Shown here: positions 1 through 64,000 of the stretch, one piece after another | Position numbering within the stretch: the first letter of the stretch is position 1 | How the letters are laid out: each line of letters starts with the position of its first letter | From: an uncultured Jannaschia sp. | Lineage (GTDB): Bacteria; Pseudomonadota; Alphaproteobacteria; Rhodobacterales; Rhodobacteraceae | NCBI RefSeq assembly: GCF_947494055.1 | Contig: NZ_CANLTR010000006.1 | Span: forward strand, 1-64,000 | Reading direction: 5' to 3' | Length of the DNA: 64,000 nt | Notes under the pieces: generated by a model | What the model was told of the DNA's origin: nothing | Databases searched by the model: none | Seen by the model: only the letters and a program-made list of their open reading frames with translations | Made by a program: the position numbers and the translations under genes

Positions 1-108
1 GGCCATGTCGGGATCGAACCAGATCGACAGCGAGCCCCGCTTCCGCAGTGAGGCGTCGTAGGCTGACCAATTCGTCGCGCGGTAGCGGCTCGGAGAAGAA
101 TTCGGCAT
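1..108 (-). CDS. IS5-family transposase, N-terminal fragment (continues past the window edge)
   Basis: Only the first 36 codons are inside the window. The peptide contains TNWSAYDASLRKRGSLSIWF, a hallmark of the N-terminus of IS5/IS903-type DDE transposases, with the conserved LRKRGSL segment. A TAG stop lies in frame four codons upstream of the ATG at 108, so this start is secure. The catalytic DDE residues would lie outside the window, so whether the gene is intact cannot be judged here. It reads outward from the terminus at 170, as expected for the group. Confidence 0.8.
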   Translation of the reverse strand, partial: MPNSSPSRYRATNWSAYDASLRKRGSLSIWFDPDMA

Positions 109-170
109 GCGCCTGATCTAACCGTCAGGATTAATCACCTGAATCCCTCGCATCTTTGCGCAACAACGCC
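1..170 (-). mobile_element. Left end of an IS5-family (IS903-type) insertion sequence, cut by the window edge
   Basis: Read on the minus strand, the element begins at 170 with GGCGTTGTTGCGCAAAGATG. This resembles the terminal inverted repeat of IS903-group IS5 elements, which start GGCTTTGTTG. The terminus is followed inward by the transposase start at 108. The 9 bases outside the terminus (171-179, GTCCAGATG) would be the target duplication typical of this group, but the second copy lies beyond the window. The insertion is about 130 bp from the 3' end of tRNA-Cys. The terminus was recognised by memory of the family, not by a search. Confidence 0.75.
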
Positions 171-302
171 GTCCAGATGCACACTTCGCACTTCAAAAGC
201 AGCAAGATAAACTGCACATTTTCAAGTCGGTGAAGCCGAAAACCTGCAAAAACGTTGAGGCCTGAGTTGAGGCAACAGAGTACAGGATCCGGTAAGGTAT
301 TG

Positions 303-373
303 AGGCGAGTACCGGAATCGAACCGGTGTGCACGGATTTGCAATCCGCTGCGTAACCACTCCGCCAACTCGCC
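303..373 (-). tRNA. tRNA-Cys (anticodon GCA)
   Basis: The minus strand folds as a 71-nt cloverleaf. The acceptor pairs GGCGAGT (373-367) with ACTCGCC (310-304). The anticodon arm carries GCA between GCGGATT and AATCCGT, and the T arm is CCGGTTCGATTCCGG. The discriminator base at 303 is U on the RNA, the identity element for cysteine tRNAs. CCA is not encoded. The gene sits between the insertion sequence and the methyltransferase gene and reads away from the latter. Confidence 0.95.
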
Positions 374-512
374 GCCGGGGATGGGCACGCTCTAGAGCCT
401 GCGGGCAACACTCGCAAGCGGTCGCAGGACGCGCGCGGGGTTTCGCGTTGCGGCACGGGAGCGGACATGCTTTTTGGCCCTAGGCAGAACAGCACGACGG
501 GTGCAGGCGACG

Positions 513-1166
513 ATGGCGGCATCACAGGCTCTCCGGACGATGATGGTGGACACACAGGTCCGCCCCTCCGACGTCACGAAGTTTCCGATCATTTCGGCCA
601 TGCTCGACGTGCCGCGGGAGGCGTTCGTGCCGAGCAGCGCGCGGGAGGTAGCCTATATGGATGCGCCGCTGCCGCTGGGCGACGGGCGCGAGATGCCCGA
701 CGCGCGGGTCTTGGCCAAGATGCTCGACGCGCTCGACGTGAGACTCGAGGACGACGTGCTGATCCTCGGGGGCAATTACGGATATTCGGCTGCGATCCTA
801 TCGCGGATGGCGGATTCGGTGGTGATGATCGAGGCGGATGCGGCGATGGTCGCGGAGGCCGAGGCTGCGCTCGCCGCGATCGAAGCGCACAACGCCGTCG
901 TCCTGCAGGGCGACCCGGCGGAGGGGTCCGTCAAGGCCGGGCCGTTCGACGTCATCCTGGTCGAGGGCGGGGTCGAGCGGATACCGGAGGCGATCACCGC
1001 GCAACTGCGCGAGGGTGGACGCATCGTGGCCGCCTTCCAGAGCGGCACGCTGGGCGAAGTGAGGGTAGGACGGATGATGGACGAACATATCGGATGGCGT
1101 TTCGCCTTCAACGCGGGCGCCCCGGTCCTCCCGGGCTTCGCCGCCGAACGCGGTTTCGCGTTCTGA
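513..1166 (+). CDS. Protein-L-isoaspartate O-methyltransferase family protein
   Basis: This 217-residue protein belongs to the PIMT family, which uses S-adenosylmethionine to methylate isoaspartyl residues in aged proteins. The conserved N-terminal segment TMMVDTQVRPSDVTKFPI is present. The SAM-binding region VLILGGNYGYSAAIL replaces the usual V-D-x-G-C-x-x-G-Y pattern, a divergence seen in rhodobacterial members. The reading frame stays open to 474, but the ATG at 513 follows a GCAGGCGA ribosome-binding site and matches the length of relatives, so it is preferred. The stop overlaps the start of the TolC gene (TGATG), which suggests translational coupling. Rhodobacterales genomes commonly keep these two genes together. 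Confidence 0.85.
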   Translation: MAASQALRTMMVDTQVRPSDVTKFPIISAMLDVPREAFVPSSAREVAYMDAPLPLGDGREMPDARVLAKMLDALDVRLEDDVLILGGNYGYSAAILSRMADSVVMIEADAAMVAEAEAALAAIEAHNAVVLQGDPAEGSVKAGPFDVILVEGGVERIPEAITAQLREGGRIVAAFQSGTLGEVRVGRMMDEHIGWRFAFNAGAPVLPGFAAERGFAF

Positions 1167-2611
1167 TGGCGGGCCGTCTGTTTCGCCGCCTCGCGCTCGG
1201 CACCGGTCTCGCCCTAGTCACGGCAATCCCACTGGCCGCCGAGACGCTCAGCGACACGCTCATCCAGGCCTACCGCACCTCGCCGCTCCTCGAGCAGCAG
1301 CGCTATCTGCTTCGCGCCACGGACGAGGACGTTGCCGTCGCCGTCGCCGCGCTGCGCCCCACCGTGAGCTTCCAGTCGAGCTACGGCAAGACCGTGACCT
1401 TCACCGACCGTCAGCGGGTTCGGCAGACCAACCCGCTCGACGGGGTACAGACCTCGATCAATGTCGGCGGGCGGGAGACGACCACGATCGGCGCTCTCTC
1501 GCTCGTGCTCGACTACGTGCTGGCAGACGGCGGACAGCGTCACCTGCGCATCGGTGCCGCGAAGGAAGCGGTAATCGGCGCACGGTTCAACCTGACGCAG
1601 GTCGAACAACAGGTCCTGCTCGATGCCGTGTCGGCCTATCTGAACCTGCGACTGGCGGTCCGCCTGGTCGACGTGCGGCAGACCAACGTGCGCCTGATCG
1701 ACCAGCAGCTCAGCGCGACGCAGGACAGGTTCGAGGTCGGCGAGGTCACCCGGACCGACGTGGCGATCGCGCAGTCGCGCCTGGCCGCTGCCCGCTCGGC
1801 ACTCGCCGCGGCGCGGGGACAGGTGGATATCGCGCGCGAGACATATCGTCTGGCCACCGGCACCCTGCCCGGCAGCACGCTGGCCGACCCGCCCCCGCCC
1901 CCGGCCCTGCCGCCGAGCGTCGAGCGCGCGCAGCAGCTTGCGTTGCAGATCCACCCGCTGGTTGCCGCCGCGCAGCACGACATCACCGCGCTGACCATTC
2001 TGGCGGAGGCACGGGCGGCTGATCGGCTTCCGACGGTATCGCTCCAGGCCAATGCCGGACGGCAATCGCCGGATACCGACTCGCTGAACCTCAGCCTGCG
2101 CGGAACCATGCCCGTCTATACCGGCGGTCAGTTGCCTGCCCTGCAACGTCAGGCCATCGCGCGGGCGCAGGCCGCGCGCGGCGATCTGGGCAACACCAGC
2201 CGCCAGATCGTCGAAGGCGTCGGTCGGGCCTATGCCGGGCTGGAAGTGGCCCGCGCGCAGATCACCGCGACGCAGGAAGGCGTGCGCGCGTCGGAACTGG
2301 CTTTCGAGGGCCTGCGCGAGGAGGCGACGCTGGGCGTTCGCACCACGCTCGACGTGCTCGACGCAGAGAACGATCTGCTCGTGGCGCGTACCGACCTGCT
2401 CACGGCGCAATCGGATGCGCAACTCGCGGTCTATCAAGTGCTCGCATCGATCGGCCTGCTGACGACGGAGCATCTAGGCCTGTCGGTGGAGCGCTACGAC
2501 CCGTCGATCTATTACAGCGCGGCGGCGACTGCCCCGCAGGACACGACGCTGCGCCCGTCCGAACGCGGCGGCCGGCTTGACAGCGTCCTGCGGCGGTTCA
2601 ACCGCAACTGA
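1166..2611 (+). CDS. tolC: TolC-family outer membrane efflux/type I secretion channel
   Basis: This 481-residue protein has a signal peptide (RR at residues 7-8, hydrophobic core about 9-22, likely cleavage after AA at 24-25). Two outer-membrane-efflux repeats follow, rich in long amphipathic helices, with the typical start ETLSDTLIQAYRTSPLL. The second repeat contains the LDVLDAENDLLVARTDLL segment. TolC proteins form the trimeric outer-membrane duct for type I secretion and tripartite efflux pumps. The frame remains open upstream to 467, but that part overlaps the methyltransferase gene in another frame. The ATG at 1166, overlapping the previous stop, fits the signal peptide. No cognate ABC transporter or adaptor gene is in the window, so the cargo is unknown. 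Confidence 0.9.
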   Translation: MAGRLFRRLALGTGLALVTAIPLAAETLSDTLIQAYRTSPLLEQQRYLLRATDEDVAVAVAALRPTVSFQSSYGKTVTFTDRQRVRQTNPLDGVQTSINVGGRETTTIGALSLVLDYVLADGGQRHLRIGAAKEAVIGARFNLTQVEQQVLLDAVSAYLNLRLAVRLVDVRQTNVRLIDQQLSATQDRFEVGEVTRTDVAIAQSRLAAARSALAAARGQVDIARETYRLATGTLPGSTLADPPPPPALPPSVERAQQLALQIHPLVAAAQHDITALTILAEARAADRLPTVSLQANAGRQSPDTDSLNLSLRGTMPVYTGGQLPALQRQAIARAQAARGDLGNTSRQIVEGVGRAYAGLEVARAQITATQEGVRASELAFEGLREEATLGVRTTLDVLDAENDLLVARTDLLTAQSDAQLAVYQVLASIGLLTTEHLGLSVERYDPSIYYSAAATAPQDTTLRPSERGGRLDSVLRRFNRN

Positions 2612-2709
2612 CCCGGACGGGTGGCACCTTCGCCGCGGCGGACAGAGATACGGGTCACGATGCGGCGGCGCGCGACAGCCCGCCGCTAAGGGAGCGATCG
2701 GAGAGCACC

Positions 2710-3183
2710 ATGGCGACGCGGGAGAGCAGCGACGACCTCGTCGCATCGGTGCGGAACCTGCTTGCGCAGGAGACCGCGCGAGAGACGAGCACCGATCCCG
2801 TAAGGCAGGGGGACGGGCCCACGCTCCTGCTGGCGGCGGAGCAACGCGTACGCAACGAGGACGAATCCGTCGCGGCGTCCGGGGACTGGGCACGCGCGGA
2901 ACTTCCCGAGGACTATGCCGAAGACGCTGATTTCGAAGATGGCGGGCCCCTGCCCGCGGCGCCCGCGACGTCGAGTTCGCTCGCGGACCTGTCGGAGGAA
3001 CCGACCGAGGACCCGGATCTGCGCAATCTCGTGACGGAGATCGTGCGGCAGGAACTCGCCGGTGAACTCGGCGAGCGTATCACCCGCAATGTCCGCAAGC
3101 TCGTCCGCCGTGAGATCGCGCGCGCCATGGCCGGAACCGATGCCGGTGGACCCCAAACCGGAAACGAAAAACCGCGCCGGTAG
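2710..3183 (+). CDS. PopZ/DUF2497-like acidic protein
   Basis: This is a 157-residue acidic protein. The middle (about 55-105) is low-complexity and rich in Pro, Ala, Asp and Glu. The C-terminal helix region, about residues 110-145 (LRNLVTEIVRQELAGELGER, then ITRNVRKLVRREIARAM), is the diagnostic part of the DUF2497/PopZ family. PopZ in Caulobacter is a polar organising protein that uses a similar acidic linker plus C-terminal oligomerisation helices. Whether this copy organises the pole is inference. The ATG at 2710 follows GGAGAGCACC. Its TAG stop (3181-3183) lies inside the loop of a hairpin that probably terminates the opposing gene. Confidence 0.65.
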   Translation: MATRESSDDLVASVRNLLAQETARETSTDPVRQGDGPTLLLAAEQRVRNEDESVAASGDWARAELPEDYAEDADFEDGGPLPAAPATSSSLADLSEEPTEDPDLRNLVTEIVRQELAGELGERITRNVRKLVRREIARAMAGTDAGGPQTGNEKPRR

Positions 3184-3195
3184 GTCCGGCGCGGT
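3161..3195 (-). terminator. Rho-independent terminator for the small gene at 3217-3546
   Basis: The stem ACCGCGCCGG (3171-3180) pairs perfectly with CCGGCGCGGT (3186-3195) around a 5-nt loop. On the minus strand the stem is followed by TTTTCGTTTC. The stop codon of the converging plus-strand gene lies in the loop. Confidence 0.75.
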
Positions 3196-3216
3196 CTTGC
3201 GCGGCAGGTTCGACGA

Positions 3217-3546
3217 TCAAGCGGCCTCGGCCGCCTCCGCCAGTTCAGCCGCGTGGCGACGCTCGCTCTCCTCGCGCGATAGCGCGACGGAGGTGCGGAC
3301 CCCGCGACTGACGAATTCCATGAGTCCGGCGACGACACGCTCGTTCGGATCGATCCCGGCGCAGGAAAGAACTTCCCGCCCGTCGCGGGACCGCGCCCAG
3401 CGGGCGATCTGATCGGGTCCGTTGCCGAATTTCTTGTCGTCGGAGATGGCGTCGTCCAGCGCGGCCAGAACAACGGCGGCAAACAGCTTGCGCGCACGCT
3501 GCCCCTGTTCGAAATTGAACGCAGTTGCGTCGACGAAATCCGTCAT
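3217..3546 (-). CDS. Small conserved Rhodobacterales protein (DUF6280-like)
   Basis: This 109-residue soluble protein has no signal peptide or membrane segment. The sequence includes FNFEQGQRARKLFAAVVLAA and NERVVAGLMEFVSRGVRTSV, which I recognise as a strongly conserved small family in Rhodobacteraceae, from memory DUF6280. Its function is not known to me. The start at 3546 follows GGAGAGAGCGGT, a clear ribosome-binding site. It is transcribed convergently to the PopZ-like gene and ends in a strong terminator, so it appears to be a single-gene unit. Confidence 0.7.
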   Translation of the reverse strand: MTDFVDATAFNFEQGQRARKLFAAVVLAALDDAISDDKKFGNGPDQIARWARSRDGREVLSCAGIDPNERVVAGLMEFVSRGVRTSVALSREESERRHAAELAEAAEAA

Positions 3547-3877
3547 ACCGCTCTCTCCTTATTGCTCTTGCTTCTTCTCAGGTTCAGCGACCTAGCACGT
3601 GGAACCCCGATCCGTGCTATGCGATTCTGGAATACCCCATATGCCAATGCCGCATCTCGCGTTGTTCAGGATACAAGGTTCGGTGGTCGGGCCCGCTGCG
3701 ACACGACAACATCTGGCCCTTGCCTCGTTTGTTTCAACCATGCGTCAACTTGTTGACACAATCCCGGTTCCCGGATCGGAGCCGTTTTGTCACCGATCGA
3801 CGGCGTTCTGTACGCTTGCCCGAACCGACGGCAATGCGTAGAGCGCAGCGGACACACGCCTTCGGAGACCTCGCGCA
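3547..3877. other. 331-bp spacer between the DUF6280-like gene and efp
   Basis: The spacer is visibly poorer in GC than its surroundings. It must hold the promoters of the divergent small gene and efp. Short open frames across it (for example 3562-3756) have no ribosome-binding site or recognisable product. The one ordered element I see is the palindrome at 3744-3757. Confidence 0.6.
3744..3758 (+). promoter_or_regulatory. Palindrome GTCAACTTGTTGAC overlapping a TTGACA -35-like element upstream of efp
   Basis: GTCAAC and GTTGAC form a perfect 14-bp palindrome at 3744-3757. It overlaps TTGACA at 3753-3758, a consensus -35 hexamer. The sequence 17 bp downstream (TCGGAG) is a poor -10, so promoter activity is uncertain. 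It lies about 120 bp before the efp start. Confidence 0.3.
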
Positions 3878-4441
3878 ATGCCCAAGATCAACGGCAACGA
3901 AATCCGCCCTGGCAACGTGCTGGAGCACGACGGCCATCTCTGGTCGGCGGTGAAGGTCGACCACGTGAAGCCCGGCAAGGGCGGCGCCTTCGCGCAGGTG
4001 GAGCTGCGGAACCTGCGCAACGGCTCCAAGCTCAACGAACGCTTCCGCTCCGCCGACAAGGTGGAACGCGTCCGGCTCGAACAGAAGGACCAGCAGTTCC
4101 TTTACGAGACTGACGGCCGTCTCGTCTTCATGGACACCGTCAGCTACGACCAGGTCGAGCTCGACGCGGAAATCCTGGGTGAGCGGCGGCCGTTCCTGCA
4201 GGATGGGATGATGGTGCAGGTCGAGTATTACGACGATGAGGCGCTGAACGCGACGCTTCCGCAGAAGGTGGTCTGCAAGATCGTCGAGACGGAACCGGTC
4301 GTGAAGGGCCAGACCGCCGCGAACAGCTTCAAGCCGGCGCTGCTCGACAACGGCGTCCGCGTGATGGTGCCGCCCTTCGTCGGCCAGGACGAGGACATCG
4401 TCGTCAACACCGAGACGATGGAATATTCCGAGCGCGCCTGA
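3878..4441 (+). CDS. efp: Translation elongation factor P
   Basis: This 187-residue protein has the normal length of EF-P, which binds between the P and E sites and relieves ribosome stalling at consecutive prolines. The KOW-like domain I (1-65) carries the loop KPGKGGAF with Lys34 at the tip, the residue that is beta-lysylated in species with EpmA. Whether it is modified here is unknown. OB domains II and III follow, ending with the conserved [20 protein letters not shown] region. The ATG at 3878 gives the standard N-terminus [15 protein letters not shown] small lipoprotein gene follows 43 bp downstream. Confidence 0.97.
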
Positions 4442-4484
4442 GCCGCGCTTGCCGGGCCCGATCGCCGCGCCTAGTCTCTGCGCC

Positions 4485-4778
4485 ATGTGGCGTCTGATCC
4501 CCTTCGCCCTGCTCGCCGCCTGTGCCGAGCTGCCCCCTGTCGAGGACACGATCTCGACGGACGCGCGATTGCGGGCGAACCCGGTCCTCATGCCGCTCGA
4601 CCCCCTTCTTGCGGAGGGCCGCAATCCTTCGCGCGCCGGGTCGGAGCAGGGAATCCTCTTGGCGCGCGGCGCGGCGCTCGGGCGCGCGACGATCGCCGTG
4701 CCCCGCACTGACGATCTCGACGTTCGCGCGCGTCGCCTGCGGGACCGGGCCGAGGCGCTTCGGGCGGCGGAGATCTGA
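4485..4778 (+). CDS. Small lipoprotein of unknown function
   Basis: This 97-residue protein has a short lipoprotein signal: MWRLIPFALLAAC with lipobox LAAC, so the acylated cysteine would be residue 13. The rest is charged and without membrane segments, ending in a helical RRLRDRAEALRAAE stretch. Aspartate does not follow the Cys (CAEL), so an outer-membrane destination is plausible. The frame could start at 4449, but only the ATG at 4485 gives a clean signal peptide. I recognise similar short lipoproteins beside efp in relatives but cannot assign a function. Confidence 0.7.
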   Translation: MWRLIPFALLAACAELPPVEDTISTDARLRANPVLMPLDPLLAEGRNPSRAGSEQGILLARGAALGRATIAVPRTDDLDVRARRLRDRAEALRAAEI

Positions 4779-4847
4779 CGGCGTTGCGCCCCTGACCGTC
4801 ACCGGCTAACCGGGCGCGGACCAGATTGCAGCCCGGAGACACCGCAG

Positions 4848-6134
4848 ATGACCACACCTCTCCGCCTCGGCATCGCAGGGCTCGGCACCGTCGGCGTGGG
4901 CGTGGTGCGAATGGTCGAGGGCAATGCCGACCTGCTCGCCGCGCGCACCGGCCGGACGATCGCGATCACGGGCGTCTCCGCCCGGACCCGCGACCGCGCG
5001 CGCGGTGTCGACCTGTCGGGCTATGCCTGGGAGGACGATCCGGTCGCCCTTGCCCGGCGCGACGACGTCGATCTCTTCGTCGAACTGATGGGCGGCGCGG
5101 ACGGCCCGGCCAAGGCCGCGACCGAGGCCGCGCTGGCAGCGGGCAAGCCCGTGGTGACGGCCAACAAGGCAATGCTGGCGATCCACGGCCAGGCGCTGGC
5201 CGAACTCGCGGAGGCGAACGGCGCGCCGCTGCGCTTCGAGGCGGCGGTCGCGGGCGGTATCCCCTGCATCAAGGCGCTGACCGAAGGGTTGGCAGGCAAC
5301 CGGATCACCCGGGTCTCCGGCGTGATGAACGGCACCTGCAACTACATCCTGACGCGGATGGAAGCTGCGGGCCTGCCATACGACGAAGTGTTCGAGGAGG
5401 CGCGCGCGCTGGGCTATCTCGAGGCCGACCCGACGCTCGACGTGGGCGGGATCGATGCATCGCACAAGCTCGCCATCCTCTCGGCCATCGCCTTCGGGAC
5501 GCGGGTGGACTTCGCCGGCGTCCGGATCCAGGGGATCGAGCGCGTCTCCATCGATGACATCCACCGCGCCCGCGACATGGGCTACCGCATCAAGCTGCTG
5601 GGCGAGGCGCGGGCGACGCCGGAGGGGATCGAGCAGTCGATGCGCCCGACACTGGTGCCCGCCGACAGCCCGCTGGGACAGCTCGAGGGCGGCACGAACA
5701 TGGTGGTGATCGAGGGGGATGCCGTGGGCCAGATCGTCCTGCGCGGCGCCGGCGCCGGCGAGGGCCCGACCGCCTCCGCCGTGCTGGGCGACATCTGCGA
5801 CGTCACGCGGGGGCTCGACAGGCCCACCTTCGGCCAGCCCGCGACGACACTCGCGAAAGCCGCCCGTGCGTCCGCCGCCACGGGCTGCGCGCATTACCTG
5901 CGGATGGTGCTCCGCGACGAGCCCGGCGCTCTGGCGCGCGTGGCCACGGCGCTCGGACGGGCCGGCATCTCGATCGACCGGATGCGGCAATACGATCACC
6001 CGGGCGACGACGCGCCGGTTCTCATCGTCACCCATCCCTGCGCGCCCGCCGATCTCGCCGCCGCGCTGGAGGATGTGAAGGGCACGGATGTCGTCCGGGG
6101 CGAACCGGTCGCGCTGCAGATCCAGACGCCCTGA
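4848..6134 (+). CDS. hom: Homoserine dehydrogenase
   Basis: This 428-residue enzyme reduces aspartate semialdehyde to homoserine, the branch point for threonine and methionine. It has the N-terminal Rossmann motif GLGTVGVG and the NKAML segment. The catalytic domain carries GVMNGTCNYIL and EADPTLDVGGIDASHKLAIL. A C-terminal ACT domain (from about residue 350, MVLRDEPGALARVATALG) is typical for feedback control by threonine. Length and domain order are those of the standard bacterial enzyme. It is followed by glpX after a 72-bp spacer that has its own promoter-like sequence. metZ, which also uses activated homoserine, is elsewhere in the window (45.5-46.7 kb). Confidence 0.97.
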   Translation: MTTPLRLGIAGLGTVGVGVVRMVEGNADLLAARTGRTIAITGVSARTRDRARGVDLSGYAWEDDPVALARRDDVDLFVELMGGADGPAKAATEAALAAGKPVVTANKAMLAIHGQALAELAEANGAPLRFEAAVAGGIPCIKALTEGLAGNRITRVSGVMNGTCNYILTRMEAAGLPYDEVFEEARALGYLEADPTLDVGGIDASHKLAILSAIAFGTRVDFAGVRIQGIERVSIDDIHRARDMGYRIKLLGEARATPEGIEQSMRPTLVPADSPLGQLEGGTNMVVIEGDAVGQIVLRGAGAGEGPTASAVLGDICDVTRGLDRPTFGQPATTLAKAARASAATGCAHYLRMVLRDEPGALARVATALGRAGISIDRMRQYDHPGDDAPVLIVTHPCAPADLAAALEDVKGTDVVRGEPVALQIQTP

Positions 6135-6147
6135 CGGGACGGGCGGC

Positions 6148-6176
6148 TTGATTAGCTGCGCCCTGCCGCCTAAGCC
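6148..6176 (+). promoter_or_regulatory. Putative sigma-70 promoter of glpX
   Basis: TTGATT (6148-6153) and TAAGCC (6171-6176) are separated by exactly 17 bp and lie 31-59 bp before the glpX start. The -35 is good and the -10 is weak, as is common in high-GC alphaproteobacteria. Confidence 0.4.
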
Positions 6177-6206
6177 ACCGGCAACGCCATCTCGCGAGGA
6201 CCCCCG

Positions 6207-7166
6207 ATGCCCAAGATCGACTTCAACGACCGGATGCTGTCCCTCGGGCTCGCACGGGTCTCCGAGGCCGCCGCCCTCGCCTCAGCCCGCCTGATCGGCC
6301 GGGGCGACGAGAAGGCCGCGGACCAGGCCGCGGTCAACGCGATGCGGGATCAGCTCAACCTGCTCGACATCGCGGGAACGGTGGTGATCGGCGAGGGCGA
6401 GCGCGACGAGGCGCCGATGCTCTATATCGGCGAGGAGGTCGGCACCGGAAACGGCCCGGAGGTCGACATCGCGCTCGATCCGCTCGAGGGCACGACGCTG
6501 ACCGCCAAGGACATGCCGAACGCGCTGACGGTGATCGCGATGGGGCCGCGCGGCTCGATGCTGCACGCGCCGGACGTCTACATGGACAAGCTCGCCATCG
6601 GCCCCGGCTACCGCAACGGCGTCGTCACGATGGACATGTCGCCGGCGGAGCGCGTGAACGCGCTGGCCGCCGCCAAGGGCTGCTCCACGCAGGACATCAC
6701 CGTCTGTGTGCTGGAGCGGCCGCGCCACGAGGAGATGCTGGCCGAAATCCGCGGCACCGGCGCCGCGGTCCGCCTCATCACCGACGGCGACGTGGCCGGC
6801 ATCATCCACTGCGCGGAGGCCGCGACGACCGGCATCGACATGTACATGGGCTCGGGCGGGGCGCCGGAGGGCGTGCTGGCCGCCGCGGCGCTCAAATGCA
6901 TGGGTGGGCAGATGTACGGCCGTCTGACCTTCCGTAACGATGACGAGCGGGGGCGCGCGACAAAGGCCGGAATCACCAATCTCGACCGCGTCTACACGCG
7001 CGACGATCTCGTGACCGACGACGTGATCTTCGCCGCGACGGGCGTCACGGACGGCTCGATCCTCTCGGGCATCAAGCGCGAAGTCGGCTACCTGACGGCG
7101 GAGACCATCCTGATGCGGTCCAAGACCGGGTCCGTCCGCCGCATGGTCTATCGCAACCCGACCTGA
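6207..7166 (+). CDS. glpX: Fructose-1,6-bisphosphatase class II
   Basis: This 319-residue GlpX-type phosphatase hydrolyses fructose 1,6-bisphosphate in gluconeogenesis. In some relatives it also acts on sedoheptulose bisphosphate. The metal and substrate sites are visible: GEGERDEAPMLYIGEEVG followed by DIALDPLEGTTLTAKD, the lithium-sensitive phosphatase signature. The C-terminal half has SGGAPEGVLAAAALKCMGGQ, which binds the phosphate. The ATG at 6207 has GAGGACCCCCG upstream. The stop is one base from the recJ start (7168), so the two are probably co-transcribed. This hom-glpX-recJ order is common in Rhodobacterales. Confidence 0.96.
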   Translation: MPKIDFNDRMLSLGLARVSEAAALASARLIGRGDEKAADQAAVNAMRDQLNLLDIAGTVVIGEGERDEAPMLYIGEEVGTGNGPEVDIALDPLEGTTLTAKDMPNALTVIAMGPRGSMLHAPDVYMDKLAIGPGYRNGVVTMDMSPAERVNALAAAKGCSTQDITVCVLERPRHEEMLAEIRGTGAAVRLITDGDVAGIIHCAEAATTGIDMYMGSGGAPEGVLAAAALKCMGGQMYGRLTFRNDDERGRATKAGITNLDRVYTRDDLVTDDVIFAATGVTDGSILSGIKREVGYLTAETILMRSKTGSVRRMVYRNPT

Positions 7167-7167
7167 G

Positions 7168-8913
7168 ATGGGCTGGCTCGGCGTCACCGCCTCGGCCACG
7201 GGGCGACGCTGGGTCGGGCCCGACGCCGCCGAGGACCGCGCGGCGGAGGCCATCGCGCAATCGGGCCTGCCCCTCGCCGTAGCCCGACATCTGGCGCGTC
7301 GCGGCGTCGACACTGGAACCGCTGCGGCGTTCCTCGACCCGAAGCTGCGCGACCTGCTGCCCGACCCCCTGTCGCTGCGCGACATGGGACCCGCCGCCGC
7401 GCGCCTTTCCGGCGCGGCGGATCGCGGCGAACGCATCGCCATCTTCGCCGATTACGACGTCGACGGCGCGGCCTCCGCGGCGCTCCTCGTCTGGTGGCTC
7501 CGCGCACTCGGGCGCGAAGTGACGCTCTACGTCCCCGACCGGATCGAGGAGGGCTACGGGCCGAACGCTCCCGCCATCGCCCGGCTCGTGCAGGCGCACG
7601 ACCTGATCGTCTGCGTCGATTGCGGCACCGTGAGCCACGACGCCCTTGCCGTTGCCGAAGGACAGGCCGACGTGATCGTGCTCGATCACCATCTGGGGGG
7701 CGAGACGCTGCCCCCTGCCCTCGCCGTCGTGAACCCGAACCGGATGGACGAAACCGGCGAGCTCGCGCATCTCTGTGCCGCGACGGTCGTCTTCCTCTGC
7801 CTCGTCGAGGCCAACCGGCAGCGTCGCGCGGCGGGGCACGCGACGCCCGACCTGATAGCGATGCTCGACCTCGTGGCGCTGGCGACCGTCGCCGACGTCG
7901 CACCGCTCCTCGGGATCAATCGCGCGCTGGTCCGGCAGGGGCTCCTCGTCCTGCGCGGCCGCGCCCGGCCGGGCCTGCGGGCGCTCGCCGATGCCGCCCG
8001 GATGGACGGGCCGCCGACGGCCTACCATCTGGGCTACCTGCTCGGTCCCCGGATCAACGCCGGCGGGCGAATCGGCGCCGCGGATCTCGGCGCGCGGCTG
8101 CTCTCGACCACGTCGGATGCCGAGGCCGGCGCGCTGGCCGAGCGGCTCGACACGCTCAACGCCGAGCGCCGCGCGATCGAGGCGCAGGTGACGCAAGCGG
8201 CGATGGCGCAGGCCGAGGCGCAGGCGAACGGTCCCCTCGTCTGGGCGGCGGGCGAGGGCTGGCATCCAGGCGTCGTCGGCATCGTCGCCTCCCGCCTGAA
8301 GGAGGCGCTCAACCGCCCCGCCGTCGTGATCGGCCTGCGCGCGGACGGGACCGGACAGGGCTCGGCCCGCTCCGTCGCCGGGGTGGATCTGGGGGCCTCG
8401 ATACAGCGTCTGGCGGCGGAGGGCTGGCTCCTGAAGGGCGGCGGCCACCGCATGGCGGCAGGCCTCACGGTGGAGGCCGGCAGGATCGAGGGCGCGATGG
8501 CCCGGCTCGGCGAGTTGTTGGCCCAACAGGGCGCGGGCGCGGCGGGCCCGCGGGACCTGCGCGTCGACGGCACCCTTATGCCGGGCGCTGCGACGCGCGA
8601 GCTGGTCGGCCAGCTCGAGGCCGCCGGGCCGTTCGGCCAGAGCGCGTCCGCTCCGCGCTTCGCGTTCCCCGCCCTGCGTGCCGCGCAGTCCCGCGCCGTC
8701 GGCGACGGGCATCTGAAGGTGACCTTCACCGACGGCGGGCCGCTCCGCCTCGACGCGATCGCGTTCCGCGCCGGTGCCAGTGGCCTGACCGAGGCGATCG
8801 AACGCGCCGCAGGCGCGCCGCTCCACGTCGCCGGCCGACTCGAACTCAACCGCTGGAAGGGCCGCGAGACCGTGCAGCTCAACCTTGAGGATGTCGCACG
8901 GCCGGAGACGTGA
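7168..8913 (+). CDS. recJ: Single-stranded-DNA-specific exonuclease RecJ
   Basis: This 581-residue DHH-family 5'-3' single-strand exonuclease acts in recombination and mismatch repair. Motif I is IFADYDVDGAASAALL, and motif III contains DHHLGGE, the DHH metal site. The DHHA1 domain has GWHPGVVGIVASRLKEAL and GGGHRMAAGL. The C-terminal OB-like domain ends with GRLELNRWKGRETVQLNLED. All catalytic motifs look intact and the length is normal. The ATG at 7168 starts one base after the glpX stop. tRNA-Glu lies 78 bp downstream. Confidence 0.96.
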   Translation: MGWLGVTASATGRRWVGPDAAEDRAAEAIAQSGLPLAVARHLARRGVDTGTAAAFLDPKLRDLLPDPLSLRDMGPAAARLSGAADRGERIAIFADYDVDGAASAALLVWWLRALGREVTLYVPDRIEEGYGPNAPAIARLVQAHDLIVCVDCGTVSHDALAVAEGQADVIVLDHHLGGETLPPALAVVNPNRMDETGELAHLCAATVVFLCLVEANRQRRAAGHATPDLIAMLDLVALATVADVAPLLGINRALVRQGLLVLRGRARPGLRALADAARMDGPPTAYHLGYLLGPRINAGGRIGAADLGARLLSTTSDAEAGALAERLDTLNAERRAIEAQVTQAAMAQAEAQANGPLVWAAGEGWHPGVVGIVASRLKEALNRPAVVIGLRADGTGQGSARSVAGVDLGASIQRLAAEGWLLKGGGHRMAAGLTVEAGRIEGAMARLGELLAQQGAGAAGPRDLRVDGTLMPGAATRELVGQLEAAGPFGQSASAPRFAFPALRAAQSRAVGDGHLKVTFTDGGPLRLDAIAFRAGASGLTEAIERAAGAPLHVAGRLELNRWKGRETVQLNLEDVARPET

Positions 8914-8991
8914 CGCCCGCCCCGGATTTTCCCTTAAAATCCGCTTGCGACCGCAGGATCCCTCGCCTAAACACCCCTCACGCCGGATCAC

Positions 8992-9066
8992 GGCCCGTTC
9001 GTCTATCGGTTAGGACGCCAGGTTTTCAACCTGGAAAGAGGGGTTCGATTCCCCTACGGGCTGCCA
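8992..9066 (+). tRNA. tRNA-Glu (anticodon TTC), CCA encoded
   Basis: This is a 75-nt cloverleaf. The acceptor GGCCCGT (8992-8998) pairs with ACGGGCT (9056-9062), with the first pair G-U, usual for alphaproteobacterial tRNA-Glu. The anticodon stem is CCAGGTT-TTC-AACCTGG and the T arm is AGGGGTTCGATTCCCCT. Discriminator G is at 9063 and CCA at 9064-9066. No second tRNA follows. Confidence 0.96.
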
Positions 9067-9154
9067 ATTCCCCTTGTGGCATTGTCGATGCTGTCGGTCA
9101 CAGTTGAGTCCAGGGCATGTACAGGCGCGACTTCTCTCGGGAACTGCCGTGCCG

Positions 9155-10180
9155 TCAGACGGGCCGCGGTGCGTCGCTCACGCGGCGCCCGGCGATCGTC
9201 GGAACCGCGACCGTATGGCGCGCGCGACCGCAGCGCTTCGACTCGTAGAGCGCCCTGTCGGCATCGGATACGAGGCGCCTGGTATCGAGCTTGTCGTAGA
9301 AGTTCGACATGGTGATACCGATGCTGCCCGAAATGCGGCAGGCATGGCCTTGCCAGTCGATCGGCTTTTCCAGACGTCCGATGATGCGGGCCGCGATCCG
9401 GCGCATGATCTCGACCTCGGTGCAATCGGCGAAGACGAGCATGAACTCGTCACCGCCCGTCCGCGCGACCATGTCGTCCCGCCGCACCTCAGCGCGGAGG
9501 ATGCGGGCAACTTCCTCCAGCACGTGATCGCCGGCCGCGTGGCCCAGCGAATCGTTGATCGACTTGAAGAAGTCCAGATCGAGATGCATTAGTCCGAACG
9601 GCTGCTTCCGACTGTCCGCTAGGCGCGCGAGATACACGTCCATCGCCCGGCGGTTGCGCAGACCGGTCAGCTTGTCCGTCGCCGCCTCCTCCTCGGCGGT
9701 CCGACGTGCCTGTTCCAGGCGGTCGCTCAGCCGTTCGAACTCGGTCAGGACGACGTCGTGGGCTTCCTTCAGGAACAGCAGGTCGACCGTCGGATCGACT
9801 TCCGAGAAGTCCTGCGCGGTCAGACGGTGGCGGCGCAAGGCCTCCCCCGGATCGGCGCTGAAGGACAGGTTGAGCAGTATCCGCCCCTCGGCGAGCGGAA
9901 ACGCCATGCAGCGCAAACGGGTCGCGCGCTCGTCCGCACCGATCCGCGTCTCGCGCAGGAGTTCGACCTTGAGACGCCGGTCTGTCCGGTCCCGAAGGGC
10001 ATCCATATCCGCGGCAAAATTCGGCGAGACGAATCGCAGCACGTCGGCGATCCCGTCATCCGCGCCCATCGGCGCGATCCGCGCGAGCGTCGCACCCGCG
10101 TGACTGACCCTGCCATCCGCCTCGAGGAGGAGCATCATCGGCATTGCCTTGGCGAGGACGGATGGATCGATGCCGATCAT
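9155..10180 (-). CDS. HNOBA-GGDEF diguanylate cyclase paired with an H-NOX protein
   Basis: This 341-residue protein has two parts. Residues about 1-140 resemble the heme-NO-binding-associated (HNOBA, PAS-like) domain, ending in the diagnostic LTAQDFSEVDPTVDLLFLKE. A short coiled coil (about 140-168) leads to a GGDEF domain (170-320). The catalytic motif GGDEF is at 242-246. The inhibitory site RxxD is at R233-D236, five residues upstream, so it should make cyclic di-GMP and be product-inhibited. The frame is open far upstream (to 10567), but the ATG at 10180 lies two bases after the H-NOX stop and has GAGG nearby. It is probably translated with the H-NOX gene and regulated by it. Confidence 0.88.
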   Translation of the reverse strand: MIGIDPSVLAKAMPMMLLLEADGRVSHAGATLARIAPMGADDGIADVLRFVSPNFAADMDALRDRTDRRLKVELLRETRIGADERATRLRCMAFPLAEGRILLNLSFSADPGEALRRHRLTAQDFSEVDPTVDLLFLKEAHDVVLTEFERLSDRLEQARRTAEEEAATDKLTGLRNRRAMDVYLARLADSRKQPFGLMHLDLDFFKSINDSLGHAAGDHVLEEVARILRAEVRRDDMVARTGGDEFMLVFADCTEVEIMRRIAARIIGRLEKPIDWQGHACRISGSIGITMSNFYDKLDTRRLVSDADRALYESKRCGRARHTVAVPTIAGRRVSDAPRPV

Positions 10181-10182
10181 CC

Positions 10183-10779
10183 TCAGGTCACCCCGCCCAA
10201 GGTGAATTCGCGCGGCGCGTGGAAAGCGTGTTCGATGACCTGCACCGTCACCTGATCGGTCCAGCCGTCGCCTTTGGGCCGGGACCGGTCGGCGTCGATC
10301 AGGACGAGGGCGCCGTAATCGTCGGCCATCGCGCGCAGGCTTCCGGTCAGGACAGCGCCCGCGCCCGGAAACGACCATTGCGACGTCACGTGGAAGATCC
10401 CCGGATCCGGCTCGGCGATCTCGAAATGCGGCAGATCGATTCCCGGCAGCGCCATGCGCGCGCGGTCGTGGAGCTCGTCGAGCGAGTAGAGGAGATCCAC
10501 GAATGTCCGGCCCGAGAACCGGATCAGGCGTCGGACCTGCTCCAGCGGGGGATGGGTACAGATCCAATGGCCGATATCCTCGAAGATGACCATGATCGGG
10601 CGATTCAGGCGTTCGCCCGAGGCATCCATGAGCCGGAGCATGAGGGCCGCATCGTAGTTCCGCAACGCTTCGAAACGACCGTACGGGGCGTCGGCGTCAC
10701 GGCGGATCTGTGACCAGATCTGAGGGCCGTGCTGATCGATCACGAACTCCTCGAGCGTCTTGCAGATCAAACCGTGCAT
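10183..10779 (-). CDS. H-NOX (heme nitric oxide/oxygen binding) protein
   Basis: This 198-residue stand-alone H-NOX sensor is expected to bind heme and nitric oxide and to control a partner enzyme. The N-terminus MHGLICKTLEEFV and the DELH segment (His104, the proximal heme ligand) are conserved. The YxSxR motif that holds the heme propionates in classical H-NOX proteins appears replaced by HVTSQ (130-134). The start at 10779 follows CGGAGGTCGGA; the frame could extend to 10818. The stop is two bases before the HNOBA-GGDEF gene. H-NOX/diguanylate cyclase pairs in Legionella and Shewanella link NO to biofilm control, which suggests the same logic here. Confidence 0.85.
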   Translation of the reverse strand: MHGLICKTLEEFVIDQHGPQIWSQIRRDADAPYGRFEALRNYDAALMLRLMDASGERLNRPIMVIFEDIGHWICTHPPLEQVRRLIRFSGRTFVDLLYSLDELHDRARMALPGIDLPHFEIAEPDPGIFHVTSQWSFPGAGAVLTGSLRAMADDYGALVLIDADRSRPKGDGWTDQVTVQVIEHAFHAPREFTLGGVT

Positions 10780-10840
10780 TCCGACCTCCGATCCGGATCC
10801 AATGCATCGCGGTTTCAACCAGCCAATCCTGAAGATCGCG

Positions 10841-11548
10841 TTACGTTTCGGGGATCGGCACGCCCTGTGTCGCGAGCCATTGCGGCAAATGCGTCACGTC
10901 CGGCAGGACGGCCTCCGCGTGTTCGGCGAGTCGCGTTCGATCGAGCGTTCCGGTCAGGACGGCGACGGCGCGCAATCCCGCGCCGCGTGCCGCGGCCATG
11001 TCGGTGAGTCCGTCGCCGACCAGCACGACCGTCTCCCGCTTCAGGCCCAGTTCGTCGGCGAAGGCGGCGGCCCCGGCCGGGTCCGGCTTGGCGCCGTAGC
11101 CGCTGTCGCAGCCGATGATGCGGTCGAGATGGGGGGCAAGCTGCAAGCGCGAGAGCTGGGCCTGCGCCTCCGCCGCGTCGGCATTGGTAAGCACCCCGAG
11201 CGCGAGACCCGCCCGCTTGAGGCGTCCCAAAAGGTCCGCCAGGCCCGGCACCGCAACCTGTTCGACCGCTGCCTGTCGCGGCGCAAGCCACGCGGCGAGC
11301 CGGTCGGCCGGCCATCCTATGCGTTTGCCCACGGCCCGGGCCACGGTGTCGCCCGTCGCCGTGACGAACAGCCCGTCCGCCGCGATCCGCCCCCCTTGCA
11401 GGTCGTAGCCATAGGATTCCGCGATTTCCGCCGGATCGGCGCCCGAGGCACGGGCCAGGGCATAGATCGTCTCCGGCATCCACGCTTCCCAGGTCGCGCG
11501 GAAATCGGTGAGTGTGCCGTCCTTGTCGAACAGGATCGCGCGGATCAT
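10841..11548 (-). CDS. HAD-superfamily phosphatase (phosphoglycolate phosphatase-like)
   Basis: This 235-residue HAD hydrolase of subfamily IA has motif I at FDKDGTLTDF (nucleophile D8, acid D10). Motif II lies within GVLTNADA, and motifs III and IV are in the KPDPAGAAAF and LVGDGLTDMAAARGAG segments. A helical cap lies between residues 20 and 90. Such enzymes remove phosphate from small metabolites such as phosphoglycolate; the actual substrate cannot be told from sequence. The ATG at 11548 is 10 bp after the stop of the DUF1223 gene, so the two likely form one transcript. The open frame to 11608 overlaps that gene and is not used. Confidence 0.85.
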   Translation of the reverse strand: MIRAILFDKDGTLTDFRATWEAWMPETIYALARASGADPAEIAESYGYDLQGGRIAADGLFVTATGDTVARAVGKRIGWPADRLAAWLAPRQAAVEQVAVPGLADLLGRLKRAGLALGVLTNADAAEAQAQLSRLQLAPHLDRIIGCDSGYGAKPDPAGAAAFADELGLKRETVVLVGDGLTDMAAARGAGLRAVAVLTGTLDRTRLAEHAEAVLPDVTHLPQWLATQGVPIPET

Positions 11549-11558
11549 CGCTCGGGCA

Positions 11559-12239
11559 TCAATCCAGCCGCAGCGCGCCGACGATGGGCCCCGGCTTGCC
11601 GTCGACAAGTTCCTGCGCGAGTACGGCCTGCGCCAGCCCGTCCTCGGGTTCGGGCACGCTGACGGTCGTCTCCGATCCGTCCCATTCCTGCAGGACGCTC
11701 CAGGATTCGACGATGTTGTGGTAGGTCATGTCGTGACCGGCATTCTCGCCCCGCAGGATATGGACGGACGAGGTCGGACGGTAGGTCGCGAGGATCAGGA
11801 CGCCCGACGCGTCGCTCGGCCCCGCGGTCACGGCGCGGGTTCCGTCGGATGCCGGGCGTAGGACGTCGCCGGTCCGGTCGGCATGCTTCATCACCAGTTC
11901 CGCCAGCGCCATGCCCGATGGACCCGCGACCTGGTCGACCCCGCCCACGACGAAATGCGGCGTGTAGACGACGCTCGACCCGGCGACGGCGGCATAGGCG
12001 CGCTGCCGGTCGACATAGGCCGGCTCGGCGAAGGTATCGGCCCAGCCGATCCAGTCCCAGTAATCGACATGCAGCGAGAGCGCGATGACGTCGTCGCGAT
12101 CCGCGAGCTCGCCCAGCATCTCGTCGGCCGGCGGGCAGGCCGAGCAGCCCTGCGAGGTGAAGAGCTCGACGACGACCGGATCGGCGGCCGCGGGCAAGGT
12201 CGTGCAGGCGAACAGGGCGGCGGAAAGGACGGCGCGCAT
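11559..12239 (-). CDS. Secreted DUF1223 protein with thioredoxin-like CxxC
   Basis: This 226-residue protein has a signal peptide (MRAVLSAALFACTTLPAAAD, cleavage after AAA about residue 19). The mature part begins with VVVELFTSQGCSACPPAD, the DUF1223 signature containing a CSAC motif in a thioredoxin-like setting. It also has LHVDYWDWIGWADTFA, another family hallmark. It is predicted to be periplasmic; a redox role is suggested by the fold but has not been established to my knowledge. The start at 12239 follows GGAGCCTGCCG. It lies between acnA and the HAD gene on the same strand, after the acnA terminator. Confidence 0.85.
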   Translation of the reverse strand: MRAVLSAALFACTTLPAAADPVVVELFTSQGCSACPPADEMLGELADRDDVIALSLHVDYWDWIGWADTFAEPAYVDRQRAYAAVAGSSVVYTPHFVVGGVDQVAGPSGMALAELVMKHADRTGDVLRPASDGTRAVTAGPSDASGVLILATYRPTSSVHILRGENAGHDMTYHNIVESWSVLQEWDGSETTVSVPEPEDGLAQAVLAQELVDGKPGPIVGALRLD

Positions 12240-12362
12240 CGGCAGGCTCCGGTCGAGTGGTCCGTCCGGTCTAGCGATGTCGGGCCGCACCGGCCATGCA
12301 CGGGGCCGTCACAAGATCGCGAAGGTGCGTGACAGCCACAGGACGCCGCCGCCCGACGTTCC

Positions 12363-12389
12363 ACGAAAACGGCCCCCGAAGGGGCCGTT
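12363..12389 (-). terminator. acnA terminator with UUCG tetraloop
   Basis: On the minus strand AACGGCCCC-TTCG-GGGGCCGTT forms a 9-bp stem closed by a C(UUCG)G tetraloop, followed by TTCGTGG. It starts 31 bp after the acnA stop. Confidence 0.85.
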
Positions 12390-12420
12390 CGTTACCGTTC
12401 AGCACTAGCGAAAGCGAATG

Positions 12421-15195
12421 TCAGGCTGCAGCGAGGCTCCGCAGCACGTAATGCAGCACGCCACCGTTCTTGATGTAGTCGATCTCGACCTCGGTATCGA
12501 TGCGGCAGCGGAGGGTGACGGTCTTGTCGGTGCCGTCGTTCATCCTGATCCTCGCCTCGACCTCCTGCAGCGGCTTCACGTCGGCGAGGCCGGTGATCGT
12601 CACCTCCTCCTGCCCCGTCAGGCCGAGCGTCGCACGGGTGTCGCCGCCGGTGAACTCGAACGGGATCACGCCCATGCCGACGAGGTTGGAGCGATGGATG
12701 CGCTCGAAGCTCTCGGCGATCACGGCCTTCACGCCCAGAAGCGCGGTGCCCTTCGCCGCCCAGTCGCGGGAGGAACCGGCACCGTACTGCTCGCCGCCAA
12801 ACACGACGAGCGGCACGCCGCGCTCCTGCCACGCCATCGCCGCGTCGTAGATCGAGGTCTGTTCCCCGTCCGGCCCGAGCGTGTAGCCGCCTTCGACATT
12901 GTCCAGCATCTCGTTCCTGATGCGGATATTAGCGAAGGTTCCGCGCATCATCACCTCGTGATTGCCGCGCCGAGAGCCGTAGGAGTTGAACTCCCGCGGC
13001 GCGACCTGCCGCTCGGTCAGGTACTTGCCGGCGGGCGAGGTCTCCTTGAACGACCCGGCGGGCGAGATATGGTCGGTTGTGATCATGTCGCCCAGGATCG
13101 CGAGGACCCGCGCGCCTTCGATATCCTCGATCGCGCCGGGGTTCGGGTCCATGTCCCGGAAGTAGGGCGGGTTCTGCACGTAGGTCGACGCGGCCGGCCA
13201 GTCGTAGGTCTCCTGCTGCGGCACGTCGACCGACTGCCACTTCTCGTCGCCCTCGAAGACGTCCGCGTATTTTTCCTGGAACGACTCGCGCGTCACCGTG
13301 CGCTCGACCAGCTCGGCAACCTCCTTGGCGGAGGGCCAGATGTCCTTGAGGTAGACGTCCTGCCCGTCCTTGCCCTTCCCGAGCGACGCGGTCGTGATGT
13401 CGACGTTCATGTCGCCCACCAGCGCGTAGGCCACGACGAGCGGCGGCGAGGCCAGGTAATTCGCGCGAACGTCGGGCGAGATCCGGCCCTCGAAGTTGCG
13501 GTTGCCCGACAGGACGGCCGTCGCGATCAGATCGTTGTCGTTGATCGTCTGGGAGATTTCCGGCGCCAGCGGGCCGGAATTGCCGATGCAGGTCGTGCAG
13601 CCGTAACCGACGAGGTTGAACCCGATCGCGTCGAGATCCTCCTGCAGCTCCGCCGCCTCGAGATAGGCCGACACGACTTGGGAGCCGGGGGCGAGCGAGG
13701 TCTTGACCCAGGGCTTCCGGTTCAAACCCAGCTCGCGGGCCTTCCGCGCGACGAGACCCGCGCCGATCATCACGTAGGGGTTCGACGTGTTCGTGCAGGA
13801 GGTGATGGAGGCAATCACGATCGAGCCGTCGTGCATCTGGTAGGCGCCGCCTTCCGCATCGACGTAGCCGCGCATGTGGTGCCCCTCGTCGCCGGGAATA
13901 TCGACCGGCTCGGGCGCACCGCCCTCGCCTTCCCAACGAACCTCGGCGCGCGGGCTCACGTCCTTGCCGGTGCGGATGCCCTTGACGTACTGACCGAACG
14001 CTTTCGATGCCTCGGTCAGCGCGATGAAGTCCTGCGGCCGCTTCGGACCCGAGATCGCCGGCACGATGGTGCCCATGTCTAGATGCAGCGTGTCGGTATA
14101 GACCGGCGCGTAATCGTCCCCGCGCCACAATCCGTTCGCCTTGGCATAGGCCTCGACCAGCGCGATGCGATCCTTCGCGCGACCGGTATTCTCCAGATAG
14201 CGCAGCGTCTCGCCGTCGATCGGAAAGAAGCCGCAGGTCGCGCCGTATTCGGGCGCCATGTTGGCGATAGTCGCACGGTCGGCGAGCGGCAGGTTGTCGA
14301 GCCCGCTGCCGTAGAACTCCACGAACTTGCCGACGACGCCCTTCTTGCGCAGCATCTCCACGACCTTGAGGACGAGGTCGGTGCCCGTCGTCCCCTCGAC
14401 CATCGCGCCGGTCAGCTCGAAGCCCACGACCTCGGGGATCAGCATGGAGATCGGCTGGCCCAGCATCGCCGCCTCAGCCTCGATCCCGCCCACGCCCCAG
14501 CCGAGGACCGCGGCGCCGTTGACCATCGTGGTATGACTGTCGGTGCCCACCAGCGTGTCCGGATAGGCGATCGTCGCGCCGGTCTGGTCCGCGTCGGTCC
14601 AGACCGTCTGGGCGAGGTATTCGAGGTTCACCTGATGGCAGATGCCGGTCCCCGGCGGGACGACGCGGAAATTGTCGAACGCGGTCTGACCCCATTTCAG
14701 GAACTGGTAGCGCTCGATGTTGCGCTCGTATTCGCGCTCCACGTTCACCTGGAACGCACGCGGGTTGCCGAACTCGTCAATCATCACCGAATGGTCGATG
14801 ACGAGGTCGACGGGATTGAGCGGATTGATCTTCTGCGCATCACCGCCGAGCGCCTTGATCCCGTCGCGCATCGCGGCCAGGTCGACGACGGCCGGCACGC
14901 CGGTGAAGTCCTGCATCAGGACGCGTGCGGGCCGGTAGGCGATCTCGCGCGGGTTCTGTCCACCCTTCGTCGCCCATTCGGCGAAGGCCCTCACGTCGTC
15001 GACGGAGACGGTCCGCCCGCCATCCTCGAAGCGCAGCATGTTCTCGAGAACGACCTTCAGCGCCGCGGGCAACTTGCTGAAATCGCCCAGCCCCGCCTCG
15101 GTCGCCGCGTCGATGGAATAGTAGTCGACCGTCTGTCCGTCCGCTTCGAGCGTGCGGCGGGTCTTGGCGGTATCGGTTCCGACTTGGACGGTCAT
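12421..15195 (-). CDS. acnA: Aconitate hydratase A
   Basis: This 924-residue enzyme interconverts citrate and isocitrate in the TCA cycle using a [4Fe-4S] cluster. The cluster ligands are visible in SCTNTSNP and in GYGCTTCIGNSGPL. The swivel domain has GSSRDWAAKGTALLG, which binds substrate carboxylates. Length and order match the AcnA/IRP1-like family. The ATG at 15195 follows GGAGCAAGCCC. The gene is divergent from ccmABCDG, a gene order typical for Rhodobacterales. A sigma-70-like promoter lies at 15255-15283, with direct repeats directly upstream of it. Confidence 0.98.
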   Translation of the reverse strand: MTVQVGTDTAKTRRTLEADGQTVDYYSIDAATEAGLGDFSKLPAALKVVLENMLRFEDGGRTVSVDDVRAFAEWATKGGQNPREIAYRPARVLMQDFTGVPAVVDLAAMRDGIKALGGDAQKINPLNPVDLVIDHSVMIDEFGNPRAFQVNVEREYERNIERYQFLKWGQTAFDNFRVVPPGTGICHQVNLEYLAQTVWTDADQTGATIAYPDTLVGTDSHTTMVNGAAVLGWGVGGIEAEAAMLGQPISMLIPEVVGFELTGAMVEGTTGTDLVLKVVEMLRKKGVVGKFVEFYGSGLDNLPLADRATIANMAPEYGATCGFFPIDGETLRYLENTGRAKDRIALVEAYAKANGLWRGDDYAPVYTDTLHLDMGTIVPAISGPKRPQDFIALTEASKAFGQYVKGIRTGKDVSPRAEVRWEGEGGAPEPVDIPGDEGHHMRGYVDAEGGAYQMHDGSIVIASITSCTNTSNPYVMIGAGLVARKARELGLNRKPWVKTSLAPGSQVVSAYLEAAELQEDLDAIGFNLVGYGCTTCIGNSGPLAPEISQTINDNDLIATAVLSGNRNFEGRISPDVRANYLASPPLVVAYALVGDMNVDITTASLGKGKDGQDVYLKDIWPSAKEVAELVERTVTRESFQEKYADVFEGDEKWQSVDVPQQETYDWPAASTYVQNPPYFRDMDPNPGAIEDIEGARVLAILGDMITTDHISPAGSFKETSPAGKYLTERQVAPREFNSYGSRRGNHEVMMRGTFANIRIRNEMLDNVEGGYTLGPDGEQTSIYDAAMAWQERGVPLVVFGGEQYGAGSSRDWAAKGTALLGVKAVIAESFERIHRSNLVGMGVIPFEFTGGDTRATLGLTGQEEVTITGLADVKPLQEVEARIRMNDGTDKTVTLRCRIDTEVEIDYIKNGGVLHYVLRSLAAA

Positions 15196-15254
15196 GGGCT
15201 TGCTCCGGATGGGTTGGCTGGCGGGTCACGCGCAGGCCGCGTGTCGTTGCCGGC

Positions 15255-15302
15255 TCAATGCCCGAAAGGCGGCCCGGGTTCAAGGGTATACCGTGGTATG
15301 CC
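15255..15302 (-). promoter_or_regulatory. Putative acnA promoter with GGTATNCC direct repeats upstream
   Basis: On the minus strand TTGAAC (15283-15278) and CATTGA (15260-15255) are 17 bp apart, placing transcription start near 15248 and a leader of about 50 nt. Just upstream, GGTATACC (15285-15292) and GGTATGCC (15295-15302) repeat with a 10-bp period, which looks like a regulator site. The regulator is unknown; it does not match the Irr box. Confidence 0.4.
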
Positions 15303-15348
15303 ATCCGACCCCCTCCCCATCCCGGCGCGGCGCGGATAGAGGGCGGGC

Positions 15349-15972
15349 ATGGACGTCACCGTCACCGACCTGACCTGCCGCCGGGGCGAGGCAATCGTCC
15401 TCGAAGGGGTCTCCTTCGTCTTGCCGCCCGGTCGGGCTCTCGCCCTCCGTGGCCCGAACGGGGCTGGGAAGACCACGCTGCTGCGAACTCTCGCCGGGCT
15501 GACGCCGCCCGTTGCCGGCACGATGCCGGACCCGGAGCGCGCCGCCTATGCCGCACATGCCGACGGTCTGAAGGCGCAGCTCACGATCGGCGAGAACCTC
15601 GCCTTCTGGGCCGCGATCTTCGGCACCGGCCGCGCCGAAATAGAGAAGGCCGCAATGGCCTTCGATCTCGGTCCACTCCACGGCAGGCTCGCGGCTGAGC
15701 TTTCCGCCGGGCAGAAGCGCCGGGCCGGCCTGGCCCGCCTTCTCGTCACCGGCCGGCCGCTCTGGCTTCTCGACGAGCCGACCGTTTCCCTCGACCGGGC
15801 AGCCGTCGACCGCTTCGCCCGCGTGATGCGCGCGCATCTCGACGCCGGCGGTTCCGCGATCCTCGCGACCCATATCGACCTCGGCATCGAGGCGGACGAA
15901 CTCGACGTCACGGTCTTCGTTGCGAAATCCGACGCGACGCTCCGCGATCCCTTTGCCGAGGCCGTCGAGTGA
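15349..15972 (+). CDS. ccmA: Cytochrome c biogenesis ATP-binding export protein CcmA
   Basis: This 207-residue ABC ATPase is the energy subunit of CcmABCD, which loads heme onto and releases it from CcmE during System I cytochrome c maturation. Walker A is [12 protein letters not shown] (about 36-47), the signature is [16 protein letters not shown], and Walker B is [13 protein letters not shown]. The length is normal for CcmA, which is a short ABC protein. The stop overlaps the ccmB start by 4 bp (15969-15972). The ATG at 15349 follows GAGGGCGGGC. It is the first gene of a five-gene ccm operon; ccmE, ccmF and ccmH are not in the window. Confidence 0.96.
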
Positions 15973-16625
15973 ACGCGCTTCTCCTCCGCGACCTGCGGCT
16001 CGCGATCCGCGCCGGCGGGGGGTTCGGGCTGGGCCTCGCCTTCTTCCTGATCCTCGCCACGCTCGTCCCGCTCGCCGTCGGACCGCGCCCCGACCTTCTC
16101 GCCCCCGTCGCGCCCGGCATCCTCTGGCTCGGTGCGCTCCTCGCCTGTCTGCTCTCGCTCGACCGAATCTTCGCGCTCGACGCCGAGGACGGATCGCTCG
16201 ACCTGCTCGCCATGGCTCCGCTGCCGCTCGAGGGCGTGGCGACAACCAAGGCGCTCGCGCACTGGATCACGACCGGGCTGCCGCTCGCGCTCGCCGCGGG
16301 GCCGCTGTCGCTGCTGCTATTCCTCTCCGCCTCCGCGCTCCCGTGGCTCATCCTCGCGCTTCTCGTCGGAACGCCGGCGCTCTCCTGGCTCGGCACGTTC
16401 GGGGCTGCGCTGACGGTGGGGCTCCGGCGCGGCTCCCTTCTCCTGTCGCTCCTCGTGCTGCCGCTCTACATCCCCACTCTCGTCTTCGGCGCGGAGGTGG
16501 TGCGACGCGGCGCCGCGGGCCTGCCGGTCGCGACGCCGCTTGCCCTTCTTGCGGCGATCACGCTGGGCTGCGTCGCGCTCCTGCCCTTCGCGACCGCCGC
16601 CGCACTCCGCGTCAACCTTCGGTGA
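15969..16625 (+). CDS. ccmB: Heme exporter protein CcmB
   Basis: This 218-residue membrane subunit of the CcmABCD complex starts with a GTG (15969) inside the end of ccmA. The N-terminus [19 protein letters not shown] is typical. Six hydrophobic segments can be seen, for example [18 protein letters not shown], the [20 protein letters not shown] stretch and a last [15 protein letters not shown]. CcmB pairs with CcmA as the transmembrane part of the ABC module. The conserved [14 protein letters not shown] segment between helices 2 and 3 is present. It is transcribed with ccmA and ccmC. Confidence 0.95.
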
Positions 16626-16666
16626 GCCCGCTTGCCGCCGGGCCCCTCGCTGAATAGGACACCGCA

Positions 16667-17395
16667 ATGTCCGTCTGGGAATATGCCAATCCGCGCCGCT
16701 TCATGGCCGTCTCCGGTCGGCTCCTGCCCTGGGTGGCGGGCGCGGCGGCGCTTCTCTGCGCGACCGGAATCGTCTGGGGCCTGTTCTTCACGCCCGAGGA
16801 CTTCCGGATGGGGCATTCCGTCAAGATCATCTACATTCACGTCCCCTCCGCCTTCGTGGCGATCAACGCGTGGTTCATGATGCTGGTCGCCTCGCTGATC
16901 TGGCTGATCCGACGCCACCACGTCTCCGCGCTGGCCGCCCGCGCCGCCGCGCCGATCGGCCTCGTGATGACGGTGGTGGCACTTCTGACCGGGGCGATCT
17001 GGGGCAAGCCGATGTGGGGCACCTACTGGGCGTGGGACCCGCGGCTGACCGCATTCCTCATTCTCGGACTGTTCTATCTGGGCTACATCGCGCTCTGGTC
17101 AGCGATCGAGGCGCAGGACGCGGCCGCCGATCTCACCTCGATCCTGTGCCTCGTCGGCACGGTCTTCGCCGTCCTGTCGCGCTACGCCGCGCAATTCTGG
17201 AACCAGGGCCTGCACCAGGGCGCGTCGCTCTCGCTGGACGCGGAGGAGAACATCGCCGACGTCTTCTGGCTCCCCCTCGTCCTCGCCATCGCGGGGTTCA
17301 CGTTGCTGTTCCTCGCGCTCGTTTTACTGCGCACGCGGACGGAGATCCGCCGCCGCCGCCTGCACAGCCTGTCCCTGAAGGCACGTCTCGCATGA
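16667..17395 (+). CDS. ccmC: Heme transport/handling protein CcmC
   Basis: This 242-residue heme-handling membrane protein with about six transmembrane helices attaches heme to CcmE. The periplasmic tryptophan-rich WWD-type motif is WGKPMWGTYWAWDPRLTA (about residues 107-124). Conserved heme-ligand histidines lie in the flanking loops (IYIHVPSA, QGLHQGAS). The start at 16667 is 41 bp after ccmB. The stop overlaps the ccmD start (ATGA). The length matches CcmC rather than the longer CcmF. Confidence 0.96.
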   Translation: MSVWEYANPRRFMAVSGRLLPWVAGAAALLCATGIVWGLFFTPEDFRMGHSVKIIYIHVPSAFVAINAWFMMLVASLIWLIRRHHVSALAARAAAPIGLVMTVVALLTGAIWGKPMWGTYWAWDPRLTAFLILGLFYLGYIALWSAIEAQDAAADLTSILCLVGTVFAVLSRYAAQFWNQGLHQGASLSLDAEENIADVFWLPLVLAIAGFTLLFLALVLLRTRTEIRRRRLHSLSLKARLA

Positions 17396-17529
17396 TCGAC
17401 TTCGGTCCCTACGCAACCGACATCTGGCTGGCCTACGGCGTCACCGCGCTGCTGGTCGGCGGTCTGATCGCGCAATCCGTCGCGGCAGCCCGCGCCGCGC
17501 GCCGCCGCCTGCAGGAGGCCGGAGAATGA
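17392..17529 (+). CDS. ccmD: Heme exporter protein CcmD
   Basis: This 45-residue protein has one transmembrane helix (about 13-31) preceded by MIDFGPYATDIWLAYG and followed by an Arg-rich cytoplasmic tail (AARRRLQEAGE). CcmD is the small subunit that helps release holo-CcmE from CcmABC. The motif of aromatic residues before the helix plus the basic tail is the family pattern. The ATG overlaps the ccmC stop, and the TGA overlaps the ccmG start, so translation is coupled on both sides. Confidence 0.93.
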   Translation: MIDFGPYATDIWLAYGVTALLVGGLIAQSVAAARAARRRLQEAGE

Positions 17530-18047
17530 GGTGGCTCGCGCTCCTGCCCGTCGCGGTCTTCGCGGGACTCGGCGGCTTCTTCCTGTCGGGCCTCTACCGC
17601 GAGGATCCGGACGTCCTGCCCTCGACCCGCGTAGGCGAGCCGGCCCCGCCGTTCACTGTCGCCGAGTTGCCCGGGCGGACACCGCTCGATCCTGCGGTAA
17701 TGACGGATGGCGAGGTCAAGCTGGTGAACTTCTGGGCGAGCTGGTGCGTGCCCTGCCGCGTGGAACATCCGCAGCTCGAGGAATTGGCGGAGGTCGTCCC
17801 CGTCTACGGCATAAACTACAAGGACGACCTGCAGAAGGCCGACCGCTTCCTGAACGAACTGGGCGACCCCTTCGCTGCCATCGGGGCCGACACGGAAGCC
17901 CGGACGGGCATCGACTGGGGTGTCTACGGCCTGCCTGAGACCTTCATCGTGGACGGTGACGGGATCGTGACCTATCGCTTCGTCGGCCCGATCACCGCCT
18001 CGGTGATCGAGGACACGATCCTGCCCGAAATCGAGCGCGCGCGTTAG
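17526..18047 (+). CDS. ccmG: Thiol:disulfide interchange protein CcmG/DsbE
   Basis: This 173-residue membrane-anchored periplasmic thioredoxin has an N-terminal anchor (LALLPVAVFAGLGGFFLSGL). The redox motif is FWASWCVPCRVEHP (CVPC), and the conserved cis-Pro segment is GVYGLPETFIVDGDG. It reduces apocytochrome c or CcmH so that heme can be attached. The start overlaps the ccmD stop. The stop TAG (18045-18047) shares bases with the TAA stop of the converging yqeY gene, so there is no room for a terminator between them. Confidence 0.95.
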   Translation: MRWLALLPVAVFAGLGGFFLSGLYREDPDVLPSTRVGEPAPPFTVAELPGRTPLDPAVMTDGEVKLVNFWASWCVPCRVEHPQLEELAEVVPVYGINYKDDLQKADRFLNELGDPFAAIGADTEARTGIDWGVYGLPETFIVDGDGIVTYRFVGPITASVIEDTILPEIERAR

Positions 18048-18496
18048 CCGAGCCGCGCCTTCACCATCGGACCGACCTTGCCGAAGTCGATCTGGCCGGC
18101 ATAGCGTCCCTTCAGCGCCCCCATGACCTTGCCCATGTCGCGCACCGAGGTCGCGCCGGTTTCCTCGATTGCCTTGTCGACCGCGGCCTCGACCTCCGCC
18201 TCCGAGAGTTTGCGGGGCAGGAAGCCCTCGATGATGCCGATTTCCGCGCGCTCCTGCTCGGCGAGTTCGAGCCGGCCCGCCTCCTCGTAGGCGCGCGCGC
18301 TCTCCTGACGCTGCTTGACCATCTTGGCGAGGATCGCGAGCGCCTCGGCGTCGCCGACGGTGCGGCCCTCGCCGCGCAGCGCGATGTCCTGATCCTTCAA
18401 AGCGGCGTTGATGAGACGCAGCGTGCCGACTTGACGCTGGTCCCTGTCGCGCATCGCTTCCTTCAGCCGCTTGTTCAGCCGCTCCCGCATGTCCAT
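18044..18496 (-). CDS. GatB/YqeY domain protein
   Basis: This 150-residue YqeY-family protein is related to the tail domain of the amidotransferase GatB and is proposed to touch tRNA. Recognisable parts are MRERLNKRLKEAMRDRD, GTLRLINAALKDQDI, KQRQESARAYEEAGR and the end MGALKGRYAGQIDFGKVG. The start at 18496 (MDMRERL) fits relatives; the frame is open to 18517. The function is not established in this group. It converges on ccmG with overlapping stop codons and is divergent from carA. Confidence 0.88.
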   Translation of the reverse strand: MDMRERLNKRLKEAMRDRDQRQVGTLRLINAALKDQDIALRGEGRTVGDAEALAILAKMVKQRQESARAYEEAGRLELAEQERAEIGIIEGFLPRKLSEAEVEAAVDKAIEETGATSVRDMGKVMGALKGRYAGQIDFGKVGPMVKARLG

Positions 18497-18607
18497 CGCA
18501 CGTGCCTCGCATCGCATCGGTCAGGCCGGGACCCCTAGCGCAGCGCATCGGCGCCGGCAATCATCCCCGCAAACGCGCCGTTGGCGGGGCACCCGCATCA
18601 CGGCGTG

Positions 18608-18636
18608 TTGACGCACCCGCGACGCCTTTCTAGAAG
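18608..18636 (+). promoter_or_regulatory. Putative carA promoter
   Basis: TTGACG (18608-18613) and TAGAAG (18631-18636) are separated by 17 bp. The predicted start is near 18643, giving a leader of about 40 nt before carA at 18682. It is a good match for the alphaproteobacterial housekeeping consensus. Confidence 0.5.
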
Positions 18637-18681
18637 CCCGCGAGTTTGCGTGCCCGTCCGCAGCAGCCCCGGAGAGTTCCG

Positions 18682-19833
18682 ATGTCCCTCGTTCCCACCG
18701 CCTGCCTCGCCCTCGCCGACGGGACAATCTTCAAAGGGCGCGGGTTCGGGGCGACGGGCGTCGCGGTAGCCGAGCTGTGCTTCAACACGGCGATGACCGG
18801 CTACCAGGAGATCATGACCGACCCGAGCTATGCCGGGCAGGTCGTCACCTTCACCTTCCCGCATATCGGCAACACCGGCACCAATCCCGAGGACGACGAG
18901 GCGCAGGATCCGGTCGCCGCGGGAATGATCGTCAAGTGGGACCCGACCGAGCCGTCGAACTGGCGCGCCGCGCGGGGCCTGGAAGACTGGCTCGCCGCCG
19001 GCGGCCGGATCGGGATGGGCGGCGTGGACACCCGCCGCCTGACCCGTGCGATCCGCCAGCAGGGTGCGCCGCATGTCGCGCTCGCGCATGACCCTGAAGG
19101 CCGCTTCGACATCGAGGATCTGGTCGCCCGTGCCCGTGCGTTTCGGGGACTCGTCGGCATGGACCTCGCCCGCGAGGTCAGCTGCGCGCAATCCTACCGG
19201 TGGGACCAGACCCGCTGGGCGTGGCCCGCGGGTTTCGGACAGGTCGGGACGCCCCGCCACCGGGTTGTCGCGATCGACTACGGCGCCAAGCGCAACATCC
19301 TCCGCTCCCTCGCCCATACCGGGAGCGAGGTGACGGTCCTGCCCGCGACGGCGACGGCGGATGACGTGCGCGCGCTGAACCCCGACGGGCTGTTCCTGAC
19401 GAACGGACCGGGCGATCCGGCGGCGACGGGCGAGTACGCGGTGCCGGTGATCCGCGAGATGGTGGAGAGCGGCCTGCCGGTCTTCGGCATCTGCCTCGGT
19501 CACCAGATGCTCGCGATGGCGCTCGGCGCGAAGACGATCAAGATGAACCATGGCCATCACGGCGCCAACCATCCCGTGCAGCGCCGCGCCGACGGCAAGG
19601 TCGAGATCACCTCGATGAACCACGGCTTCACCGTCGACACGCAGACGCTGCCAGCGGACGTGGAGGAGACGCATGTCTCGCTCTTCGACGGCTCGAATTG
19701 CGGCATCCGCCTCTCCGGCCGGCCGGTCTTCTCGGTCCAGTACCACCCTGAGGCCAGCCCCGGCCCGCAGGACAGCACCTACCTCTTCGATGATTTCGCG
19801 GCGGCGATGGATGCGCATGCCCTGACGCGCTGA
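18682..19833 (+). CDS. carA: Carbamoyl-phosphate synthase small subunit
   Basis: This 383-residue glutaminase subunit supplies ammonia to CarB for arginine and pyrimidine synthesis. The N-terminal domain has ELCFNTAMTGYQEIMTDPSY and GVDTRRLTRAIRQQG. The class I amidotransferase domain carries TNGPGDPAA, the nucleophile elbow FGICLGHQM with the catalytic Cys, and the HPE of QYHPEASPGP with the catalytic His and Glu. The ATG at 18682 follows CCGGAGAGTTCCG; the frame open to 18646 has no ribosome-binding site. carB is not adjacent. The next gene follows after 65 bp. Confidence 0.97.
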   Translation: MSLVPTACLALADGTIFKGRGFGATGVAVAELCFNTAMTGYQEIMTDPSYAGQVVTFTFPHIGNTGTNPEDDEAQDPVAAGMIVKWDPTEPSNWRAARGLEDWLAAGGRIGMGGVDTRRLTRAIRQQGAPHVALAHDPEGRFDIEDLVARARAFRGLVGMDLAREVSCAQSYRWDQTRWAWPAGFGQVGTPRHRVVAIDYGAKRNILRSLAHTGSEVTVLPATATADDVRALNPDGLFLTNGPGDPAATGEYAVPVIREMVESGLPVFGICLGHQMLAMALGAKTIKMNHGHHGANHPVQRRADGKVEITSMNHGFTVDTQTLPADVEETHVSLFDGSNCGIRLSGRPVFSVQYHPEASPGPQDSTYLFDDFAAAMDAHALTR

Positions 19834-19898
19834 AGCCATTTAAAGCTTCGTTAACCGGAGTACGGCTAGGCACGGCGCGTCCTTGCGCAAGGCTCGCC

Positions 19899-21917
19899 AT
19901 GCCCGCTCGCCCCGCGAAAAACCCGGTCTATGCGCCCCCGGACGGGGGCATGGGCGGATTCGCCGACGACCTGCTCCGACCTGGACCGCTTGTCCGCGTT
20001 CACCGCCGCGTCCCCGGCGAAGGACGGCGCAAGCTGGGCGAGATCCTGATGGAGAAGGGGGCCATCTCGCCCTCGGACCTTGCGCGCGCCCTGATCCTGC
20101 AGCGTCGCCTCTCGGCCCGCATGGGCGACGTGCTGCTGCGTCGCGGCCTCGTCTCGGAAGACGTGCTCGCGGACGCGCTGGGCGAGCAGCGCTCGATGGG
20201 CCGGGCGGGTCCCGCCCCCAGAAGCTCGATCTCGGCCGACACACTCGCCCGCAAGCTGCCGCTCGCGGTGGCGCTGGAGTTCCGGGCCATGCCCTGGGGG
20301 CGGGTCGGCGGACAGACCCTGATCGCGACCTCCCGCCCGGAAAACCTCGATGTTCTGCGCGCCGCGATCCCGTCGGAAATGGGTCCGTGCCTCTTCGCCG
20401 TCGTGACCGACACGGCCCTCGACACGCGCATGCAGGAGGTGCACGGCCCCGCCCTTGCCCGCGCGGCGGAATGCCGCGTGCCGCGGGAGATGAGCTGTCG
20501 TCTCTGGCGCGCCCGGCCGGGCGCGGCGGTGCTCGCCCTGATGCTGGTCGCCACGCTCTACGCCACGATCCAGTGGCCGCTCGAGGCCCTGCGCCTCGCG
20601 ACCGCGCTCGGCCTCGTGGTGATGCTGAGCAATCTCGCGCTCCGGGTCGCCGCGGCGATCACGATGCACCGCGCCACCACACCCTTCGTGTCGGTCCGTC
20701 CGGTGGAGGCCGCCGCGCGCAAGCTGCCCTGCATCTCGATCCTCGTGCCGCTCAACCGCGAACCGGACATCGTGGGCGAGCTGACGGCCCGGCTCTCCCG
20801 GATCGACTACCCGCGCGAGTTGCTCGACATCTGTCTTGTGGTCGAGGAGGCCGACACCGAAACGATCGACGCCCTCGCCCGCGCCGATCTGCCGATCTGG
20901 ATGCGCGTGATCGAGGTGCCGCCCGGCTATCCCCAGACCAAGCCGCGCGCGATGAACTACGCGCTGAACTTCGCACGCGGCTCCATCGTCGGCATCTACG
21001 ACGCAGAGGACGCGCCGGCGCCGGACCAGCTGATGATCGTGGCGGGCCGGTTCCAGACGGCGCCGCCGGACGTGGCCTGCCTGCAGGGGATGCTGGACTA
21101 CTACAACCCGGACCGGAACTGGATGTCGCGCTGCTTCACCATCGAATACGCGAACTGGTTCCGGCTGGTCCTGCCGGGGATCGCGCGGATGGGGCTCGTG
21201 GTGCCGCTCGGGGGCACGACGCTCTTCTTCCGGCGCGACGCGCTCGAGGATGTCGGCGGCTGGGACGCGCACAACGTCACCGAGGATGCCGATCTGGGCG
21301 TCCGGCTCGCCCGTCGCGGCTACCGTACCGAACTGGTCCGCACGACCACGCTGGAAGAGGCCAACGCGGCGCCCTTCAAATGGGTAAAGCAGCGCTCGCG
21401 CTGGATGAAGGGCTACATCCTGACCTGGGCCGTGCATACGCGGAACCCGTTCGCTCTGATCCGGGATCTCGGCGTGAAGCGCTTCGCCGGTCTGCAGCTC
21501 CTGTTCCTCGGCTCGATCCTGAACGCGCTCCTGATGCCGACGCTTTGGTCGACGCTCGCGATCATGTTCGGCTGGCGCCATCCGATCCTCGACTGGCTGC
21601 CGGGCGACGGGATCGTGGCGATGGCGATCCTGATGATTTCGGCCACGCTGCTGTCGATCAGCGTCACCTGCATCGGCTGCGCCGCGCCCCACCACCGGCA
21701 CCTCCGATGGTGGATCCCGACGCTGGAGGCGTATTTCCCGCTCGCCACGATGGCCGTCATCCGCGCACTCGTCGAGATCGCGCTTCGGCCGTTCCACTGG
21801 GAAAAGACCGAGCACGGCGCGTTCGGCGGCGCCGCGGCGGCGGAGATCTACGCGCTGGAGCGGACGGTGGCGGCAGGCTCGATCGCGGTCCGGCCGCGCG
21901 CCGGACACGGCGGCTGA
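19899..21917 (+). CDS. Membrane glycosyltransferase family 2 with N-terminal MshEN/GspE-N domain
   Basis: This is a 672-residue fusion. Residues 45-97 hold two 24-residue motifs, KLGEILMEKGAISPSDLARA(LILQ) and RMGDVLLRRGLVSEDVLADA(LGEQ), separated by five residues. This is the layout of the MshEN domain that binds cyclic di-GMP. A transmembrane pair (about 207-250) is followed by a GT2 catalytic domain with PLNREPD, a DAED at 368-371, the GGTTLFFRRDAL acceptor region, TEDADLG (461-467) and QRSRW (498-502), as in processive or cellulose-synthase-like enzymes. More helices lie at about 525-620. It should polymerise or transfer a sugar at the inner membrane. NfrB, a GT2 with MshEN at the opposite end, is activated by cyclic di-GMP; similar control here is inference. 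Confidence 0.85.
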   Translation: MPARPAKNPVYAPPDGGMGGFADDLLRPGPLVRVHRRVPGEGRRKLGEILMEKGAISPSDLARALILQRRLSARMGDVLLRRGLVSEDVLADALGEQRSMGRAGPAPRSSISADTLARKLPLAVALEFRAMPWGRVGGQTLIATSRPENLDVLRAAIPSEMGPCLFAVVTDTALDTRMQEVHGPALARAAECRVPREMSCRLWRARPGAAVLALMLVATLYATIQWPLEALRLATALGLVVMLSNLALRVAAAITMHRATTPFVSVRPVEAAARKLPCISILVPLNREPDIVGELTARLSRIDYPRELLDICLVVEEADTETIDALARADLPIWMRVIEVPPGYPQTKPRAMNYALNFARGSIVGIYDAEDAPAPDQLMIVAGRFQTAPPDVACLQGMLDYYNPDRNWMSRCFTIEYANWFRLVLPGIARMGLVVPLGGTTLFFRRDALEDVGGWDAHNVTEDADLGVRLARRGYRTELVRTTTLEEANAAPFKWVKQRSRWMKGYILTWAVHTRNPFALIRDLGVKRFAGLQLLFLGSILNALLMPTLWSTLAIMFGWRHPILDWLPGDGIVAMAILMISATLLSISVTCIGCAAPHHRHLRWWIPTLEAYFPLATMAVIRALVEIALRPFHWEKTEHGAFGGAAAAEIYALERTVAAGSIAVRPRAGHGG

Positions 21918-21921
21918 CCGC

Positions 21922-22539
21922 TCAGAACGCCCGCGCCTCCTCCCGGAGCCGCGTCTCGAACGCGGAGCTCAGATGGCTGCGGAGCGCGTCCGCCGCCCGA
22001 TCCCCGTCCCCTGCGGCAATGGCCGCCACGATCGCGTGATGCTCGGCCAGCGCCACCTCGCCCCGCCCGGGTGCGGCGAGCGAGGTCGTGGCCATCAGCG
22101 CCATCGAGCGATGTACCATGTCGAGTTGCTGGACCAGGTAGCGATTGTGCGACGCCAGATGGATCTGGCGGTGGAAGCGCCGGTTCGCCCGCGACAGCGC
22201 CCGGGCATCGTCGAGGAACGCGACGTCCTCGTCGACCATCTGCGCCAGCACCCGCGCCTCCTCCGCGGCGGCGTGCTTGGCGGCGAGCCGCGCGGCCAGC
22301 GCCTCGAGCTCGGTGCGGACGGCGTAGAGTTCGGCCATCTGGTCGTGGTTGAGCGTCGCGACGATGAGCGACCGGCCGTCGCGCCGCAGCACGCCTTGCG
22401 TCTCCAGCCGCTGCAGCGCCTCGCGGATCGGGGTGCGCGACATGCCGAATCGCTCGGCGAGTTCGATCTCCACCAGACGGTCGCCCGGCCGGAACGCGCC
22501 GCGGTCGATCGCGTCGAGGATCAGAGCATGCGCATCCAT
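21922..22539 (-). CDS. GntR-family transcriptional regulator (FCD/FadR-type)
   Basis: This 205-residue regulator has a winged helix at about 1-65 (PGDRLVEIELAERFGMSRTP, then IREALQRLETQGVL). An all-helical FCD domain follows, with metal-site residues in RRFHRQIHLASHN and EHHAIVAAIAAGD plus ALRSHL. FCD regulators bind organic acids or sugar acids and usually control adjacent catabolic genes, but none is adjacent here, so the target is unclear. The start at 22539 follows GGGAGGGGTGGG. The frame open to 22641 would overlap the divergent HAD gene. It converges on the glycosyltransferase gene with only 4 bp between the two. Confidence 0.88.
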   Translation of the reverse strand: MDAHALILDAIDRGAFRPGDRLVEIELAERFGMSRTPIREALQRLETQGVLRRDGRSLIVATLNHDQMAELYAVRTELEALAARLAAKHAAAEEARVLAQMVDEDVAFLDDARALSRANRRFHRQIHLASHNRYLVQQLDMVHRSMALMATTSLAAPGRGEVALAEHHAIVAAIAAGDGDRAADALRSHLSSAFETRLREEARAF

Positions 22540-22639
22540 CCCACCCCTCCCGGTGCCGTGCCGCGGGCCGGACGCTAGCGACGCGGCCGCGACAGCGCAA
22601 CGCTTGACGGCGCCATCCCCGGCGGCCACCAGACCGGGC

Positions 22640-23299
22640 ATGGCCTTCGACCACGTCAGAACTTGGATCTTCGATCTCGACGAGACGCTCTATCCGCCGA
22701 GCACGCCCCTCTTCCCGCAGATCGAGGCGCGGATGGGGGCGTGGATCCGCGCGAAGCTCGGCGTGAGCGCGGCCGAGGCCGACGCGCTCCGCGCGCGCTG
22801 GTGGCACGACCACGGCACCACCCTCGCCGGCCTCATGCGCGAGCACGGCGAGGACCCGGGCCCGTTCCTCGCCGACGTGCACGACATCGACTTCTCCGTG
22901 CTCGCCCCCGACCCCGACCTGCGCGCCGTGCTCGAAGCCCTGCCCGGCCGGCGGATCATCTACACGAACGGCACCGCGCCCTATGCCGAGCGGGTGCTGG
23001 CGGCGCGTGGCCTGGGCGGGCTCTGGGATGCGGTCTATGGGGTCGAGCACGCGGACCACGTGCCCAAGCCCGACCGGGAGGCCTTCGACCGCGTCTTCGC
23101 ACGCGACGGGCTCGACCCGACCGGCGCCGCGATGTTCGAGGACAGCGTCCGCAACCTCGCCGTGCCGCACGAGCTGGGCGTCGTCACCGTGCATGTCGGC
23201 CCGATCCGCGACCCCGCGCCCTACGTGCGGCACCACACCGACGATCTGGTCGCGTTCCTCCGGGACATCGCCTCCGGGCAGCCTAGATCCGTCGCATGA
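22640..23299 (+). CDS. HAD-family pyrimidine 5'-nucleotidase-like hydrolase
   Basis: This 219-residue protein has the HAD nucleophile motif FDLDETLYPP (Asp12, Asp14) followed by STPLFPQIEARM, typical of the SDT1/phm8-like pyrimidine 5'-nucleotidase group. Motif II is IIYTNGTAPYAERVL, motif III is in PKPDREAFD and motif IV is AMFEDSVRNLAVPHELG. It probably dephosphorylates nucleoside monophosphates. The ATG at 22640 is chosen because the frame upstream overlaps the GntR gene. The stop overlaps the start of the UbiH-type gene (ATGA), so they are coupled. Confidence 0.85.
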   Translation: MAFDHVRTWIFDLDETLYPPSTPLFPQIEARMGAWIRAKLGVSAAEADALRARWWHDHGTTLAGLMREHGEDPGPFLADVHDIDFSVLAPDPDLRAVLEALPGRRIIYTNGTAPYAERVLAARGLGGLWDAVYGVEHADHVPKPDREAFDRVFARDGLDPTGAAMFEDSVRNLAVPHELGVVTVHVGPIRDPAPYVRHHTDDLVAFLRDIASGQPRSVA

Positions 23300-24474
23300 T
23301 GGTGGACACCGACATCCTGATTGCCGGCGCCGGCCCGGCCGGACTTGCCGCTGCTTGCGCGCTCGGCACGGAAGGGCACCGCGTGACCCTCGTCGACCCG
23401 GCCGCCCCCGTGGTCGATGCGGACGCGCCCGGCGCCGACCTGCGTACCACCGCGCTGCTGCAGCCGGCGCGCGACCTTCTGGATCGTGCCGGGGTCTGGG
23501 ACGGACTCGCGCCGAACGCGACCGCGCTCTGGACCATGCGGATCGTCGATGCCGCGACCACGCCGCCGGTCGCGCGCGACTTCGAGGCAAGGGACATCTC
23601 GGACGCGCCGTTCGGCTGGAACGTTCCGAACGCCGTCCTGCGGCGCGCGCTGCTCGACCGGATCGGGGCGCTGCCCAAGGTCGAGACGCGCTTCGGGACG
23701 TCGGTGACCGCGCTCTTCGCGCGCGACGCCGCCGCGCGGGTCACGCTTGCCGACGGCACGCGTTTGACCGCCGGACTCGTCCTGGCCTGCGACGGCCGCG
23801 ATTCTCCCCTGCGCGAGATGGCGGGGATCGGGACGCGGCGCGCGGGCTACGGCCAGACCGCGATCACCTTCGCCGTGACCCATACCGCGCCGCACGAGGA
23901 CGTCTCGACCGAGATCCACGCCTCCGGCGGGCCGTTCACGCTCGTGCCGCTCCAATCCGACGATAACGGGCATCGCTCGGCAATCGTCTGGATGGACGAC
24001 GCCCGCGCGCAGACCCGGCGCATGGCGCTCTCCGACGCCGAATTCCTCGCGGAGGCGCAGGCGCGGTCGGCGGACGTGATGGGGACGCTTACCCTCGCCT
24101 CGCCCCGTGCCGCCTGGCCGATCTCCTCCGTGCTGGCGGAGCGCTGGACGGCGCGGCGGCTGGCGCTCGCGGCGGAGGCGGCGCACGCGATGCCGCCGAT
24201 CGGGGCGCAGGGGCTCAATACGTCGCTGAAGGACATCGCCGCCCTCCGCGACCTCGCCGCAACGGGGGAGCCGGGCTCGCCCGACATGCTCGCCCGCTAC
24301 GAGCGCGACCGGCGCGCCGACGTCGCCCTGCGGATGGCCGGGATCGACCTGTTGAACCGGACCTCGCTTGCCGGCCTCGCCCCCGTGCAGGCGCTACGGC
24401 GCTTGGGCATCGCCGCGCTCCACGACGTCCCCCCGCTGCGCCGGGCGATCATGCGGCTGGGCCTCGGCGCCTGA
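23296..24474 (+). CDS. UbiH/UbiF/VisC-family FAD-dependent hydroxylase
   Basis: This 392-residue flavoprotein monooxygenase belongs to the family that hydroxylates the ubiquinone ring. The dinucleotide-binding motif is LIAGAGPAGLAAACAL (about 8-23). The second FAD motif is LACDGRDSPLRE, and the third is AEAAHAMPPIGAQGLNTSLKD, which is diagnostic for the UbiH/COQ6 group. No membrane segment is present. Which ring position it acts on cannot be decided from sequence. It is co-translated with the upstream nucleotidase gene. Confidence 0.88.
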   Translation: MMVDTDILIAGAGPAGLAAACALGTEGHRVTLVDPAAPVVDADAPGADLRTTALLQPARDLLDRAGVWDGLAPNATALWTMRIVDAATTPPVARDFEARDISDAPFGWNVPNAVLRRALLDRIGALPKVETRFGTSVTALFARDAAARVTLADGTRLTAGLVLACDGRDSPLREMAGIGTRRAGYGQTAITFAVTHTAPHEDVSTEIHASGGPFTLVPLQSDDNGHRSAIVWMDDARAQTRRMALSDAEFLAEAQARSADVMGTLTLASPRAAWPISSVLAERWTARRLALAAEAAHAMPPIGAQGLNTSLKDIAALRDLAATGEPGSPDMLARYERDRRADVALRMAGIDLLNRTSLAGLAPVQALRRLGIAALHDVPPLRRAIMRLGLGA

Positions 24475-24504
24475 CAGGTCCCAGGGAACGGCCGATCACG
24501 CGGG

Positions 24505-24540
24505 GGGCGGTCGAGGGCTGCCCGGCATTGCCGCCGGGCG
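24505..24540 (+). repeat. Dispersed palindromic repeat, copy A
   Basis: GGCGGTCGAGGGCTGCCCGG (24506-24525) occurs again as an exact inverted copy at 42905-42924 and in diverged form at 29523-29544. Here it is followed by a 7-bp hairpin GCCCGGC/GCCGGGC. The copy lies in the 89-bp space between converging ubiH-type and aminotransferase genes, so it may serve as a terminator. Confidence 0.6.
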
Positions 24541-24563
24541 AAACGGTCAAGCGGCCCGCCCCT

Positions 24564-25691
24564 TCAGGCGAACACCTTGTCCACCACGCCCTTCAGCCGC
24601 GCCACCGTCCCGTCCACGTCGCGCAGCTTGTCGAGACCGAACAGCCCGATGCGGAACGTCGCGAACCCCTCGGGCTCGCCCACCTGCAGCGGCACGCCCG
24701 CGGCGATCTGCATGCCATGCGCCGCGAAGGCCTTGCCCGACTGCACCTCGGGCGACGGCGCGAAGCTCACGACGACGCCCGGGGCGCCGAACCCGTCGGC
24801 CGCGACCGACCGGATACCATGCCCCGCCAGCATCGCGCGGACCTCGTTCCCGAGATCCCACTGCGCGTCCTTCAGCGCAGCGAATCCGACCTCCCGCGTC
24901 TCCCTGAACGTGTCGCGGAAATCGCGCAGCGCATCGGTCGGCATCGTCGCATGATAGGCGTGTCCGCCGCCCAGATAGGCGTCCATGATCGACAGCCATT
25001 TCTTCAGGTCGATGGCAAAGCTGTCAGACGTCGTGGCTCGGACCCGCTCCACCGCCCGCTCCGAGAGCATCACCAGCCCCGCGCAGGGCGAGGCGCTCCA
25101 CCCCTTCTGCGGCGCGGACAGCAACACGTCGACGCCGGTCGCGCCCATGTCGACCCAGACGCAGCCCGAGGCGATGCAGTCGAGCACCATCAGCCCGCCG
25201 ACCTCTTGCGCCGCCTCCGCCATCGCGGTGATATACTCGTCGGGCAGGATCACCCCCGCGGACGTCTCCACATGCGGTGCGAAGACTACATCGGGCTTCG
25301 TCTCCCGGATGCGCGCGACGACCTCCTCGATCGGCGGCGGCGCGAAGGGCGATAGCGGATCGTTGCCGCTCTGGCGGGCGCGCATCACCTCGGTCCCGCC
25401 GGTGAACGCGCCGGCCTCCATGATCTGCGACCAGCGATAGGAAAACCAGCCGTTCCGCACAATCAGCGCCCGCGCCCCCTGCCCCAGCTGGCGCGCGACC
25501 GCCTCCATCCCGAACGTGCCGCCGCCCGGCACGATGGCGACATGCGCCGCGCCGTAGACCTCGCACAATCCGGCATGAAGGTCGCGCATCACCTGCTGGA
25601 AAGCGGCCGACATGTGATTGAGGGAGCGGTCGGTGAAGACCACGGAGAATTCGTCGAGGCCCTGCGGGTCAACGTCGTCGAGAAGTGCCAT
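24564..25691 (-). CDS. Class V aminotransferase (alanine-glyoxylate/serine-pyruvate type)
   Basis: This 375-residue PLP enzyme has the internal aldimine lysine in LLSAPQKGWSASP (about residue 190). The cofactor phosphate region is IVPGGGTFGMEAVARQ, and the aspartate that contacts the ring is in LMVLDCIASG. Class V enzymes of this type transaminate small amino acids with glyoxylate or pyruvate; the exact pair is uncertain. The start at 25691 has GGAGCATTCCG upstream. It is downstream of two Lrp-family genes on the same strand (70-bp gap), so control by these amino-acid sensors is plausible. Confidence 0.85.
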   Translation of the reverse strand: MALLDDVDPQGLDEFSVVFTDRSLNHMSAAFQQVMRDLHAGLCEVYGAAHVAIVPGGGTFGMEAVARQLGQGARALIVRNGWFSYRWSQIMEAGAFTGGTEVMRARQSGNDPLSPFAPPPIEEVVARIRETKPDVVFAPHVETSAGVILPDEYITAMAEAAQEVGGLMVLDCIASGCVWVDMGATGVDVLLSAPQKGWSASPCAGLVMLSERAVERVRATTSDSFAIDLKKWLSIMDAYLGGGHAYHATMPTDALRDFRDTFRETREVGFAALKDAQWDLGNEVRAMLAGHGIRSVAADGFGAPGVVVSFAPSPEVQSGKAFAAHGMQIAAGVPLQVGEPEGFATFRIGLFGLDKLRDVDGTVARLKGVVDKVFA

Positions 25692-25761
25692 CGGAATGCT
25701 CCTGTCGCTGTCGCCCGCCTTGTTCCACGGCGGCCGGGCGGGCGCAAAGGGTCCGATGGTC

Positions 25762-26226
25762 TCAGAGCGGCCCGGGGAGGCGCTCCTCGCTCAGCATCAC
25801 GTTCGACTCGATCTCGCCCATCCCGGGCAGCGCCATGATCCGCCGGCGCAGCACCCGCTCGAAATCCGCCAGATCCCGCGCCGTCACGCGCAGCCGGTAA
25901 TCGTAGCGGCCCAGCACGTGCTCCACCTGCCGCACCTCGGGGATGGCGGAGACGGCGCGCTCGAAATCGTCAAGGCTGACGCGGCCTTTCGCGGCGAGCT
26001 TGATGCCGAGGAAGACGGTCACGCCGAAGCCCAGCTTCTCCACGTCCAGCGAAAGCTCCCGCCCGCGCAACACGCCCGCGTCGCGCAACCGCCGCATCCG
26101 CCGCCACGCCGCCGGCTGGGACAGGCCGACCGCCCGTCCCACCGCGCCGGCCGAAAGCGCCGCGTTGGCCTGCACCACGCGCAGGATGGCACGGTCGGTC
26201 GCGTCGATCTCCGTCCCCGCGCTCAT
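25762..26226 (-). CDS. Lrp/AsnC-family transcriptional regulator, second of a tandem pair
   Basis: This 154-residue protein has the Lrp layout: an N-terminal helix-turn-helix (about 8-55, with AVGLSQPAAWRRMRRLRDAG as the recognition part) and a C-terminal RAM/ACT-like ligand domain (from about 70, with VRQVEHVLGRYDYRLRVTARD). The C-terminal segment LPGMGEIESNVMLSE is typical. Lrp-type regulators sense amino acids. Its ATG (26226) overlaps the TGA of the upstream paralogue by 4 bp. That the two proteins form hetero-oligomers is a hypothesis. Confidence 0.92.
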   Translation of the reverse strand: MSAGTEIDATDRAILRVVQANAALSAGAVGRAVGLSQPAAWRRMRRLRDAGVLRGRELSLDVEKLGFGVTVFLGIKLAAKGRVSLDDFERAVSAIPEVRQVEHVLGRYDYRLRVTARDLADFERVLRRRIMALPGMGEIESNVMLSEERLPGPL

Positions 26227-26678
26227 ATCGGCAGGCTCTGGTCGGTCTTGACCGTGGCCACGTGCATCAGCGCCTCGATCTCCGCGATATGCGGCAAGGT
26301 GAGGATACGGTCGCGGTAGAGGCTCTGCCAATGCGCCAGGTCCCGCGCGATCGCGACGAGACGCACGTCGACGCGGCCGAGGAAGGTCTGGATCTCCGTC
26401 ACCTCCGGCACGTCGCGGGCAGCGGCGAGGAAGGCGTCGAAGGCGCCGGGCACCGACTTCTCGAGCTGGAAGCGCAGCGAGACCTCCACCGAATAGCCGA
26501 GCGCCGCCCAGTCGATCACGCCGCGCACGCCGCGCACGATCCCCGCCTCGCGCAGTTTCTCGATCCGCCGCGTCACGCGTGCGGCGGGCAGGTCGAGAAG
26601 CGCGGCGAGGTCCGCCGGGCCCATCTCCGGCTCCGCCTGCCAGAGGCGCAGCATTCGCCGGTCGAGATCGTCGAGCAT
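26223..26678 (-). CDS. Lrp/AsnC-family transcriptional regulator, first of a tandem pair
   Basis: This 151-residue paralogue of the next gene has a helix-turn-helix around LAALLDLPAARVTRRIEKLREAG and a RAM domain with VTEIQTFLGRVDVRLVAIARD. It has the same length and architecture as its neighbour, but the sequences are clearly diverged, so the duplication is not recent. It is transcribed away from ilvC, with a short AT-rich segment between them. This suggests that it autoregulates and may control ilvC, a common target of Lrp-like proteins. The evidence for that is position only. Confidence 0.92.
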   Translation of the reverse strand: MLDDLDRRMLRLWQAEPEMGPADLAALLDLPAARVTRRIEKLREAGIVRGVRGVIDWAALGYSVEVSLRFQLEKSVPGAFDAFLAAARDVPEVTEIQTFLGRVDVRLVAIARDLAHWQSLYRDRILTLPHIAEIEALMHVATVKTDQSLPI

Positions 26679-26705
26679 GGAATCTCCGCTGCAAACCTTG
26701 GCGGC

Positions 26706-27833
<1,128 letters not shown>

Positions 27834-27854
27834 TCCGCCGAACCACATGACGAC

Positions 27855-27882
27855 GGAGCGGCCGCGCATCGACGGCCGCTCC
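27855..27882 (+). terminator. Hairpin downstream of ilvC
   Basis: GGAGCGGCCG (27855-27864) pairs perfectly with CGGCCGCTCC (27873-27882) around an 8-nt loop, 21 bp after the ilvC stop. No U-run follows, so termination by this hairpin alone is uncertain. Confidence 0.5.
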
Positions 27883-27988
27883 GCGGCCATAGGCAAGGCG
27901 GCCGGTCCTGTTGCCCGCCCTCCCGGCGGCAGGCCGCGTCGTTCCGCCCGCGCTTGACAGAGCCGCGACCCCGCCCGACACCGGCGCG

Positions 27989-29437
27989 ATGCTGGACGTG
28001 CGCCCCGTCGGATACGTGATCGGTCTTCTGCTGCTGATGCTGGGCGGCGCGATGGCCCTGCCGCTCGGGGCCGACCTGATCGAGCGGAACGGACACTGGC
28101 CCGTCTTCGCCGAGACGGGCCTCATCACGCTCCTGTGCGGCATGTCGCTGTCGCTCGCCTGCTCCAACGGCGTGCGCGACCGGTTGAGCCTGCAGCAGAC
28201 CTTCATGCTCACCACCGGCGTCTGGCTGATGCTGCCGGTCTTCGCCGCGCTGCCCCTGATGATCGGCGCGACGGATCTCAGCTACACGGACGCCTTCTTC
28301 GAGGCGATGTCGGGGCTGACGACGACCGGCTCCACCGTGATCGTCGGGCTCGACCACCTGCCCGCCGGCATCCTGCTCTGGCGGGGCCTGCTGCAATGGT
28401 TCGGGGGCATCGGCGTCATCGTCATGGCGATGGTCTTCCTGCCGGAACTGCGCGTCGGCGGCATGCAGATCTTCCGCTCCGAGGCCTTCGACACGATGGG
28501 CAAGGTCCTGCCCCGCGCCGCGCAGATCAGCGGTCTGATCTCCACCATCTATATCGGCGTGACGTTGCTCTGCGCGCTCTGCTACGCGGCGGCGGGGATG
28601 AACGGGTTCGACGCCATCGTGCACGCGATGACGACCCTCTCGACCGGCGGGTTCGCCAATTACGACGCGAGCTTCGGCAGCTTCCAGGGCGCCCACGAAT
28701 ACATCGCCACGTTCTTCATGCTGGCGGCGGCGCTGCCCTTCGTCCTCTACATCCAGCTCGCGGCCGGCCATGCCCGCCCGCTTCTGACCAGCAGCCAGGT
28801 CCGCGCCTTCTTCGGCACCGTGGCGGCGCTGGTGGTCACGGTGGCGGTGACGCTGATGCTCGTCGACGGCTACCGGTTCGAGCGGGCGATCCGGGAGGCG
28901 ATGTTCAACATCGCCTCGATCCTGACCGGAACGGGCTACGCCTCGGTGGACTACATGCAATGGGGCGGGTTCATCATCGCGCTGTTCTTCTTCTGCGGCC
29001 TCATCGGCGGCTGCGCCGGCTCGACCTCCTGCTCGGTCAAGATCTTCCGCTACCAGATCCTCTTCGCCGCCGCGAAGGCGCAGCTTCGCCGCGTCCATTC
29101 CCCGCACGGCGTCTTCCGGGCGCGCTACGACGGGCGCGCGGTGAGCGAGGACGTGCTGTCGTCGGTGATGGCGTTCTTCGTCCTCTTCATCGTGACGATG
29201 GGCGTGTTCTCGGTCCTGCTGGCGATGACCGGGCTGGACCTCGTCACCTCGATCTCCGGGGCGGCGACGGCGGTGGCGAATATCGGGCCGGGGCTGGGGC
29301 CGATCATCGGCCCGGCGGGCAACTTCGCCCCGCTCGGCGACACGGCGAAATGGCTGCTCTCCGCCGCGATGCTGATCGGGCGGCTGGAACTGGTGGTGGT
29401 CTACGTGCTGTTCACGCCGGGGTTCTGGCGGACGTGA
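27989..29437 (+). CDS. trkH: Potassium uptake protein TrkH
   Basis: This 482-residue membrane protein has four MPM (helix-pore-helix) repeats. The four pore loops of the potassium filter can be read: GLTTTGSTV, TLSTGGFAN, ILTGTGYAS and AVANIGPGLG. It forms the ion-conducting subunit that works with the cytoplasmic NAD-binding TrkA, which is not in the window. About ten hydrophobic helices are visible. The ATG at 27989 was chosen because upstream codons (27911-27988) are Pro/Ala-rich and overlap the promoter region. TTGACA at 27954 could be a -35, but would leave almost no leader. Confidence 0.93.
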   Translation: MLDVRPVGYVIGLLLLMLGGAMALPLGADLIERNGHWPVFAETGLITLLCGMSLSLACSNGVRDRLSLQQTFMLTTGVWLMLPVFAALPLMIGATDLSYTDAFFEAMSGLTTTGSTVIVGLDHLPAGILLWRGLLQWFGGIGVIVMAMVFLPELRVGGMQIFRSEAFDTMGKVLPRAAQISGLISTIYIGVTLLCALCYAAAGMNGFDAIVHAMTTLSTGGFANYDASFGSFQGAHEYIATFFMLAAALPFVLYIQLAAGHARPLLTSSQVRAFFGTVAALVVTVAVTLMLVDGYRFERAIREAMFNIASILTGTGYASVDYMQWGGFIIALFFFCGLIGGCAGSTSCSVKIFRYQILFAAAKAQLRRVHSPHGVFRARYDGRAVSEDVLSSVMAFFVLFIVTMGVFSVLLAMTGLDLVTSISGAATAVANIGPGLGPIIGPAGNFAPLGDTAKWLLSAAMLIGRLELVVVYVLFTPGFWRT

Positions 29438-29478
29438 GCGTCGGACACCGAAACCGCCACAGGCTTGCGATGCGGCGA

Positions 29479-29560
29479 GGGCAGCCCCCGGCCGCGGGTG
29501 GGGGCAAAGCCCCCGCCCATGGGGGCGGCCGGGGGCTGCCCGGCCTCACGACCGGGCGGG
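29479..29560. repeat. Dispersed palindromic repeat, copy B (large inverted repeat)
   Basis: GGGCAGCCCCCGGCCGC (29479-29495) and its exact reverse complement (29525-29541) form 17-bp arms. Inside them is a second hairpin, GGGTGGGGGC-AAA-GCCCCCGCCC. The right arm plus flank (29523-29544) matches copies A and C. It fills most of the 190-bp space between converging trkH and the pseudo-protease gene. Confidence 0.7.
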
Positions 29561-29627
29561 GCGCTCCGAAGAAACGGATCGATCCTGACGCCCGTAGCCC
29601 GGGACTCCCAAGCCCTCCGGCAGCGCC

Positions 29628-31376
29628 TCACTCCCAGCAATCGACCCGCACGGTCAGATCCGCCACCCGGGCCGCGAGGTCCTCCGCGGCAAGCGGCGCG
29701 GCGGCGCCCGCCAGCGACGGCAGGTCCGGGGCGTCGGACAGGATCGCCGCGAGCCGCGTGGACTTCAGCGCGAACGCCACGTCGTCCGGCAACGCCCGGT
29801 CTCCCTCCACCAGCGTAGGCAGCAGCATGCCCGCCACGCGTCCCGCCGCATCGAGCACCGGCCCGCCGACATCGCCGCCCCGCGCCCGCAGCGACAGGCG
29901 CAGAAGCGCCTCCTCACCGCCAAGCCCGCGCACGTCCTCGAGCGTGCCGAAGCTGACCGTCGCGGCGTCGAGCACGCCGCCATAGGGGAAGCCGCCGACC
30001 GAGACGGCGCTGCGGAGCCGCCCCTCGGCGGGGGCCAGCGCGGCGACCTGCACGGGGGCCAGATCCGCGCGCGGCTCCAGCACCGCCGCCCCGTCCCGCT
30101 CGCGCGTCACGATGGCCGCGTGCCGCCCGTCGAGCGTGACCCGGCCGCATCCCGCCACGTTGGCCGCGGCCGTCACGACCGTCCCGTCCGCATCGGCCCA
30201 GAAGCCCGCGGCGGAGCGGAGCGGGCGGCGCACCTCCAGCCCGGACACCATGTCGAAGCGCTGCTCCGCCGGGTCGAACCCGGCCGCCTCGGGCAGCGCC
30301 GGGCCGATCGAGGCGAGCGTGCGCGACATCTCCGGCAGGGCGCGGGCCGCCAGCGCGTCCTGCGCTTCGGGCCAGCTCAGGATGTAGCCCACGACGTGAC
30401 CGTCGATCAGCCGCGCCTCGACCTGCGTCGTGCGGTCGGGGGCGAGGCCGGTGATGCGGAACGCGTCCCCCGACCGGGACCGGGCACCCTCGGGCGGCAC
30501 GAGGTCGAGCGTCTGCAGGATCTCGTAGAGCCCGCCCAGCGTCGTCCGGTCGCCGGCCTGCGAGAGGAGCGACAGGCGCACGCCGCTCTCGTCCTGCGGC
30601 GCGTAATGCACGAACGGCGCCTCGATCCGGTCGAAGGTCACGAGCCCCATCGGGGCGGTCAGCGCGATCCCCGCTTCCGCCACGCGGAGCGGTTCCAGCC
30701 CGAGCGCCGCCTGCGATGCCCGCCAGTCGGAAAGCAGGCGCGCGCGCTGCCGCGTGGTGAGCACGCCCGTCACCCGGTCGCCCGCCGCCGCCTGCCAGTC
30801 GCCCATCGCCGCGCGCGTGCCCCGGCCGATGGCGCCGTCGATCGCGCCGCCATACTGCCCGAACCATTGCATCGCGCTCTGCAGCTCCATCCGCTCGGCC
30901 CGGCCCAGTGCCGCCTCCGAGCGGCGGGCCTCGGGCACCGTTTCCTCCGGGGCGCGCGGCGTCGTCGGCGCGCCCGCACCGGGTTCCGCCCGCTCGATCG
31001 CCGCCAGCGCCGCGCCCAGCGTGTCGTCCGCCGCCTCCGGTTCGACGGACGCGGCCTCCCCCCCGGCCGGCCAGAACCGTTCGCGATAGGCGTTGCCGTC
31101 CGAGATGTAGCTGTCCCGCGGGATCAGCCCCTCCGCCCGCAGCCGACCCAGCGTCGCGCGGGCCTCCGCCGGGGGATAGGGGCCGAGCGCGATGGCGAAC
31201 CAGCCGCTGCCCAGGCGGAACCCGTTGATGTCGGACACGATCGCCTCGTAGGCGCGCGCCCGCGCATTCGCCTCGACCGGCTCGGGATGCGCCTCGATCT
31301 GCACGAAGGCGCGCTCCTGCGCGGCGGCCAGCCCCGCGAAGGCGGCGACGATCAGGGTAAGGAGGGCGCGGCGCAT
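29628..31376 (-). CDS. Secreted SPOR-like / peptidoglycan-binding / trypsin-like pseudo-protease
   Basis: This 582-residue exported protein has a signal peptide (about 1-19, [11 protein letters not shown]). Three regions follow. First is a SPOR-like region (about 22-105, [20 protein letters not shown]). Second is a peptidoglycan-binding-like segment (about 165-220, [20 protein letters not shown]). Third is a trypsin-like fold at the end (about 390-560). The catalytic residues are lost: the serine motif reads GDVGGPVLD instead of GDSGGP, and the histidine motif reads [11 protein letters not shown]. It is therefore probably a binding or scaffold protein in the periplasm rather than a protease. 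I recall similar inactive members in relatives. It is divergent from glyQ. Confidence 0.75.
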
Positions 31377-31475
31377 GGCGTGTCTCGGTCTGAAGGGGAG
31401 GTTCGGCGGAACTGTCGGGAGACAAGGTTAACAGGCCGTGAAGGCGACCTCACGCGCGCCGTCCCCGGGCCCGCG

Positions 31476-31504
31476 TTGACGGCGAAACCGTGGCCGCATA
31501 GACG
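31476..31504 (+). promoter_or_regulatory. Putative glyQ promoter
   Basis: TTGACG (31476-31481) and TAGACG (31499-31504) have a 17-bp spacer. Transcription would begin near 31511, about 22 nt before the glyQ ATG. The layout closely resembles the carA promoter. Confidence 0.5.
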
Positions 31505-31532
31505 CATCCGCGACCGTTCGAGAGGCCCTGCG

Positions 31533-32465
31533 ATGACCCGTCCCGACACGCCGCGCTCGTTTCAGGAGATCATCCTGCGGCTGCAAGCCTACTGGGCCGC
31601 GCAGGGCTGCGCCGTGCTGCAACCCTACGACATGGAGGTCGGCGCCGGCACGTTCCACCCGGCCACCACGCTCCGCGCCCTCGGGCCCACGCCCTGGACG
31701 GCAGCCTACGTGCAGCCCTCGCGCCGCCCGACCGACGGCCGCTACGGCGACAGCCCGAACCGCTGGCAGCACTACTACCAGTTCCAGGTCATCATCAAAC
31801 CCAGCCCGCCCGACCTGCAGGAGCTCTATCTCGGCTCGCTCGCGGCCATCGGCATCGACATGGACCTGCACGACATCCGCTTCGTCGAGGACGACTGGGA
31901 AAGCCCCACGCTCGGCGCCTGGGGCCTCGGCTGGGAGGTCTGGTGCGACGGCATGGAGGTGTCGCAGTTCACCTATTTCCAGCAGGTCGGCGGCCACGAT
32001 TGCCACCCCGTCTCGGGCGAGCTGACCTACGGTCTCGAACGCCTCGCGATGTACGTGCTGGGCTGCGACGACGGCAACGCCATGCCCTTCAATGCCCCCG
32101 ACGCCCCGATTCCGCTCACCTACGGCGACGTGTTCCGCGAGGCGGAGGCGCAATACGCGCGCTGGAACTTCGACACGGCCGACACCGCGATGCTGGAGCA
32201 ACATTTCCGCGACGCCGAAGCCGAATGCCACCGCATCCTCGAGCAGCCCGCGACCGACCCCAAGACCGGCCGCCACATCGTCATGGCGCAGCCGGCCTAC
32301 GACCAGTGCATCAAGGCCTCTCACCTCTTCAACCTGCTCGACGCGCGTGGCGTGATCTCCGTGACCGAGCGGCAGGCCTATATCGGCCGGGTCCGCACGC
32401 TCGCGAAGGCCTGCGCCGACGCGTTCCTCTTGACCCGCGCCGGCGGCCACGACGCCGCGGCCTGA
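31533..32465 (+). CDS. glyQ: Glycyl-tRNA synthetase alpha subunit
   Basis: This 310-residue class II synthetase subunit forms the alpha2beta2 bacterial glycyl-tRNA synthetase with GlyS. The N-terminus [20 protein letters not shown] and [20 protein letters not shown] is diagnostic. It is followed by [20 protein letters not shown] (motif 2) and [24 protein letters not shown] (motif 3). The ATG at 31533 has GAGAGGCCCTGCG upstream; the long upstream open frame overlaps the opposite-strand gene and is not real. glyS is 1.4 kb downstream, after two other genes. Confidence 0.98.
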
Positions 32466-32523
32466 GCGCCGTTAACCCATCCGCCGTCCCGGCACGCTAG
32501 GACCGGGGCGACGGAGGCCGCGC

Positions 32524-33231
32524 ATGGACACGACGACCGATTCCGACCCCCGGGCGAAGCGGCAGACGCGGCGCCTGCAGCGGCGTCTGCGCCGGGCCAC
32601 CGCGCGCGGCCTGCTCGACGGCATCCTGTCGCAGCTCCGCCCCGGCGACATCGCCCTCGATTGCGGCGCCAACGTGGGCGAGATCGCCGAACCCCTGGCG
32701 CAGACCGGCGCGACCGTGTTCGCCTTCGAGCCCGACCCGCTGGCCTTCGACGCCCTCGTCCGCCGCCTCGCGCCCTACCCGGCCGCCCGCGCCATCCACG
32801 CCGCCGTCGGCGCCACCCCCGGCCGCGCCACGCTGCGCCGGTCCGCCCGCTTCGACGGCGACCCGCTCGCCGCCACGACCTCCTCCACCCTCGAGACCGG
32901 CAAGCGCGACGCCGACGCGAGCGGCGCCAACGACGTCGAGGTGGACGTCCTGCCCCTGCCCGCGCTGATCGCCGCGCTCGCCGCCGGCGACGTCCCCCCG
33001 CCGCTCACGGGCCGACCCGGGCGCCTCGCGCTCCTGAAGCTCGACGTGGAGGGCAGCGAGCTCGACCTCCTGCCAGCGCTCCACGCGGCGGGCCTTCTGG
33101 ACGCCATCGCCTGCACCCTCGTCGAGACGCACCAGCGCAAGTTCCCCGACCGCCGGCGCGACTTCCTCGCCATGCGCCGCGAGATCGCCGCGGCCTACCC
33201 CGCCCGCAAGGTCAATCTCGACTGGATCTGA
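32524..33231 (+). CDS. FkbM-family SAM-dependent methyltransferase
   Basis: This 235-residue methyltransferase has SAM motif I at ALDCGANVGEIAEPLAQ (about 41-57), motif II at FAFEPDPLAF and the FkbM-type LALLKLDVEGSELDLLPAL segment. FkbM enzymes O-methylate sugars or secondary metabolites, sometimes in surface polysaccharide. The first 35 residues are highly basic. It is very rich in GC even for this window. It lies between glyQ and the DUF6446-like gene, a place where I do not expect a methyltransferase, and its substrate is unknown. Confidence 0.85.
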   Translation: MDTTTDSDPRAKRQTRRLQRRLRRATARGLLDGILSQLRPGDIALDCGANVGEIAEPLAQTGATVFAFEPDPLAFDALVRRLAPYPAARAIHAAVGATPGRATLRRSARFDGDPLAATTSSTLETGKRDADASGANDVEVDVLPLPALIAALAAGDVPPPLTGRPGRLALLKLDVEGSELDLLPALHAAGLLDAIACTLVETHQRKFPDRRRDFLAMRREIAAAYPARKVNLDWI

Positions 33232-33303
33232 CGCCCCGCCCGTCGCTTGCCCCCCGGCGGGCCGCGGTGTAGCCCGCCCCCGTCAGACAGGGAGCCGCAG
33301 GGC

Positions 33304-33834
33304 GTGGGCAAGATCACCGTCATCCTCATCCTCGGCGCCGCGCTCGCCGTGGGCGCGGGCATCTGGTACGCCCAGACCCGCGGCTACTACGCGCCCGTCG
33401 ACGGGCCGGTGACGCTCTCGCTCGCCGGTCCGGCGGGCGTCGCGCCCCTGTCCGCCGGCGATGTCCGCGCCATCGCCTCGCCCGCCTCGCCGCTCGGCTT
33501 CCGCGCCTGCTTCACCCACGAACAGGGCGCGTCGGCCGACCTGCGGCCCGAACCCCGCACCGACGCCGCGCCGACCATCGCGCCGGGCTGGTTCGACTGC
33601 TTCGACGCGGGCGAGATCGACGCGATGCTGATCGACGGCACCGCGACCGCCTATACCGGCTACCCGAACGCGCAATACGGCGTCGACCGGGTGGTGGCAC
33701 TCGCCGCCGACGGGCGCGGCTGGGCCTGGCACCAGCTCAACGATTGCGGCGACAAGGCCTATGACGGCACGCCCACGGGCCCGTCCTGCCCGGATCGCGA
33801 CACGTTCCAACCGCTCGTCGAGGGGAGCTTCTAG
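33304..33834 (+). CDS. DUF6446-like membrane-anchored protein
   Basis: This 176-residue protein has an N-terminal signal anchor (ITVILILGAALAVGAGIWYA, about 4-23) and a periplasmic domain with four Cys (in RACFTHE, GWFDCFDAG, LNDCGDK and GPSCPDR) that could form disulfides. I recognise the family (from memory DUF6446) as a regular neighbour of glyQ and glyS in Rhodobacterales. The role is unknown. The start is a GTG at 33304 with GGGAGCCGCAGG in front; an upstream ATG-less extension to 33247 is unlikely. The stop is 3 bp before glyS. Confidence 0.75.
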   Translation: MGKITVILILGAALAVGAGIWYAQTRGYYAPVDGPVTLSLAGPAGVAPLSAGDVRAIASPASPLGFRACFTHEQGASADLRPEPRTDAAPTIAPGWFDCFDAGEIDAMLIDGTATAYTGYPNAQYGVDRVVALAADGRGWAWHQLNDCGDKAYDGTPTGPSCPDRDTFQPLVEGSF

Positions 33835-33837
33835 ACC

Positions 33838-35994
33838 ATGCCCGACCTCCTGATCGAACTCCTCTCCGAGGAAATCCCCGCCCGCATGCAGGCGCGCGCC
33901 GCCGACGACCTGAAGCGGCTGGTCACCAACGGGCTGGTGGAAGCCGGGCTCACCTATGCCGGCGCCGTCGCCCACGCCACGCCGCGCCGCCTCGTCCTCG
34001 CGCTCGAAGGCCTGACGGAGGCGAGCCCGACCACCACCGAAGAACGCCGCGGCCCCCGCACCGACGCGCCGGAGAAGGCCATCGAGGGCTTCCTGCGTTC
34101 CACCGGCCTTGCCCGCGACGACCTCGCCGTGAAGGACGACAGGAAGGGCCAGGTCTACGTCGCGAAGATCACCCGCCCCGGCCGGCCCGCCGCCGAGATC
34201 GTGGCCGAGGTGCTGGAGACGACGATCCGCGCCTTCCCCTGGCCCAAATCCATGCGCTGGGGCGACGGCACGCTCCGCTGGGTCCGCCCGCTGCGCCGCA
34301 TCCTCTGCTTGATGACGCGCGACGACGGGGCCGAGGTGGTGCCGCTGGAGATCGACGGCCTCGTGGCGGGCAACGTGACCGAAGGCCACCGCTTCATGTC
34401 ACCGGGCGAGATAAAGGTCGCATCCTTCGAGGATTACGCGGCGAAGTTGAAGCGCGCCCACGTGATCCTCTCCGCCGAGGAGCGGGCCGAGGCGATCTGG
34501 CACGACGCCACCAACCGCGCCTTCGCCGCCGGGCTGAAGGTCGTGGAGGACAAGGGCCTGCTGGCCGAGGTGGCCGGCCTCGTGGAATGGCCGGTCGTGC
34601 TGATGGGCCGGATCGCCGGGGACTATCTCGACCTGCCGCCCGAGGTGCTGCAGACCTCGATGAAGGAGCACCAGAAGTTCTTCTCCGTCCGCGACCGCGA
34701 CGGCCGCATCACGCGCTTCGTCACCGTCGCCAACCGCGAGACCGCCGATGACGGCGCGACCATCCTCGACGGCAACACCCGCGTCCTCTCGGCCCGGCTG
34801 GCCGACGCCAAGTTCTTCTGGGAGAACGACCTCCGCGTGGCCCGCGCGGGGATGAAGGATTGGCTCGAAGCCCTTGGAAACGTGACCTTCCACGCGAAGC
34901 TCGGCTCACAGCGCGATCGGATTGAGCGGATCGCCGCATTGGCCCGCGAGATCGCCCCCGCCGTGGGCGCAGACCCGGACCTCGCCAACGATGCCGCAAA
35001 GATTGCAAAGGCCGATCTCAGCTCCGAAATGGTCTACGAGTTCCCGGAATTGCAGGGGCTTATGGGCCGGTATTACGCCGAAGCCGCCGGCGAGCCCCCC
35101 GAGGTCGCCGCCGCCGCGGAGGAACACTACGCCCCCCTCGGCCCTTCCGACGACGTTCCGACCGCGCCGGTCAGCGTGGCGGTCGCGCTGGCCGACAAGC
35201 TCGACACGCTGGCGGGGTTCTGGGCGATCGACGAGAAACCGACGGGGTCGAAGGACCCCTACGCGCTGCGACGGGCGGCGCTTGGGGTCATTCAGCTAGT
35301 TGTCAGCAACAGCATTCGGCTACGTTTGAATGCAAAAGAAAAAGGGCCGATCGATGGCGCATTCTGGAATTTGGCGAATGCAGGATTTGGCCGTTGGTTC
35401 GAGCTCGAGCAGCAATTGACGGGTCTTGTGACTGCAGATGCTGACAGAGTTTGGATTGACCCTGACAAAACAAACCTCCTTGCCTTCCTCCACGACCGCC
35501 TCAAGGTCCACCTCCGCGACGAGGGCATCCGGCACGACGTCATCGACGCCTGCCTGACCGGGGACCGCACCGACGACCTCGCCGATCTCGTCGCCCGCGC
35601 CCGCGCCCTCAACGCCATGCTCGCGACCGAGGACGGCGCCGACCTGATCCAGCTCTACCGTCGCGCCGCCAACATCCTCGCGCAGGCCGAGGCGGCCGAT
35701 GGCGTGGAATACAGCTTCGGCGCCGACCGCAAGCTCGCCGAGACCGACGCGGAGCGCGCGCTCTTCGACGCCATCGCGGAGGCCCGCCCGCGCATCGACG
35801 CCGCGATGGCGGCCGAGGACTACCCCGCCGCGATGACCGCCCTCGCCGCCCTGCGCGGCCCCGTGGACGCGTTCTTCGAGGGGGTGCAGGTCAACGCCGA
35901 GAACGCGATCCTGCGGCGCAACCGGCTCAACCTGATCTCCGAGATCGTCCGCGCCGGCACCCGCATCGCCGATCTGACCCGGATCGCCGCCTGA
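33838..35994 (+). CDS. glyS: Glycyl-tRNA synthetase beta subunit
   Basis: This 718-residue partner of GlyQ binds tRNA and has an HD-like region. The start MPDLLIELLSEEIPARMQ is the family signature. Further hallmarks are GDGTLRWVRPLRRILCL, MKEHQKFFSVRDRDGRIT and FWENDLRVARAGMKDWL, and the C-terminal anticodon-binding part ends with NLISEIVRAGTRIADLTRIA. The length is slightly above the usual 690. The stretch coding for residues about 485-548 (35290-35480) is only about 50% GC, against about 70% around it, with A/T-ending codons. The protein sequence there still looks like GlyS. Confidence 0.97.
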   Translation: MPDLLIELLSEEIPARMQARAADDLKRLVTNGLVEAGLTYAGAVAHATPRRLVLALEGLTEASPTTTEERRGPRTDAPEKAIEGFLRSTGLARDDLAVKDDRKGQVYVAKITRPGRPAAEIVAEVLETTIRAFPWPKSMRWGDGTLRWVRPLRRILCLMTRDDGAEVVPLEIDGLVAGNVTEGHRFMSPGEIKVASFEDYAAKLKRAHVILSAEERAEAIWHDATNRAFAAGLKVVEDKGLLAEVAGLVEWPVVLMGRIAGDYLDLPPEVLQTSMKEHQKFFSVRDRDGRITRFVTVANRETADDGATILDGNTRVLSARLADAKFFWENDLRVARAGMKDWLEALGNVTFHAKLGSQRDRIERIAALAREIAPAVGADPDLANDAAKIAKADLSSEMVYEFPELQGLMGRYYAEAAGEPPEVAAAAEEHYAPLGPSDDVPTAPVSVAVALADKLDTLAGFWAIDEKPTGSKDPYALRRAALGVIQLVVSNSIRLRLNAKEKGPIDGAFWNLANAGFGRWFELEQQLTGLVTADADRVWIDPDKTNLLAFLHDRLKVHLRDEGIRHDVIDACLTGDRTDDLADLVARARALNAMLATEDGADLIQLYRRAANILAQAEAADGVEYSFGADRKLAETDAERALFDAIAEARPRIDAAMAAEDYPAAMTALAALRGPVDAFFEGVQVNAENAILRRNRLNLISEIVRAGTRIADLTRIAA

Positions 35995-36107
35995 CGCGTT
36001 TCGCGACCGCGAGACGCAGCGCCCGGAACCGCCGGCCCCGTCGATGCCTGTCCGCGTGACGGCGCTTGCCCGCTCCGGCCGCATGGCCCACGGATGTGGC
36101 ACGACCG

Positions 36108-36135
36108 TAACACAGGCATAACACAGCCGTAACAC
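36108..36135 (+). repeat. Three TAACAC repeats in 11-bp phase
   Basis: TAACAC occurs at 36108, 36119 and 36130, exactly 11 bp apart, each preceded by C/G-rich spacer bases (CCG, GCA, CCG). The array is 130-155 bp upstream of the PPDK gene start, in the 269-bp space after glyS. The spacing of one helical turn suggests a regulator binding one face of the DNA. Confidence 0.5.
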
Positions 36136-36263
36136 GGGCAACGCTTGCGCTCGGCGGGCGTTAACCATGCCGGGGCGAAACTCTGACAACATGGCGTCGG
36201 GTTGCATCTCCGTCCTTGCCGCAACGCGGCATGGCGCTATGCTGCAAGTGCGAGGACAAGATC

Positions 36264-38813
<2,550 letters not shown>

Positions 38814-38885
38814 CCGGTCCCGTTTCATGCTTTCCTAACCCCGTCGCGATAGCCCCGCCCGGTGTTTCGGACGGACGGAGTACGG

Positions 38886-39590
38886 ATGACCGGATTGCAG
38901 AACGTGATCCTCGCGAGCGTGCTGATCCTTTGCGCGCTGGTCCCCCCGGCGATGGCGCAGTCGCTTTTCGGTGGTGGCCGCGGCGGTGTGCAGCTCGCCG
39001 CGTTCCAGCCCTCCCGCGCGCTCGGCGACGATACGCAGGCTCCGCGCGGCCTCGTCGCGGGCACGGGGCGGAGCCTGATCCGCACCGCCCGCCCCCTCTC
39101 CGATCAGGGCCGCATCCGCGACACCGTCGCCGCCCTCGGCCCCATCGCGACGGACGAGTCGCAGCCGGGCGAGATGCCGCGGATCACGGGCGACGAGGCC
39201 TGGGGCTGCCTGGCCGAGGCGATCTACTTCGAGGCCCGGGGCGAGCCGCTGGACGGCCAGGTCGCGGTCGGCGAGGTCATCCTGAACCGCGTCGACGCGG
39301 AGAACTACCCCGACGACGTGTGCGGCGTGGTCAACCAGGGCACGGGGCGCAAGTTCGCGTGCCAGTTCACCTATACCTGCGACGGCATCGCCGACATCGT
39401 GCGCGACGGCGCCGCCTGGGCCACGGCCGGCCGCATCGCCCGGCGTCTGCTCGACGGCGCGCCGCGGGTGCTGACGAACCGGGCGACGCATTACCACGCC
39501 GATTACGTCGATCCCTACTGGGCCAAGGTCTATCCGCGCACCGCCGTTCTCGGGCGGCACATCTTCTACCGGCAGATTCCCGGCGCCTGA
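38886..39590 (+). CDS. SleB-type cell wall hydrolase
   Basis: This 234-residue exported protein has a signal peptide (MTGLQNVILASVLILCALVP then AMA|Q). The C-terminal hydrolase_2/SleB domain begins about residue 100: AEAIYFEARGEPLDGQVAVG contains the catalytic-type glutamate, followed by VILNRVDAENYPDDVCGVV and ATHYHADYVDPYWAK. SleB-type enzymes are lytic transglycosylases or amidases; in non-sporulating alphaproteobacteria they remodel peptidoglycan. The linker (30-95) is low complexity. The start at 38886 follows CGGAGTACGG; the frame open to 38862 would cut into the ribosome-binding site. Confidence 0.88.
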   Translation: MTGLQNVILASVLILCALVPPAMAQSLFGGGRGGVQLAAFQPSRALGDDTQAPRGLVAGTGRSLIRTARPLSDQGRIRDTVAALGPIATDESQPGEMPRITGDEAWGCLAEAIYFEARGEPLDGQVAVGEVILNRVDAENYPDDVCGVVNQGTGRKFACQFTYTCDGIADIVRDGAAWATAGRIARRLLDGAPRVLTNRATHYHADYVDPYWAKVYPRTAVLGRHIFYRQIPGA

Positions 39591-39660
39591 GCCGCGCCGA
39601 AGGCTTCCGCTCCGGCGGGCGACGTGGTCTGAGAGGGCGAACCCGCCTTCCGGAGACCCG

Positions 39661-40539
39661 ATGCCCCCGCCCGACCCCGACGCGCCGCCCCACGCCTTCG
39701 CCACGCCGCTCGAACGCGCGCAGGCATCCGGCGGACCGCGCGACCGCATCTCGCTCACCGAGGATATCCGGGAGGTCGAGATCGGCGCGTTCCAGGGCGA
39801 GCGCGGCGTGACGCAGCGCATCCGCTTCGACATCGTGGCGGAGGTGATGCCGGCGCCCGAGGCGGTGGCCGGCGACGACGTCGACGGCATCCTGAGCTAC
39901 GACACGCTGATCGAGGCGGTGGATGGCGCGCTCGCGGCGGAGCGGGTGAACCTGCTCGAGACGCTGGCCGAGCGGATCGCGGCGCGAGTTCTCGGCCATG
40001 CAAGCGCGGCCCGCGTCTTCGTCCGGATCGGGAAGCTCGACCGGGGGCCCTACGTGCTCGGCGTCGAGATCGTCCGGACGCGCGCGGATTTGCCGGAGGC
40101 GACGCGGATGCCCGAGGCCCCGCGCCCACGGGTCCTGTGCCTGCCCGCCGGCGCGCATGCCGCCGGGGGATTGCCGCGACTTCTCGACAGGCTGGCCGCC
40201 GAGGCGCCCGCGCTCCTCCTCGCCACGCCCGACGCCCCGGCTCCGCAGGCCGCGACGGCGACCGCGCAGCGACGGATCGACCTCCTCGCCATCGAGCAGG
40301 CGGCCTGGCAGGTCGCGGCGCGCGACGACCGGCTGAGCGTGGTCGCCACGCGCACGGAACTCGACTGGTCTCTCCGGCAACGCCGTCTCGCTCTCTGGGC
40401 GCCCGGGCGAATCGTCGGCGACGCGACCGACGCGCCGTCCGACCTCGGGCCCGAGGCGCTGGCCGCCTGGATCGCAGCGCGCCTCGATGCGCGCGACGTG
40501 ACCCCGGCGGCGGCGGTTGCCGAGGCGCTGTCGTCGTGA
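39661..40539 (+). CDS. folB: Dihydroneopterin aldolase with C-terminal extension
   Basis: This 292-residue protein has a FolB domain at about 28-145: ISLTEDIREVEIGAFQGERG, ISYDTLIEAVDGALAAE-like text and NLLETLAERIAARVL, with the active-site lysine region VFVRIGKLDRGPYVLGVEI. The remaining 150 residues form an extension that I do not recognise as a catalytic domain, although rhodobacterial FolB proteins commonly have it. It converts dihydroneopterin to hydroxymethyl-dihydropterin in folate synthesis. The stop overlaps the folP GTG start (GTGA). Confidence 0.85.
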   Translation: MPPPDPDAPPHAFATPLERAQASGGPRDRISLTEDIREVEIGAFQGERGVTQRIRFDIVAEVMPAPEAVAGDDVDGILSYDTLIEAVDGALAAERVNLLETLAERIAARVLGHASAARVFVRIGKLDRGPYVLGVEIVRTRADLPEATRMPEAPRPRVLCLPAGAHAAGGLPRLLDRLAAEAPALLLATPDAPAPQAATATAQRRIDLLAIEQAAWQVAARDDRLSVVATRTELDWSLRQRRLALWAPGRIVGDATDAPSDLGPEALAAWIAARLDARDVTPAAAVAEALSS

Positions 40540-41528
40540 GCTACATCTGCCCCCTTCCCGCCCCGCACGCGACCGGTCCGCGCCTGGCCGGAGGCTGGTA
40601 CCGCTTCGATCACGCGGCGATCCTGGAACGCGGCCGCGCGCCGGACGTCGTGCCCGTCGCGGACATCCCCGATGCGGCGCTCGCTCCCCTCGTCGCACCG
40701 CGCCCCGCCATCGCGGACGTGGCGTTCGACCGCCCCTCCATCATGGGCATCCTCAACGTCACGCCCGACAGCTTCTCGGACGGTGGCCGGTTCCTCGCCC
40801 CCGATGCCGCGTTGGCCCAGGCGAAGGCGATGGCGGCTGCCGACATCCTCGACATCGGCGGCGAGAGCACGCGGCCCGGCGCGCGAGAGGTGCCCGCCGG
40901 GGAGGAGGTGGACCGCGTCCTGCCGGTGATCCGCGCGCTGGCCGGGCGGACGATCTCGGTCGATACGCGGAAGGCCGACGTGGCGCGTGCGGCGCTCGAG
41001 GCGGGCGCGGCGCTCGTCAACGACGTCTCGGGGCTGGCCTACGACCCGCGCATGGCCGAAACGGTGGCGGCGAGCGGAGCCCCGCTCTGCCTGATGCACA
41101 GCGCCGGCACGCCCGAGACGATGCAGGACGACCCGCGTTACGCCGATGTCGTGCTCGACGTCTACGACGCGCTGGCGGAACGGATCGACACCGCCCTGGC
41201 CGCCGGCATCCCGCGCGACCGGATCGTCGTCGATCCCGGCATCGGCTTCGGAAAGACGGCCGCGCACAACCTCGCGCTCCTGCGCCGGATCGCGGTCTTC
41301 CACGGCCTCGGCGTGGCGATCCTGGTAGGCGTCTCGCGCAAGCGCTTCGTCGGCACGATCGGCGGCGCGCCGGAGGCGGCGGCGCGGATGCCCGGCACGC
41401 TGGCGGTCACCCTCGCGGCCGTGGCACAAGGGGTGCAGATGCACCGGGTTCACGACGTGGCCGAGGTGGCGCAGGGTCTGGCACTCTGGCGCGAGACAGG
41501 AGGGATGGATGGGCCTCTTTGGCACTGA
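40536..41528 (+). CDS. folP: Dihydropteroate synthase
   Basis: This 330-residue enzyme joins para-aminobenzoate with hydroxymethyl-dihydropterin diphosphate; it is the target of sulfonamides. The core begins at residue 70 with [15 protein letters not shown] and [11 protein letters not shown] (pterin site). [34 protein letters not shown] and GVSRKRFVG are all present. About 65 residues precede the core, as in relatives. The start is the GTG at 40536 overlapping the folB stop; the open frame further upstream lies inside folB. It overlaps glmM by 20 bp. Confidence 0.95.
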
Positions 41529-42852
41529 CGGCGTCCGCGGGCGGGCGAACGAGGGCGACATGACCGCCGAGATGGCGCTGCGCCTCGGCGCGGCGGCGGG
41601 ACGCTACTTCCGGCGCGAAGGGACGGGTCTCGCCGCGCACCGGGTGGTGATCGGCAAGGACACGCGGCAATCGGGCTACATGCTGGAGAACGCGTTGACG
41701 GCGGGGCTGACCTCGACGGGCATGAACGTCCTCCTCCTCGGTCCCGTGCCGACGCCGGCCGTCGGGCTGCTCGCGCGCTCGATGCGCGCCGATCTGGGCG
41801 TGATGATCTCGGCCAGCCACAACCCGGCCGACGACAACGGCATCAAGTTCTTCGGGCCCGACGGCTTCAAGCTCTCCGACGAGGCGGAGGAGGAAATCGA
41901 GCGGATGGTGGCGGACGGCGTCGCCCCCGCGGACGCGCCGAATATCGGCCGCGCGAAGCGGATCGACGACGGGCTCGGGCGCTACATCGAATACGCCAAG
42001 ACGACGGTTCCGCCGGGCATGACGCTGGAAGGGTTGAAGGTCGTCATCGACTGCGCCAACGGGGCCGCCTACCGCGCCGCGCCGGACGTGCTCTCGGAGC
42101 TCGGCGCGGACGTGGTGACGGTGGGCGTCAATCCCAATGGCCGCAACATCAACCTCGATTGCGGCTCGACCGCGACCGGCACCTGCGCCGAGGCGGTGGT
42201 GAGCCACGGGGCGGATGTGGGGATCTCGCTCGACGGCGACGCGGACCGGGTGATGATCCTCGACGCCGACGGCAACGTCGCGGACGGCGATCAGCTGATG
42301 GCGCTCTTCGCGGCGCGATGGGCGTCGGAGGGCCGGCTGCGGGGCGACACGCTCGTCGCCACCGTGATGTCCAATCTCGGGCTCGAGCGGTTCCTCGGCG
42401 CGCGCGGCCTGCACCTGCATCGCACGCGCGTGGGCGACCGCTACGTGGTCGAGGCGATGCGCGCGCACGGGTTCAATCTGGGCGGCGAGCAATCGGGTCA
42501 CATCGTGATGACCGATCACGCGACGACGGGCGACGGGCTGATCGCGGGGCTGCAGTTCCTTGCGGAGATGGTGCGGACGGGCAAGCCCGCCGCCGACCTC
42601 ATGCACAGCTTCGCGCGCGTGCCGCAGCGGCTCGAGAACGTGCGCTACGAACGCGGCGCGGCCCCGCTCGACCGGATCGAGGTGAAGAGCGCCATCGCGG
42701 ATGCCGAGGGGCGGCTCGACGGCAACGGGCGGCTCCTGATCCGCGCCTCGGGGACGGAGCCGCTGATCCGGGTCATGGCGGAAAGCGAGGATCCAGCGCT
42801 CCTGAACGACGTGGTGGAGACGGTCGCCGGCGCCGTGCGCGCCGCCGTTTAG
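41509..42852 (+). CDS. glmM: Phosphoglucosamine mutase
   Basis: This 447-residue alpha-phosphohexomutase converts glucosamine 6-phosphate to the 1-phosphate for peptidoglycan and LPS precursors. The N-terminus is [11 protein letters not shown], and the phosphoserine loop is [14 protein letters not shown] (Ser103). The metal loop is SLDGDADRV, the sugar loop is GGEQSGH, and the phosphate-binding loop is [13 protein letters not shown]. The start (ATG 41509) lies inside folP with AGGAGG 5 bp upstream. folB-folP-glmM is a regular order in this group. Confidence 0.97.
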
Positions 42853-42904
42853 CGCCAAGCGTCGAGAGATGGCGGGCGTGCTTTCGGGACCGTCCGAAGT
42901 CACT

Positions 42905-42945
42905 CCGGGCAGCCCTCGACCGCCTGCCAGGGCGGGGGCGCTGCC
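42905..42945 (-). repeat. Dispersed palindromic repeat, copy C
   Basis: On the minus strand 42924-42905 reads GGCGGTCGAGGGCTGCCCGG, identical to copy A at 24506. The plus strand continues with a partner arm, GGGCGGGGGCGCTGCCC (42930-42946), so the copy can fold on itself through GGGCAGC/GCTGCCC. It lies in the 226-bp space between converging glmM and chrA. I see nothing else there. Confidence 0.6.
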
Positions 42946-43078
42946 CGTTCGGCATCATGACGGGCGATGCCGCCGAACCGTCTGTATTTGGGACAGACGC
43001 CCCGCGTAGCTTGCTCGAACTGACGGGCGGCACTCCAGATCGGGCCGAGCAGGTCCGAACGTGCTTGCGTCAGGTAAC

Positions 43079-44314
43079 CTAAAGGAGATGCAGGCCGAGT
43101 CCGGCCAGCGCCGCGAGCGCGAGCGTTTCCATGAGCGGGCGCTTCAGCATCAGCAGCCAGACGGACGCGAACGCCGCCAGCGCGAGCGCGGCGGGGTCGA
43201 GCGACGCCGCGTTCGGGACCGGCGGCGTCGTGTCCGCGACCCGACGGAACAGGACGTGGATCGCGAACCAGACCGAGAGGTTGGCGATCACCCCGGCCAC
43301 CGCCGCCGAAACCATGTCGAGCGCGCCCCGCAGGCGGGGATTGGCGCTCAGACGTTCCAGATGCGGCGCGCCGGCGAAGATCCACAGAAAGCACGGCACG
43401 AAGGTCGCCCAGAGCGTCACGCCCGCCGTGGCGAGCGCCATGAGCCAGCCGAACTGCGCCCCCGCGAGCCAGCCGGTGAAGACGGTGACGAGGATGAGCG
43501 GGCCCGGCGTCGTCTCCGCGAGACCCAGCCCGTCGACCATCTGCTCCGGCGTGAGCCAGCCCCGCGTCTCGACCGCGACCTGCGCCAGCGCGGCCAGCAC
43601 CGCGTAGGCGCCGCCGAAGCTGACCGTCGCGAGCCAGCTGAAGAACAGACCGGCCTCCGCCGGGATCGAGCCGGGCGCGAGGACGACGAGCGCCAGAAGC
43701 GGCGTCCACCAGATCGCGAGCCAGACCGCGACCGTCCGGAACGTCCGCGGGACCGGGCCGGCGGCGGGAACAGCCGAGGCGTCCCCGCCGCGCAGGGCCC
43801 CGATGACGAGCGCGGTGCCGAGCACGGCCCAGAACGGCACACCCAAGACGAAAAGGGCGAGAAAGGCCAGCCCGGCGACGATCGGGGCGAGCCGACCGCG
43901 AAGCGCCTTCGCCCTGAGCTTCCACAGCGCGCCCGCGACGATCGCAAGCGCCGCGGCCTTGATGCCGAGGAACGCGGCCTCGACCGGCGGCAGGCGCCCG
44001 TAGGCGAGATAGAGCGCCGCCAGCGCCACCATCACCACGGCTCCCGGCACAACGAAGAGGAGCCCGGCCAGAAGCCCCCCGCCCGTTCCGCGCAGGCGCC
44101 AGCCGGTGAAGGTGGCGAGCTGCATCGCCTCCGGGCCCGGCAGGAGCGTGCAGAAGCCCAGGCCCCGCAGGAACGTCTCCTCCGCCAGCCAGTCCCGCCG
44201 CTCGACCAGTTCGCGATGCATCAGCGCGATCTGCGCCGCCGGTCCGCCGAAGGACAGCAGGCCGATCCGGCCGAAGACACGGGCCATGTCCCACCAGGAC
44301 GGCCCGGCGGTCAC
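43079..44314 (-). CDS. chrA: Chromate transporter (ChrA family)
   Basis: This 411-residue membrane protein has the long, two-domain CHR form. The first domain has RIGLLSFGGPAAQIALMHRE and LLPGPEAMQLATFTGWRL. The second has SFGGAYAVLAALAQ and TTPGPLILVTVFTGWLAGAQ. About ten helices are visible. ChrA proteins export chromate, and many members in bacteria without chromate exposure may move other anions. The start appears to be a GTG at 44314, one base after the folE2 stop; an ATG at 44287 is a possible alternative. Confidence 0.9.
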   Translation of the reverse strand: MTAGPSWWDMARVFGRIGLLSFGGPAAQIALMHRELVERRDWLAEETFLRGLGFCTLLPGPEAMQLATFTGWRLRGTGGGLLAGLLFVVPGAVVMVALAALYLAYGRLPPVEAAFLGIKAAALAIVAGALWKLRAKALRGRLAPIVAGLAFLALFVLGVPFWAVLGTALVIGALRGGDASAVPAAGPVPRTFRTVAVWLAIWWTPLLALVVLAPGSIPAEAGLFFSWLATVSFGGAYAVLAALAQVAVETRGWLTPEQMVDGLGLAETTPGPLILVTVFTGWLAGAQFGWLMALATAGVTLWATFVPCFLWIFAGAPHLERLSANPRLRGALDMVSAAVAGVIANLSVWFAIHVLFRRVADTTPPVPNAASLDPAALALAAFASVWLLMLKRPLMETLALAALAGLGLHLL

Positions 44315-44315
44315 G

Positions 44316-45347
44316 TCAGGCGGTGAGCGACGGGAAGAGGTGCAGGTCGGGCACCGCCGCGGCGAAGAGCGCGCCGTGGGTCAGGACGGAGACAGCGTCG
44401 TGGTTGTGCAGGCTTTCCTGATGGCTGGCGGCGACCCGGAAGTCGGCCGTCCCCGGCAGCGCCGCGAGACCCTCGGCCAGCAGGCGCACCGCGTCCTCCA
44501 CGAAGACCGGGTTCGCGGCATTGAGCTCGGCGAAGGCCTGCTCGTCCTCGCGCTTGACCATGACCTGCGTCTCGGTCGGGATCCGGGCGCGGGCCATGTC
44601 GATCAGATCCTCGAGCGTCACGTCGTCCGTCACCTCGACCGAGATCCGTGCGAGCGAGCGTTGCGAATGAGGGGTGGCGAGCTGCCCCCGCACACGCCGG
44701 GCATGCTCCGACAGTTCCAGCGAGCACGGACAGGTGGAGGAGTAGACGTAGTCGAGATGCAGGATGCGGCGCGGGCCGGCCTCGCTGTGCACGACCTCCA
44801 TCGCGACGTCGTAATATTGCCAGCCGGTCAGACGGGAGCGCAGGCTCTCGACCCGGAGCGGCAGGGAGAACCGCAGGAGAAGCCGCGCGTCGGCACTCTC
44901 GATCTCCTGCCGGTAGGCGTCGAGCGCGGCCTCGACGCTGGTGAAGTCGAGGCGTTCCGCCTGGTCGTAGAAGGACCGCAGGAGGCGGCTCATGTTGATG
45001 CCCTTGCGGCCGGCGGCGAGGCTGACGGTACCGGTGACGTCGACATCCACCTCGCGGGGGCCCGCGCGCGTCGCGACTTGCATCGGCACGCGGAAGCCCG
45101 AAACGCCGACATGCTGGATCATCCGGTCCGCGCCGCGGATCGTGCTGGCGGGGCCGTTCTGCATGTCGGGCAGCGTGGCGCGGTAGGCCTCGTCCACCGG
45201 ATGGTCGGGATAGCTCGCTGCGAAGACGGGGTAGTAGCCGCCGATCGCCGGCTGCCCACTCAGGCTGTAGCGTTCCAGAACGTCGAGCGCGGCGCGCGCC
45301 TCCGATTCGGTCGGCTCGCGGTCAATATCTGGTTTCAGGACGTTCAT
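44316..45347 (-). CDS. folE2: GTP cyclohydrolase I type IB
   Basis: This 343-residue FolE2-type enzyme makes dihydroneopterin triphosphate, the first step of folate (and queuosine) synthesis. Diagnostic parts are VGVSGFRVPMQVATRAGP, GINMSRLLRSFYDQAER and STCPCSLELSEHARR, whose Cys is a metal ligand. The C-terminal FRVAASHQESLHNHDAV carries substrate-contact residues. FolE2 is the version that works with metals other than zinc. The start at 45347 follows GGGAGGGACGAG. It lies between metZ and chrA on the same strand. Confidence 0.95.
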   Translation of the reverse strand: MNVLKPDIDREPTESEARAALDVLERYSLSGQPAIGGYYPVFAASYPDHPVDEAYRATLPDMQNGPASTIRGADRMIQHVGVSGFRVPMQVATRAGPREVDVDVTGTVSLAAGRKGINMSRLLRSFYDQAERLDFTSVEAALDAYRQEIESADARLLLRFSLPLRVESLRSRLTGWQYYDVAMEVVHSEAGPRRILHLDYVYSSTCPCSLELSEHARRVRGQLATPHSQRSLARISVEVTDDVTLEDLIDMARARIPTETQVMVKREDEQAFAELNAANPVFVEDAVRLLAEGLAALPGTADFRVAASHQESLHNHDAVSVLTHGALFAAAVPDLHLFPSLTA

Positions 45348-45500
45348 CTCGTCCCTCCCTTCGGTTCGCGCTTGCACGGTCACTAGGTGGCCGCTCGCGC
45401 CCCCTATGTCCAGCCCCGACGCCGGTGCAAGATCGATCGCGGACGGGCCCGGCGGCCCTCGTCACGGTGACGCTGCACGGCGCGGATGGCGGGGCGTCAT

Positions 45501-45531
45501 GAGTATTTGGGCCAAGAAGAAGTCCTGGCCC
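45501..45531. other. Short hairpin with the GAGTATTTGGGCCAAGAAG motif downstream of metZ
   Basis: GGGCCA (45509-45514) pairs with TGGCCC (45526-45531). On the minus strand it lies 10-33 bp after the metZ stop and is followed by AAATACTC, so it could weakly terminate metZ transcription. I recall near-identical GAGTATTT...AAGAAG strings between genes in many Rhodobacterales, but this needs counting. Confidence 0.35.
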
Positions 45532-45540
45532 GATGGATCC

Positions 45541-46734
45541 TCAGGCGGCGTCGAGCGCGGCCTCGATATCGGCCAGCAGGTCGTCGGCGTCCTCCAGACC
45601 CACGGAAAGGCGGACGAGGCCGGGGGTGATGCCGAGCGCGGCCTTCTGATCGTCGGGGAGGCGCTGGTGGGTGGTGGTCGCGGGATGGGTCGCGATCGAC
45701 TTCGCATCGCCCAGATTGTTGGAGATCACCACGATCCCGAGCGCATTCAGGAACCGGAACGCGGCGTCCTTGCCGCCGGCGAGGTCGAGCGCGAGGACGG
45801 TGCCACCCCGCTCCATCTGCGCACGGGCGAGCGCCTGCTGCGGATGGCTCGCGAGATGCGGGTGGATGACGCGGGCGAGCTTCGGGTGACCCTCGACCGC
45901 GCGGGCCAGACGCTCCGCCGCCTCGGCCTGCGCACGCACGCGCAGGTCGAGCGTCTCCAGCCCCTTCAGCATCACCCAGGCGTTGAAGGGCGACATCGAC
46001 CCGCCGGTATGCTTGAGATACGGCTCGGCGACCTTGCGCACGAAGTCCTGCGTGCCGCAGATCACGCCACCGAGGCAGCGCCCCTGCCCGTCGATATGCT
46101 TGGTGGTCGAGTACACGATCACGTCGGCGCCGAGTTCCAGCGCGCGCGAGAAGGTGGGCGTGGCGAAGACGTTGTCGACGATCACCGTCGCGCCGACCCC
46201 GTGGGCCAGGTCCGCCACGGCGCGGATGTCGATGACCTCCAGCGCGGGATTCGAGACGCTTTCGAAGAAGACGGCCTTCGTGTCCGCACGGATCGCGTCG
46301 CGCCAGGCGTCGAGATCAGTGCCGTCGACCAGCGTGACCTCCACCCCGTAGCGCGGCAGCACCTCCTCGAGGATGTAGAGGCAGGAGCCGAACAGCGCGC
46401 GCGCCGCGACGACGTGGTCGCCGGACTTCAGCATCGCGACGAGGGCGCCGTTGACGGCGGCCATGCCGGAGGCGGTGGCGAAGGCGTCCTCCGTCCCCTC
46501 GATCGCGGCGATCCGGTCCTCGAACATCGCGACGGTCGGGTTGCCGTAGCGGGCGTAGATGAACTCCTCCCGCGAGGCGTTCAGGAACCGCGCCTCGGCG
46601 GCCTCGGCCGTCTCGTAGACGAAGCCCTGCGTCAGGAACATCGCCTCCGACACCTCGCCGTATTGCGAGCGGCGGGTGCCGGCATGGACGGCGAGCGTAC
46701 GCGGGTTGCGCGGGCGGGACTGGTTGTCTTTCAT
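45541..46734 (-). CDS. metZ: O-succinylhomoserine (or O-acetylhomoserine) sulfhydrylase
   Basis: This 397-residue PLP enzyme of the Cys/Met-metabolism family makes homocysteine directly from activated homoserine and sulfide. The lysine of the internal aldimine is in YSTTKHIDGQGRCLGG. Other family parts are YARYGNPTVAMFEDRIAAIE, ATASGMAAVNGALVAML and VIVDNVFATPTFSRALE. The start at 46734 follows AAGGAGG. A SAM-II riboswitch lies 66 bp upstream, a frequent leader of met genes in alphaproteobacteria, so expression should fall when SAM is abundant. folE2 and chrA follow after a 193-bp gap. Confidence 0.94.
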   Translation of the reverse strand: MKDNQSRPRNPRTLAVHAGTRRSQYGEVSEAMFLTQGFVYETAEAAEARFLNASREEFIYARYGNPTVAMFEDRIAAIEGTEDAFATASGMAAVNGALVAMLKSGDHVVAARALFGSCLYILEEVLPRYGVEVTLVDGTDLDAWRDAIRADTKAVFFESVSNPALEVIDIRAVADLAHGVGATVIVDNVFATPTFSRALELGADVIVYSTTKHIDGQGRCLGGVICGTQDFVRKVAEPYLKHTGGSMSPFNAWVMLKGLETLDLRVRAQAEAAERLARAVEGHPKLARVIHPHLASHPQQALARAQMERGGTVLALDLAGGKDAAFRFLNALGIVVISNNLGDAKSIATHPATTTHQRLPDDQKAALGITPGLVRLSVGLEDADDLLADIEAALDAA

Positions 46735-46799
46735 CTCGAAGACCTCCTTCGGGTCGCGGGCACCAGAATCTCGGAGGAAGCGGACGCGGACGTCCCGGA

Positions 46800-46851
46800 C
46801 CTCTTTAGCGGAATGTTTCGCGAGGGCCGCAAGCTGGTTCAAATCCCCTCG
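46800..46851 (-). promoter_or_regulatory. SAM-II riboswitch in the metZ leader
   Basis: On the minus strand the conserved strings appear in order: GGATTTG (46846-46840), GCTTGCGG (46834-46827), and CCGCTAAAG (46811-46803). P1 pairs CGAGGG (46851-46846) with CCCTCG (46826-46821). The pseudoknot pairs GCGG of the first loop with CCGC before GCTAAA. The strings and pairing match the compact H-type pseudoknot of SAM-II, which shuts off translation when SAM binds. The covariation evidence of a model search was not available. Confidence 0.85.
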
Positions 46852-46857
46852 CCGGCG

Positions 46858-46886
46858 GCGATACCGCGCGGATGCGAGCCGGTCAA
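46858..46886 (-). promoter_or_regulatory. Putative metZ promoter immediately before the riboswitch
   Basis: TTGACC (46886-46881) and TATCGC (46863-46858) are 17 bp apart. The start expected about 7 nt downstream would be at 46851, exactly the first base of riboswitch P1. SAM-II transcripts usually start just before P1, which supports both calls. Confidence 0.6.
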
Positions 46887-46964
46887 GGCAGCGCTGTGTC
46901 GCGGCGGGTTGTATCCGGGGGCCGCCGTGTCGAAGTGTCAAAGAGGTGCAGAAGGAAACGCGAC

Positions 46965-47648
46965 ATGGCTCCGATCGAGTTCTACTATTGGCCGACGCCG
47001 AACGGCTGGAAGGTCTCGATCGCTCTGCATGCGCTCGACCTGCCCTACGATCTGCGGCTCGTGGATATCGGCGCGGACGCGCAGTTCGAAACGGACTTCC
47101 TGAAGGTCAGCCCGAACAACAAGATCCCGGCCATCACCGACCCGGAGGGCCCTGACGGTGCGCCCATCTCGATTTTCGAGAGCGGGGCGATCCTGCAATA
47201 TCTTGCGCGCAAGACCGGGCGCTTCTGCGGCGAGACCGAGCGGGAGCGGATCGCGGTGGACGAATGGCTGATGTGGCAGATGGGCGGGCTCGGGCCGATG
47301 GCCGGACAGGCCCATCACTTCCTGAAATTCGCGCGCGAGGACGTGCCCTACGCGAAGGACCGGTACAGGGCCGAAGTCGCGCGGCTCTACGGCGTGCTCG
47401 ACCGGAAGCTGCACGAGACGCGTTTCGTGGCGGGCGACGGGTTCACCATCGCCGACATGGCGATCTGGCCCTGGGCGTCGCTCTGGCGCGGTCAGCAGCA
47501 GAGCCTCGACGACAAGCCCGCCCTCGCGCGCTGGCTGGAGGAGGTCGCGGACCGGCCGGGCGTGCGCGCGGGGCGCGACCTCCGGGCGGATCTGCGGCGG
47601 GACCCGACGGCGGCGACCGATTGGCGGGCAACACTGACGACGGGCTGA
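46965..47648 (+). CDS. Glutathione S-transferase (YfcG/YghU-like)
   Basis: This 227-residue protein has an N-terminal thioredoxin-fold domain with YYWPTPNGWKVSIALHALDL, where the PTPNG pattern marks the Nu-class (YfcG/YghU) GSTs that act as disulfide reductases with glutathione. NNKIPAITDP and FESGAILQYLA contact glutathione. The helical C-terminal domain includes FTIADMAIWPWASLWR. The start at 46965 follows GAAGGAAA. It is divergent from metZ and lies upstream of the micropeptide/XpaC run with a 65-bp gap; a functional link is not shown. Confidence 0.9.
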   Translation: MAPIEFYYWPTPNGWKVSIALHALDLPYDLRLVDIGADAQFETDFLKVSPNNKIPAITDPEGPDGAPISIFESGAILQYLARKTGRFCGETERERIAVDEWLMWQMGGLGPMAGQAHHFLKFAREDVPYAKDRYRAEVARLYGVLDRKLHETRFVAGDGFTIADMAIWPWASLWRGQQQSLDDKPALARWLEEVADRPGVRAGRDLRADLRRDPTAATDWRATLTTG

Positions 47649-47713
47649 AGGCGCGGCACTGGTTTCCCGCGCGACGTCTGTCATAGGATGATGCGGCAGG
47701 ATCGAGGAGAGGA

Positions 47714-47812
47714 ATGATGGGGTCCGACGGCGTGCAGAAGATCGCCTTCGCGGCGCTCGCGGTGCTGATCGCACTGGCGGGGGCCGGCGTGCTGGACGGT
47801 GGCGGCCTCTGA
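47714..47812 (+). CDS. 32-residue single-span membrane micropeptide
   Basis: The ORF reads MMGSDGVQKIAFAALAVLIA and then LAGAGVLDGGGL, one hydrophobic helix (about 10-26) between short polar ends. A strong ribosome-binding site (AGGAGAGG) precedes the ATG at 47714, and the TGA overlaps the ATG of the XpaC gene (TGATG). These two signals, rather than homology, support it as a real gene. It may serve to couple translation or as a small partner of the XpaC/TelA proteins. The function is unknown. Confidence 0.6.
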   Translation: MMGSDGVQKIAFAALAVLIALAGAGVLDGGGL

Positions 47813-48693
47813 TGGCGCGACGGTTCGGCGGACGCTATTCTCCGGGCGGCGGACAGGCCGGGACGCAGCCGCCCGCCAAGATGCGGCCGCCCCTGCGCGG
47901 CCGGGCCCGGACGACGTTCCTGATGTTGCTCGGCGCGATCCCGGTCCTTGCCGCCTTCGGGCAGGACGGGCCGGTCGCGATGGCGGGCAGCCTGCTGGCC
48001 GGCGCCGCGATCGCCGGCGGCGGCTACCTCACACGGGAAGGCCTGCTGGCGGAGGCGCGCTGGAACGAACGCCGCATCGCGCGCCGCCCCGCCATCCCGC
48101 GCAAGCTCTTCGGGGCGGTCGTCGTCGGTCTGGGCGTGATGCTGGCCGCGATGACGGGACTCACGGGTCTGTTGCCGGGGCTGCTCTACGGATTGATCGC
48201 GGGGGGGCTGCATGTCGTGGCCTTCGGCCCCGATCCGATGCGCGACAAGGGGATGGAGGGCGTCGACACGTTCCAGACCGAGCGCGTCGCCCGCTCCATC
48301 GAGGAGGCGGAAACCTACCTGACCGACATGCAGAGCGCCGTTCTGCGCGCAAAGGATCGCGACGCGGAGGCGCGGGTGGCCCGGGTGTCGGCAACGGCGC
48401 GGGAGATGTTCCGGGTGGTGGAGGACGATCCGCGCGACCTGAACGCGGCGCGCAAGTTCCTCACCGTCTACCTGATGGGCGCGCGCGACGCGACGGCCAA
48501 GTTCGCCGACCTCTACGCCTCGACCCGCGACCGTCAGGCGAAGGTGGACTATTTCCACCTGCTCGACGATCTGGAACGCGGGATGGACGCCCGGCGCGAG
48601 ACGTTGTTGAGTTCCGACCGCACCGATCTCGACGTCGAGATCGAGGTGCTGCGGGACCGATTGAAGGCCGATGGCCTGCCAACAGGAGAGTAA
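47812..48693 (+). CDS. XpaC-like protein (5-bromo-4-chloroindolyl phosphate hydrolysis family)
   Basis: This 293-residue protein has a basic N-terminus (MARRFGGRYSPGGG, poly-Pro/Arg to about 33). Membrane segments lie at about 37-68 and 100-140 (KLFGAVVVGLGVMLAAMTGL, then LPGLLYGLIAGGLHVVAF). A cytoplasmic helical domain follows, with EEAETYLTDMQSAVLRAKD and NAARKFLTVYLMGARDATAK. The family is named after Bacillus XpaC and is nearly always next to telA. The biochemical role is not established. It starts in the stop of the micropeptide and ends 3 bp before telA. Confidence 0.85.
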   Translation: MARRFGGRYSPGGGQAGTQPPAKMRPPLRGRARTTFLMLLGAIPVLAAFGQDGPVAMAGSLLAGAAIAGGGYLTREGLLAEARWNERRIARRPAIPRKLFGAVVVGLGVMLAAMTGLTGLLPGLLYGLIAGGLHVVAFGPDPMRDKGMEGVDTFQTERVARSIEEAETYLTDMQSAVLRAKDRDAEARVARVSATAREMFRVVEDDPRDLNAARKFLTVYLMGARDATAKFADLYASTRDRQAKVDYFHLLDDLERGMDARRETLLSSDRTDLDVEIEVLRDRLKADGLPTGE

Positions 48694-48696
48694 GCG

Positions 48697-49890
48697 ATGG
48701 ACACCGCCACGAGGCAGAAGGCCGCGGAGACGGCGACCGAGATCGACCGGGTCGCCACGCTGAGCCTGCCGGAGCCGGCCGGCGAGGTGATGCCGCTGAC
48801 CGGCGCGCCCGAACCGGTCGCCGCCGAGATCCGCGCGCGGATGGACCGTCTCGACATGGCGAACACGCAGTCGATCATCGAGTTCGGGGCGGAGGCGCAG
48901 GCTGAACTGCAGCAGATCAGCCAGTCGATGCTGCAGGACGTCAAGAGCAAGGACGTGGGACCGGCGGGCGACAGCCTGCGCTCCATCGTCTCCACCATTC
49001 GCGGCTTCTCGGTGAGCGAGCTCGACGTGCGCCGCAAGCGGTCTTGGTGGGAGAAGCTGGTCGGCCGGGCCGCGCCGTTCTCCAAGTTCGTGGCACGCTT
49101 CGAGGACGTGCAGGCGCAGATCGACAAGGTGACGGGCGACCTGCTGCGGCACGAGCACGTCCTGCTGAAGGACATCAAGTCGCTCGACAAGCTCTACGAG
49201 AAGACGCTCGACTTCTACGGCGAGCTCGGCCTCTACATCGCCGCGGGCGAGGCGAAGCTCGCCGAGCTCGACGGGGAGACGATCCCCGCGAAGGAGCGCA
49301 GCGTCGCGGCCCTGCCCGAGGGCGACCGGATGATCGCCACGCAGGAGCTGCGCGACCTTCGCTCCGCGCGCGACGACCTCGAGCGGCGGGTCCACGATCT
49401 GAAGCTCACGCGTCAGGTGACGATGCAATCCCTGCCCTCGATCCGACTGGTGCAGGAGAACGACAAGTCGCTGGTCACCAAGATCAACTCCACCCTCGTC
49501 AACACCGTCCCGCTCTGGGAGACCCAACTCGCGCAGGCCGTCACCATCCAGCGTTCGCGCGAGGCGGCCGAGGCGGTGCGCGACGCCAACGACCTGACGA
49601 ACGAACTGCTGACGGCGAACGCGAAGAACCTGCGGGACGCCAACAAGGTGGTGCGCACCGAGATGGAGCGCGGCGTCTTCGACATCGAGGCCGTGCGGCG
49701 GGCGAACGACGACCTCGTGGCGACCATCAACGAGAGCCTGCAGATCGCCGACGAGGGCAAGGCCAAGCGCGCCGAGGCCGAGCGCGAGATGCAGAAGATG
49801 GAGGCCGAGCTGCGCGAGACGCTCGCCTCGGCCAGCGCCCGCCGCGACGGGGTCGGCACCAATGCCGGCACGTCGGTGCCGAACGGCTGA
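48697..49890 (+). CDS. telA: Toxic anion resistance protein (TelA family)
   Basis: This 397-residue soluble, mostly helical protein matches TelA: QSIIEFGAEAQAELQQISQS, SWWEKLVGRAAPFSKFVARF, HEHVLLKDIKSLDKLYEKTL and QSLPSIRLVQENDKSLVTKI are family blocks. The C-terminal part has long coiled-coil helices. Members are linked to tellurite and antibiotic or envelope stress tolerance, but the mechanism is unclear. It lies directly after xpaC (3 bp) and before a DUF2927 lipoprotein gene (4 bp). Confidence 0.93.
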   Translation: MDTATRQKAAETATEIDRVATLSLPEPAGEVMPLTGAPEPVAAEIRARMDRLDMANTQSIIEFGAEAQAELQQISQSMLQDVKSKDVGPAGDSLRSIVSTIRGFSVSELDVRRKRSWWEKLVGRAAPFSKFVARFEDVQAQIDKVTGDLLRHEHVLLKDIKSLDKLYEKTLDFYGELGLYIAAGEAKLAELDGETIPAKERSVAALPEGDRMIATQELRDLRSARDDLERRVHDLKLTRQVTMQSLPSIRLVQENDKSLVTKINSTLVNTVPLWETQLAQAVTIQRSREAAEAVRDANDLTNELLTANAKNLRDANKVVRTEMERGVFDIEAVRRANDDLVATINESLQIADEGKAKRAEAEREMQKMEAELRETLASASARRDGVGTNAGTSVPNG

Positions 49891-49894
49891 CCGG

Positions 49895-50842
49895 ATGCGC
49901 GCCGCACTCCTCCTTCCGGCCGCCCTGGCGCTCGCCGCCTGTCAGACGGTCGCCCCGGAGCCGGTCGAGCCCTCGCCGGTCCCGAAGACGCGTCCGGACC
50001 GCCCCCCCGCGCGCGCCGCGACGATCTCCCCGGAGAGCCGGGACGCGCGCGCATTCTACGCCAATCTGCAGGGGCGACTCCTGGCGCAGGGCCTGCTCAA
50101 GCGCGACGACGGGTCCGAGGCGGACAGTTTCGACGCCGCCCGACTGGCCCGCAACTTCGAACGGATCGCGCTGTATTCCGAATATGCCGAGACGGACGGG
50201 CGCTTCGTCCCGCAGCAGAGCCGGGCGCAGCTTCGGCGCTGGGAGGGGCCGGTGCGGGTCGAGCTGCATTTCGGCGCCTCCGTGCCCGACTCCGTGCGGC
50301 GGACGGACCGGGTCCGGGTGCAGGGCTATCTGGAACGCCTCGCCCGCCTGACGGACCATCCGATCGACCTCGTGGAGACGGGCGGAAACTACCACATCTT
50401 CGTGGCCTCCGTGGACGAACAGCGCCGGCTCGGCCCCGCCATCGCCGCCGCCGAGCCGGGCCTCGCGCGGACGACGATCCGCGAGATCACGCGGCTCGAC
50501 TGGACGACCTATTGCGCCGTCTACGCCTCCTCCGCGTCGGAGCGGCCGAATGCCTATGTCTCGGCCATCGCCTTCGTGCGGTCCGAGCATCCGGACCTGT
50601 TCCGCCAGTCCTGCTACCACGAGGAGATCGCGCAGGGCCTCGGCCTCGCCAATGACAGCTTCGACGTCCGCCCGTCGATCTTCAACGACGACGAGGAATA
50701 CGCGCTGCTCACCCGGCACGACGAGTTGCTGCTGCGGATGCTCTACGATTCCCGGCTCGAGATCGGCATGAGCGCCGAGGAGGCCCGTCCGACCATCCGC
50801 CGGATCGCCGCCGAGCTTCGCCCCGACGACGGCCCCGTCTGA
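49895..50842 (+). CDS. DUF2927 lipoprotein
   Basis: This 315-residue protein has a lipoprotein signal (MRAALLLPAALALAAC, lipobox LAAC, Cys16). A Pro-rich linker (QTVAPEPVEPSPVPKTRP) precedes the DUF2927 domain (about 70-300). The domain contains RQSCYHEEIAQGLGLANDS, whose HExxQ-like pattern with a following Asp resembles a metallopeptidase site, and FNDDEEYALLTRHDELLLRM. Whether it is a peptidase is uncertain. The start at 49895 is 4 bp after telA; the open frame upstream overlaps telA. The protein would face the periplasm. Confidence 0.85.
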   Translation: MRAALLLPAALALAACQTVAPEPVEPSPVPKTRPDRPPARAATISPESRDARAFYANLQGRLLAQGLLKRDDGSEADSFDAARLARNFERIALYSEYAETDGRFVPQQSRAQLRRWEGPVRVELHFGASVPDSVRRTDRVRVQGYLERLARLTDHPIDLVETGGNYHIFVASVDEQRRLGPAIAAAEPGLARTTIREITRLDWTTYCAVYASSASERPNAYVSAIAFVRSEHPDLFRQSCYHEEIAQGLGLANDSFDVRPSIFNDDEEYALLTRHDELLLRMLYDSRLEIGMSAEEARPTIRRIAAELRPDDGPV

Positions 50843-50884
50843 CCGGACCCCGTTCGACGCGCCCCACCCGATCAGGAGACGCCC

Positions 50885-52003
50885 ATGCCCATCTTCGACT
50901 TCCTCGCCGGCCAGTTCATCGACGTCATCGAGTGGACGGACGACACGCGCGACACGCTGGTCTACCGATTCGAGCGTTACGGCCACGAGATCAAGTACGG
51001 CGCCAAGCTCACGGTGCGCGAGGGCCAGGCCGCGGTCTTCGTCCACGAGGGACAGCTCGCCGACGTGTTCATGCCCGGGCTCTACATGCTCGAGACCAAC
51101 AACATGCCGGTGATGACCACGTTGCAGCACTGGGATCACGGCTTTCGCTCGCCCTTCAAGTCGGAGGTCTACTTCGTCTCGACGACGCGGATGACCGATC
51201 TGAAATGGGGCACGAAGAACCCGGTCACGCTGCGCGACCCCGAGTTCGGTCCGGTCCGCCTCCGCGCCTTCGGGAGCTACGCGATCAAGGTCAGCGATCC
51301 GGGGCGGTTCCTGACCGAGATCGTGGGCACCGACGGCGAGTTCACCCGCGACGAGATCCAGTTCCAGATCCGCAACATGATCGTGCAGGCCGCCTCCCGC
51401 GCGCTGGCCTCGAGCCGCATCCCGGTCCTCGACATGGCGGCCAACACCGACGAGCTGGGCCGGATCGTGGCCGAGCAGATCTCGGCGACCACCGCGGAAT
51501 ACGGGATCGTGGTGCCCGAGCTCTATGTCGAGAACATCTCGCTGCCGCCCGCCGTCGAGGCCGCGCTCGACAAGCGCACCTCGATGGGCGTGCTGGGCGA
51601 CCTCGACAAGTATCGCCATTTCGCCACCTCCGAGGCGATGCAGAACGCGGCCACGACGCCCGGCTCGGGCATGGGAATGGGGCTCGGCGCCGGGATGGGC
51701 ATGGCGATGGGCAACATGATGGCCACCGGCCCCTGGGGTCCGCGCCCCGCCGAGGCGCAACCGGCGCAGGCCGCACCGCCGCCCCCGCCGCCGGTCGAGC
51801 ATGTCTGGCACGTCGCGAAGGGCGGGCAGACGAGCGGGCCGTTCTCCAAGGCGCGGCTGGGCCGGATGGTGACCGAGGGCGAGGTCACGCGCGAGACCTA
51901 TGTCTGGACGCAGGGCCAGGACGGCTGGCAGAAGGCCGAGGACGTGGCGGAGCTCGCGCAGCTCTTCACCGTCATGCCCCCGCCTCCGCCGCCCGGCACC
52001 TGA
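50885..52003 (+). CDS. SPFH-domain protein with C-terminal GYF_2-like domain (YdjI/YdjL-like)
   Basis: This 372-residue protein has three parts. Residues about 1-245 form an SPFH (band 7-like) domain with IDVIEWTDDTRDTLVYRFER, LRAFGSYAIKVSDPGRFLTE and PELYVENISLPPAVEAALDK, similar to the virion-core/YdjI group. A Met/Gly-rich linker (GSGMGMGLGAGMGMAMGNMM) and a Pro run follow. Residues about 305-360 (HVAKGGQTSGPFSKARLGRM, TYVWTQGQDGWQKAEDV) look like a GYF_2 domain that binds peptides. It has no transmembrane helix, so it may coat the inner face of the membrane. It is 42 bp after the DUF2927 gene and 38 bp before the zinc-ribbon gene. Confidence 0.85.
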   Translation: MPIFDFLAGQFIDVIEWTDDTRDTLVYRFERYGHEIKYGAKLTVREGQAAVFVHEGQLADVFMPGLYMLETNNMPVMTTLQHWDHGFRSPFKSEVYFVSTTRMTDLKWGTKNPVTLRDPEFGPVRLRAFGSYAIKVSDPGRFLTEIVGTDGEFTRDEIQFQIRNMIVQAASRALASSRIPVLDMAANTDELGRIVAEQISATTAEYGIVVPELYVENISLPPAVEAALDKRTSMGVLGDLDKYRHFATSEAMQNAATTPGSGMGMGLGAGMGMAMGNMMATGPWGPRPAEAQPAQAAPPPPPPVEHVWHVAKGGQTSGPFSKARLGRMVTEGEVTRETYVWTQGQDGWQKAEDVAELAQLFTVMPPPPPPGT

Positions 52004-52041
52004 CGCCGCCCGATGCCGAATCTGTCGATCCGGAGGCGCCC

Positions 52042-53172
52042 GTGAAGGTCCCCGTCGTGCCCCGCCGCGAGCCCGAACGCCCGCGCGAGATCCCGAAGAC
52101 CGAGGATCACCGCTTTCCCTGCGAGGCCTGCGGCGGCGACATGCGGTTCGAGCCGGCCGCCGGCCGCATGGTCTGCGACCATTGCGGCAACAGCGTCGAC
52201 GTGACGCCGGCCCGCGCCCCGATCCGCGAGATCGACATCCGCGAGGGGCTGCAGGACGGTGCGGGCGGCGCCGAGCAGGAGGAGACGCGCGTCCTCGACT
52301 GCCCGAATTGCGGCGCGCAGGTCGAGTTCGACCCGGATGTCCACGCCGCCGAATGCCCGTTCTGCGCCACGCCGGTCGTCACCGGGACCGGCGTGAACCG
52401 GCACATCAAGCCGGGTGCCGTCCTGCCCTTCGCGCTGGAGGAGCCGCAGGCGCACGAGGCGATGAACCGTTGGCTCGGCTCGCTCTGGTTCGCGCCGAAC
52501 GGGTTGCAGCGCTACGCGAAGAAGCGCCGCAAGATGTCGGGCATCTACGTCCCCTTCTGGACCTTCGACGCGCGGACCGAGACGAGCTATTCCGGACAGC
52601 GCGGCGACACCTACTTCGTCCGCCGCACCGTCATGCGCGACGGCAAGCCGGTCTCGGTGCAGGTTCCGAAGATACGCTGGACCCCGCGCCGGGGTCGGGT
52701 CGCGCGGTTCTTCGACGACGTGGTGGTGCTGGCGTCGAAATCGCTGCCGAAGAGCCATACCGACGCGCTCGAGCCCTGGGACCTGTCCGGTCTGTCGCCC
52801 TACGCGCCACAATTCCTCGCGGGCTTCCGCGCCGAGGCCTATCAGGTCGCGCTCGAGGAAGGCTTCCGCGAGGCGCGGACCCGGATGGACGCGGTGATCG
52901 CCCGCGACGTGCGGATGGATATCGGCGGCGATCAGCAGCGCATCACCGCGCTCGATACGAAGATCTCGGACGTGACCTTCAAGCATGTCCTGCTTCCGGT
53001 CTGGATCGCGGCCTACAAGTATCGCGGCGAGACCTTCCGTTTCGTCGTCAACGGCCAGACCGGCCGTGTGCAGGGCGAGCGGCCCTATTCGGCGATCAAG
53101 ATCACGATCGCGGTGATCCTCGGCTTGATCGTGGCCGCCATCGTGGGCTTCATCGCCAGCCAGACGCAATGA
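52042..53172 (+). CDS. Zinc-ribbon protein with C-terminal membrane anchor
   Basis: This 376-residue protein has two zinc ribbons near the N-terminus: CEACGGDM...CDHCGNSV (about 29-54) and CPNCGAQV...CPFCATPV (about 91-115). A long domain (HIKPGAVLPFALEEPQAHEA, GIYVPFWTFDARTETSYSGQ, LLPVWIAAYKYRGETFRFVV) follows, and a C-terminal helix (IKITIAVILGLIVAAIVGFI) suggests tail anchoring. Related proteins accompany SPFH genes in other bacteria. The GTG at 52042 follows CCGGAGGCGCC; the in-frame extension upstream overlaps the SPFH gene. The function is unknown. Confidence 0.8.
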   Translation: MKVPVVPRREPERPREIPKTEDHRFPCEACGGDMRFEPAAGRMVCDHCGNSVDVTPARAPIREIDIREGLQDGAGGAEQEETRVLDCPNCGAQVEFDPDVHAAECPFCATPVVTGTGVNRHIKPGAVLPFALEEPQAHEAMNRWLGSLWFAPNGLQRYAKKRRKMSGIYVPFWTFDARTETSYSGQRGDTYFVRRTVMRDGKPVSVQVPKIRWTPRRGRVARFFDDVVVLASKSLPKSHTDALEPWDLSGLSPYAPQFLAGFRAEAYQVALEEGFREARTRMDAVIARDVRMDIGGDQQRITALDTKISDVTFKHVLLPVWIAAYKYRGETFRFVVNGQTGRVQGERPYSAIKITIAVILGLIVAAIVGFIASQTQ

Positions 53173-53185
53173 CCGGAGGTGCGCG

Positions 53186-54073
53186 ATGATCCTGTGCGCG
53201 GGCGAGGCCCTGATCGACATGCTGCCGCGCGAGACGGCCGACGGGCCGGGCTTCTTCCCGGCGACGGGGGGCGCGGTGTTCAATACGGCGATCGCGCTCG
53301 GCCGGCTCGGCGCGCCGGCGGCGTTCCACTCGGGTCTTTCCTCGGACCTGTTCGGCGCCCGGCTCGCCGACGCGCTCGCGGCCTCGGGGGTGGAGAACCG
53401 CGCGGCGATCTCGGACCGGCCGACGACGCTGGCCTTCGTGACGCTCACCGACGGGCATGCCGAATACGCCTTCTACGACGAGGGCACGGCGGGGCGGATG
53501 CTGGCCCCTGCCGACGCACCCGACATGACCGGGATCGAGGCGCTGTTCCTGGGCGGCATCTCGCTCGCCGTGGAGCCCTGCGCGGAGGCCTACGAGGCTC
53601 TGGCGCTCGCTCATTCGGACCTTCCGATCATGATCGACCCGAACATCCGCCCGGGCTTCATCCGCGACGAAGCCGCGTTCCGCGCCCGGCTCGACCGGCT
53701 CCTCGCAGTGGCCGACATCGTGAAGCTCTCGGACGAGGACATGCGCTGGCTCGGGATGGACGCGGCGCAGGTGATGGCGCGGGGGCCGAAGGTGCTTTGC
53801 CTGACGGAGGGCGAACGCGGCGTCCGTGCGATCACCGCGAAGGGCGAGATCGCCGTCCCGGCCCGCCGGGTCGAAGTGGTCGATACGGTGGGCGCGGGCG
53901 ACACGTTCAACGCGGGGCTGATGGCCGGGCTGCAGGAAGCCGGGGCGCTCACGACGGATACCCCGTCGGAGCCCGCGCTCTGCGCCGCACTGGAGCTTGG
54001 CGTGGCGGCGGCCGCGATCACCGTGAGCCGGGCCGGCGCCAACCCGCCGCGGCGCGACGAGCTCGCGGCGTGA
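53186..54073 (+). CDS. PfkB-family carbohydrate kinase (fructokinase-like)
   Basis: This 295-residue ribokinase-fold enzyme has the start [16 protein letters not shown] and the first PfkB pattern ([20 protein letters not shown]). The catalytic-base signature [19 protein letters not shown] carries the Asp and the anion hole near the end. [11 protein letters not shown] and [13 protein letters not shown] suggest a fructokinase-like hexose specificity, which remains tentative. It is 13 bp after the zinc-ribbon gene and overlaps dtd (GTGA). Confidence 0.9.
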
Positions 54074-54507
54074 AGGCCGTCGTGCAGCGCGTCGCGGAGG
54101 CGCGGGTCGAGATCGACGGCAAGGTCGTCGGGCGCTGCGGCGCGGGTCTGATGATCCTCGTCTGCGCGATGCAGGGCGACACCGAGGCCAATGCGGAGGC
54201 GCTCGCCGGGCGGATCGCGAAGCTGCGCGTCTTCCGCGACGAGGCCGGCCGGATGAACCGATCCATCCGCGACACGAGCGGCTCGGCCCTCGTCGTCAGC
54301 CAGTTCACGCTGGCCGCCGACACGTCGCGCGGCAACCGCCCGGGCTTCGCCGCCGCCGCGCCGCCGGAGACGGGCGAGCCGCTCTACGAGCATTTCGTCG
54401 CCGCGCTCCGGGCCGGGGGCGTGCCGGTGGAGACCGGGCGCTTCGGGGCCGACATGGCGGTGCATCTCGTCAATGACGGACCGGTGACGATCCCGATGGA
54501 ACGCTGA
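54070..54507 (+). CDS. dtd: D-aminoacyl-tRNA deacylase
   Basis: This 145-residue enzyme removes D-amino acids and misloaded glycine from tRNA. The two active-site segments are [17 protein letters not shown] and the C-terminal [12 protein letters not shown]. The usual N-terminus is MRAVVQRV; here it is [17 protein letters not shown] from a GTG at 54070 that overlaps the kinase stop. The length is normal. The gene is probably translated with the kinase gene. Confidence 0.95.
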
Positions 54508-54560
54508 TGGACGCGCCGCGCCGGCCGGCGTAGCAAGGCGGCACTTTCGAGAGGTCCGTC

Positions 54561-55931
54561 ATGCCCGATACCGCCCTGCCCAATTCCTGGGATGCCCGCG
54601 CCAAGGCGTCCAGCTTCTTCGGTTTCACCGACCTGCCCTCGATCGAGGCGCGGGGCACGGTCGTGCTGACCCATGGCGAGGGGCCCTATGTCGTCGACAC
54701 CGAGGGGCGGCGCTACCTCGACGCGAATTCCGGGCTCTGGAACATGGTCGCGGGCTTCGACCATCCGGCGCTGACGAAAGCCGCGCAGGATCAGTACGCG
54801 CGCTTTCCCGGCTACCACGCCTTTTTTGGGCGGATGTCGGACCAGGCGGTGATGCTGTCGGAGCGGCTGGTCGAGGTTTCCCCCTTCGAGACCGGCAAGG
54901 TGTTCTACACCAATTCGGGGTCCGAGGCGAACGACACGATGGTCAAGATGCTGTGGTTCCTGCACGCCGCGGAGGGGCGGCCGCAGGCGCGCAAGATCCT
55001 GACGCGCGGCAACGCCTATCACGGGGTCACGGCCGTCTCCGCCTCGATGACGGGCAAGCCCTACAACGCGGTCTTCGGCCTGCCCCTGCCCGGCTTCCTC
55101 CACCTGACCTGCCCGCATTACTGGCGCGAGGCGCGGCCGGGCGAGAGCGAGGCCGATTTCCTCGCCCGCCTCGTCGCCGAACTCGAAGAGATGATCGCGC
55201 GCGAGGGTGCGGACACCATCGCGGGCTTCTTCGCGGAGCCGGTGCAGGGCGCGGGCGGGGTCATCCCGCCGGTCGAGGGTTATTTCGATGCGATGCTGCC
55301 GGTGCTGCGTCGCCACGGCATTCCGGTGATCGCCGACGAAGTCATCACCGGCTTCGGCCGCACCGGCGCGGTCTGGGGCTGCGAGAGCTATGGCTTCGTG
55401 CCCGACGCGATCATCTCTTCCAAGGCATTGACGGCGGGCTACTTCCCGATGGGCGCCGTGATCTTGGGGCCGGAACTGGCCGACCGGCTCGACCGGGCGG
55501 TGCGCGTGATCGAGGAGTTTCCGCACGGCTTCACCGCCTCGGGCCATCCCGTCGGCTGCGCCATCGCGCAGGCCGCCATCGGCCTCGTGCTGAACGGCGG
55601 GCTGCTCGACAACGTGCGGCGCCTGATCCCGCGCTTCGAGGCCGGGCTCGCGGAACTCGCGAAGCACGAGCATATCGGCGAATGGCGCGGTCGCGGACTG
55701 ATGGGGGCGCTGGAGGCGGTGCGCGACAAGGATACGAAGGAGCCCTTCGAAAGCGAGCTTTCCGTCTCCGAGCGGATCGCCAATGCCTGCACCGATCACG
55801 GCCTGATCTGCCGGCCGCTCGGTCAGGCCATCGTGCTCTGCCCGCCCTTCATCACGACCGACGCGCAGATGGACGAGATGTTCGACAAGCTGTCGGCCTC
55901 GCTCGACGCCGTCTTCGCCGAGATCGCCTGA
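54561..55931 (+). CDS. Class III aminotransferase (omega-transaminase type)
   Basis: This 456-residue PLP enzyme has the cofactor lysine in IISSKALTAGYFPMGAV. The phosphate-binding part is YTNSGSEANDTMVKM, the aspartate near the ring nitrogen is in VIADEVITGFGRTG, and the catalytic-loop FFAEPVQGAGGV is present. The N-terminus FFGFTDLPSIEARGTVVLTH resembles the pyruvate-dependent omega-transaminases known from Ruegeria and Chromobacterium. It would move amino groups from amines or beta-amino acids; the natural substrate is not decided. It converges on phaR with a 9-bp gap. Confidence 0.9.
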   Translation: MPDTALPNSWDARAKASSFFGFTDLPSIEARGTVVLTHGEGPYVVDTEGRRYLDANSGLWNMVAGFDHPALTKAAQDQYARFPGYHAFFGRMSDQAVMLSERLVEVSPFETGKVFYTNSGSEANDTMVKMLWFLHAAEGRPQARKILTRGNAYHGVTAVSASMTGKPYNAVFGLPLPGFLHLTCPHYWREARPGESEADFLARLVAELEEMIAREGADTIAGFFAEPVQGAGGVIPPVEGYFDAMLPVLRRHGIPVIADEVITGFGRTGAVWGCESYGFVPDAIISSKALTAGYFPMGAVILGPELADRLDRAVRVIEEFPHGFTASGHPVGCAIAQAAIGLVLNGGLLDNVRRLIPRFEAGLAELAKHEHIGEWRGRGLMGALEAVRDKDTKEPFESELSVSERIANACTDHGLICRPLGQAIVLCPPFITTDAQMDEMFDKLSASLDAVFAEIA

Positions 55932-55940
55932 GCCGCGGCG

Positions 55941-56507
55941 CTACTTGTTCAGCTTCGAGAGCATCTCCTGCATCTCGGACAGTTGCGCGCGGATCGCGTC
56001 GAGCTCCTCGCGCGACTGCGGCTCGGACGGCGCGGCTTCGGACGGGTCCGGGGAAGTGTCGGGCGGCGCGGTCCAGCCGCCGGTCATCGCCTTGAAGAAG
56101 GCGGCCTGCTGCTCGCGCATGGCCTTGAACCCCGGCATCTGCGACATCGGGTTCATCACGGTCATGTTCTCGACAATCTTCGACTGACCGGAGCGCAGCA
56201 TCTCGAAGCTCATGGCCAGGAAGTCCGGCACCACCGACTGGGCCGAGCCCGTGTAGGAGCGAACGAGGTCGGTCAGCACACCCAGCGGCAGCACGCTCTC
56301 GCCCCGCGACTCGTGCTCGGCGATGATCTGCAGCAGGTAGGAGCGGGTCAGGTCGTCACCGGATTTGAGGTCGACGATCTTGACCTCCCGCCCGGCGCGG
56401 ATGAACCCGGCAATATCCTCGAGGGTGACGTAGTCGCTCGTCTCGGTGTTGTAGAGGCGACGGCTCGCATAGCGCTTGATCAAGAGCGGTTTGGCTTCGT
56501 CCAACAT
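55941..56507 (-). CDS. phaR: Polyhydroxyalkanoate synthesis repressor PhaR
   Basis: This 188-residue regulator has the N-terminal PHB_acc_N domain (PLLIKRYASRRLYNTETSDY, VTLEDIAGFIRAGREVKIVD) and the PHB_acc domain (SVVPDFLAMSFEMLRSGQSK). It ends in a coiled-coil tail (REELDAIRAQLSEMQEMLSK). PhaR binds both DNA upstream of phaP and the PHA granule surface, so phaP is released when granules grow. The ATG at 56507 directly follows GGGGGCCGGAG; the exact start may vary by a few codons. It lies 117 bp after phaP. Confidence 0.95.
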   Translation of the reverse strand: MLDEAKPLLIKRYASRRLYNTETSDYVTLEDIAGFIRAGREVKIVDLKSGDDLTRSYLLQIIAEHESRGESVLPLGVLTDLVRSYTGSAQSVVPDFLAMSFEMLRSGQSKIVENMTVMNPMSQMPGFKAMREQQAAFFKAMTGGWTAPPDTSPDPSEAAPSEPQSREELDAIRAQLSEMQEMLSKLNK

Positions 56508-56560
56508 CTCCGGCCCCCATCGGTTGCGATGCACCGAACCGTAACGGGCACGCGGAAAAG

Positions 56561-56601
56561 CGCAAACGAAAAGGGCGGGACACCCGTCCGGTGTCCCGCC
56601 C
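56561..56601 (-). terminator. phaP terminator
   Basis: On the minus strand GGGCGGGACACC (56601-56590) pairs with GGTGTCCCGCCC (56584-56573) around 5 nt, a 12-bp stem, followed by TTTTCGTTTGCG. It lies between phaP and phaR and suggests partly separate expression of the two. Confidence 0.85.
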
Positions 56602-56623
56602 CTGATCCGGAGACGACGTGGCC

Positions 56624-57076
56624 TTACTTCGCGGTCGCAGGGACCTTCTTCGCAGCCGTGGTGGCCTCGGAGGTGGCCTTCTTCACGGCGGCGGTCGCGT
56701 CTTCCTGCGCTTCCTTGCCGGCGGACATCATCAGCTCGACCGTGTCCATCTGGACCTTCTTGGCGACTTCGGCGAAGGCGGCTATGTTCTCGGCAGCGAC
56801 TTCGGCAGAGGCGGAAGCGAAGTCGGTCATCGCCTTGGCGTAGTCCGAAGGCTCTTCCTTGATCTCGGCCATCGGGCCCATCTTCGAGAGCGTCTCGCGG
56901 GTCCACTTGTGGCTGATCTCGGCGGATTGCTCGGCGGCGGCCAGCGCGATCTTCGAAATCTTCTCGCCGAAGGCGGCCTGCGTCTTGAAGGCTTCGGTCA
57001 ACGCAGAAGTATCGACGGGGAACTGACCCATCATGTCGGTCATGTACTTCGTGAAATCTTGGTTCCGGTTCATCAT
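56624..57076 (-). CDS. phaP: Phasin (PHA granule-associated protein)
   Basis: This 150-residue helical protein of the phasin family coats PHA granules. Recognisable parts are DFTKYMTDMMGQFPVDTSAL, LAAAEQSAEISHKWTRETLS and the C-terminal alanine/lysine-rich tail (AAVKKATSEATTAAKKVPAT). The ATG at 57076 (MMNRNQ) has GGAGACCGAT upstream; a start at 57088 is less likely. A promoter and PhaR-type operators lie at 57151-57198, and a strong terminator follows the gene. Confidence 0.93.
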   Translation of the reverse strand: MMNRNQDFTKYMTDMMGQFPVDTSALTEAFKTQAAFGEKISKIALAAAEQSAEISHKWTRETLSKMGPMAEIKEEPSDYAKAMTDFASASAEVAAENIAAFAEVAKKVQMDTVELMMSAGKEAQEDATAAVKKATSEATTAAKKVPATAK

Positions 57077-57150
57077 ATCGGTCTCCATCTCGCATGTCGG
57101 GCCGACCGGGTGGACCCGACCATCGGGCCGGTTCCTCGGCGGCTGACAGG

Positions 57151-57198
57151 GACATACATGCTGCAGTGCGGCATTTCAACCATTATTCTGCATTGCAG
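57151..57198 (-). promoter_or_regulatory. phaP promoter with PhaR-type operators
   Basis: On the minus strand TTGAAA (57179-57174) and TATGTC (57156-57151) are 17 bp apart. CTGCATTGCAG (57188-57198), an exact CTGC-N3-GCAG site as described for PhaR of Paracoccus and Rhodobacter, lies just upstream. A second TGC-rich palindrome (ATGCTGCAGTGCGGCAT, 57158-57174) fills the spacer. PhaR bound here would block RNA polymerase. Confidence 0.75.
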
Positions 57199-57228
57199 CA
57201 TGACGTAAGGACCGAATGAGGCAACAGG

Positions 57229-57254
57229 GCGGCCTTGCAGAATTGCAAGGCCGC
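57229..57254 (-). terminator. Hairpin after the heme peroxidase gene
   Basis: GCGGCCTTGCA (57229-57239) and TGCAAGGCCGC (57244-57254) form a perfect 11-bp stem with loop GAAT, 9 bp after the peroxidase stop. There is no U-run. The stem also contains TGCA steps like the PhaR sites, so binding by PhaR is an alternative. Confidence 0.6.
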
Positions 57255-57262
57255 TCCCTCCG

Positions 57263-58648
57263 TCAGGCGACGCGCGCGACGGCCTGCGACGCCTCCGCGG
57301 GGAGGTTGAGGATAGAGCCTGGATCGCGAAGCATCAGGTTCAGGATCGTCCCGGCCACGAGCGTACCGCCGAGGGGTCCGAGCTTGCCGCCGAACTGCTC
57401 GGCTTCCCACAGCAGGTAGTACCAGAGCGGCGTCCGCCCGGTCATCTTCAACGCCTCTACATCCGGTGACGGGTCGAGCACGTCGAGGCCGAGCGCGGTG
57501 GCCGCCGCCTCGCCCGTCGGCAGGCAGAACGTGTGCTGCCCGCGCAGCATGTTGCGCTCCGCGAGATTGGGATGGTCTGACACGACGTTGGGCGGCAACT
57601 CGATGAGGGCGCGGACGATCCTGGTATCGATGGACCGGGACTTCTGCGCCGCCGGTCCGAAGTAGCGGGCGAAATCGAGGTTGTGCTCGCGCTTGACCGG
57701 CGAGAAGCCGCGGTTGATCGGCGAGAAGACGTCGACCGTGCCATGCGCGTCGTTCAGGTCGTAGCTCTGCCGGATCATCGAATGGCCGAACCGGAACGCC
57801 GCCGCCGAGAACTCGACCGGCATGTCCGGCGCGCAACCCCAATGGACCGGCCCGGGCAGGTGCCCCGCGCGAGCGCCCGACACCATCGGGTCGAGGACAC
57901 TCGGCGCTACGACGGCCGGCAGGAACTCGGTGAGGACCCGGTTCTGGTATTCGTGCCGCAGCCGGGTCCGCGCGGCCTCGAACCGTTCCTCGTCGCTCCC
58001 GGTCTCCTCGGCCAGAAGCTCGTTGTAGCGGGCCACAAAGAGTCGGCCGTGGAGTTGGCTCACGAACAGGTTCTCGTCGTTCCGCGGGTCGCCGATCAGG
58101 GCACGGTCGTTGCAGTTGCGCTGCAAGTCGAGCGGGTTGCCGAGCGACCCGGCCGCCCAGCCGCGCCCGAAGGCCAGCCCCCGCGCCTCCCCGTCCTGTC
58201 CGTAGAGCCACGGATCGACCTCCGGTCCGGCGCCAAACACCGAGTCGAGGTCGAAGCGCGGCGTGCGGAAGTTCTCGACGTCCTCTACCCGCCCGGCCGC
58301 CACGCCGAGGCGCGTCGTCGCATCGAGTGTGAGGTCATGGTCGATGAACTGTCCGAGAAAGGCCATCCCCGCATCCGCTGGCCCGTCGGTCGCCGTCTCC
58401 GGCGTTTCCGCCATCCGGTTGGCGAGCGCCCGGATCTCCTCGACCGAGGGCTGTTCTTCCTGCCGATCGAGGAGCCGACCGAAATTGCGCTGCGCCTGGA
58501 CGCGCGGTCCCTGCGCGCTGCCGATCTCCGCCGCGGGCCTGTGATCGAGGCTCTGCGTGCCCTTCGCCTCTCCCTCGCAGGCCATCGCGATCGCGGCGGT
58601 GACACCCTTCATCATCCCGTGGCGGGACGCTCCCATTTCCCTGGTCAT
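57263..58648 (-). CDS. Animal-type heme peroxidase
   Basis: This 461-residue protein of the An_peroxidase (myeloperoxidase-like) superfamily has the distal histidine in FLGQFIDHDLTLD (His104) and the proximal histidine in FRFGHSMIRQSY (His289). It also has the conserved GDPRNDENLFVSQLH helix. Bacterial members oxidise halides or organic substrates with hydrogen peroxide. No secretion signal is evident, although type I secretion cannot be excluded. The start at 58648 follows GGAGTAGATCGAC. It stands between phaC and phaP, which are adjacent in Rhodobacter and relatives, so it appears to be an insertion into the pha locus. Confidence 0.9.
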   Translation of the reverse strand: MTREMGASRHGMMKGVTAAIAMACEGEAKGTQSLDHRPAAEIGSAQGPRVQAQRNFGRLLDRQEEQPSVEEIRALANRMAETPETATDGPADAGMAFLGQFIDHDLTLDATTRLGVAAGRVEDVENFRTPRFDLDSVFGAGPEVDPWLYGQDGEARGLAFGRGWAAGSLGNPLDLQRNCNDRALIGDPRNDENLFVSQLHGRLFVARYNELLAEETGSDEERFEAARTRLRHEYQNRVLTEFLPAVVAPSVLDPMVSGARAGHLPGPVHWGCAPDMPVEFSAAAFRFGHSMIRQSYDLNDAHGTVDVFSPINRGFSPVKREHNLDFARYFGPAAQKSRSIDTRIVRALIELPPNVVSDHPNLAERNMLRGQHTFCLPTGEAAATALGLDVLDPSPDVEALKMTGRTPLWYYLLWEAEQFGGKLGPLGGTLVAGTILNLMLRDPGSILNLPAEASQAVARVA

Positions 58649-58736
58649 GTCGATCTACTCCGATGTCGAACTGGTTACTGACGCGTGGTCAACGTACCAG
58701 CCCGAACGGAACGGCCGACAGTGAGGGAAACCCGAC

Positions 58737-60572
58737 CTAGCTCGCCTTCGGCAGTACGTAGCTGCCCGGCGCGGGCTCGATCGGGTCATAGCCGTTTCCG
58801 CCCGGCGCGCGGGCCGCGACCTCCCGACCGGATCGCGGTCGCAGCCATTCCTCCCATCGCGGCCACCACGACCCCTCGTGGAAGGTCGCCGACGCGTGCC
58901 ACGCTTCGGGACTTTCGGCAGCGAACGCGTCGTTCGCGTAATGCCCGTACTTCTTCTTCGACGGCGGGTTCACGATCCCGGCGATATGGCCGGACTGGGA
59001 CAGGATGAAGGTCTTGTCCTTCGCGCCCATCCTGTCCACCGTCCGCCACGCCCCGCGCCAATGCGCGATATGGTCAGTTTCGGCGGCGATCGCGCAGAGC
59101 GGCACGTCGATATCGCCGAGCGTCAGGCCCTTCTGCTCCAGTAGGTCGAAGCCGGTCGTGGCCAGCTCGTTGCCGATGCAGAGCCGGCGCAAATACTCGG
59201 TCACCATCGGGCCGGGCAGGTTCGTCCCGTCGCCGTTCCAGTGCAGCAGGTCGAAGGCCGGCGGCGCCTCGCCCAGCATGTAGGACTTGATCGCGGGTCC
59301 GTAGACGAGGTCGTTGGACCGCATATAGCTGAAGGTCCGGCCCATGAAGAATTTGTCGAGGTAGCCCTTCGCAGCACTCTCCCGCTCGATCCCTGCGACG
59401 AAATCGTCGTCGAGGAACACGCCCATCTCGCCCGGATCCTCGAAATCCGCCAGCGTCGTGAAGAAGGTGGCCGACTTGATCGACCTGTCCTTACGCCGCG
59501 CCATCAGCGCGAGCGTCGCCGACAATGTCGTACCCGCGATGCAGTAGCCGATCGCGTTGACCTGCGACTGCCCGGTGATCGCCTTGACGGTCTCCACCGC
59601 CTCGAGGAAACCGCTCTCGATATAGTCCGACAGCGTGACGTCGGCATGCTCGCGCTCGGGATTGACCCAGCTCGCCACGAAGAGCGTGTAGCCGCGATCC
59701 ACGATCCACTTGATGAGGGAATTCTGCGGCTTCAGGTCGAGGATGTAGAACTTGTTGATCCAGGGCGGAAACAGGACGATCGGCGTCGCACGGACCTTGT
59801 CCGTGGTCGGTGCATACTGGATCAGCTCGAAGAGGCGGTTTCGGTAGACGACGGAGCCCTCGGTCGTGGCGATGTTGCCGCCGACCTTGAACGCATCCGG
59901 GTCCGACAGTGTCACAAGCCAGTCGCCATGATTGGCCTCGATGTCACGGACGAGGTTTTCGAGCCCCTTCACGAGGCTCTCGCCCTCGGTTTCGACCGCC
60001 CGCTGCATCGCCTCGGGATTGGTCGCGAGGAAGTTCGTCGGCGCGAACAGGTCGACGATCTGCTGGCTGAAGAACTCCACCCGCCGCTTGTCGGCCGCGT
60101 CGAGCCCGCCGAGTTCGTGTACCGTGTCGCGTATCGCGGCCGCGCTGATCTGGTATTGCTGCTTGAGGAAGTTGTAATACGGGTGCTCCTGCCAGAGCGG
60201 GTTGGCGAAGCGCCGGTCCTTCGGCTGGTTGTCGGGCGCCGGGATCGGCTTGCCGCTGACCAGGGCGGTCTGCGCCTCGATCGCGTGGCGCAACGCCTGG
60301 CCCCAATAGCCGACCTGCCGCTCGATCAGCTTGCCGGGGTTGTTCGCCATCTCCGTCCAGTAGGCCGCCATCGCCTTGGCATAGAGTTCCGCGCCCGGCC
60401 CCTGCAGCCCCGGATCGGATTTCCGGCGCGATGCGAGCGCCGTCACAAGACGCTTGGTCAAGGCGTCGATCCGGAGCAGATTCTCGTTCAACCGCTCCAG
60501 CGCGGCGGGGCCCGCCGGGTCCGGAGGGTTGCCGTCCCGCGACATTTCGTTTCCGTCGTCCGACCCGCTCAT
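58737..60572 (-). CDS. phaC: Class I poly(3-hydroxyalkanoate) synthase PhaC
   Basis: This 611-residue polymerase makes PHA from hydroxyacyl-CoA. The lipase-like box is IGYCIAGTTLSA with the catalytic Cys, the Asp is in ETDHIAHWRGAW, and the His is in SQSGHIAGIVNPP. The N-terminal domain has NPLWQEHPYYNFLKQQYQIS, and ALFPPWINKFYILDL-like text marks class I enzymes. The ATG at 60572 follows GGGGGGAAATCAAGCG; ATGs at 60593 and 60545 are alternatives. It is divergent from phaZ, with a TGC-rich PhaR-like motif between. Confidence 0.97.
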   Translation of the reverse strand: MSGSDDGNEMSRDGNPPDPAGPAALERLNENLLRIDALTKRLVTALASRRKSDPGLQGPGAELYAKAMAAYWTEMANNPGKLIERQVGYWGQALRHAIEAQTALVSGKPIPAPDNQPKDRRFANPLWQEHPYYNFLKQQYQISAAAIRDTVHELGGLDAADKRRVEFFSQQIVDLFAPTNFLATNPEAMQRAVETEGESLVKGLENLVRDIEANHGDWLVTLSDPDAFKVGGNIATTEGSVVYRNRLFELIQYAPTTDKVRATPIVLFPPWINKFYILDLKPQNSLIKWIVDRGYTLFVASWVNPEREHADVTLSDYIESGFLEAVETVKAITGQSQVNAIGYCIAGTTLSATLALMARRKDRSIKSATFFTTLADFEDPGEMGVFLDDDFVAGIERESAAKGYLDKFFMGRTFSYMRSNDLVYGPAIKSYMLGEAPPAFDLLHWNGDGTNLPGPMVTEYLRRLCIGNELATTGFDLLEQKGLTLGDIDVPLCAIAAETDHIAHWRGAWRTVDRMGAKDKTFILSQSGHIAGIVNPPSKKKYGHYANDAFAAESPEAWHASATFHEGSWWPRWEEWLRPRSGREVAARAPGGNGYDPIEPAPGSYVLPKAS

Positions 60573-60587
60573 CGCTTGATTTCCCCC

Positions 60588-60604
60588 CGTCATGCTGCAA
60601 CTGC
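60588..60604. promoter_or_regulatory. PhaR-like TGC-rich motif between phaC and phaZ
   Basis: TTGCAGCATGACG on the minus strand (60600-60588) is identical to 57193-57205 on the plus strand in the phaP promoter. CTGCAACTGC (60595-60604) gives a further TGC pair. The match of 13 bases in two pha promoters supports a shared PhaR site. Confidence 0.5.
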
Positions 60605-60694
60605 TAAGGTCTCCCTGGACGCAAGCATACCCGATGCGGCCGAATAAGACAGGGCCTGCCGGGCCCGCGCCCAAGCAAGACGAGGAGTCGCCTC

Positions 60695-62014
60695 ATGCAA
60701 TTCATGGCCGCCTACGACATGATGGAAGCCACGCGCAATGCGAATGCGTGGCTCGGCGCGACGGCGCGCACGATGGGCAGCTTCCCGGCGACGGCGCTCG
60801 TTCCGAACCCGGCCTTCAAGATGCTGGCCGCCTGGGGTCAGGTGACGGAGCGCAGCTTCGCCCGGATGATCGCCAAGCCGGACTGGAACATCCCGCACCT
60901 CTCCTCGCCGGAAGGGCACGACATGATCGTCGAGCCGAAGGTGGAAGTCAGTCGGCCGTTTGGAGACCTGCTGCGCTTCGCGGTCTCCGGCCGCCCGAAG
61001 ATGGCGCGCCGCATCCTGCTGGTCGCGCCGATGTCGGGGCATTACGCGACCCTGCTGCGCTCCACCGTCACCTCCCTTCTGCCCGACGCGGATGTCTGGG
61101 TGACCGACTGGCACAATGCCCGCGACATCCCCGTCTCCGCGGGCAAGTTCGATATCGAGGATTACACGCTCTACCTCGTGGAGTTCATGCGCCATCTCGG
61201 CTCCGACCTGAACGTCATCGCCGTGTGCCAGCCCGCGCCGCTCACCCTCGCCGCGACAGCGCTTCTGGCCGAGCAGGAGCCGGAGGCGCAACCACGCACG
61301 CTTACCCTGATCGGCGGTCCGATCGACCCGGACGCGGCCGCGACAGACGTGACCGATTTCGGGCGCCGCGTCACGATGGGGCAACTCGAGCACTCGATGA
61401 TCCAGCAGGTCGGGTTCCAGCATGCGGGCGTCGGCCGGAAGGTCTATCCGGGGCTGCTCCAGCTGAGTTCCTTCATCTCGATGAATCTCGAGACGCATTC
61501 CCGCGCCATGCGCGACCAGATCCTCGCCGTCGCCAACGGCACGGCCGCAGACCACGACCGCCACAACCGGTTCTACGACGAGTATCTCGCCGTGATGGAC
61601 ATGACGGCGGAGTTCTATCTCTCGACCGTCGAGCGCATCTTCAAGGGTCTCGAGATCGCGCAGAACCGCTTCGTCGTGGACGGCCACCGGGTCGATATCG
61701 GCAGGATCACCGATGTCGCCGTGAAGACGGTGGAGGGCGGCAAGGACGACATCTCGGCCCCCGGCCAGTGCGTCGCCGCGCTGGACCTGCTGACCGGGCT
61801 TCCGGACGGGAAGAAGGCCAGTCACCTGGAGCCGGAGGCGGGCCATTACGGCATCTTCGCCGGCGGGTCCTGGCGCAGGAACATCCGGCCGCTCGTTCTC
61901 GACTTCATCGACGCGAACGCGTCCGGGCCGACACCCGCGCGGCGGGGCAATTCCAGATTGCGCAGCGTCGAGACCAAGGCGCCCGAAGGCGATAGCGGCC
62001 GCGTCGCGGTCTGA
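60695..62014 (+). CDS. phaZ: Intracellular polyhydroxyalkanoate depolymerase PhaZ
   Basis: This 439-residue enzyme breaks down stored PHA. The N-terminal PHB_depo_C-type sequence has WNIPHLSSPEGHDMIVEPKV. The nucleophile region is NVIAVCQPAPLTLAAT (catalytic Cys), with ILLVAPMSGHYATLLRSTVT and VWVTDWHNARDIP around it and EPEAGHYGIFAGGSWRRNI (His) at the end. It has no signal peptide, as expected for the intracellular type. It is divergent from phaC. The stop overlaps the next gene (TGATG). Confidence 0.95.
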   Translation: MQFMAAYDMMEATRNANAWLGATARTMGSFPATALVPNPAFKMLAAWGQVTERSFARMIAKPDWNIPHLSSPEGHDMIVEPKVEVSRPFGDLLRFAVSGRPKMARRILLVAPMSGHYATLLRSTVTSLLPDADVWVTDWHNARDIPVSAGKFDIEDYTLYLVEFMRHLGSDLNVIAVCQPAPLTLAATALLAEQEPEAQPRTLTLIGGPIDPDAAATDVTDFGRRVTMGQLEHSMIQQVGFQHAGVGRKVYPGLLQLSSFISMNLETHSRAMRDQILAVANGTAADHDRHNRFYDEYLAVMDMTAEFYLSTVERIFKGLEIAQNRFVVDGHRVDIGRITDVAVKTVEGGKDDISAPGQCVAALDLLTGLPDGKKASHLEPEAGHYGIFAGGSWRRNIRPLVLDFIDANASGPTPARRGNSRLRSVETKAPEGDSGRVAV

Positions 62015-62586
62015 TGCCGGATCTTGGCTACGGCTGCGCCTGCGGCAAGCTTCGCGGGACGGTGGCCGACGTCACGCCCGCCGCCTGCAGCCACGTCCTG
62101 TGCCATTGCCACGATTGCCGGTCGGCCTACACGTATCTCGGCCACGAGGATCCCGGCGTCGTGGATCTCATCCAGACGAGTCAGGATCGCATCCGCGTGA
62201 CCGAGGGCCGCGACAAGCTGCGGGCGTTCCGGCATACGCCTCGTGGTGCGCTCCGGTGGTACGCGGCCTGCTGCGACTTGCCGCTCTTCGTGACGCCGCT
62301 GCGCCCGCGCCTCGTTCATGTCGGAATGAACGCCGATCGGCTGGACGACCCGGTGGCGATCGGCCCGGTTCGGGGCGAAGGCTTCATCCGGACGCCCGAC
62401 GGCAAGGTCCGGCACAAGAACATCCTGTTCGTCGCGACGCGGCTCGTCTCGCGCGTAGTCGGTCGGAATGTCACCGGCGAATGGAGAGAAACGCCGTTCT
62501 TCGATGCCGCCGGGGAGCCGGTCCGGGATCCGAAGATCCTCGCCCGGGCCGAGCGCAGCGAGGCGTTGTCCGCGTTGCGGCGCTGA
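62014..62586 (+). CDS. GFA/DUF6151-like zinc protein
   Basis: This 190-residue protein has an N-terminal pair of metal-type motifs, CACGKLRGTV (about 8-17) and CHCHDCRSAYTYLG (about 30-43), as in glutathione-dependent formaldehyde-activating-like (GFA) folds. A conserved RWYAACCDLPLFVTPLRPRL follows. I recall it as DUF6151. No enzymatic role is established. The ATG overlaps the phaZ stop, so translation is coupled. A palindromic terminator follows at 62594. Confidence 0.75.
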   Translation: MPDLGYGCACGKLRGTVADVTPAACSHVLCHCHDCRSAYTYLGHEDPGVVDLIQTSQDRIRVTEGRDKLRAFRHTPRGALRWYAACCDLPLFVTPLRPRLVHVGMNADRLDDPVAIGPVRGEGFIRTPDGKVRHKNILFVATRLVSRVVGRNVTGEWRETPFFDAAGEPVRDPKILARAERSEALSALRR

Positions 62587-62590
62587 ACGC

Positions 62591-62620
62591 GAAAAGGGCG
62601 CCGCGCGGCGCCCTTCCCGT
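62591..62620. terminator. Bidirectional terminator between the DUF6151-like and AGCS genes
   Basis: AAGGGCGCCGC and GCGGCGCCCTT (62594-62615) form a perfect 22-bp palindrome between converging genes. On the minus strand a T-rich tail (TTTTCGCG) follows. Confidence 0.8.
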
Positions 62621-62637
62621 CTCTCCCTCGCCGCCCC

Positions 62638-64000
62638 TCAGGCCTTGAAGCGTCGAATCTGCCCGCCGCGCAGGCGATCCGAATAGGAGTCGAGCTCCCG
62701 TTTCACGAGCTTCATCAGGAAGTAGAGCGCGAAGATGTTCACGACCGCCATCGAGAAGATCATCGCGTCCGAGAAGTCGATGACCGGCCCGAGGCTCGCC
62801 GCCGCACCGATCACGGTGAAGATGCAGAAGATCACCTTGAAGGTCAGCTCCGACGTCCGACCCTCGCCGAACAGGTAGGTCCACGCTTTCAGCCCGTAAT
62901 AGGACCACGAGATCATCGTGGAAAAGGCGAAGAGCACCACCGCCAGCGCGAGGACGTAGGGGAACCACCAGATCGCCGTCGCGAAGGCGGCCGAGGTGAG
63001 GGCCACGCCCGACGTGTCGCCGATGGTGCGGATCGCCGCGCCGGCCTCGTCGAGGACGAAGCGCCCGGTCTCGGGGTCGGTGATGAGCTGGCCCGAGATC
63101 GTGATGACGAGCGCCGTCATCGTGCAGATCACCACCGTGTCGATCAGCGGCTCCAGGAGCGAGACGAACCCTTCGGTGATCGGCTCGTTCGTGCGCACCG
63201 CGCTATGCGCGATCGCCGCCGAACCGACGCCTGCCTCGTTGGAGAAGGCCGCGCGCCGGAACCCTTGGATCAGTGCGCCGACGAGCCCGCCGGCAACCCC
63301 GAGCCCGGTGAAGGCGCCCGCGAAGATCTGTCCGAAGGCCGCGCCGATCATGTCGTAATTCGCGATCAGCACGATCAGCGCAGCGCCGACATAGAGAAGC
63401 CCCATGAATGGCACGATCTTCTCCGTCACGTGGGCGATCGACTTGATGCCGCCGACGATGACCGCGAAGACCACGCCCGCGAAGACGAGGCCGGTGATGA
63501 CGCCCGGGTAATCGCCGACGATGCCGGATATCTGCGCATGCGCCTGGTTGGCCTGGAACATGTTGCCCCCGCCGAGCGCGCCGAGGATGCAGAACACCGC
63601 GAAGAGGATCGCGAGGATGCGCCCGCCGGGCAGGCCGAGCTCGTCGAACCCTTTCTGCATGTAGTACATCGGCCCCCCGGAGACCGTGCCGTCGGGATAT
63701 TCGTTGCGGTACTTCACGCCGAGCGTGCATTCGGTGAACTTCGAGGCCATGCCGAGCAGCCCGGCGACGATCATCCAGAACGTCGCGCCGGGCCCGCCGA
63801 TACCGATCGCGACCGCGACTCCCGCGATGTTGCCCAGGCCCACCGTGCCCGAGAGTGCCGTCGCCAGAGCCTGGAAGTGGCTGACTTCGCCCGCGTCGTT
63901 CGGGTCGGAATAGTCACCCTTCACCAGCGCGATGGCGTGGCCGAAAAAGCGGAACTGCACGAAGCCGAAATAGATCGTGAAGATCGTCGCCGCGACGACG
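62638..64000 (-). CDS. Sodium/alanine (AGCS) symporter, 5' end outside the window
   Basis: At least 454 codons of an AGCS-family amino acid carrier are present; the frame is open to the right edge ([17 protein letters not shown] precedes the GTG at 63960), so the true start is outside. The family signature is [20 protein letters not shown] followed by [20 protein letters not shown]. Further helices include [33 protein letters not shown] and [20 protein letters not shown]. It would import alanine or glycine with sodium. The C-terminal tail is short and basic. Confidence 0.93.

Follow-up and report, generated by a model that had tools for sequence, protein, structure and literature searches.

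In bacteria, the processive membrane GT2 synthase BcsA carries a PilZ sensor at its C-terminus and is activated by cyclic di-GMP (c-di-GMP). Glycosyltransferases fused to MshEN, another c-di-GMP-binding domain, are already known as well; such fusions were stated by Wang et al. 2016, and NfrB of E. coli is a tested case in which changes in either the GT2 or the MshEN domain impair plating of phage N4 (PMC8669469). Within Rhodobacterales, c-di-GMP has effects on biofilm, on motility and on gene transfer agents (PMC9552610). The stretch of DNA that we analysed, here called the window, is 64 kb long and contains a gene (19899-21917, stop codon included) for an MshEN-GT2 membrane glycosyltransferase of 672 aa that we call GT. 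This gene and all features given below are on the forward strand unless stated otherwise.

Domain architecture and predicted fold of GT

The preliminary description of this DNA took GT to be a GT2 enzyme with an MshEN domain fused to its N-terminus, and this is what we found: the open reading frame is present, the profiles match, the MshEN domain is complete and the catalytic motifs are intact. The NCBIfam model NF053729 (MshE-related c-di-GMP motif) covers residues 45-97 over its full length (profile 1-53 of 53) and scores 56.2 bits, above its cut-off of 38. This agrees with the two 24-residue motifs, separated by a five-residue spacer, that had been described at residues 45-68 (20031-20102) and 74-97 (20118-20189). 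Motif I contributes K45, L46, G47, L61, L65 and Q68, and motif II contributes R74, M75, G76, L90, L94 and Q97. The spacing past the second glycine, given earlier as x7-L, is actually x6-L. Directly after motif II lies the MshEN_C subdomain (residues ~98-183; 20190-20447), within which Pfam MshEN matches residues 111-156 with 26.0 bits (cut-off 23.1). Both of these models were above cut-off, and GT was the single MshEN match in the whole genome at E 0.001.

Scoring of the positions that contact the ligand showed that 12 of 12 are filled in GT when K is accepted for R and M for L. The lysine is at position 1 of motif I. In an alignment, T. thermophilus PilF-GSPIIB, which was solved with c-di-GMP bound, likewise has a lysine at this position, so the substitution is compatible with binding. 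By the changes named in Wang et al. 2016, at least seven of the 12 contacts are gone in the non-binder XpsE, which leaves five at most.

A PDB search with the N-terminal part of the protein matched the c-di-GMP domain of MshE at residues 43-155 and PilF at residues 40-153, and the MshEN domain of PilB was matched too. Structure prediction gave the same answer. The N-domain modelled alone had a pLDDT of 93.7, and its eleven best Foldseek matches were c-di-GMP-bound structures of T. thermophilus PilF-GSPIIB and V. cholerae MshE, with TM scores of 0.73-0.81 by target length (8pe0, 9glg and 8pdk at the top; 5htl also matched). The sequence and the model together give good support to the MshEN domain of GT as a candidate direct c-di-GMP sensor.

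A GT2 catalytic domain (residues ~276-515; 20724-21443) follows a pair of predicted membrane helices (residues 205-225 and 227-258; 20511-20672), and the model and hydropathy place two or three more helices behind it in a C-terminal region that ends with W634-x-K636-T637-x-H639-G640 (residues 528-640; 21480-21818). D368/D371, T461-E462-D463 and Q498-R499-x-R501-W502 are invariant in an alignment of 62 sequences, comprised of the window protein and 61 relatives. The letters of W-x-K-T-x-H-G are also invariant in this alignment, and we take this motif to resemble the gating-loop motif of BcsA. An AlphaFold2 model of the whole protein built from the 62 sequences had a pLDDT of 89.4. BcsA ranked first among the Foldseek matches of this model, followed closely by a mannosyltransferase and hyaluronan synthases, and a PDB search with the rest of the protein found cellulose synthases and a few other glycosyltransferases.

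GT has the DxD, TED and QxxRW motifs and the flanking helices of a processive membrane GT2 synthase of the BcsA/HAS/PgaC kind. We infer that its product is a polymer that crosses the inner membrane via the synthase. The product could be a glycolipid instead, and GT might, under c-di-GMP control, transfer a single sugar or a few sugars to an acceptor such as a lipid without making a polymer. The models for HpnI and MftF match GT alongside those for CelA, PgaC and EpsU, each far under its own cut-off, and the conserved neighbours of GT include no exporter or other glycan gene, unlike the nfrBA, pga and bcs operons; both observations fit such an activity. However, QxxRW together with TED, the helices on both sides and BcsA and HAS as top fold matches argue for a synthase, and we consider the transfer of one or a few sugars unlikely.

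Genomic setting and a CtrA-type box

GT was found in 135 of 149 Rhodobacteraceae genomes drawn evenly from the family and in 20/20 genomes of the window's genus. Its nearest named relatives are from Jannaschia (seven of 80 loci, 61-69% identity), and the motif stretches of those seven loci recur among other genomes of the window's genus, which places the window in Jannaschia or in a genus that contains it. The conserved gene order is yqeY, carA, GT, GntR, HAD and FAD monooxygenase, with names taken from a family search on the window. In the window, carA spans 18682-19833 when its start is set where the conserved protein has its first Met (TIGR01368, 429.8 bits, cut-off 307), and the GntR/FCD regulator lies downstream on the reverse strand (21922-22641). 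We treat carA as the setting of GT and not as a component of the system. The carA gene is upstream of GT in 72/81 loci, some of which are cut by contig ends, and adjoins GT on the same strand in 131 of the 136 GT-bearing family genomes. A draw across the class yielded GT in 37/289 genomes, and the flanks of these class-level loci (mostly ~1.5 kb per side) lacked carA, two family members excepted. Given its conserved place and its spread in Rhodobacteraceae, GT is a family core gene and does not belong to an exopolysaccharide island.

Between carA and GT we observed the sequence TTAAAGCTTCGTTAAC (19840-19855), a CtrA-type box of the form TTAA-N7-TTAAC located 43 bp 5' of the ATG. The preliminary description did not mention this box. 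It is the sole perfect TTAA-N7-TTAA in the 64-kb window, where 0.01 would be expected. We searched family genomes across the carA stop codon, starting 15 nt ahead of it and ending 150 nt past it, and found the pattern perfect in 104/131 and with at most one mismatch in 123/131. The box was also present after carA in 15 of 18 further genus genomes whose stretch includes carA and in 58/71 loci of a similarity-picked set that overlaps the family draw. As controls, we examined 655 windows of 150 nt within carA or GT, and no window had a match with one mismatch or fewer; the 165 nt upstream of carA contained a perfect box in 0/106 and a one-mismatch box in 1/106 cases, and dinucleotide shuffles gave perfect boxes in 0.11% and one-mismatch boxes in 3.2%. 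Thirteen family genomes lack GT; four of them also lack a carA match, and three of those four are only 78-83% complete. Among the nine GT-less genomes with carA, none had a perfect box after carA and two had a box with one mismatch. Thus, the box goes with GT.

The box before GT is identical to the CtrA ChIP-seq consensus from Hyphomonas, TTAA-N7-TTAAC, and very similar motifs are described for other species (PMC7200025). In the 4.7-Mb assembly this pattern occurs at 12 distinct sites, versus two for a reversed-pattern control. Of the 11 other sites, one is at a CckA-like kinase and one is before a luxR-luxI pair. Both are kinds of target known for CtrA in Rhodobacterales, whose network is described as including cckA and divL in one source (PMC2877005) and ctrA, cckA and luxI2/R2 in another (PMC6473078). 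The CckA-like kinase has CckA as its best NCBIfam match, under the cut-off on a partial protein, and its box is within the start of the called frame; several boxes in the genome, this one included, fall inside called reading frames. The remaining sites are at or near a PAS-domain gene, a WbpM-like gene, response regulator and kinase genes, and genes for an MFS transporter, RepA and a VPLPA-CTERM protein, among others, with no clear link to CtrA. These sites and the boxes inside frames speak against the circuit proposed below.

Based on the consensus and its conservation, GT is a predicted CtrA-regulated gene. Because this assignment rests on consensus, the box might bind a regulator other than CtrA or might serve carA, and the one-mismatch boxes after carA in two of nine GT-less genomes are in keeping with this. 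We regard it as very improbable, given the identity with the Hyphomonas consensus, the copies at the CckA-like kinase and before luxR-luxI, and the complete lack of perfect boxes both where GT is absent (0/9) and upstream of carA (0/106). We also considered carA and GT as an operon and set this aside because the box stands between the two genes. A simple scan found no terminator-like site in the carA-GT region, and readthrough from carA into GT is possible.

Loss of the sensor half and the c-di-GMP setting

Among the 20 genomes of the genus, including that of the window, 12 of the 12 contact positions are retained in 13, 11 in three, ten in two (in one of these the gene is interrupted by an IS), four in one, and in one the binding half (MshEN_N) is missing. 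Thus, 18/20 genomes keep at least ten contacts. The two sensor losses within the genus occurred by decay (L314) and by deletion (L322), and NF053729 had no match at E 0.001 in either; by eye, L322 also lacks most of MshEN_C. In 18 rows from the genus, conservation of the contact columns was 0.92 versus 0.59 for the other MshEN_N columns, a comparison made after removal of the decayed row, the row without the motif and a partial one, which favors this result.

The family gave a different picture. After nine short sequences were dropped from the 136 GT sequences (window included), the contact score of the remaining 127 was at least 11 in 21, 9-10 in 36, 7-8 in 18 and below 7 in 23, and no MshEN_N was detectable in 29, where undetectable means no hit or fewer than 10 bits with a model built from the similarity-picked set. 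Accordingly, the motif is degenerate or undetectable in 52/127 and reaches at least 9/12 in only 57/127, from which we conclude that c-di-GMP control is inessential to the enzyme. In the 98 detectable domains, position 1 of motif I is P 49 times and R 13 times. At first the motif seemed to be conserved throughout the orthologues (60/62), and we discarded this view when the even family draw showed wide loss; the first sequences had been chosen for their similarity to the window and were biased by that choice. The preliminary description had named absence of the motif residues from orthologues as grounds against c-di-GMP binding. Such absence is found in part of the family, and in most of the genus the residues are kept. 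Direct control by c-di-GMP, as first claimed, stands as a well-supported prediction for this protein, with its 12/12 contacts and predicted fold, and cannot be assumed throughout the family. Of the 35 class-level relatives examined, 19 have the MshEN_N motif half, several weakly, and two of the 19 are family members.

For trees built from the catalytic core (109 rows, with 18 middling sequences left out), kept versus lost sensor needs at least 16 changes on the best tree, four of which are forced by well-supported branches. The nine catalytic residues are intact in 126/127 family sequences, including all 52 that are sensor-poor, and MshEN_C is recognizable (E <0.001) in 28 of the 29 members with no detectable MshEN_N. 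Judged by these sequences, the predicted c-di-GMP-binding half has been shed repeatedly and MshEN_C hardly ever, so that MshEN_C itself probably serves in coupling or in structure. A perfect box is present in 45/55 genes with a kept sensor, 13/17 middling, 22/23 degenerate, 21/29 lost and 3/7 short ones. Thus, the box is retained regardless of the state of the sensor.

These losses raise the question of whether MshEN is a fading relic or a structural partner, with CtrA alone in control and c-di-GMP irrelevant even in Jannaschia. The repeated losses, the intact catalytic residues of sensor-poor enzymes, and the persistence of both box and MshEN_C where the binding half is degenerate or gone would all be expected in that case. 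By contrast, the full set of contacts in 13/20 genus genomes, the window's included, and the conservation of the contact columns above the rest would not be expected, and we judge it quite improbable that the domain is a relic or only a structural partner.

The genome contains 13 GGDEF matches and, at E 0.001, no PilZ match. PilZ was found in 33/149 family genomes. We searched for two receptor families, MshEN and PilZ, and other kinds may exist. Given that PilZ is present in just 33 of the 149 genomes, GT is the more widespread receptor candidate in Rhodobacteraceae, but it cannot fill this role in every genome, because the motif is gone from many GTs. PilZ was commoner where the sensor is lost (17/52 versus 9/57, p=0.045); being uncorrected for kinship, this difference is set aside. 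The number of GGDEF proteins did not differ by sensor state in the family set (p=0.47).

All eight family genomes without GGDEF also lack GT (Fisher 2.6e-10; a contig end truncates the GT of G122, which is counted here as having GT). We had considered this co-loss as proof of coupling. It was downgraded because the HAD neighbor is also missing in six of the eight and weak in a seventh, while it is present in 17/17 GT-bearing genomes tested; the co-loss is thus nonspecific and weak evidence, and testing by independent pairs is underpowered. On an RpoB tree of 27/30 genomes (three had no usable RpoB), the state without GGDEF and GT arose four times on the best tree, and starred branches force only two. 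The resolution of a CarA tree was too poor. In the class draw, GGDEF occurs in 206/289 genomes, with 33/37 among those that have GT versus 173/252 among those that do not (Fisher 0.011, uncorrected for kinship). Of the four GT genomes counted as lacking GGDEF, one by a listed zero and three from absence in a list of positives, two have no MshEN_N (G298, G396), one has 3/12 contacts (G361) and one has a cut frame (G166). This class-level association between GT and GGDEF is suggestive.

A proposed control circuit and its closest counterparts

We propose, with a probability of about 60%, that GT is a CtrA-transcribed, c-di-GMP-gated polysaccharide synthase whose sensor was discarded repeatedly. 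The starting points are the sequence, the predicted folds, the conservation of the box and the losses on the tree. From these the proposal extends to binding of c-di-GMP, activation over inhibition, occupancy of the box by CtrA, a polymer product and the logic of the circuit. A CtrA-dependent promoter in the gap between carA and GT would drive transcription of GT, so that CtrA~P would make the enzyme and c-di-GMP on MshEN would switch it on. With a CtrA promoter and a c-di-GMP gate, output would need two inputs. In a model for D. shibae, an increase in c-di-GMP causes CckA to dephosphorylate CtrA in part of the cells (PMC6473078). If c-di-GMP pushes CckA in this direction, the enzyme would be primed at low c-di-GMP and fired as c-di-GMP rises, and its two inputs would be opposed in their timing. 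With an apparent c-di-GMP sensor in the enzyme and a cell-cycle control site before its gene, both the synthesis and the activity of GT probably depend on whether the cell settles or swims. In relatives without the binding half, which keep the box, MshEN_C and the catalytic residues, CtrA would be the only visible control left.

We rate activation above inhibition because the known cases, BcsA among them, are activated. NfrB is likewise modelled as allosterically activated by c-di-GMP (PMC8669469). If c-di-GMP instead inhibited GT, CtrA~P and low c-di-GMP would act in the same way, which is coherent with a CtrA box and with the lowering of CtrA~P by c-di-GMP in the D. shibae model (PMC6473078), and loss of the sensor would leave the enzyme active. 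Weighed against the activated cases, inhibition appears rather improbable.

GT is a receptor candidate whose gene occurs in most Rhodobacteraceae, with a glycan as its predicted output and CtrA as its predicted transcriptional controller. Such a candidate is of interest because the authors of a study on D. shibae report that they did not find a YcgR or DgrA homologue or a PilZ protein (PMC6473078). A broader view, which we offer tentatively and hold to be somewhat doubtful, is that in this family, where PilZ is uncommon, GT is the ancestral and most widespread direct output of c-di-GMP. It would be a core glycan synthase that combines a CtrA lock on the promoter and a c-di-GMP lock on the enzyme in one circuit, and that repeatedly shed its sensor subdomain but kept the CtrA lock and the hinge formed by MshEN_C. 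The family would then provide a natural set of sensor-plus and sensor-minus enzymes for learning how MshEN gates a synthase, and the two losses within the genus, one by deletion and one by decay, allow the role of each half to be compared. New here are the CtrA-type box conserved after carA, the retention of the binding half in Jannaschia together with its loss in many family members, and the presence of PilZ in a minority of the family that excludes this genome. In the open-access literature we recognized no report of this Rhodobacteraceae GT family, of its CtrA-type box or control by CtrA, or of repeated sensor loss.

Among systems that can be set beside GT, XagB of Xanthomonas has, to our knowledge, no link to carA. 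It is described as the glycosyltransferase gene of a biofilm EPS operon under the HD-GYP protein RpfG, and differs in being part of the operon xagABCD (PMC3609779). The mixed-linkage beta-glucan synthase BgsA of Rhizobiales is, as GT is predicted to be, an alphaproteobacterial glycosyltransferase activated by c-di-GMP, and differs in that it is described as having no predictable c-di-GMP domain (PMC5567048). GT shares its predicted fold, its catalytic motifs and c-di-GMP as the likely allosteric signal with BcsA, and reaches 66.5 bits with the CelA model, below the cut-off of 699. Its N-terminal domain is like that of MshE and PilF-GSPIIB in the tandem 24-residue motifs, the five-residue spacer, MshEN_C and, by prediction, the fold. 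These two proteins are pilus ATPases, whereas the output here is a glycosyltransferase.

The likeness to NfrB of the NfrBA-YbcH system of E. coli lies in the combination of a GT2 domain containing DxD, TED and QxxRW with a c-di-GMP-binding MshEN domain (PMC8669469). The nfrB gene sits with nfrA and ybcH, whereas the neighbors of GT encode YqeY, CarA, GntR, HAD and FAD monooxygenase proteins, and GT scores 49.9 bits with the NfrB equivalog model (cut-off 1170). As described earlier, MshEN is at the opposite end of the two proteins, C-terminal in NfrB and N-terminal in GT. The earlier view that GT is an independent arrangement agrees with this position and with the low score. It does not extend to an arrangement special to this genome, because most of the family carries the gene.

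Natural variants of the GT within the genus

Two members of the genus carry altered forms of the membrane GT2 with an N-terminal MshEN domain (GT). In one (L321, G451:C1), an insertion of approximately 3.4 kb at about 3263-6640 splits the GT and carries a transposase of the IS1595/ISXO2 type (132 bits to Pfam PF12762). This GT is a natural knockout. In the other (L322, G448:C5, 546-2186), the GT lacks MshEN_N and, as judged by eye, most of MshEN_C, with the catalytic domain and the linkage to carA retained. This GT is a natural sensor deletion.

Additional GTs, distant relatives and genomes without GGDEF

Three Rhodobacteraceae genomes (G013, G107 and G088) contain an additional GT of the same make-up that is approximately 35% identical (L261, L262 and L263). 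The motif is poor in these second GTs, and carA was not found within the 5 kb examined around them. Actinobacterial relatives of the GT core were observed in plasmid records from Frigoribacterium (L141, NZ_CP043651), where a Pfam search found no MshEN in the protein, and from Nonomuraea (L142), where none was seen by eye.

No GGDEF match at E 1e-10 was found in eight Rhodobacteraceae genomes (G014, G029, G033, G059, G090, G102, G109 and G136), of which seven have a completeness of 95% or more. The neighboring HAD gene is also missing from six of the eight. In G109 (L149), approximately 50 bp separates the carA and GntR matches with no GT in between.

Other CtrA-type boxes in the genome

Elsewhere in the window's own genome, the CtrA-type box (TTAA-N7-TTAAC) at 1501 of L323/L324 is doubled, on both strands. 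It lies approximately 210 bp 5' of a WbpM/CapD-like polysaccharide biosynthesis gene, a second candidate for a CtrA-linked surface glycan, and also falls within an ORF of the opposite strand. At another locus (L325), a box at 1501 is close 5' of a luxR-luxI pair (ORFs at 1640-2395 and 2521-3015). This arrangement resembles that of D. shibae luxI2/R2, for which a CtrA-type box has likewise been predicted (PMC6473078).
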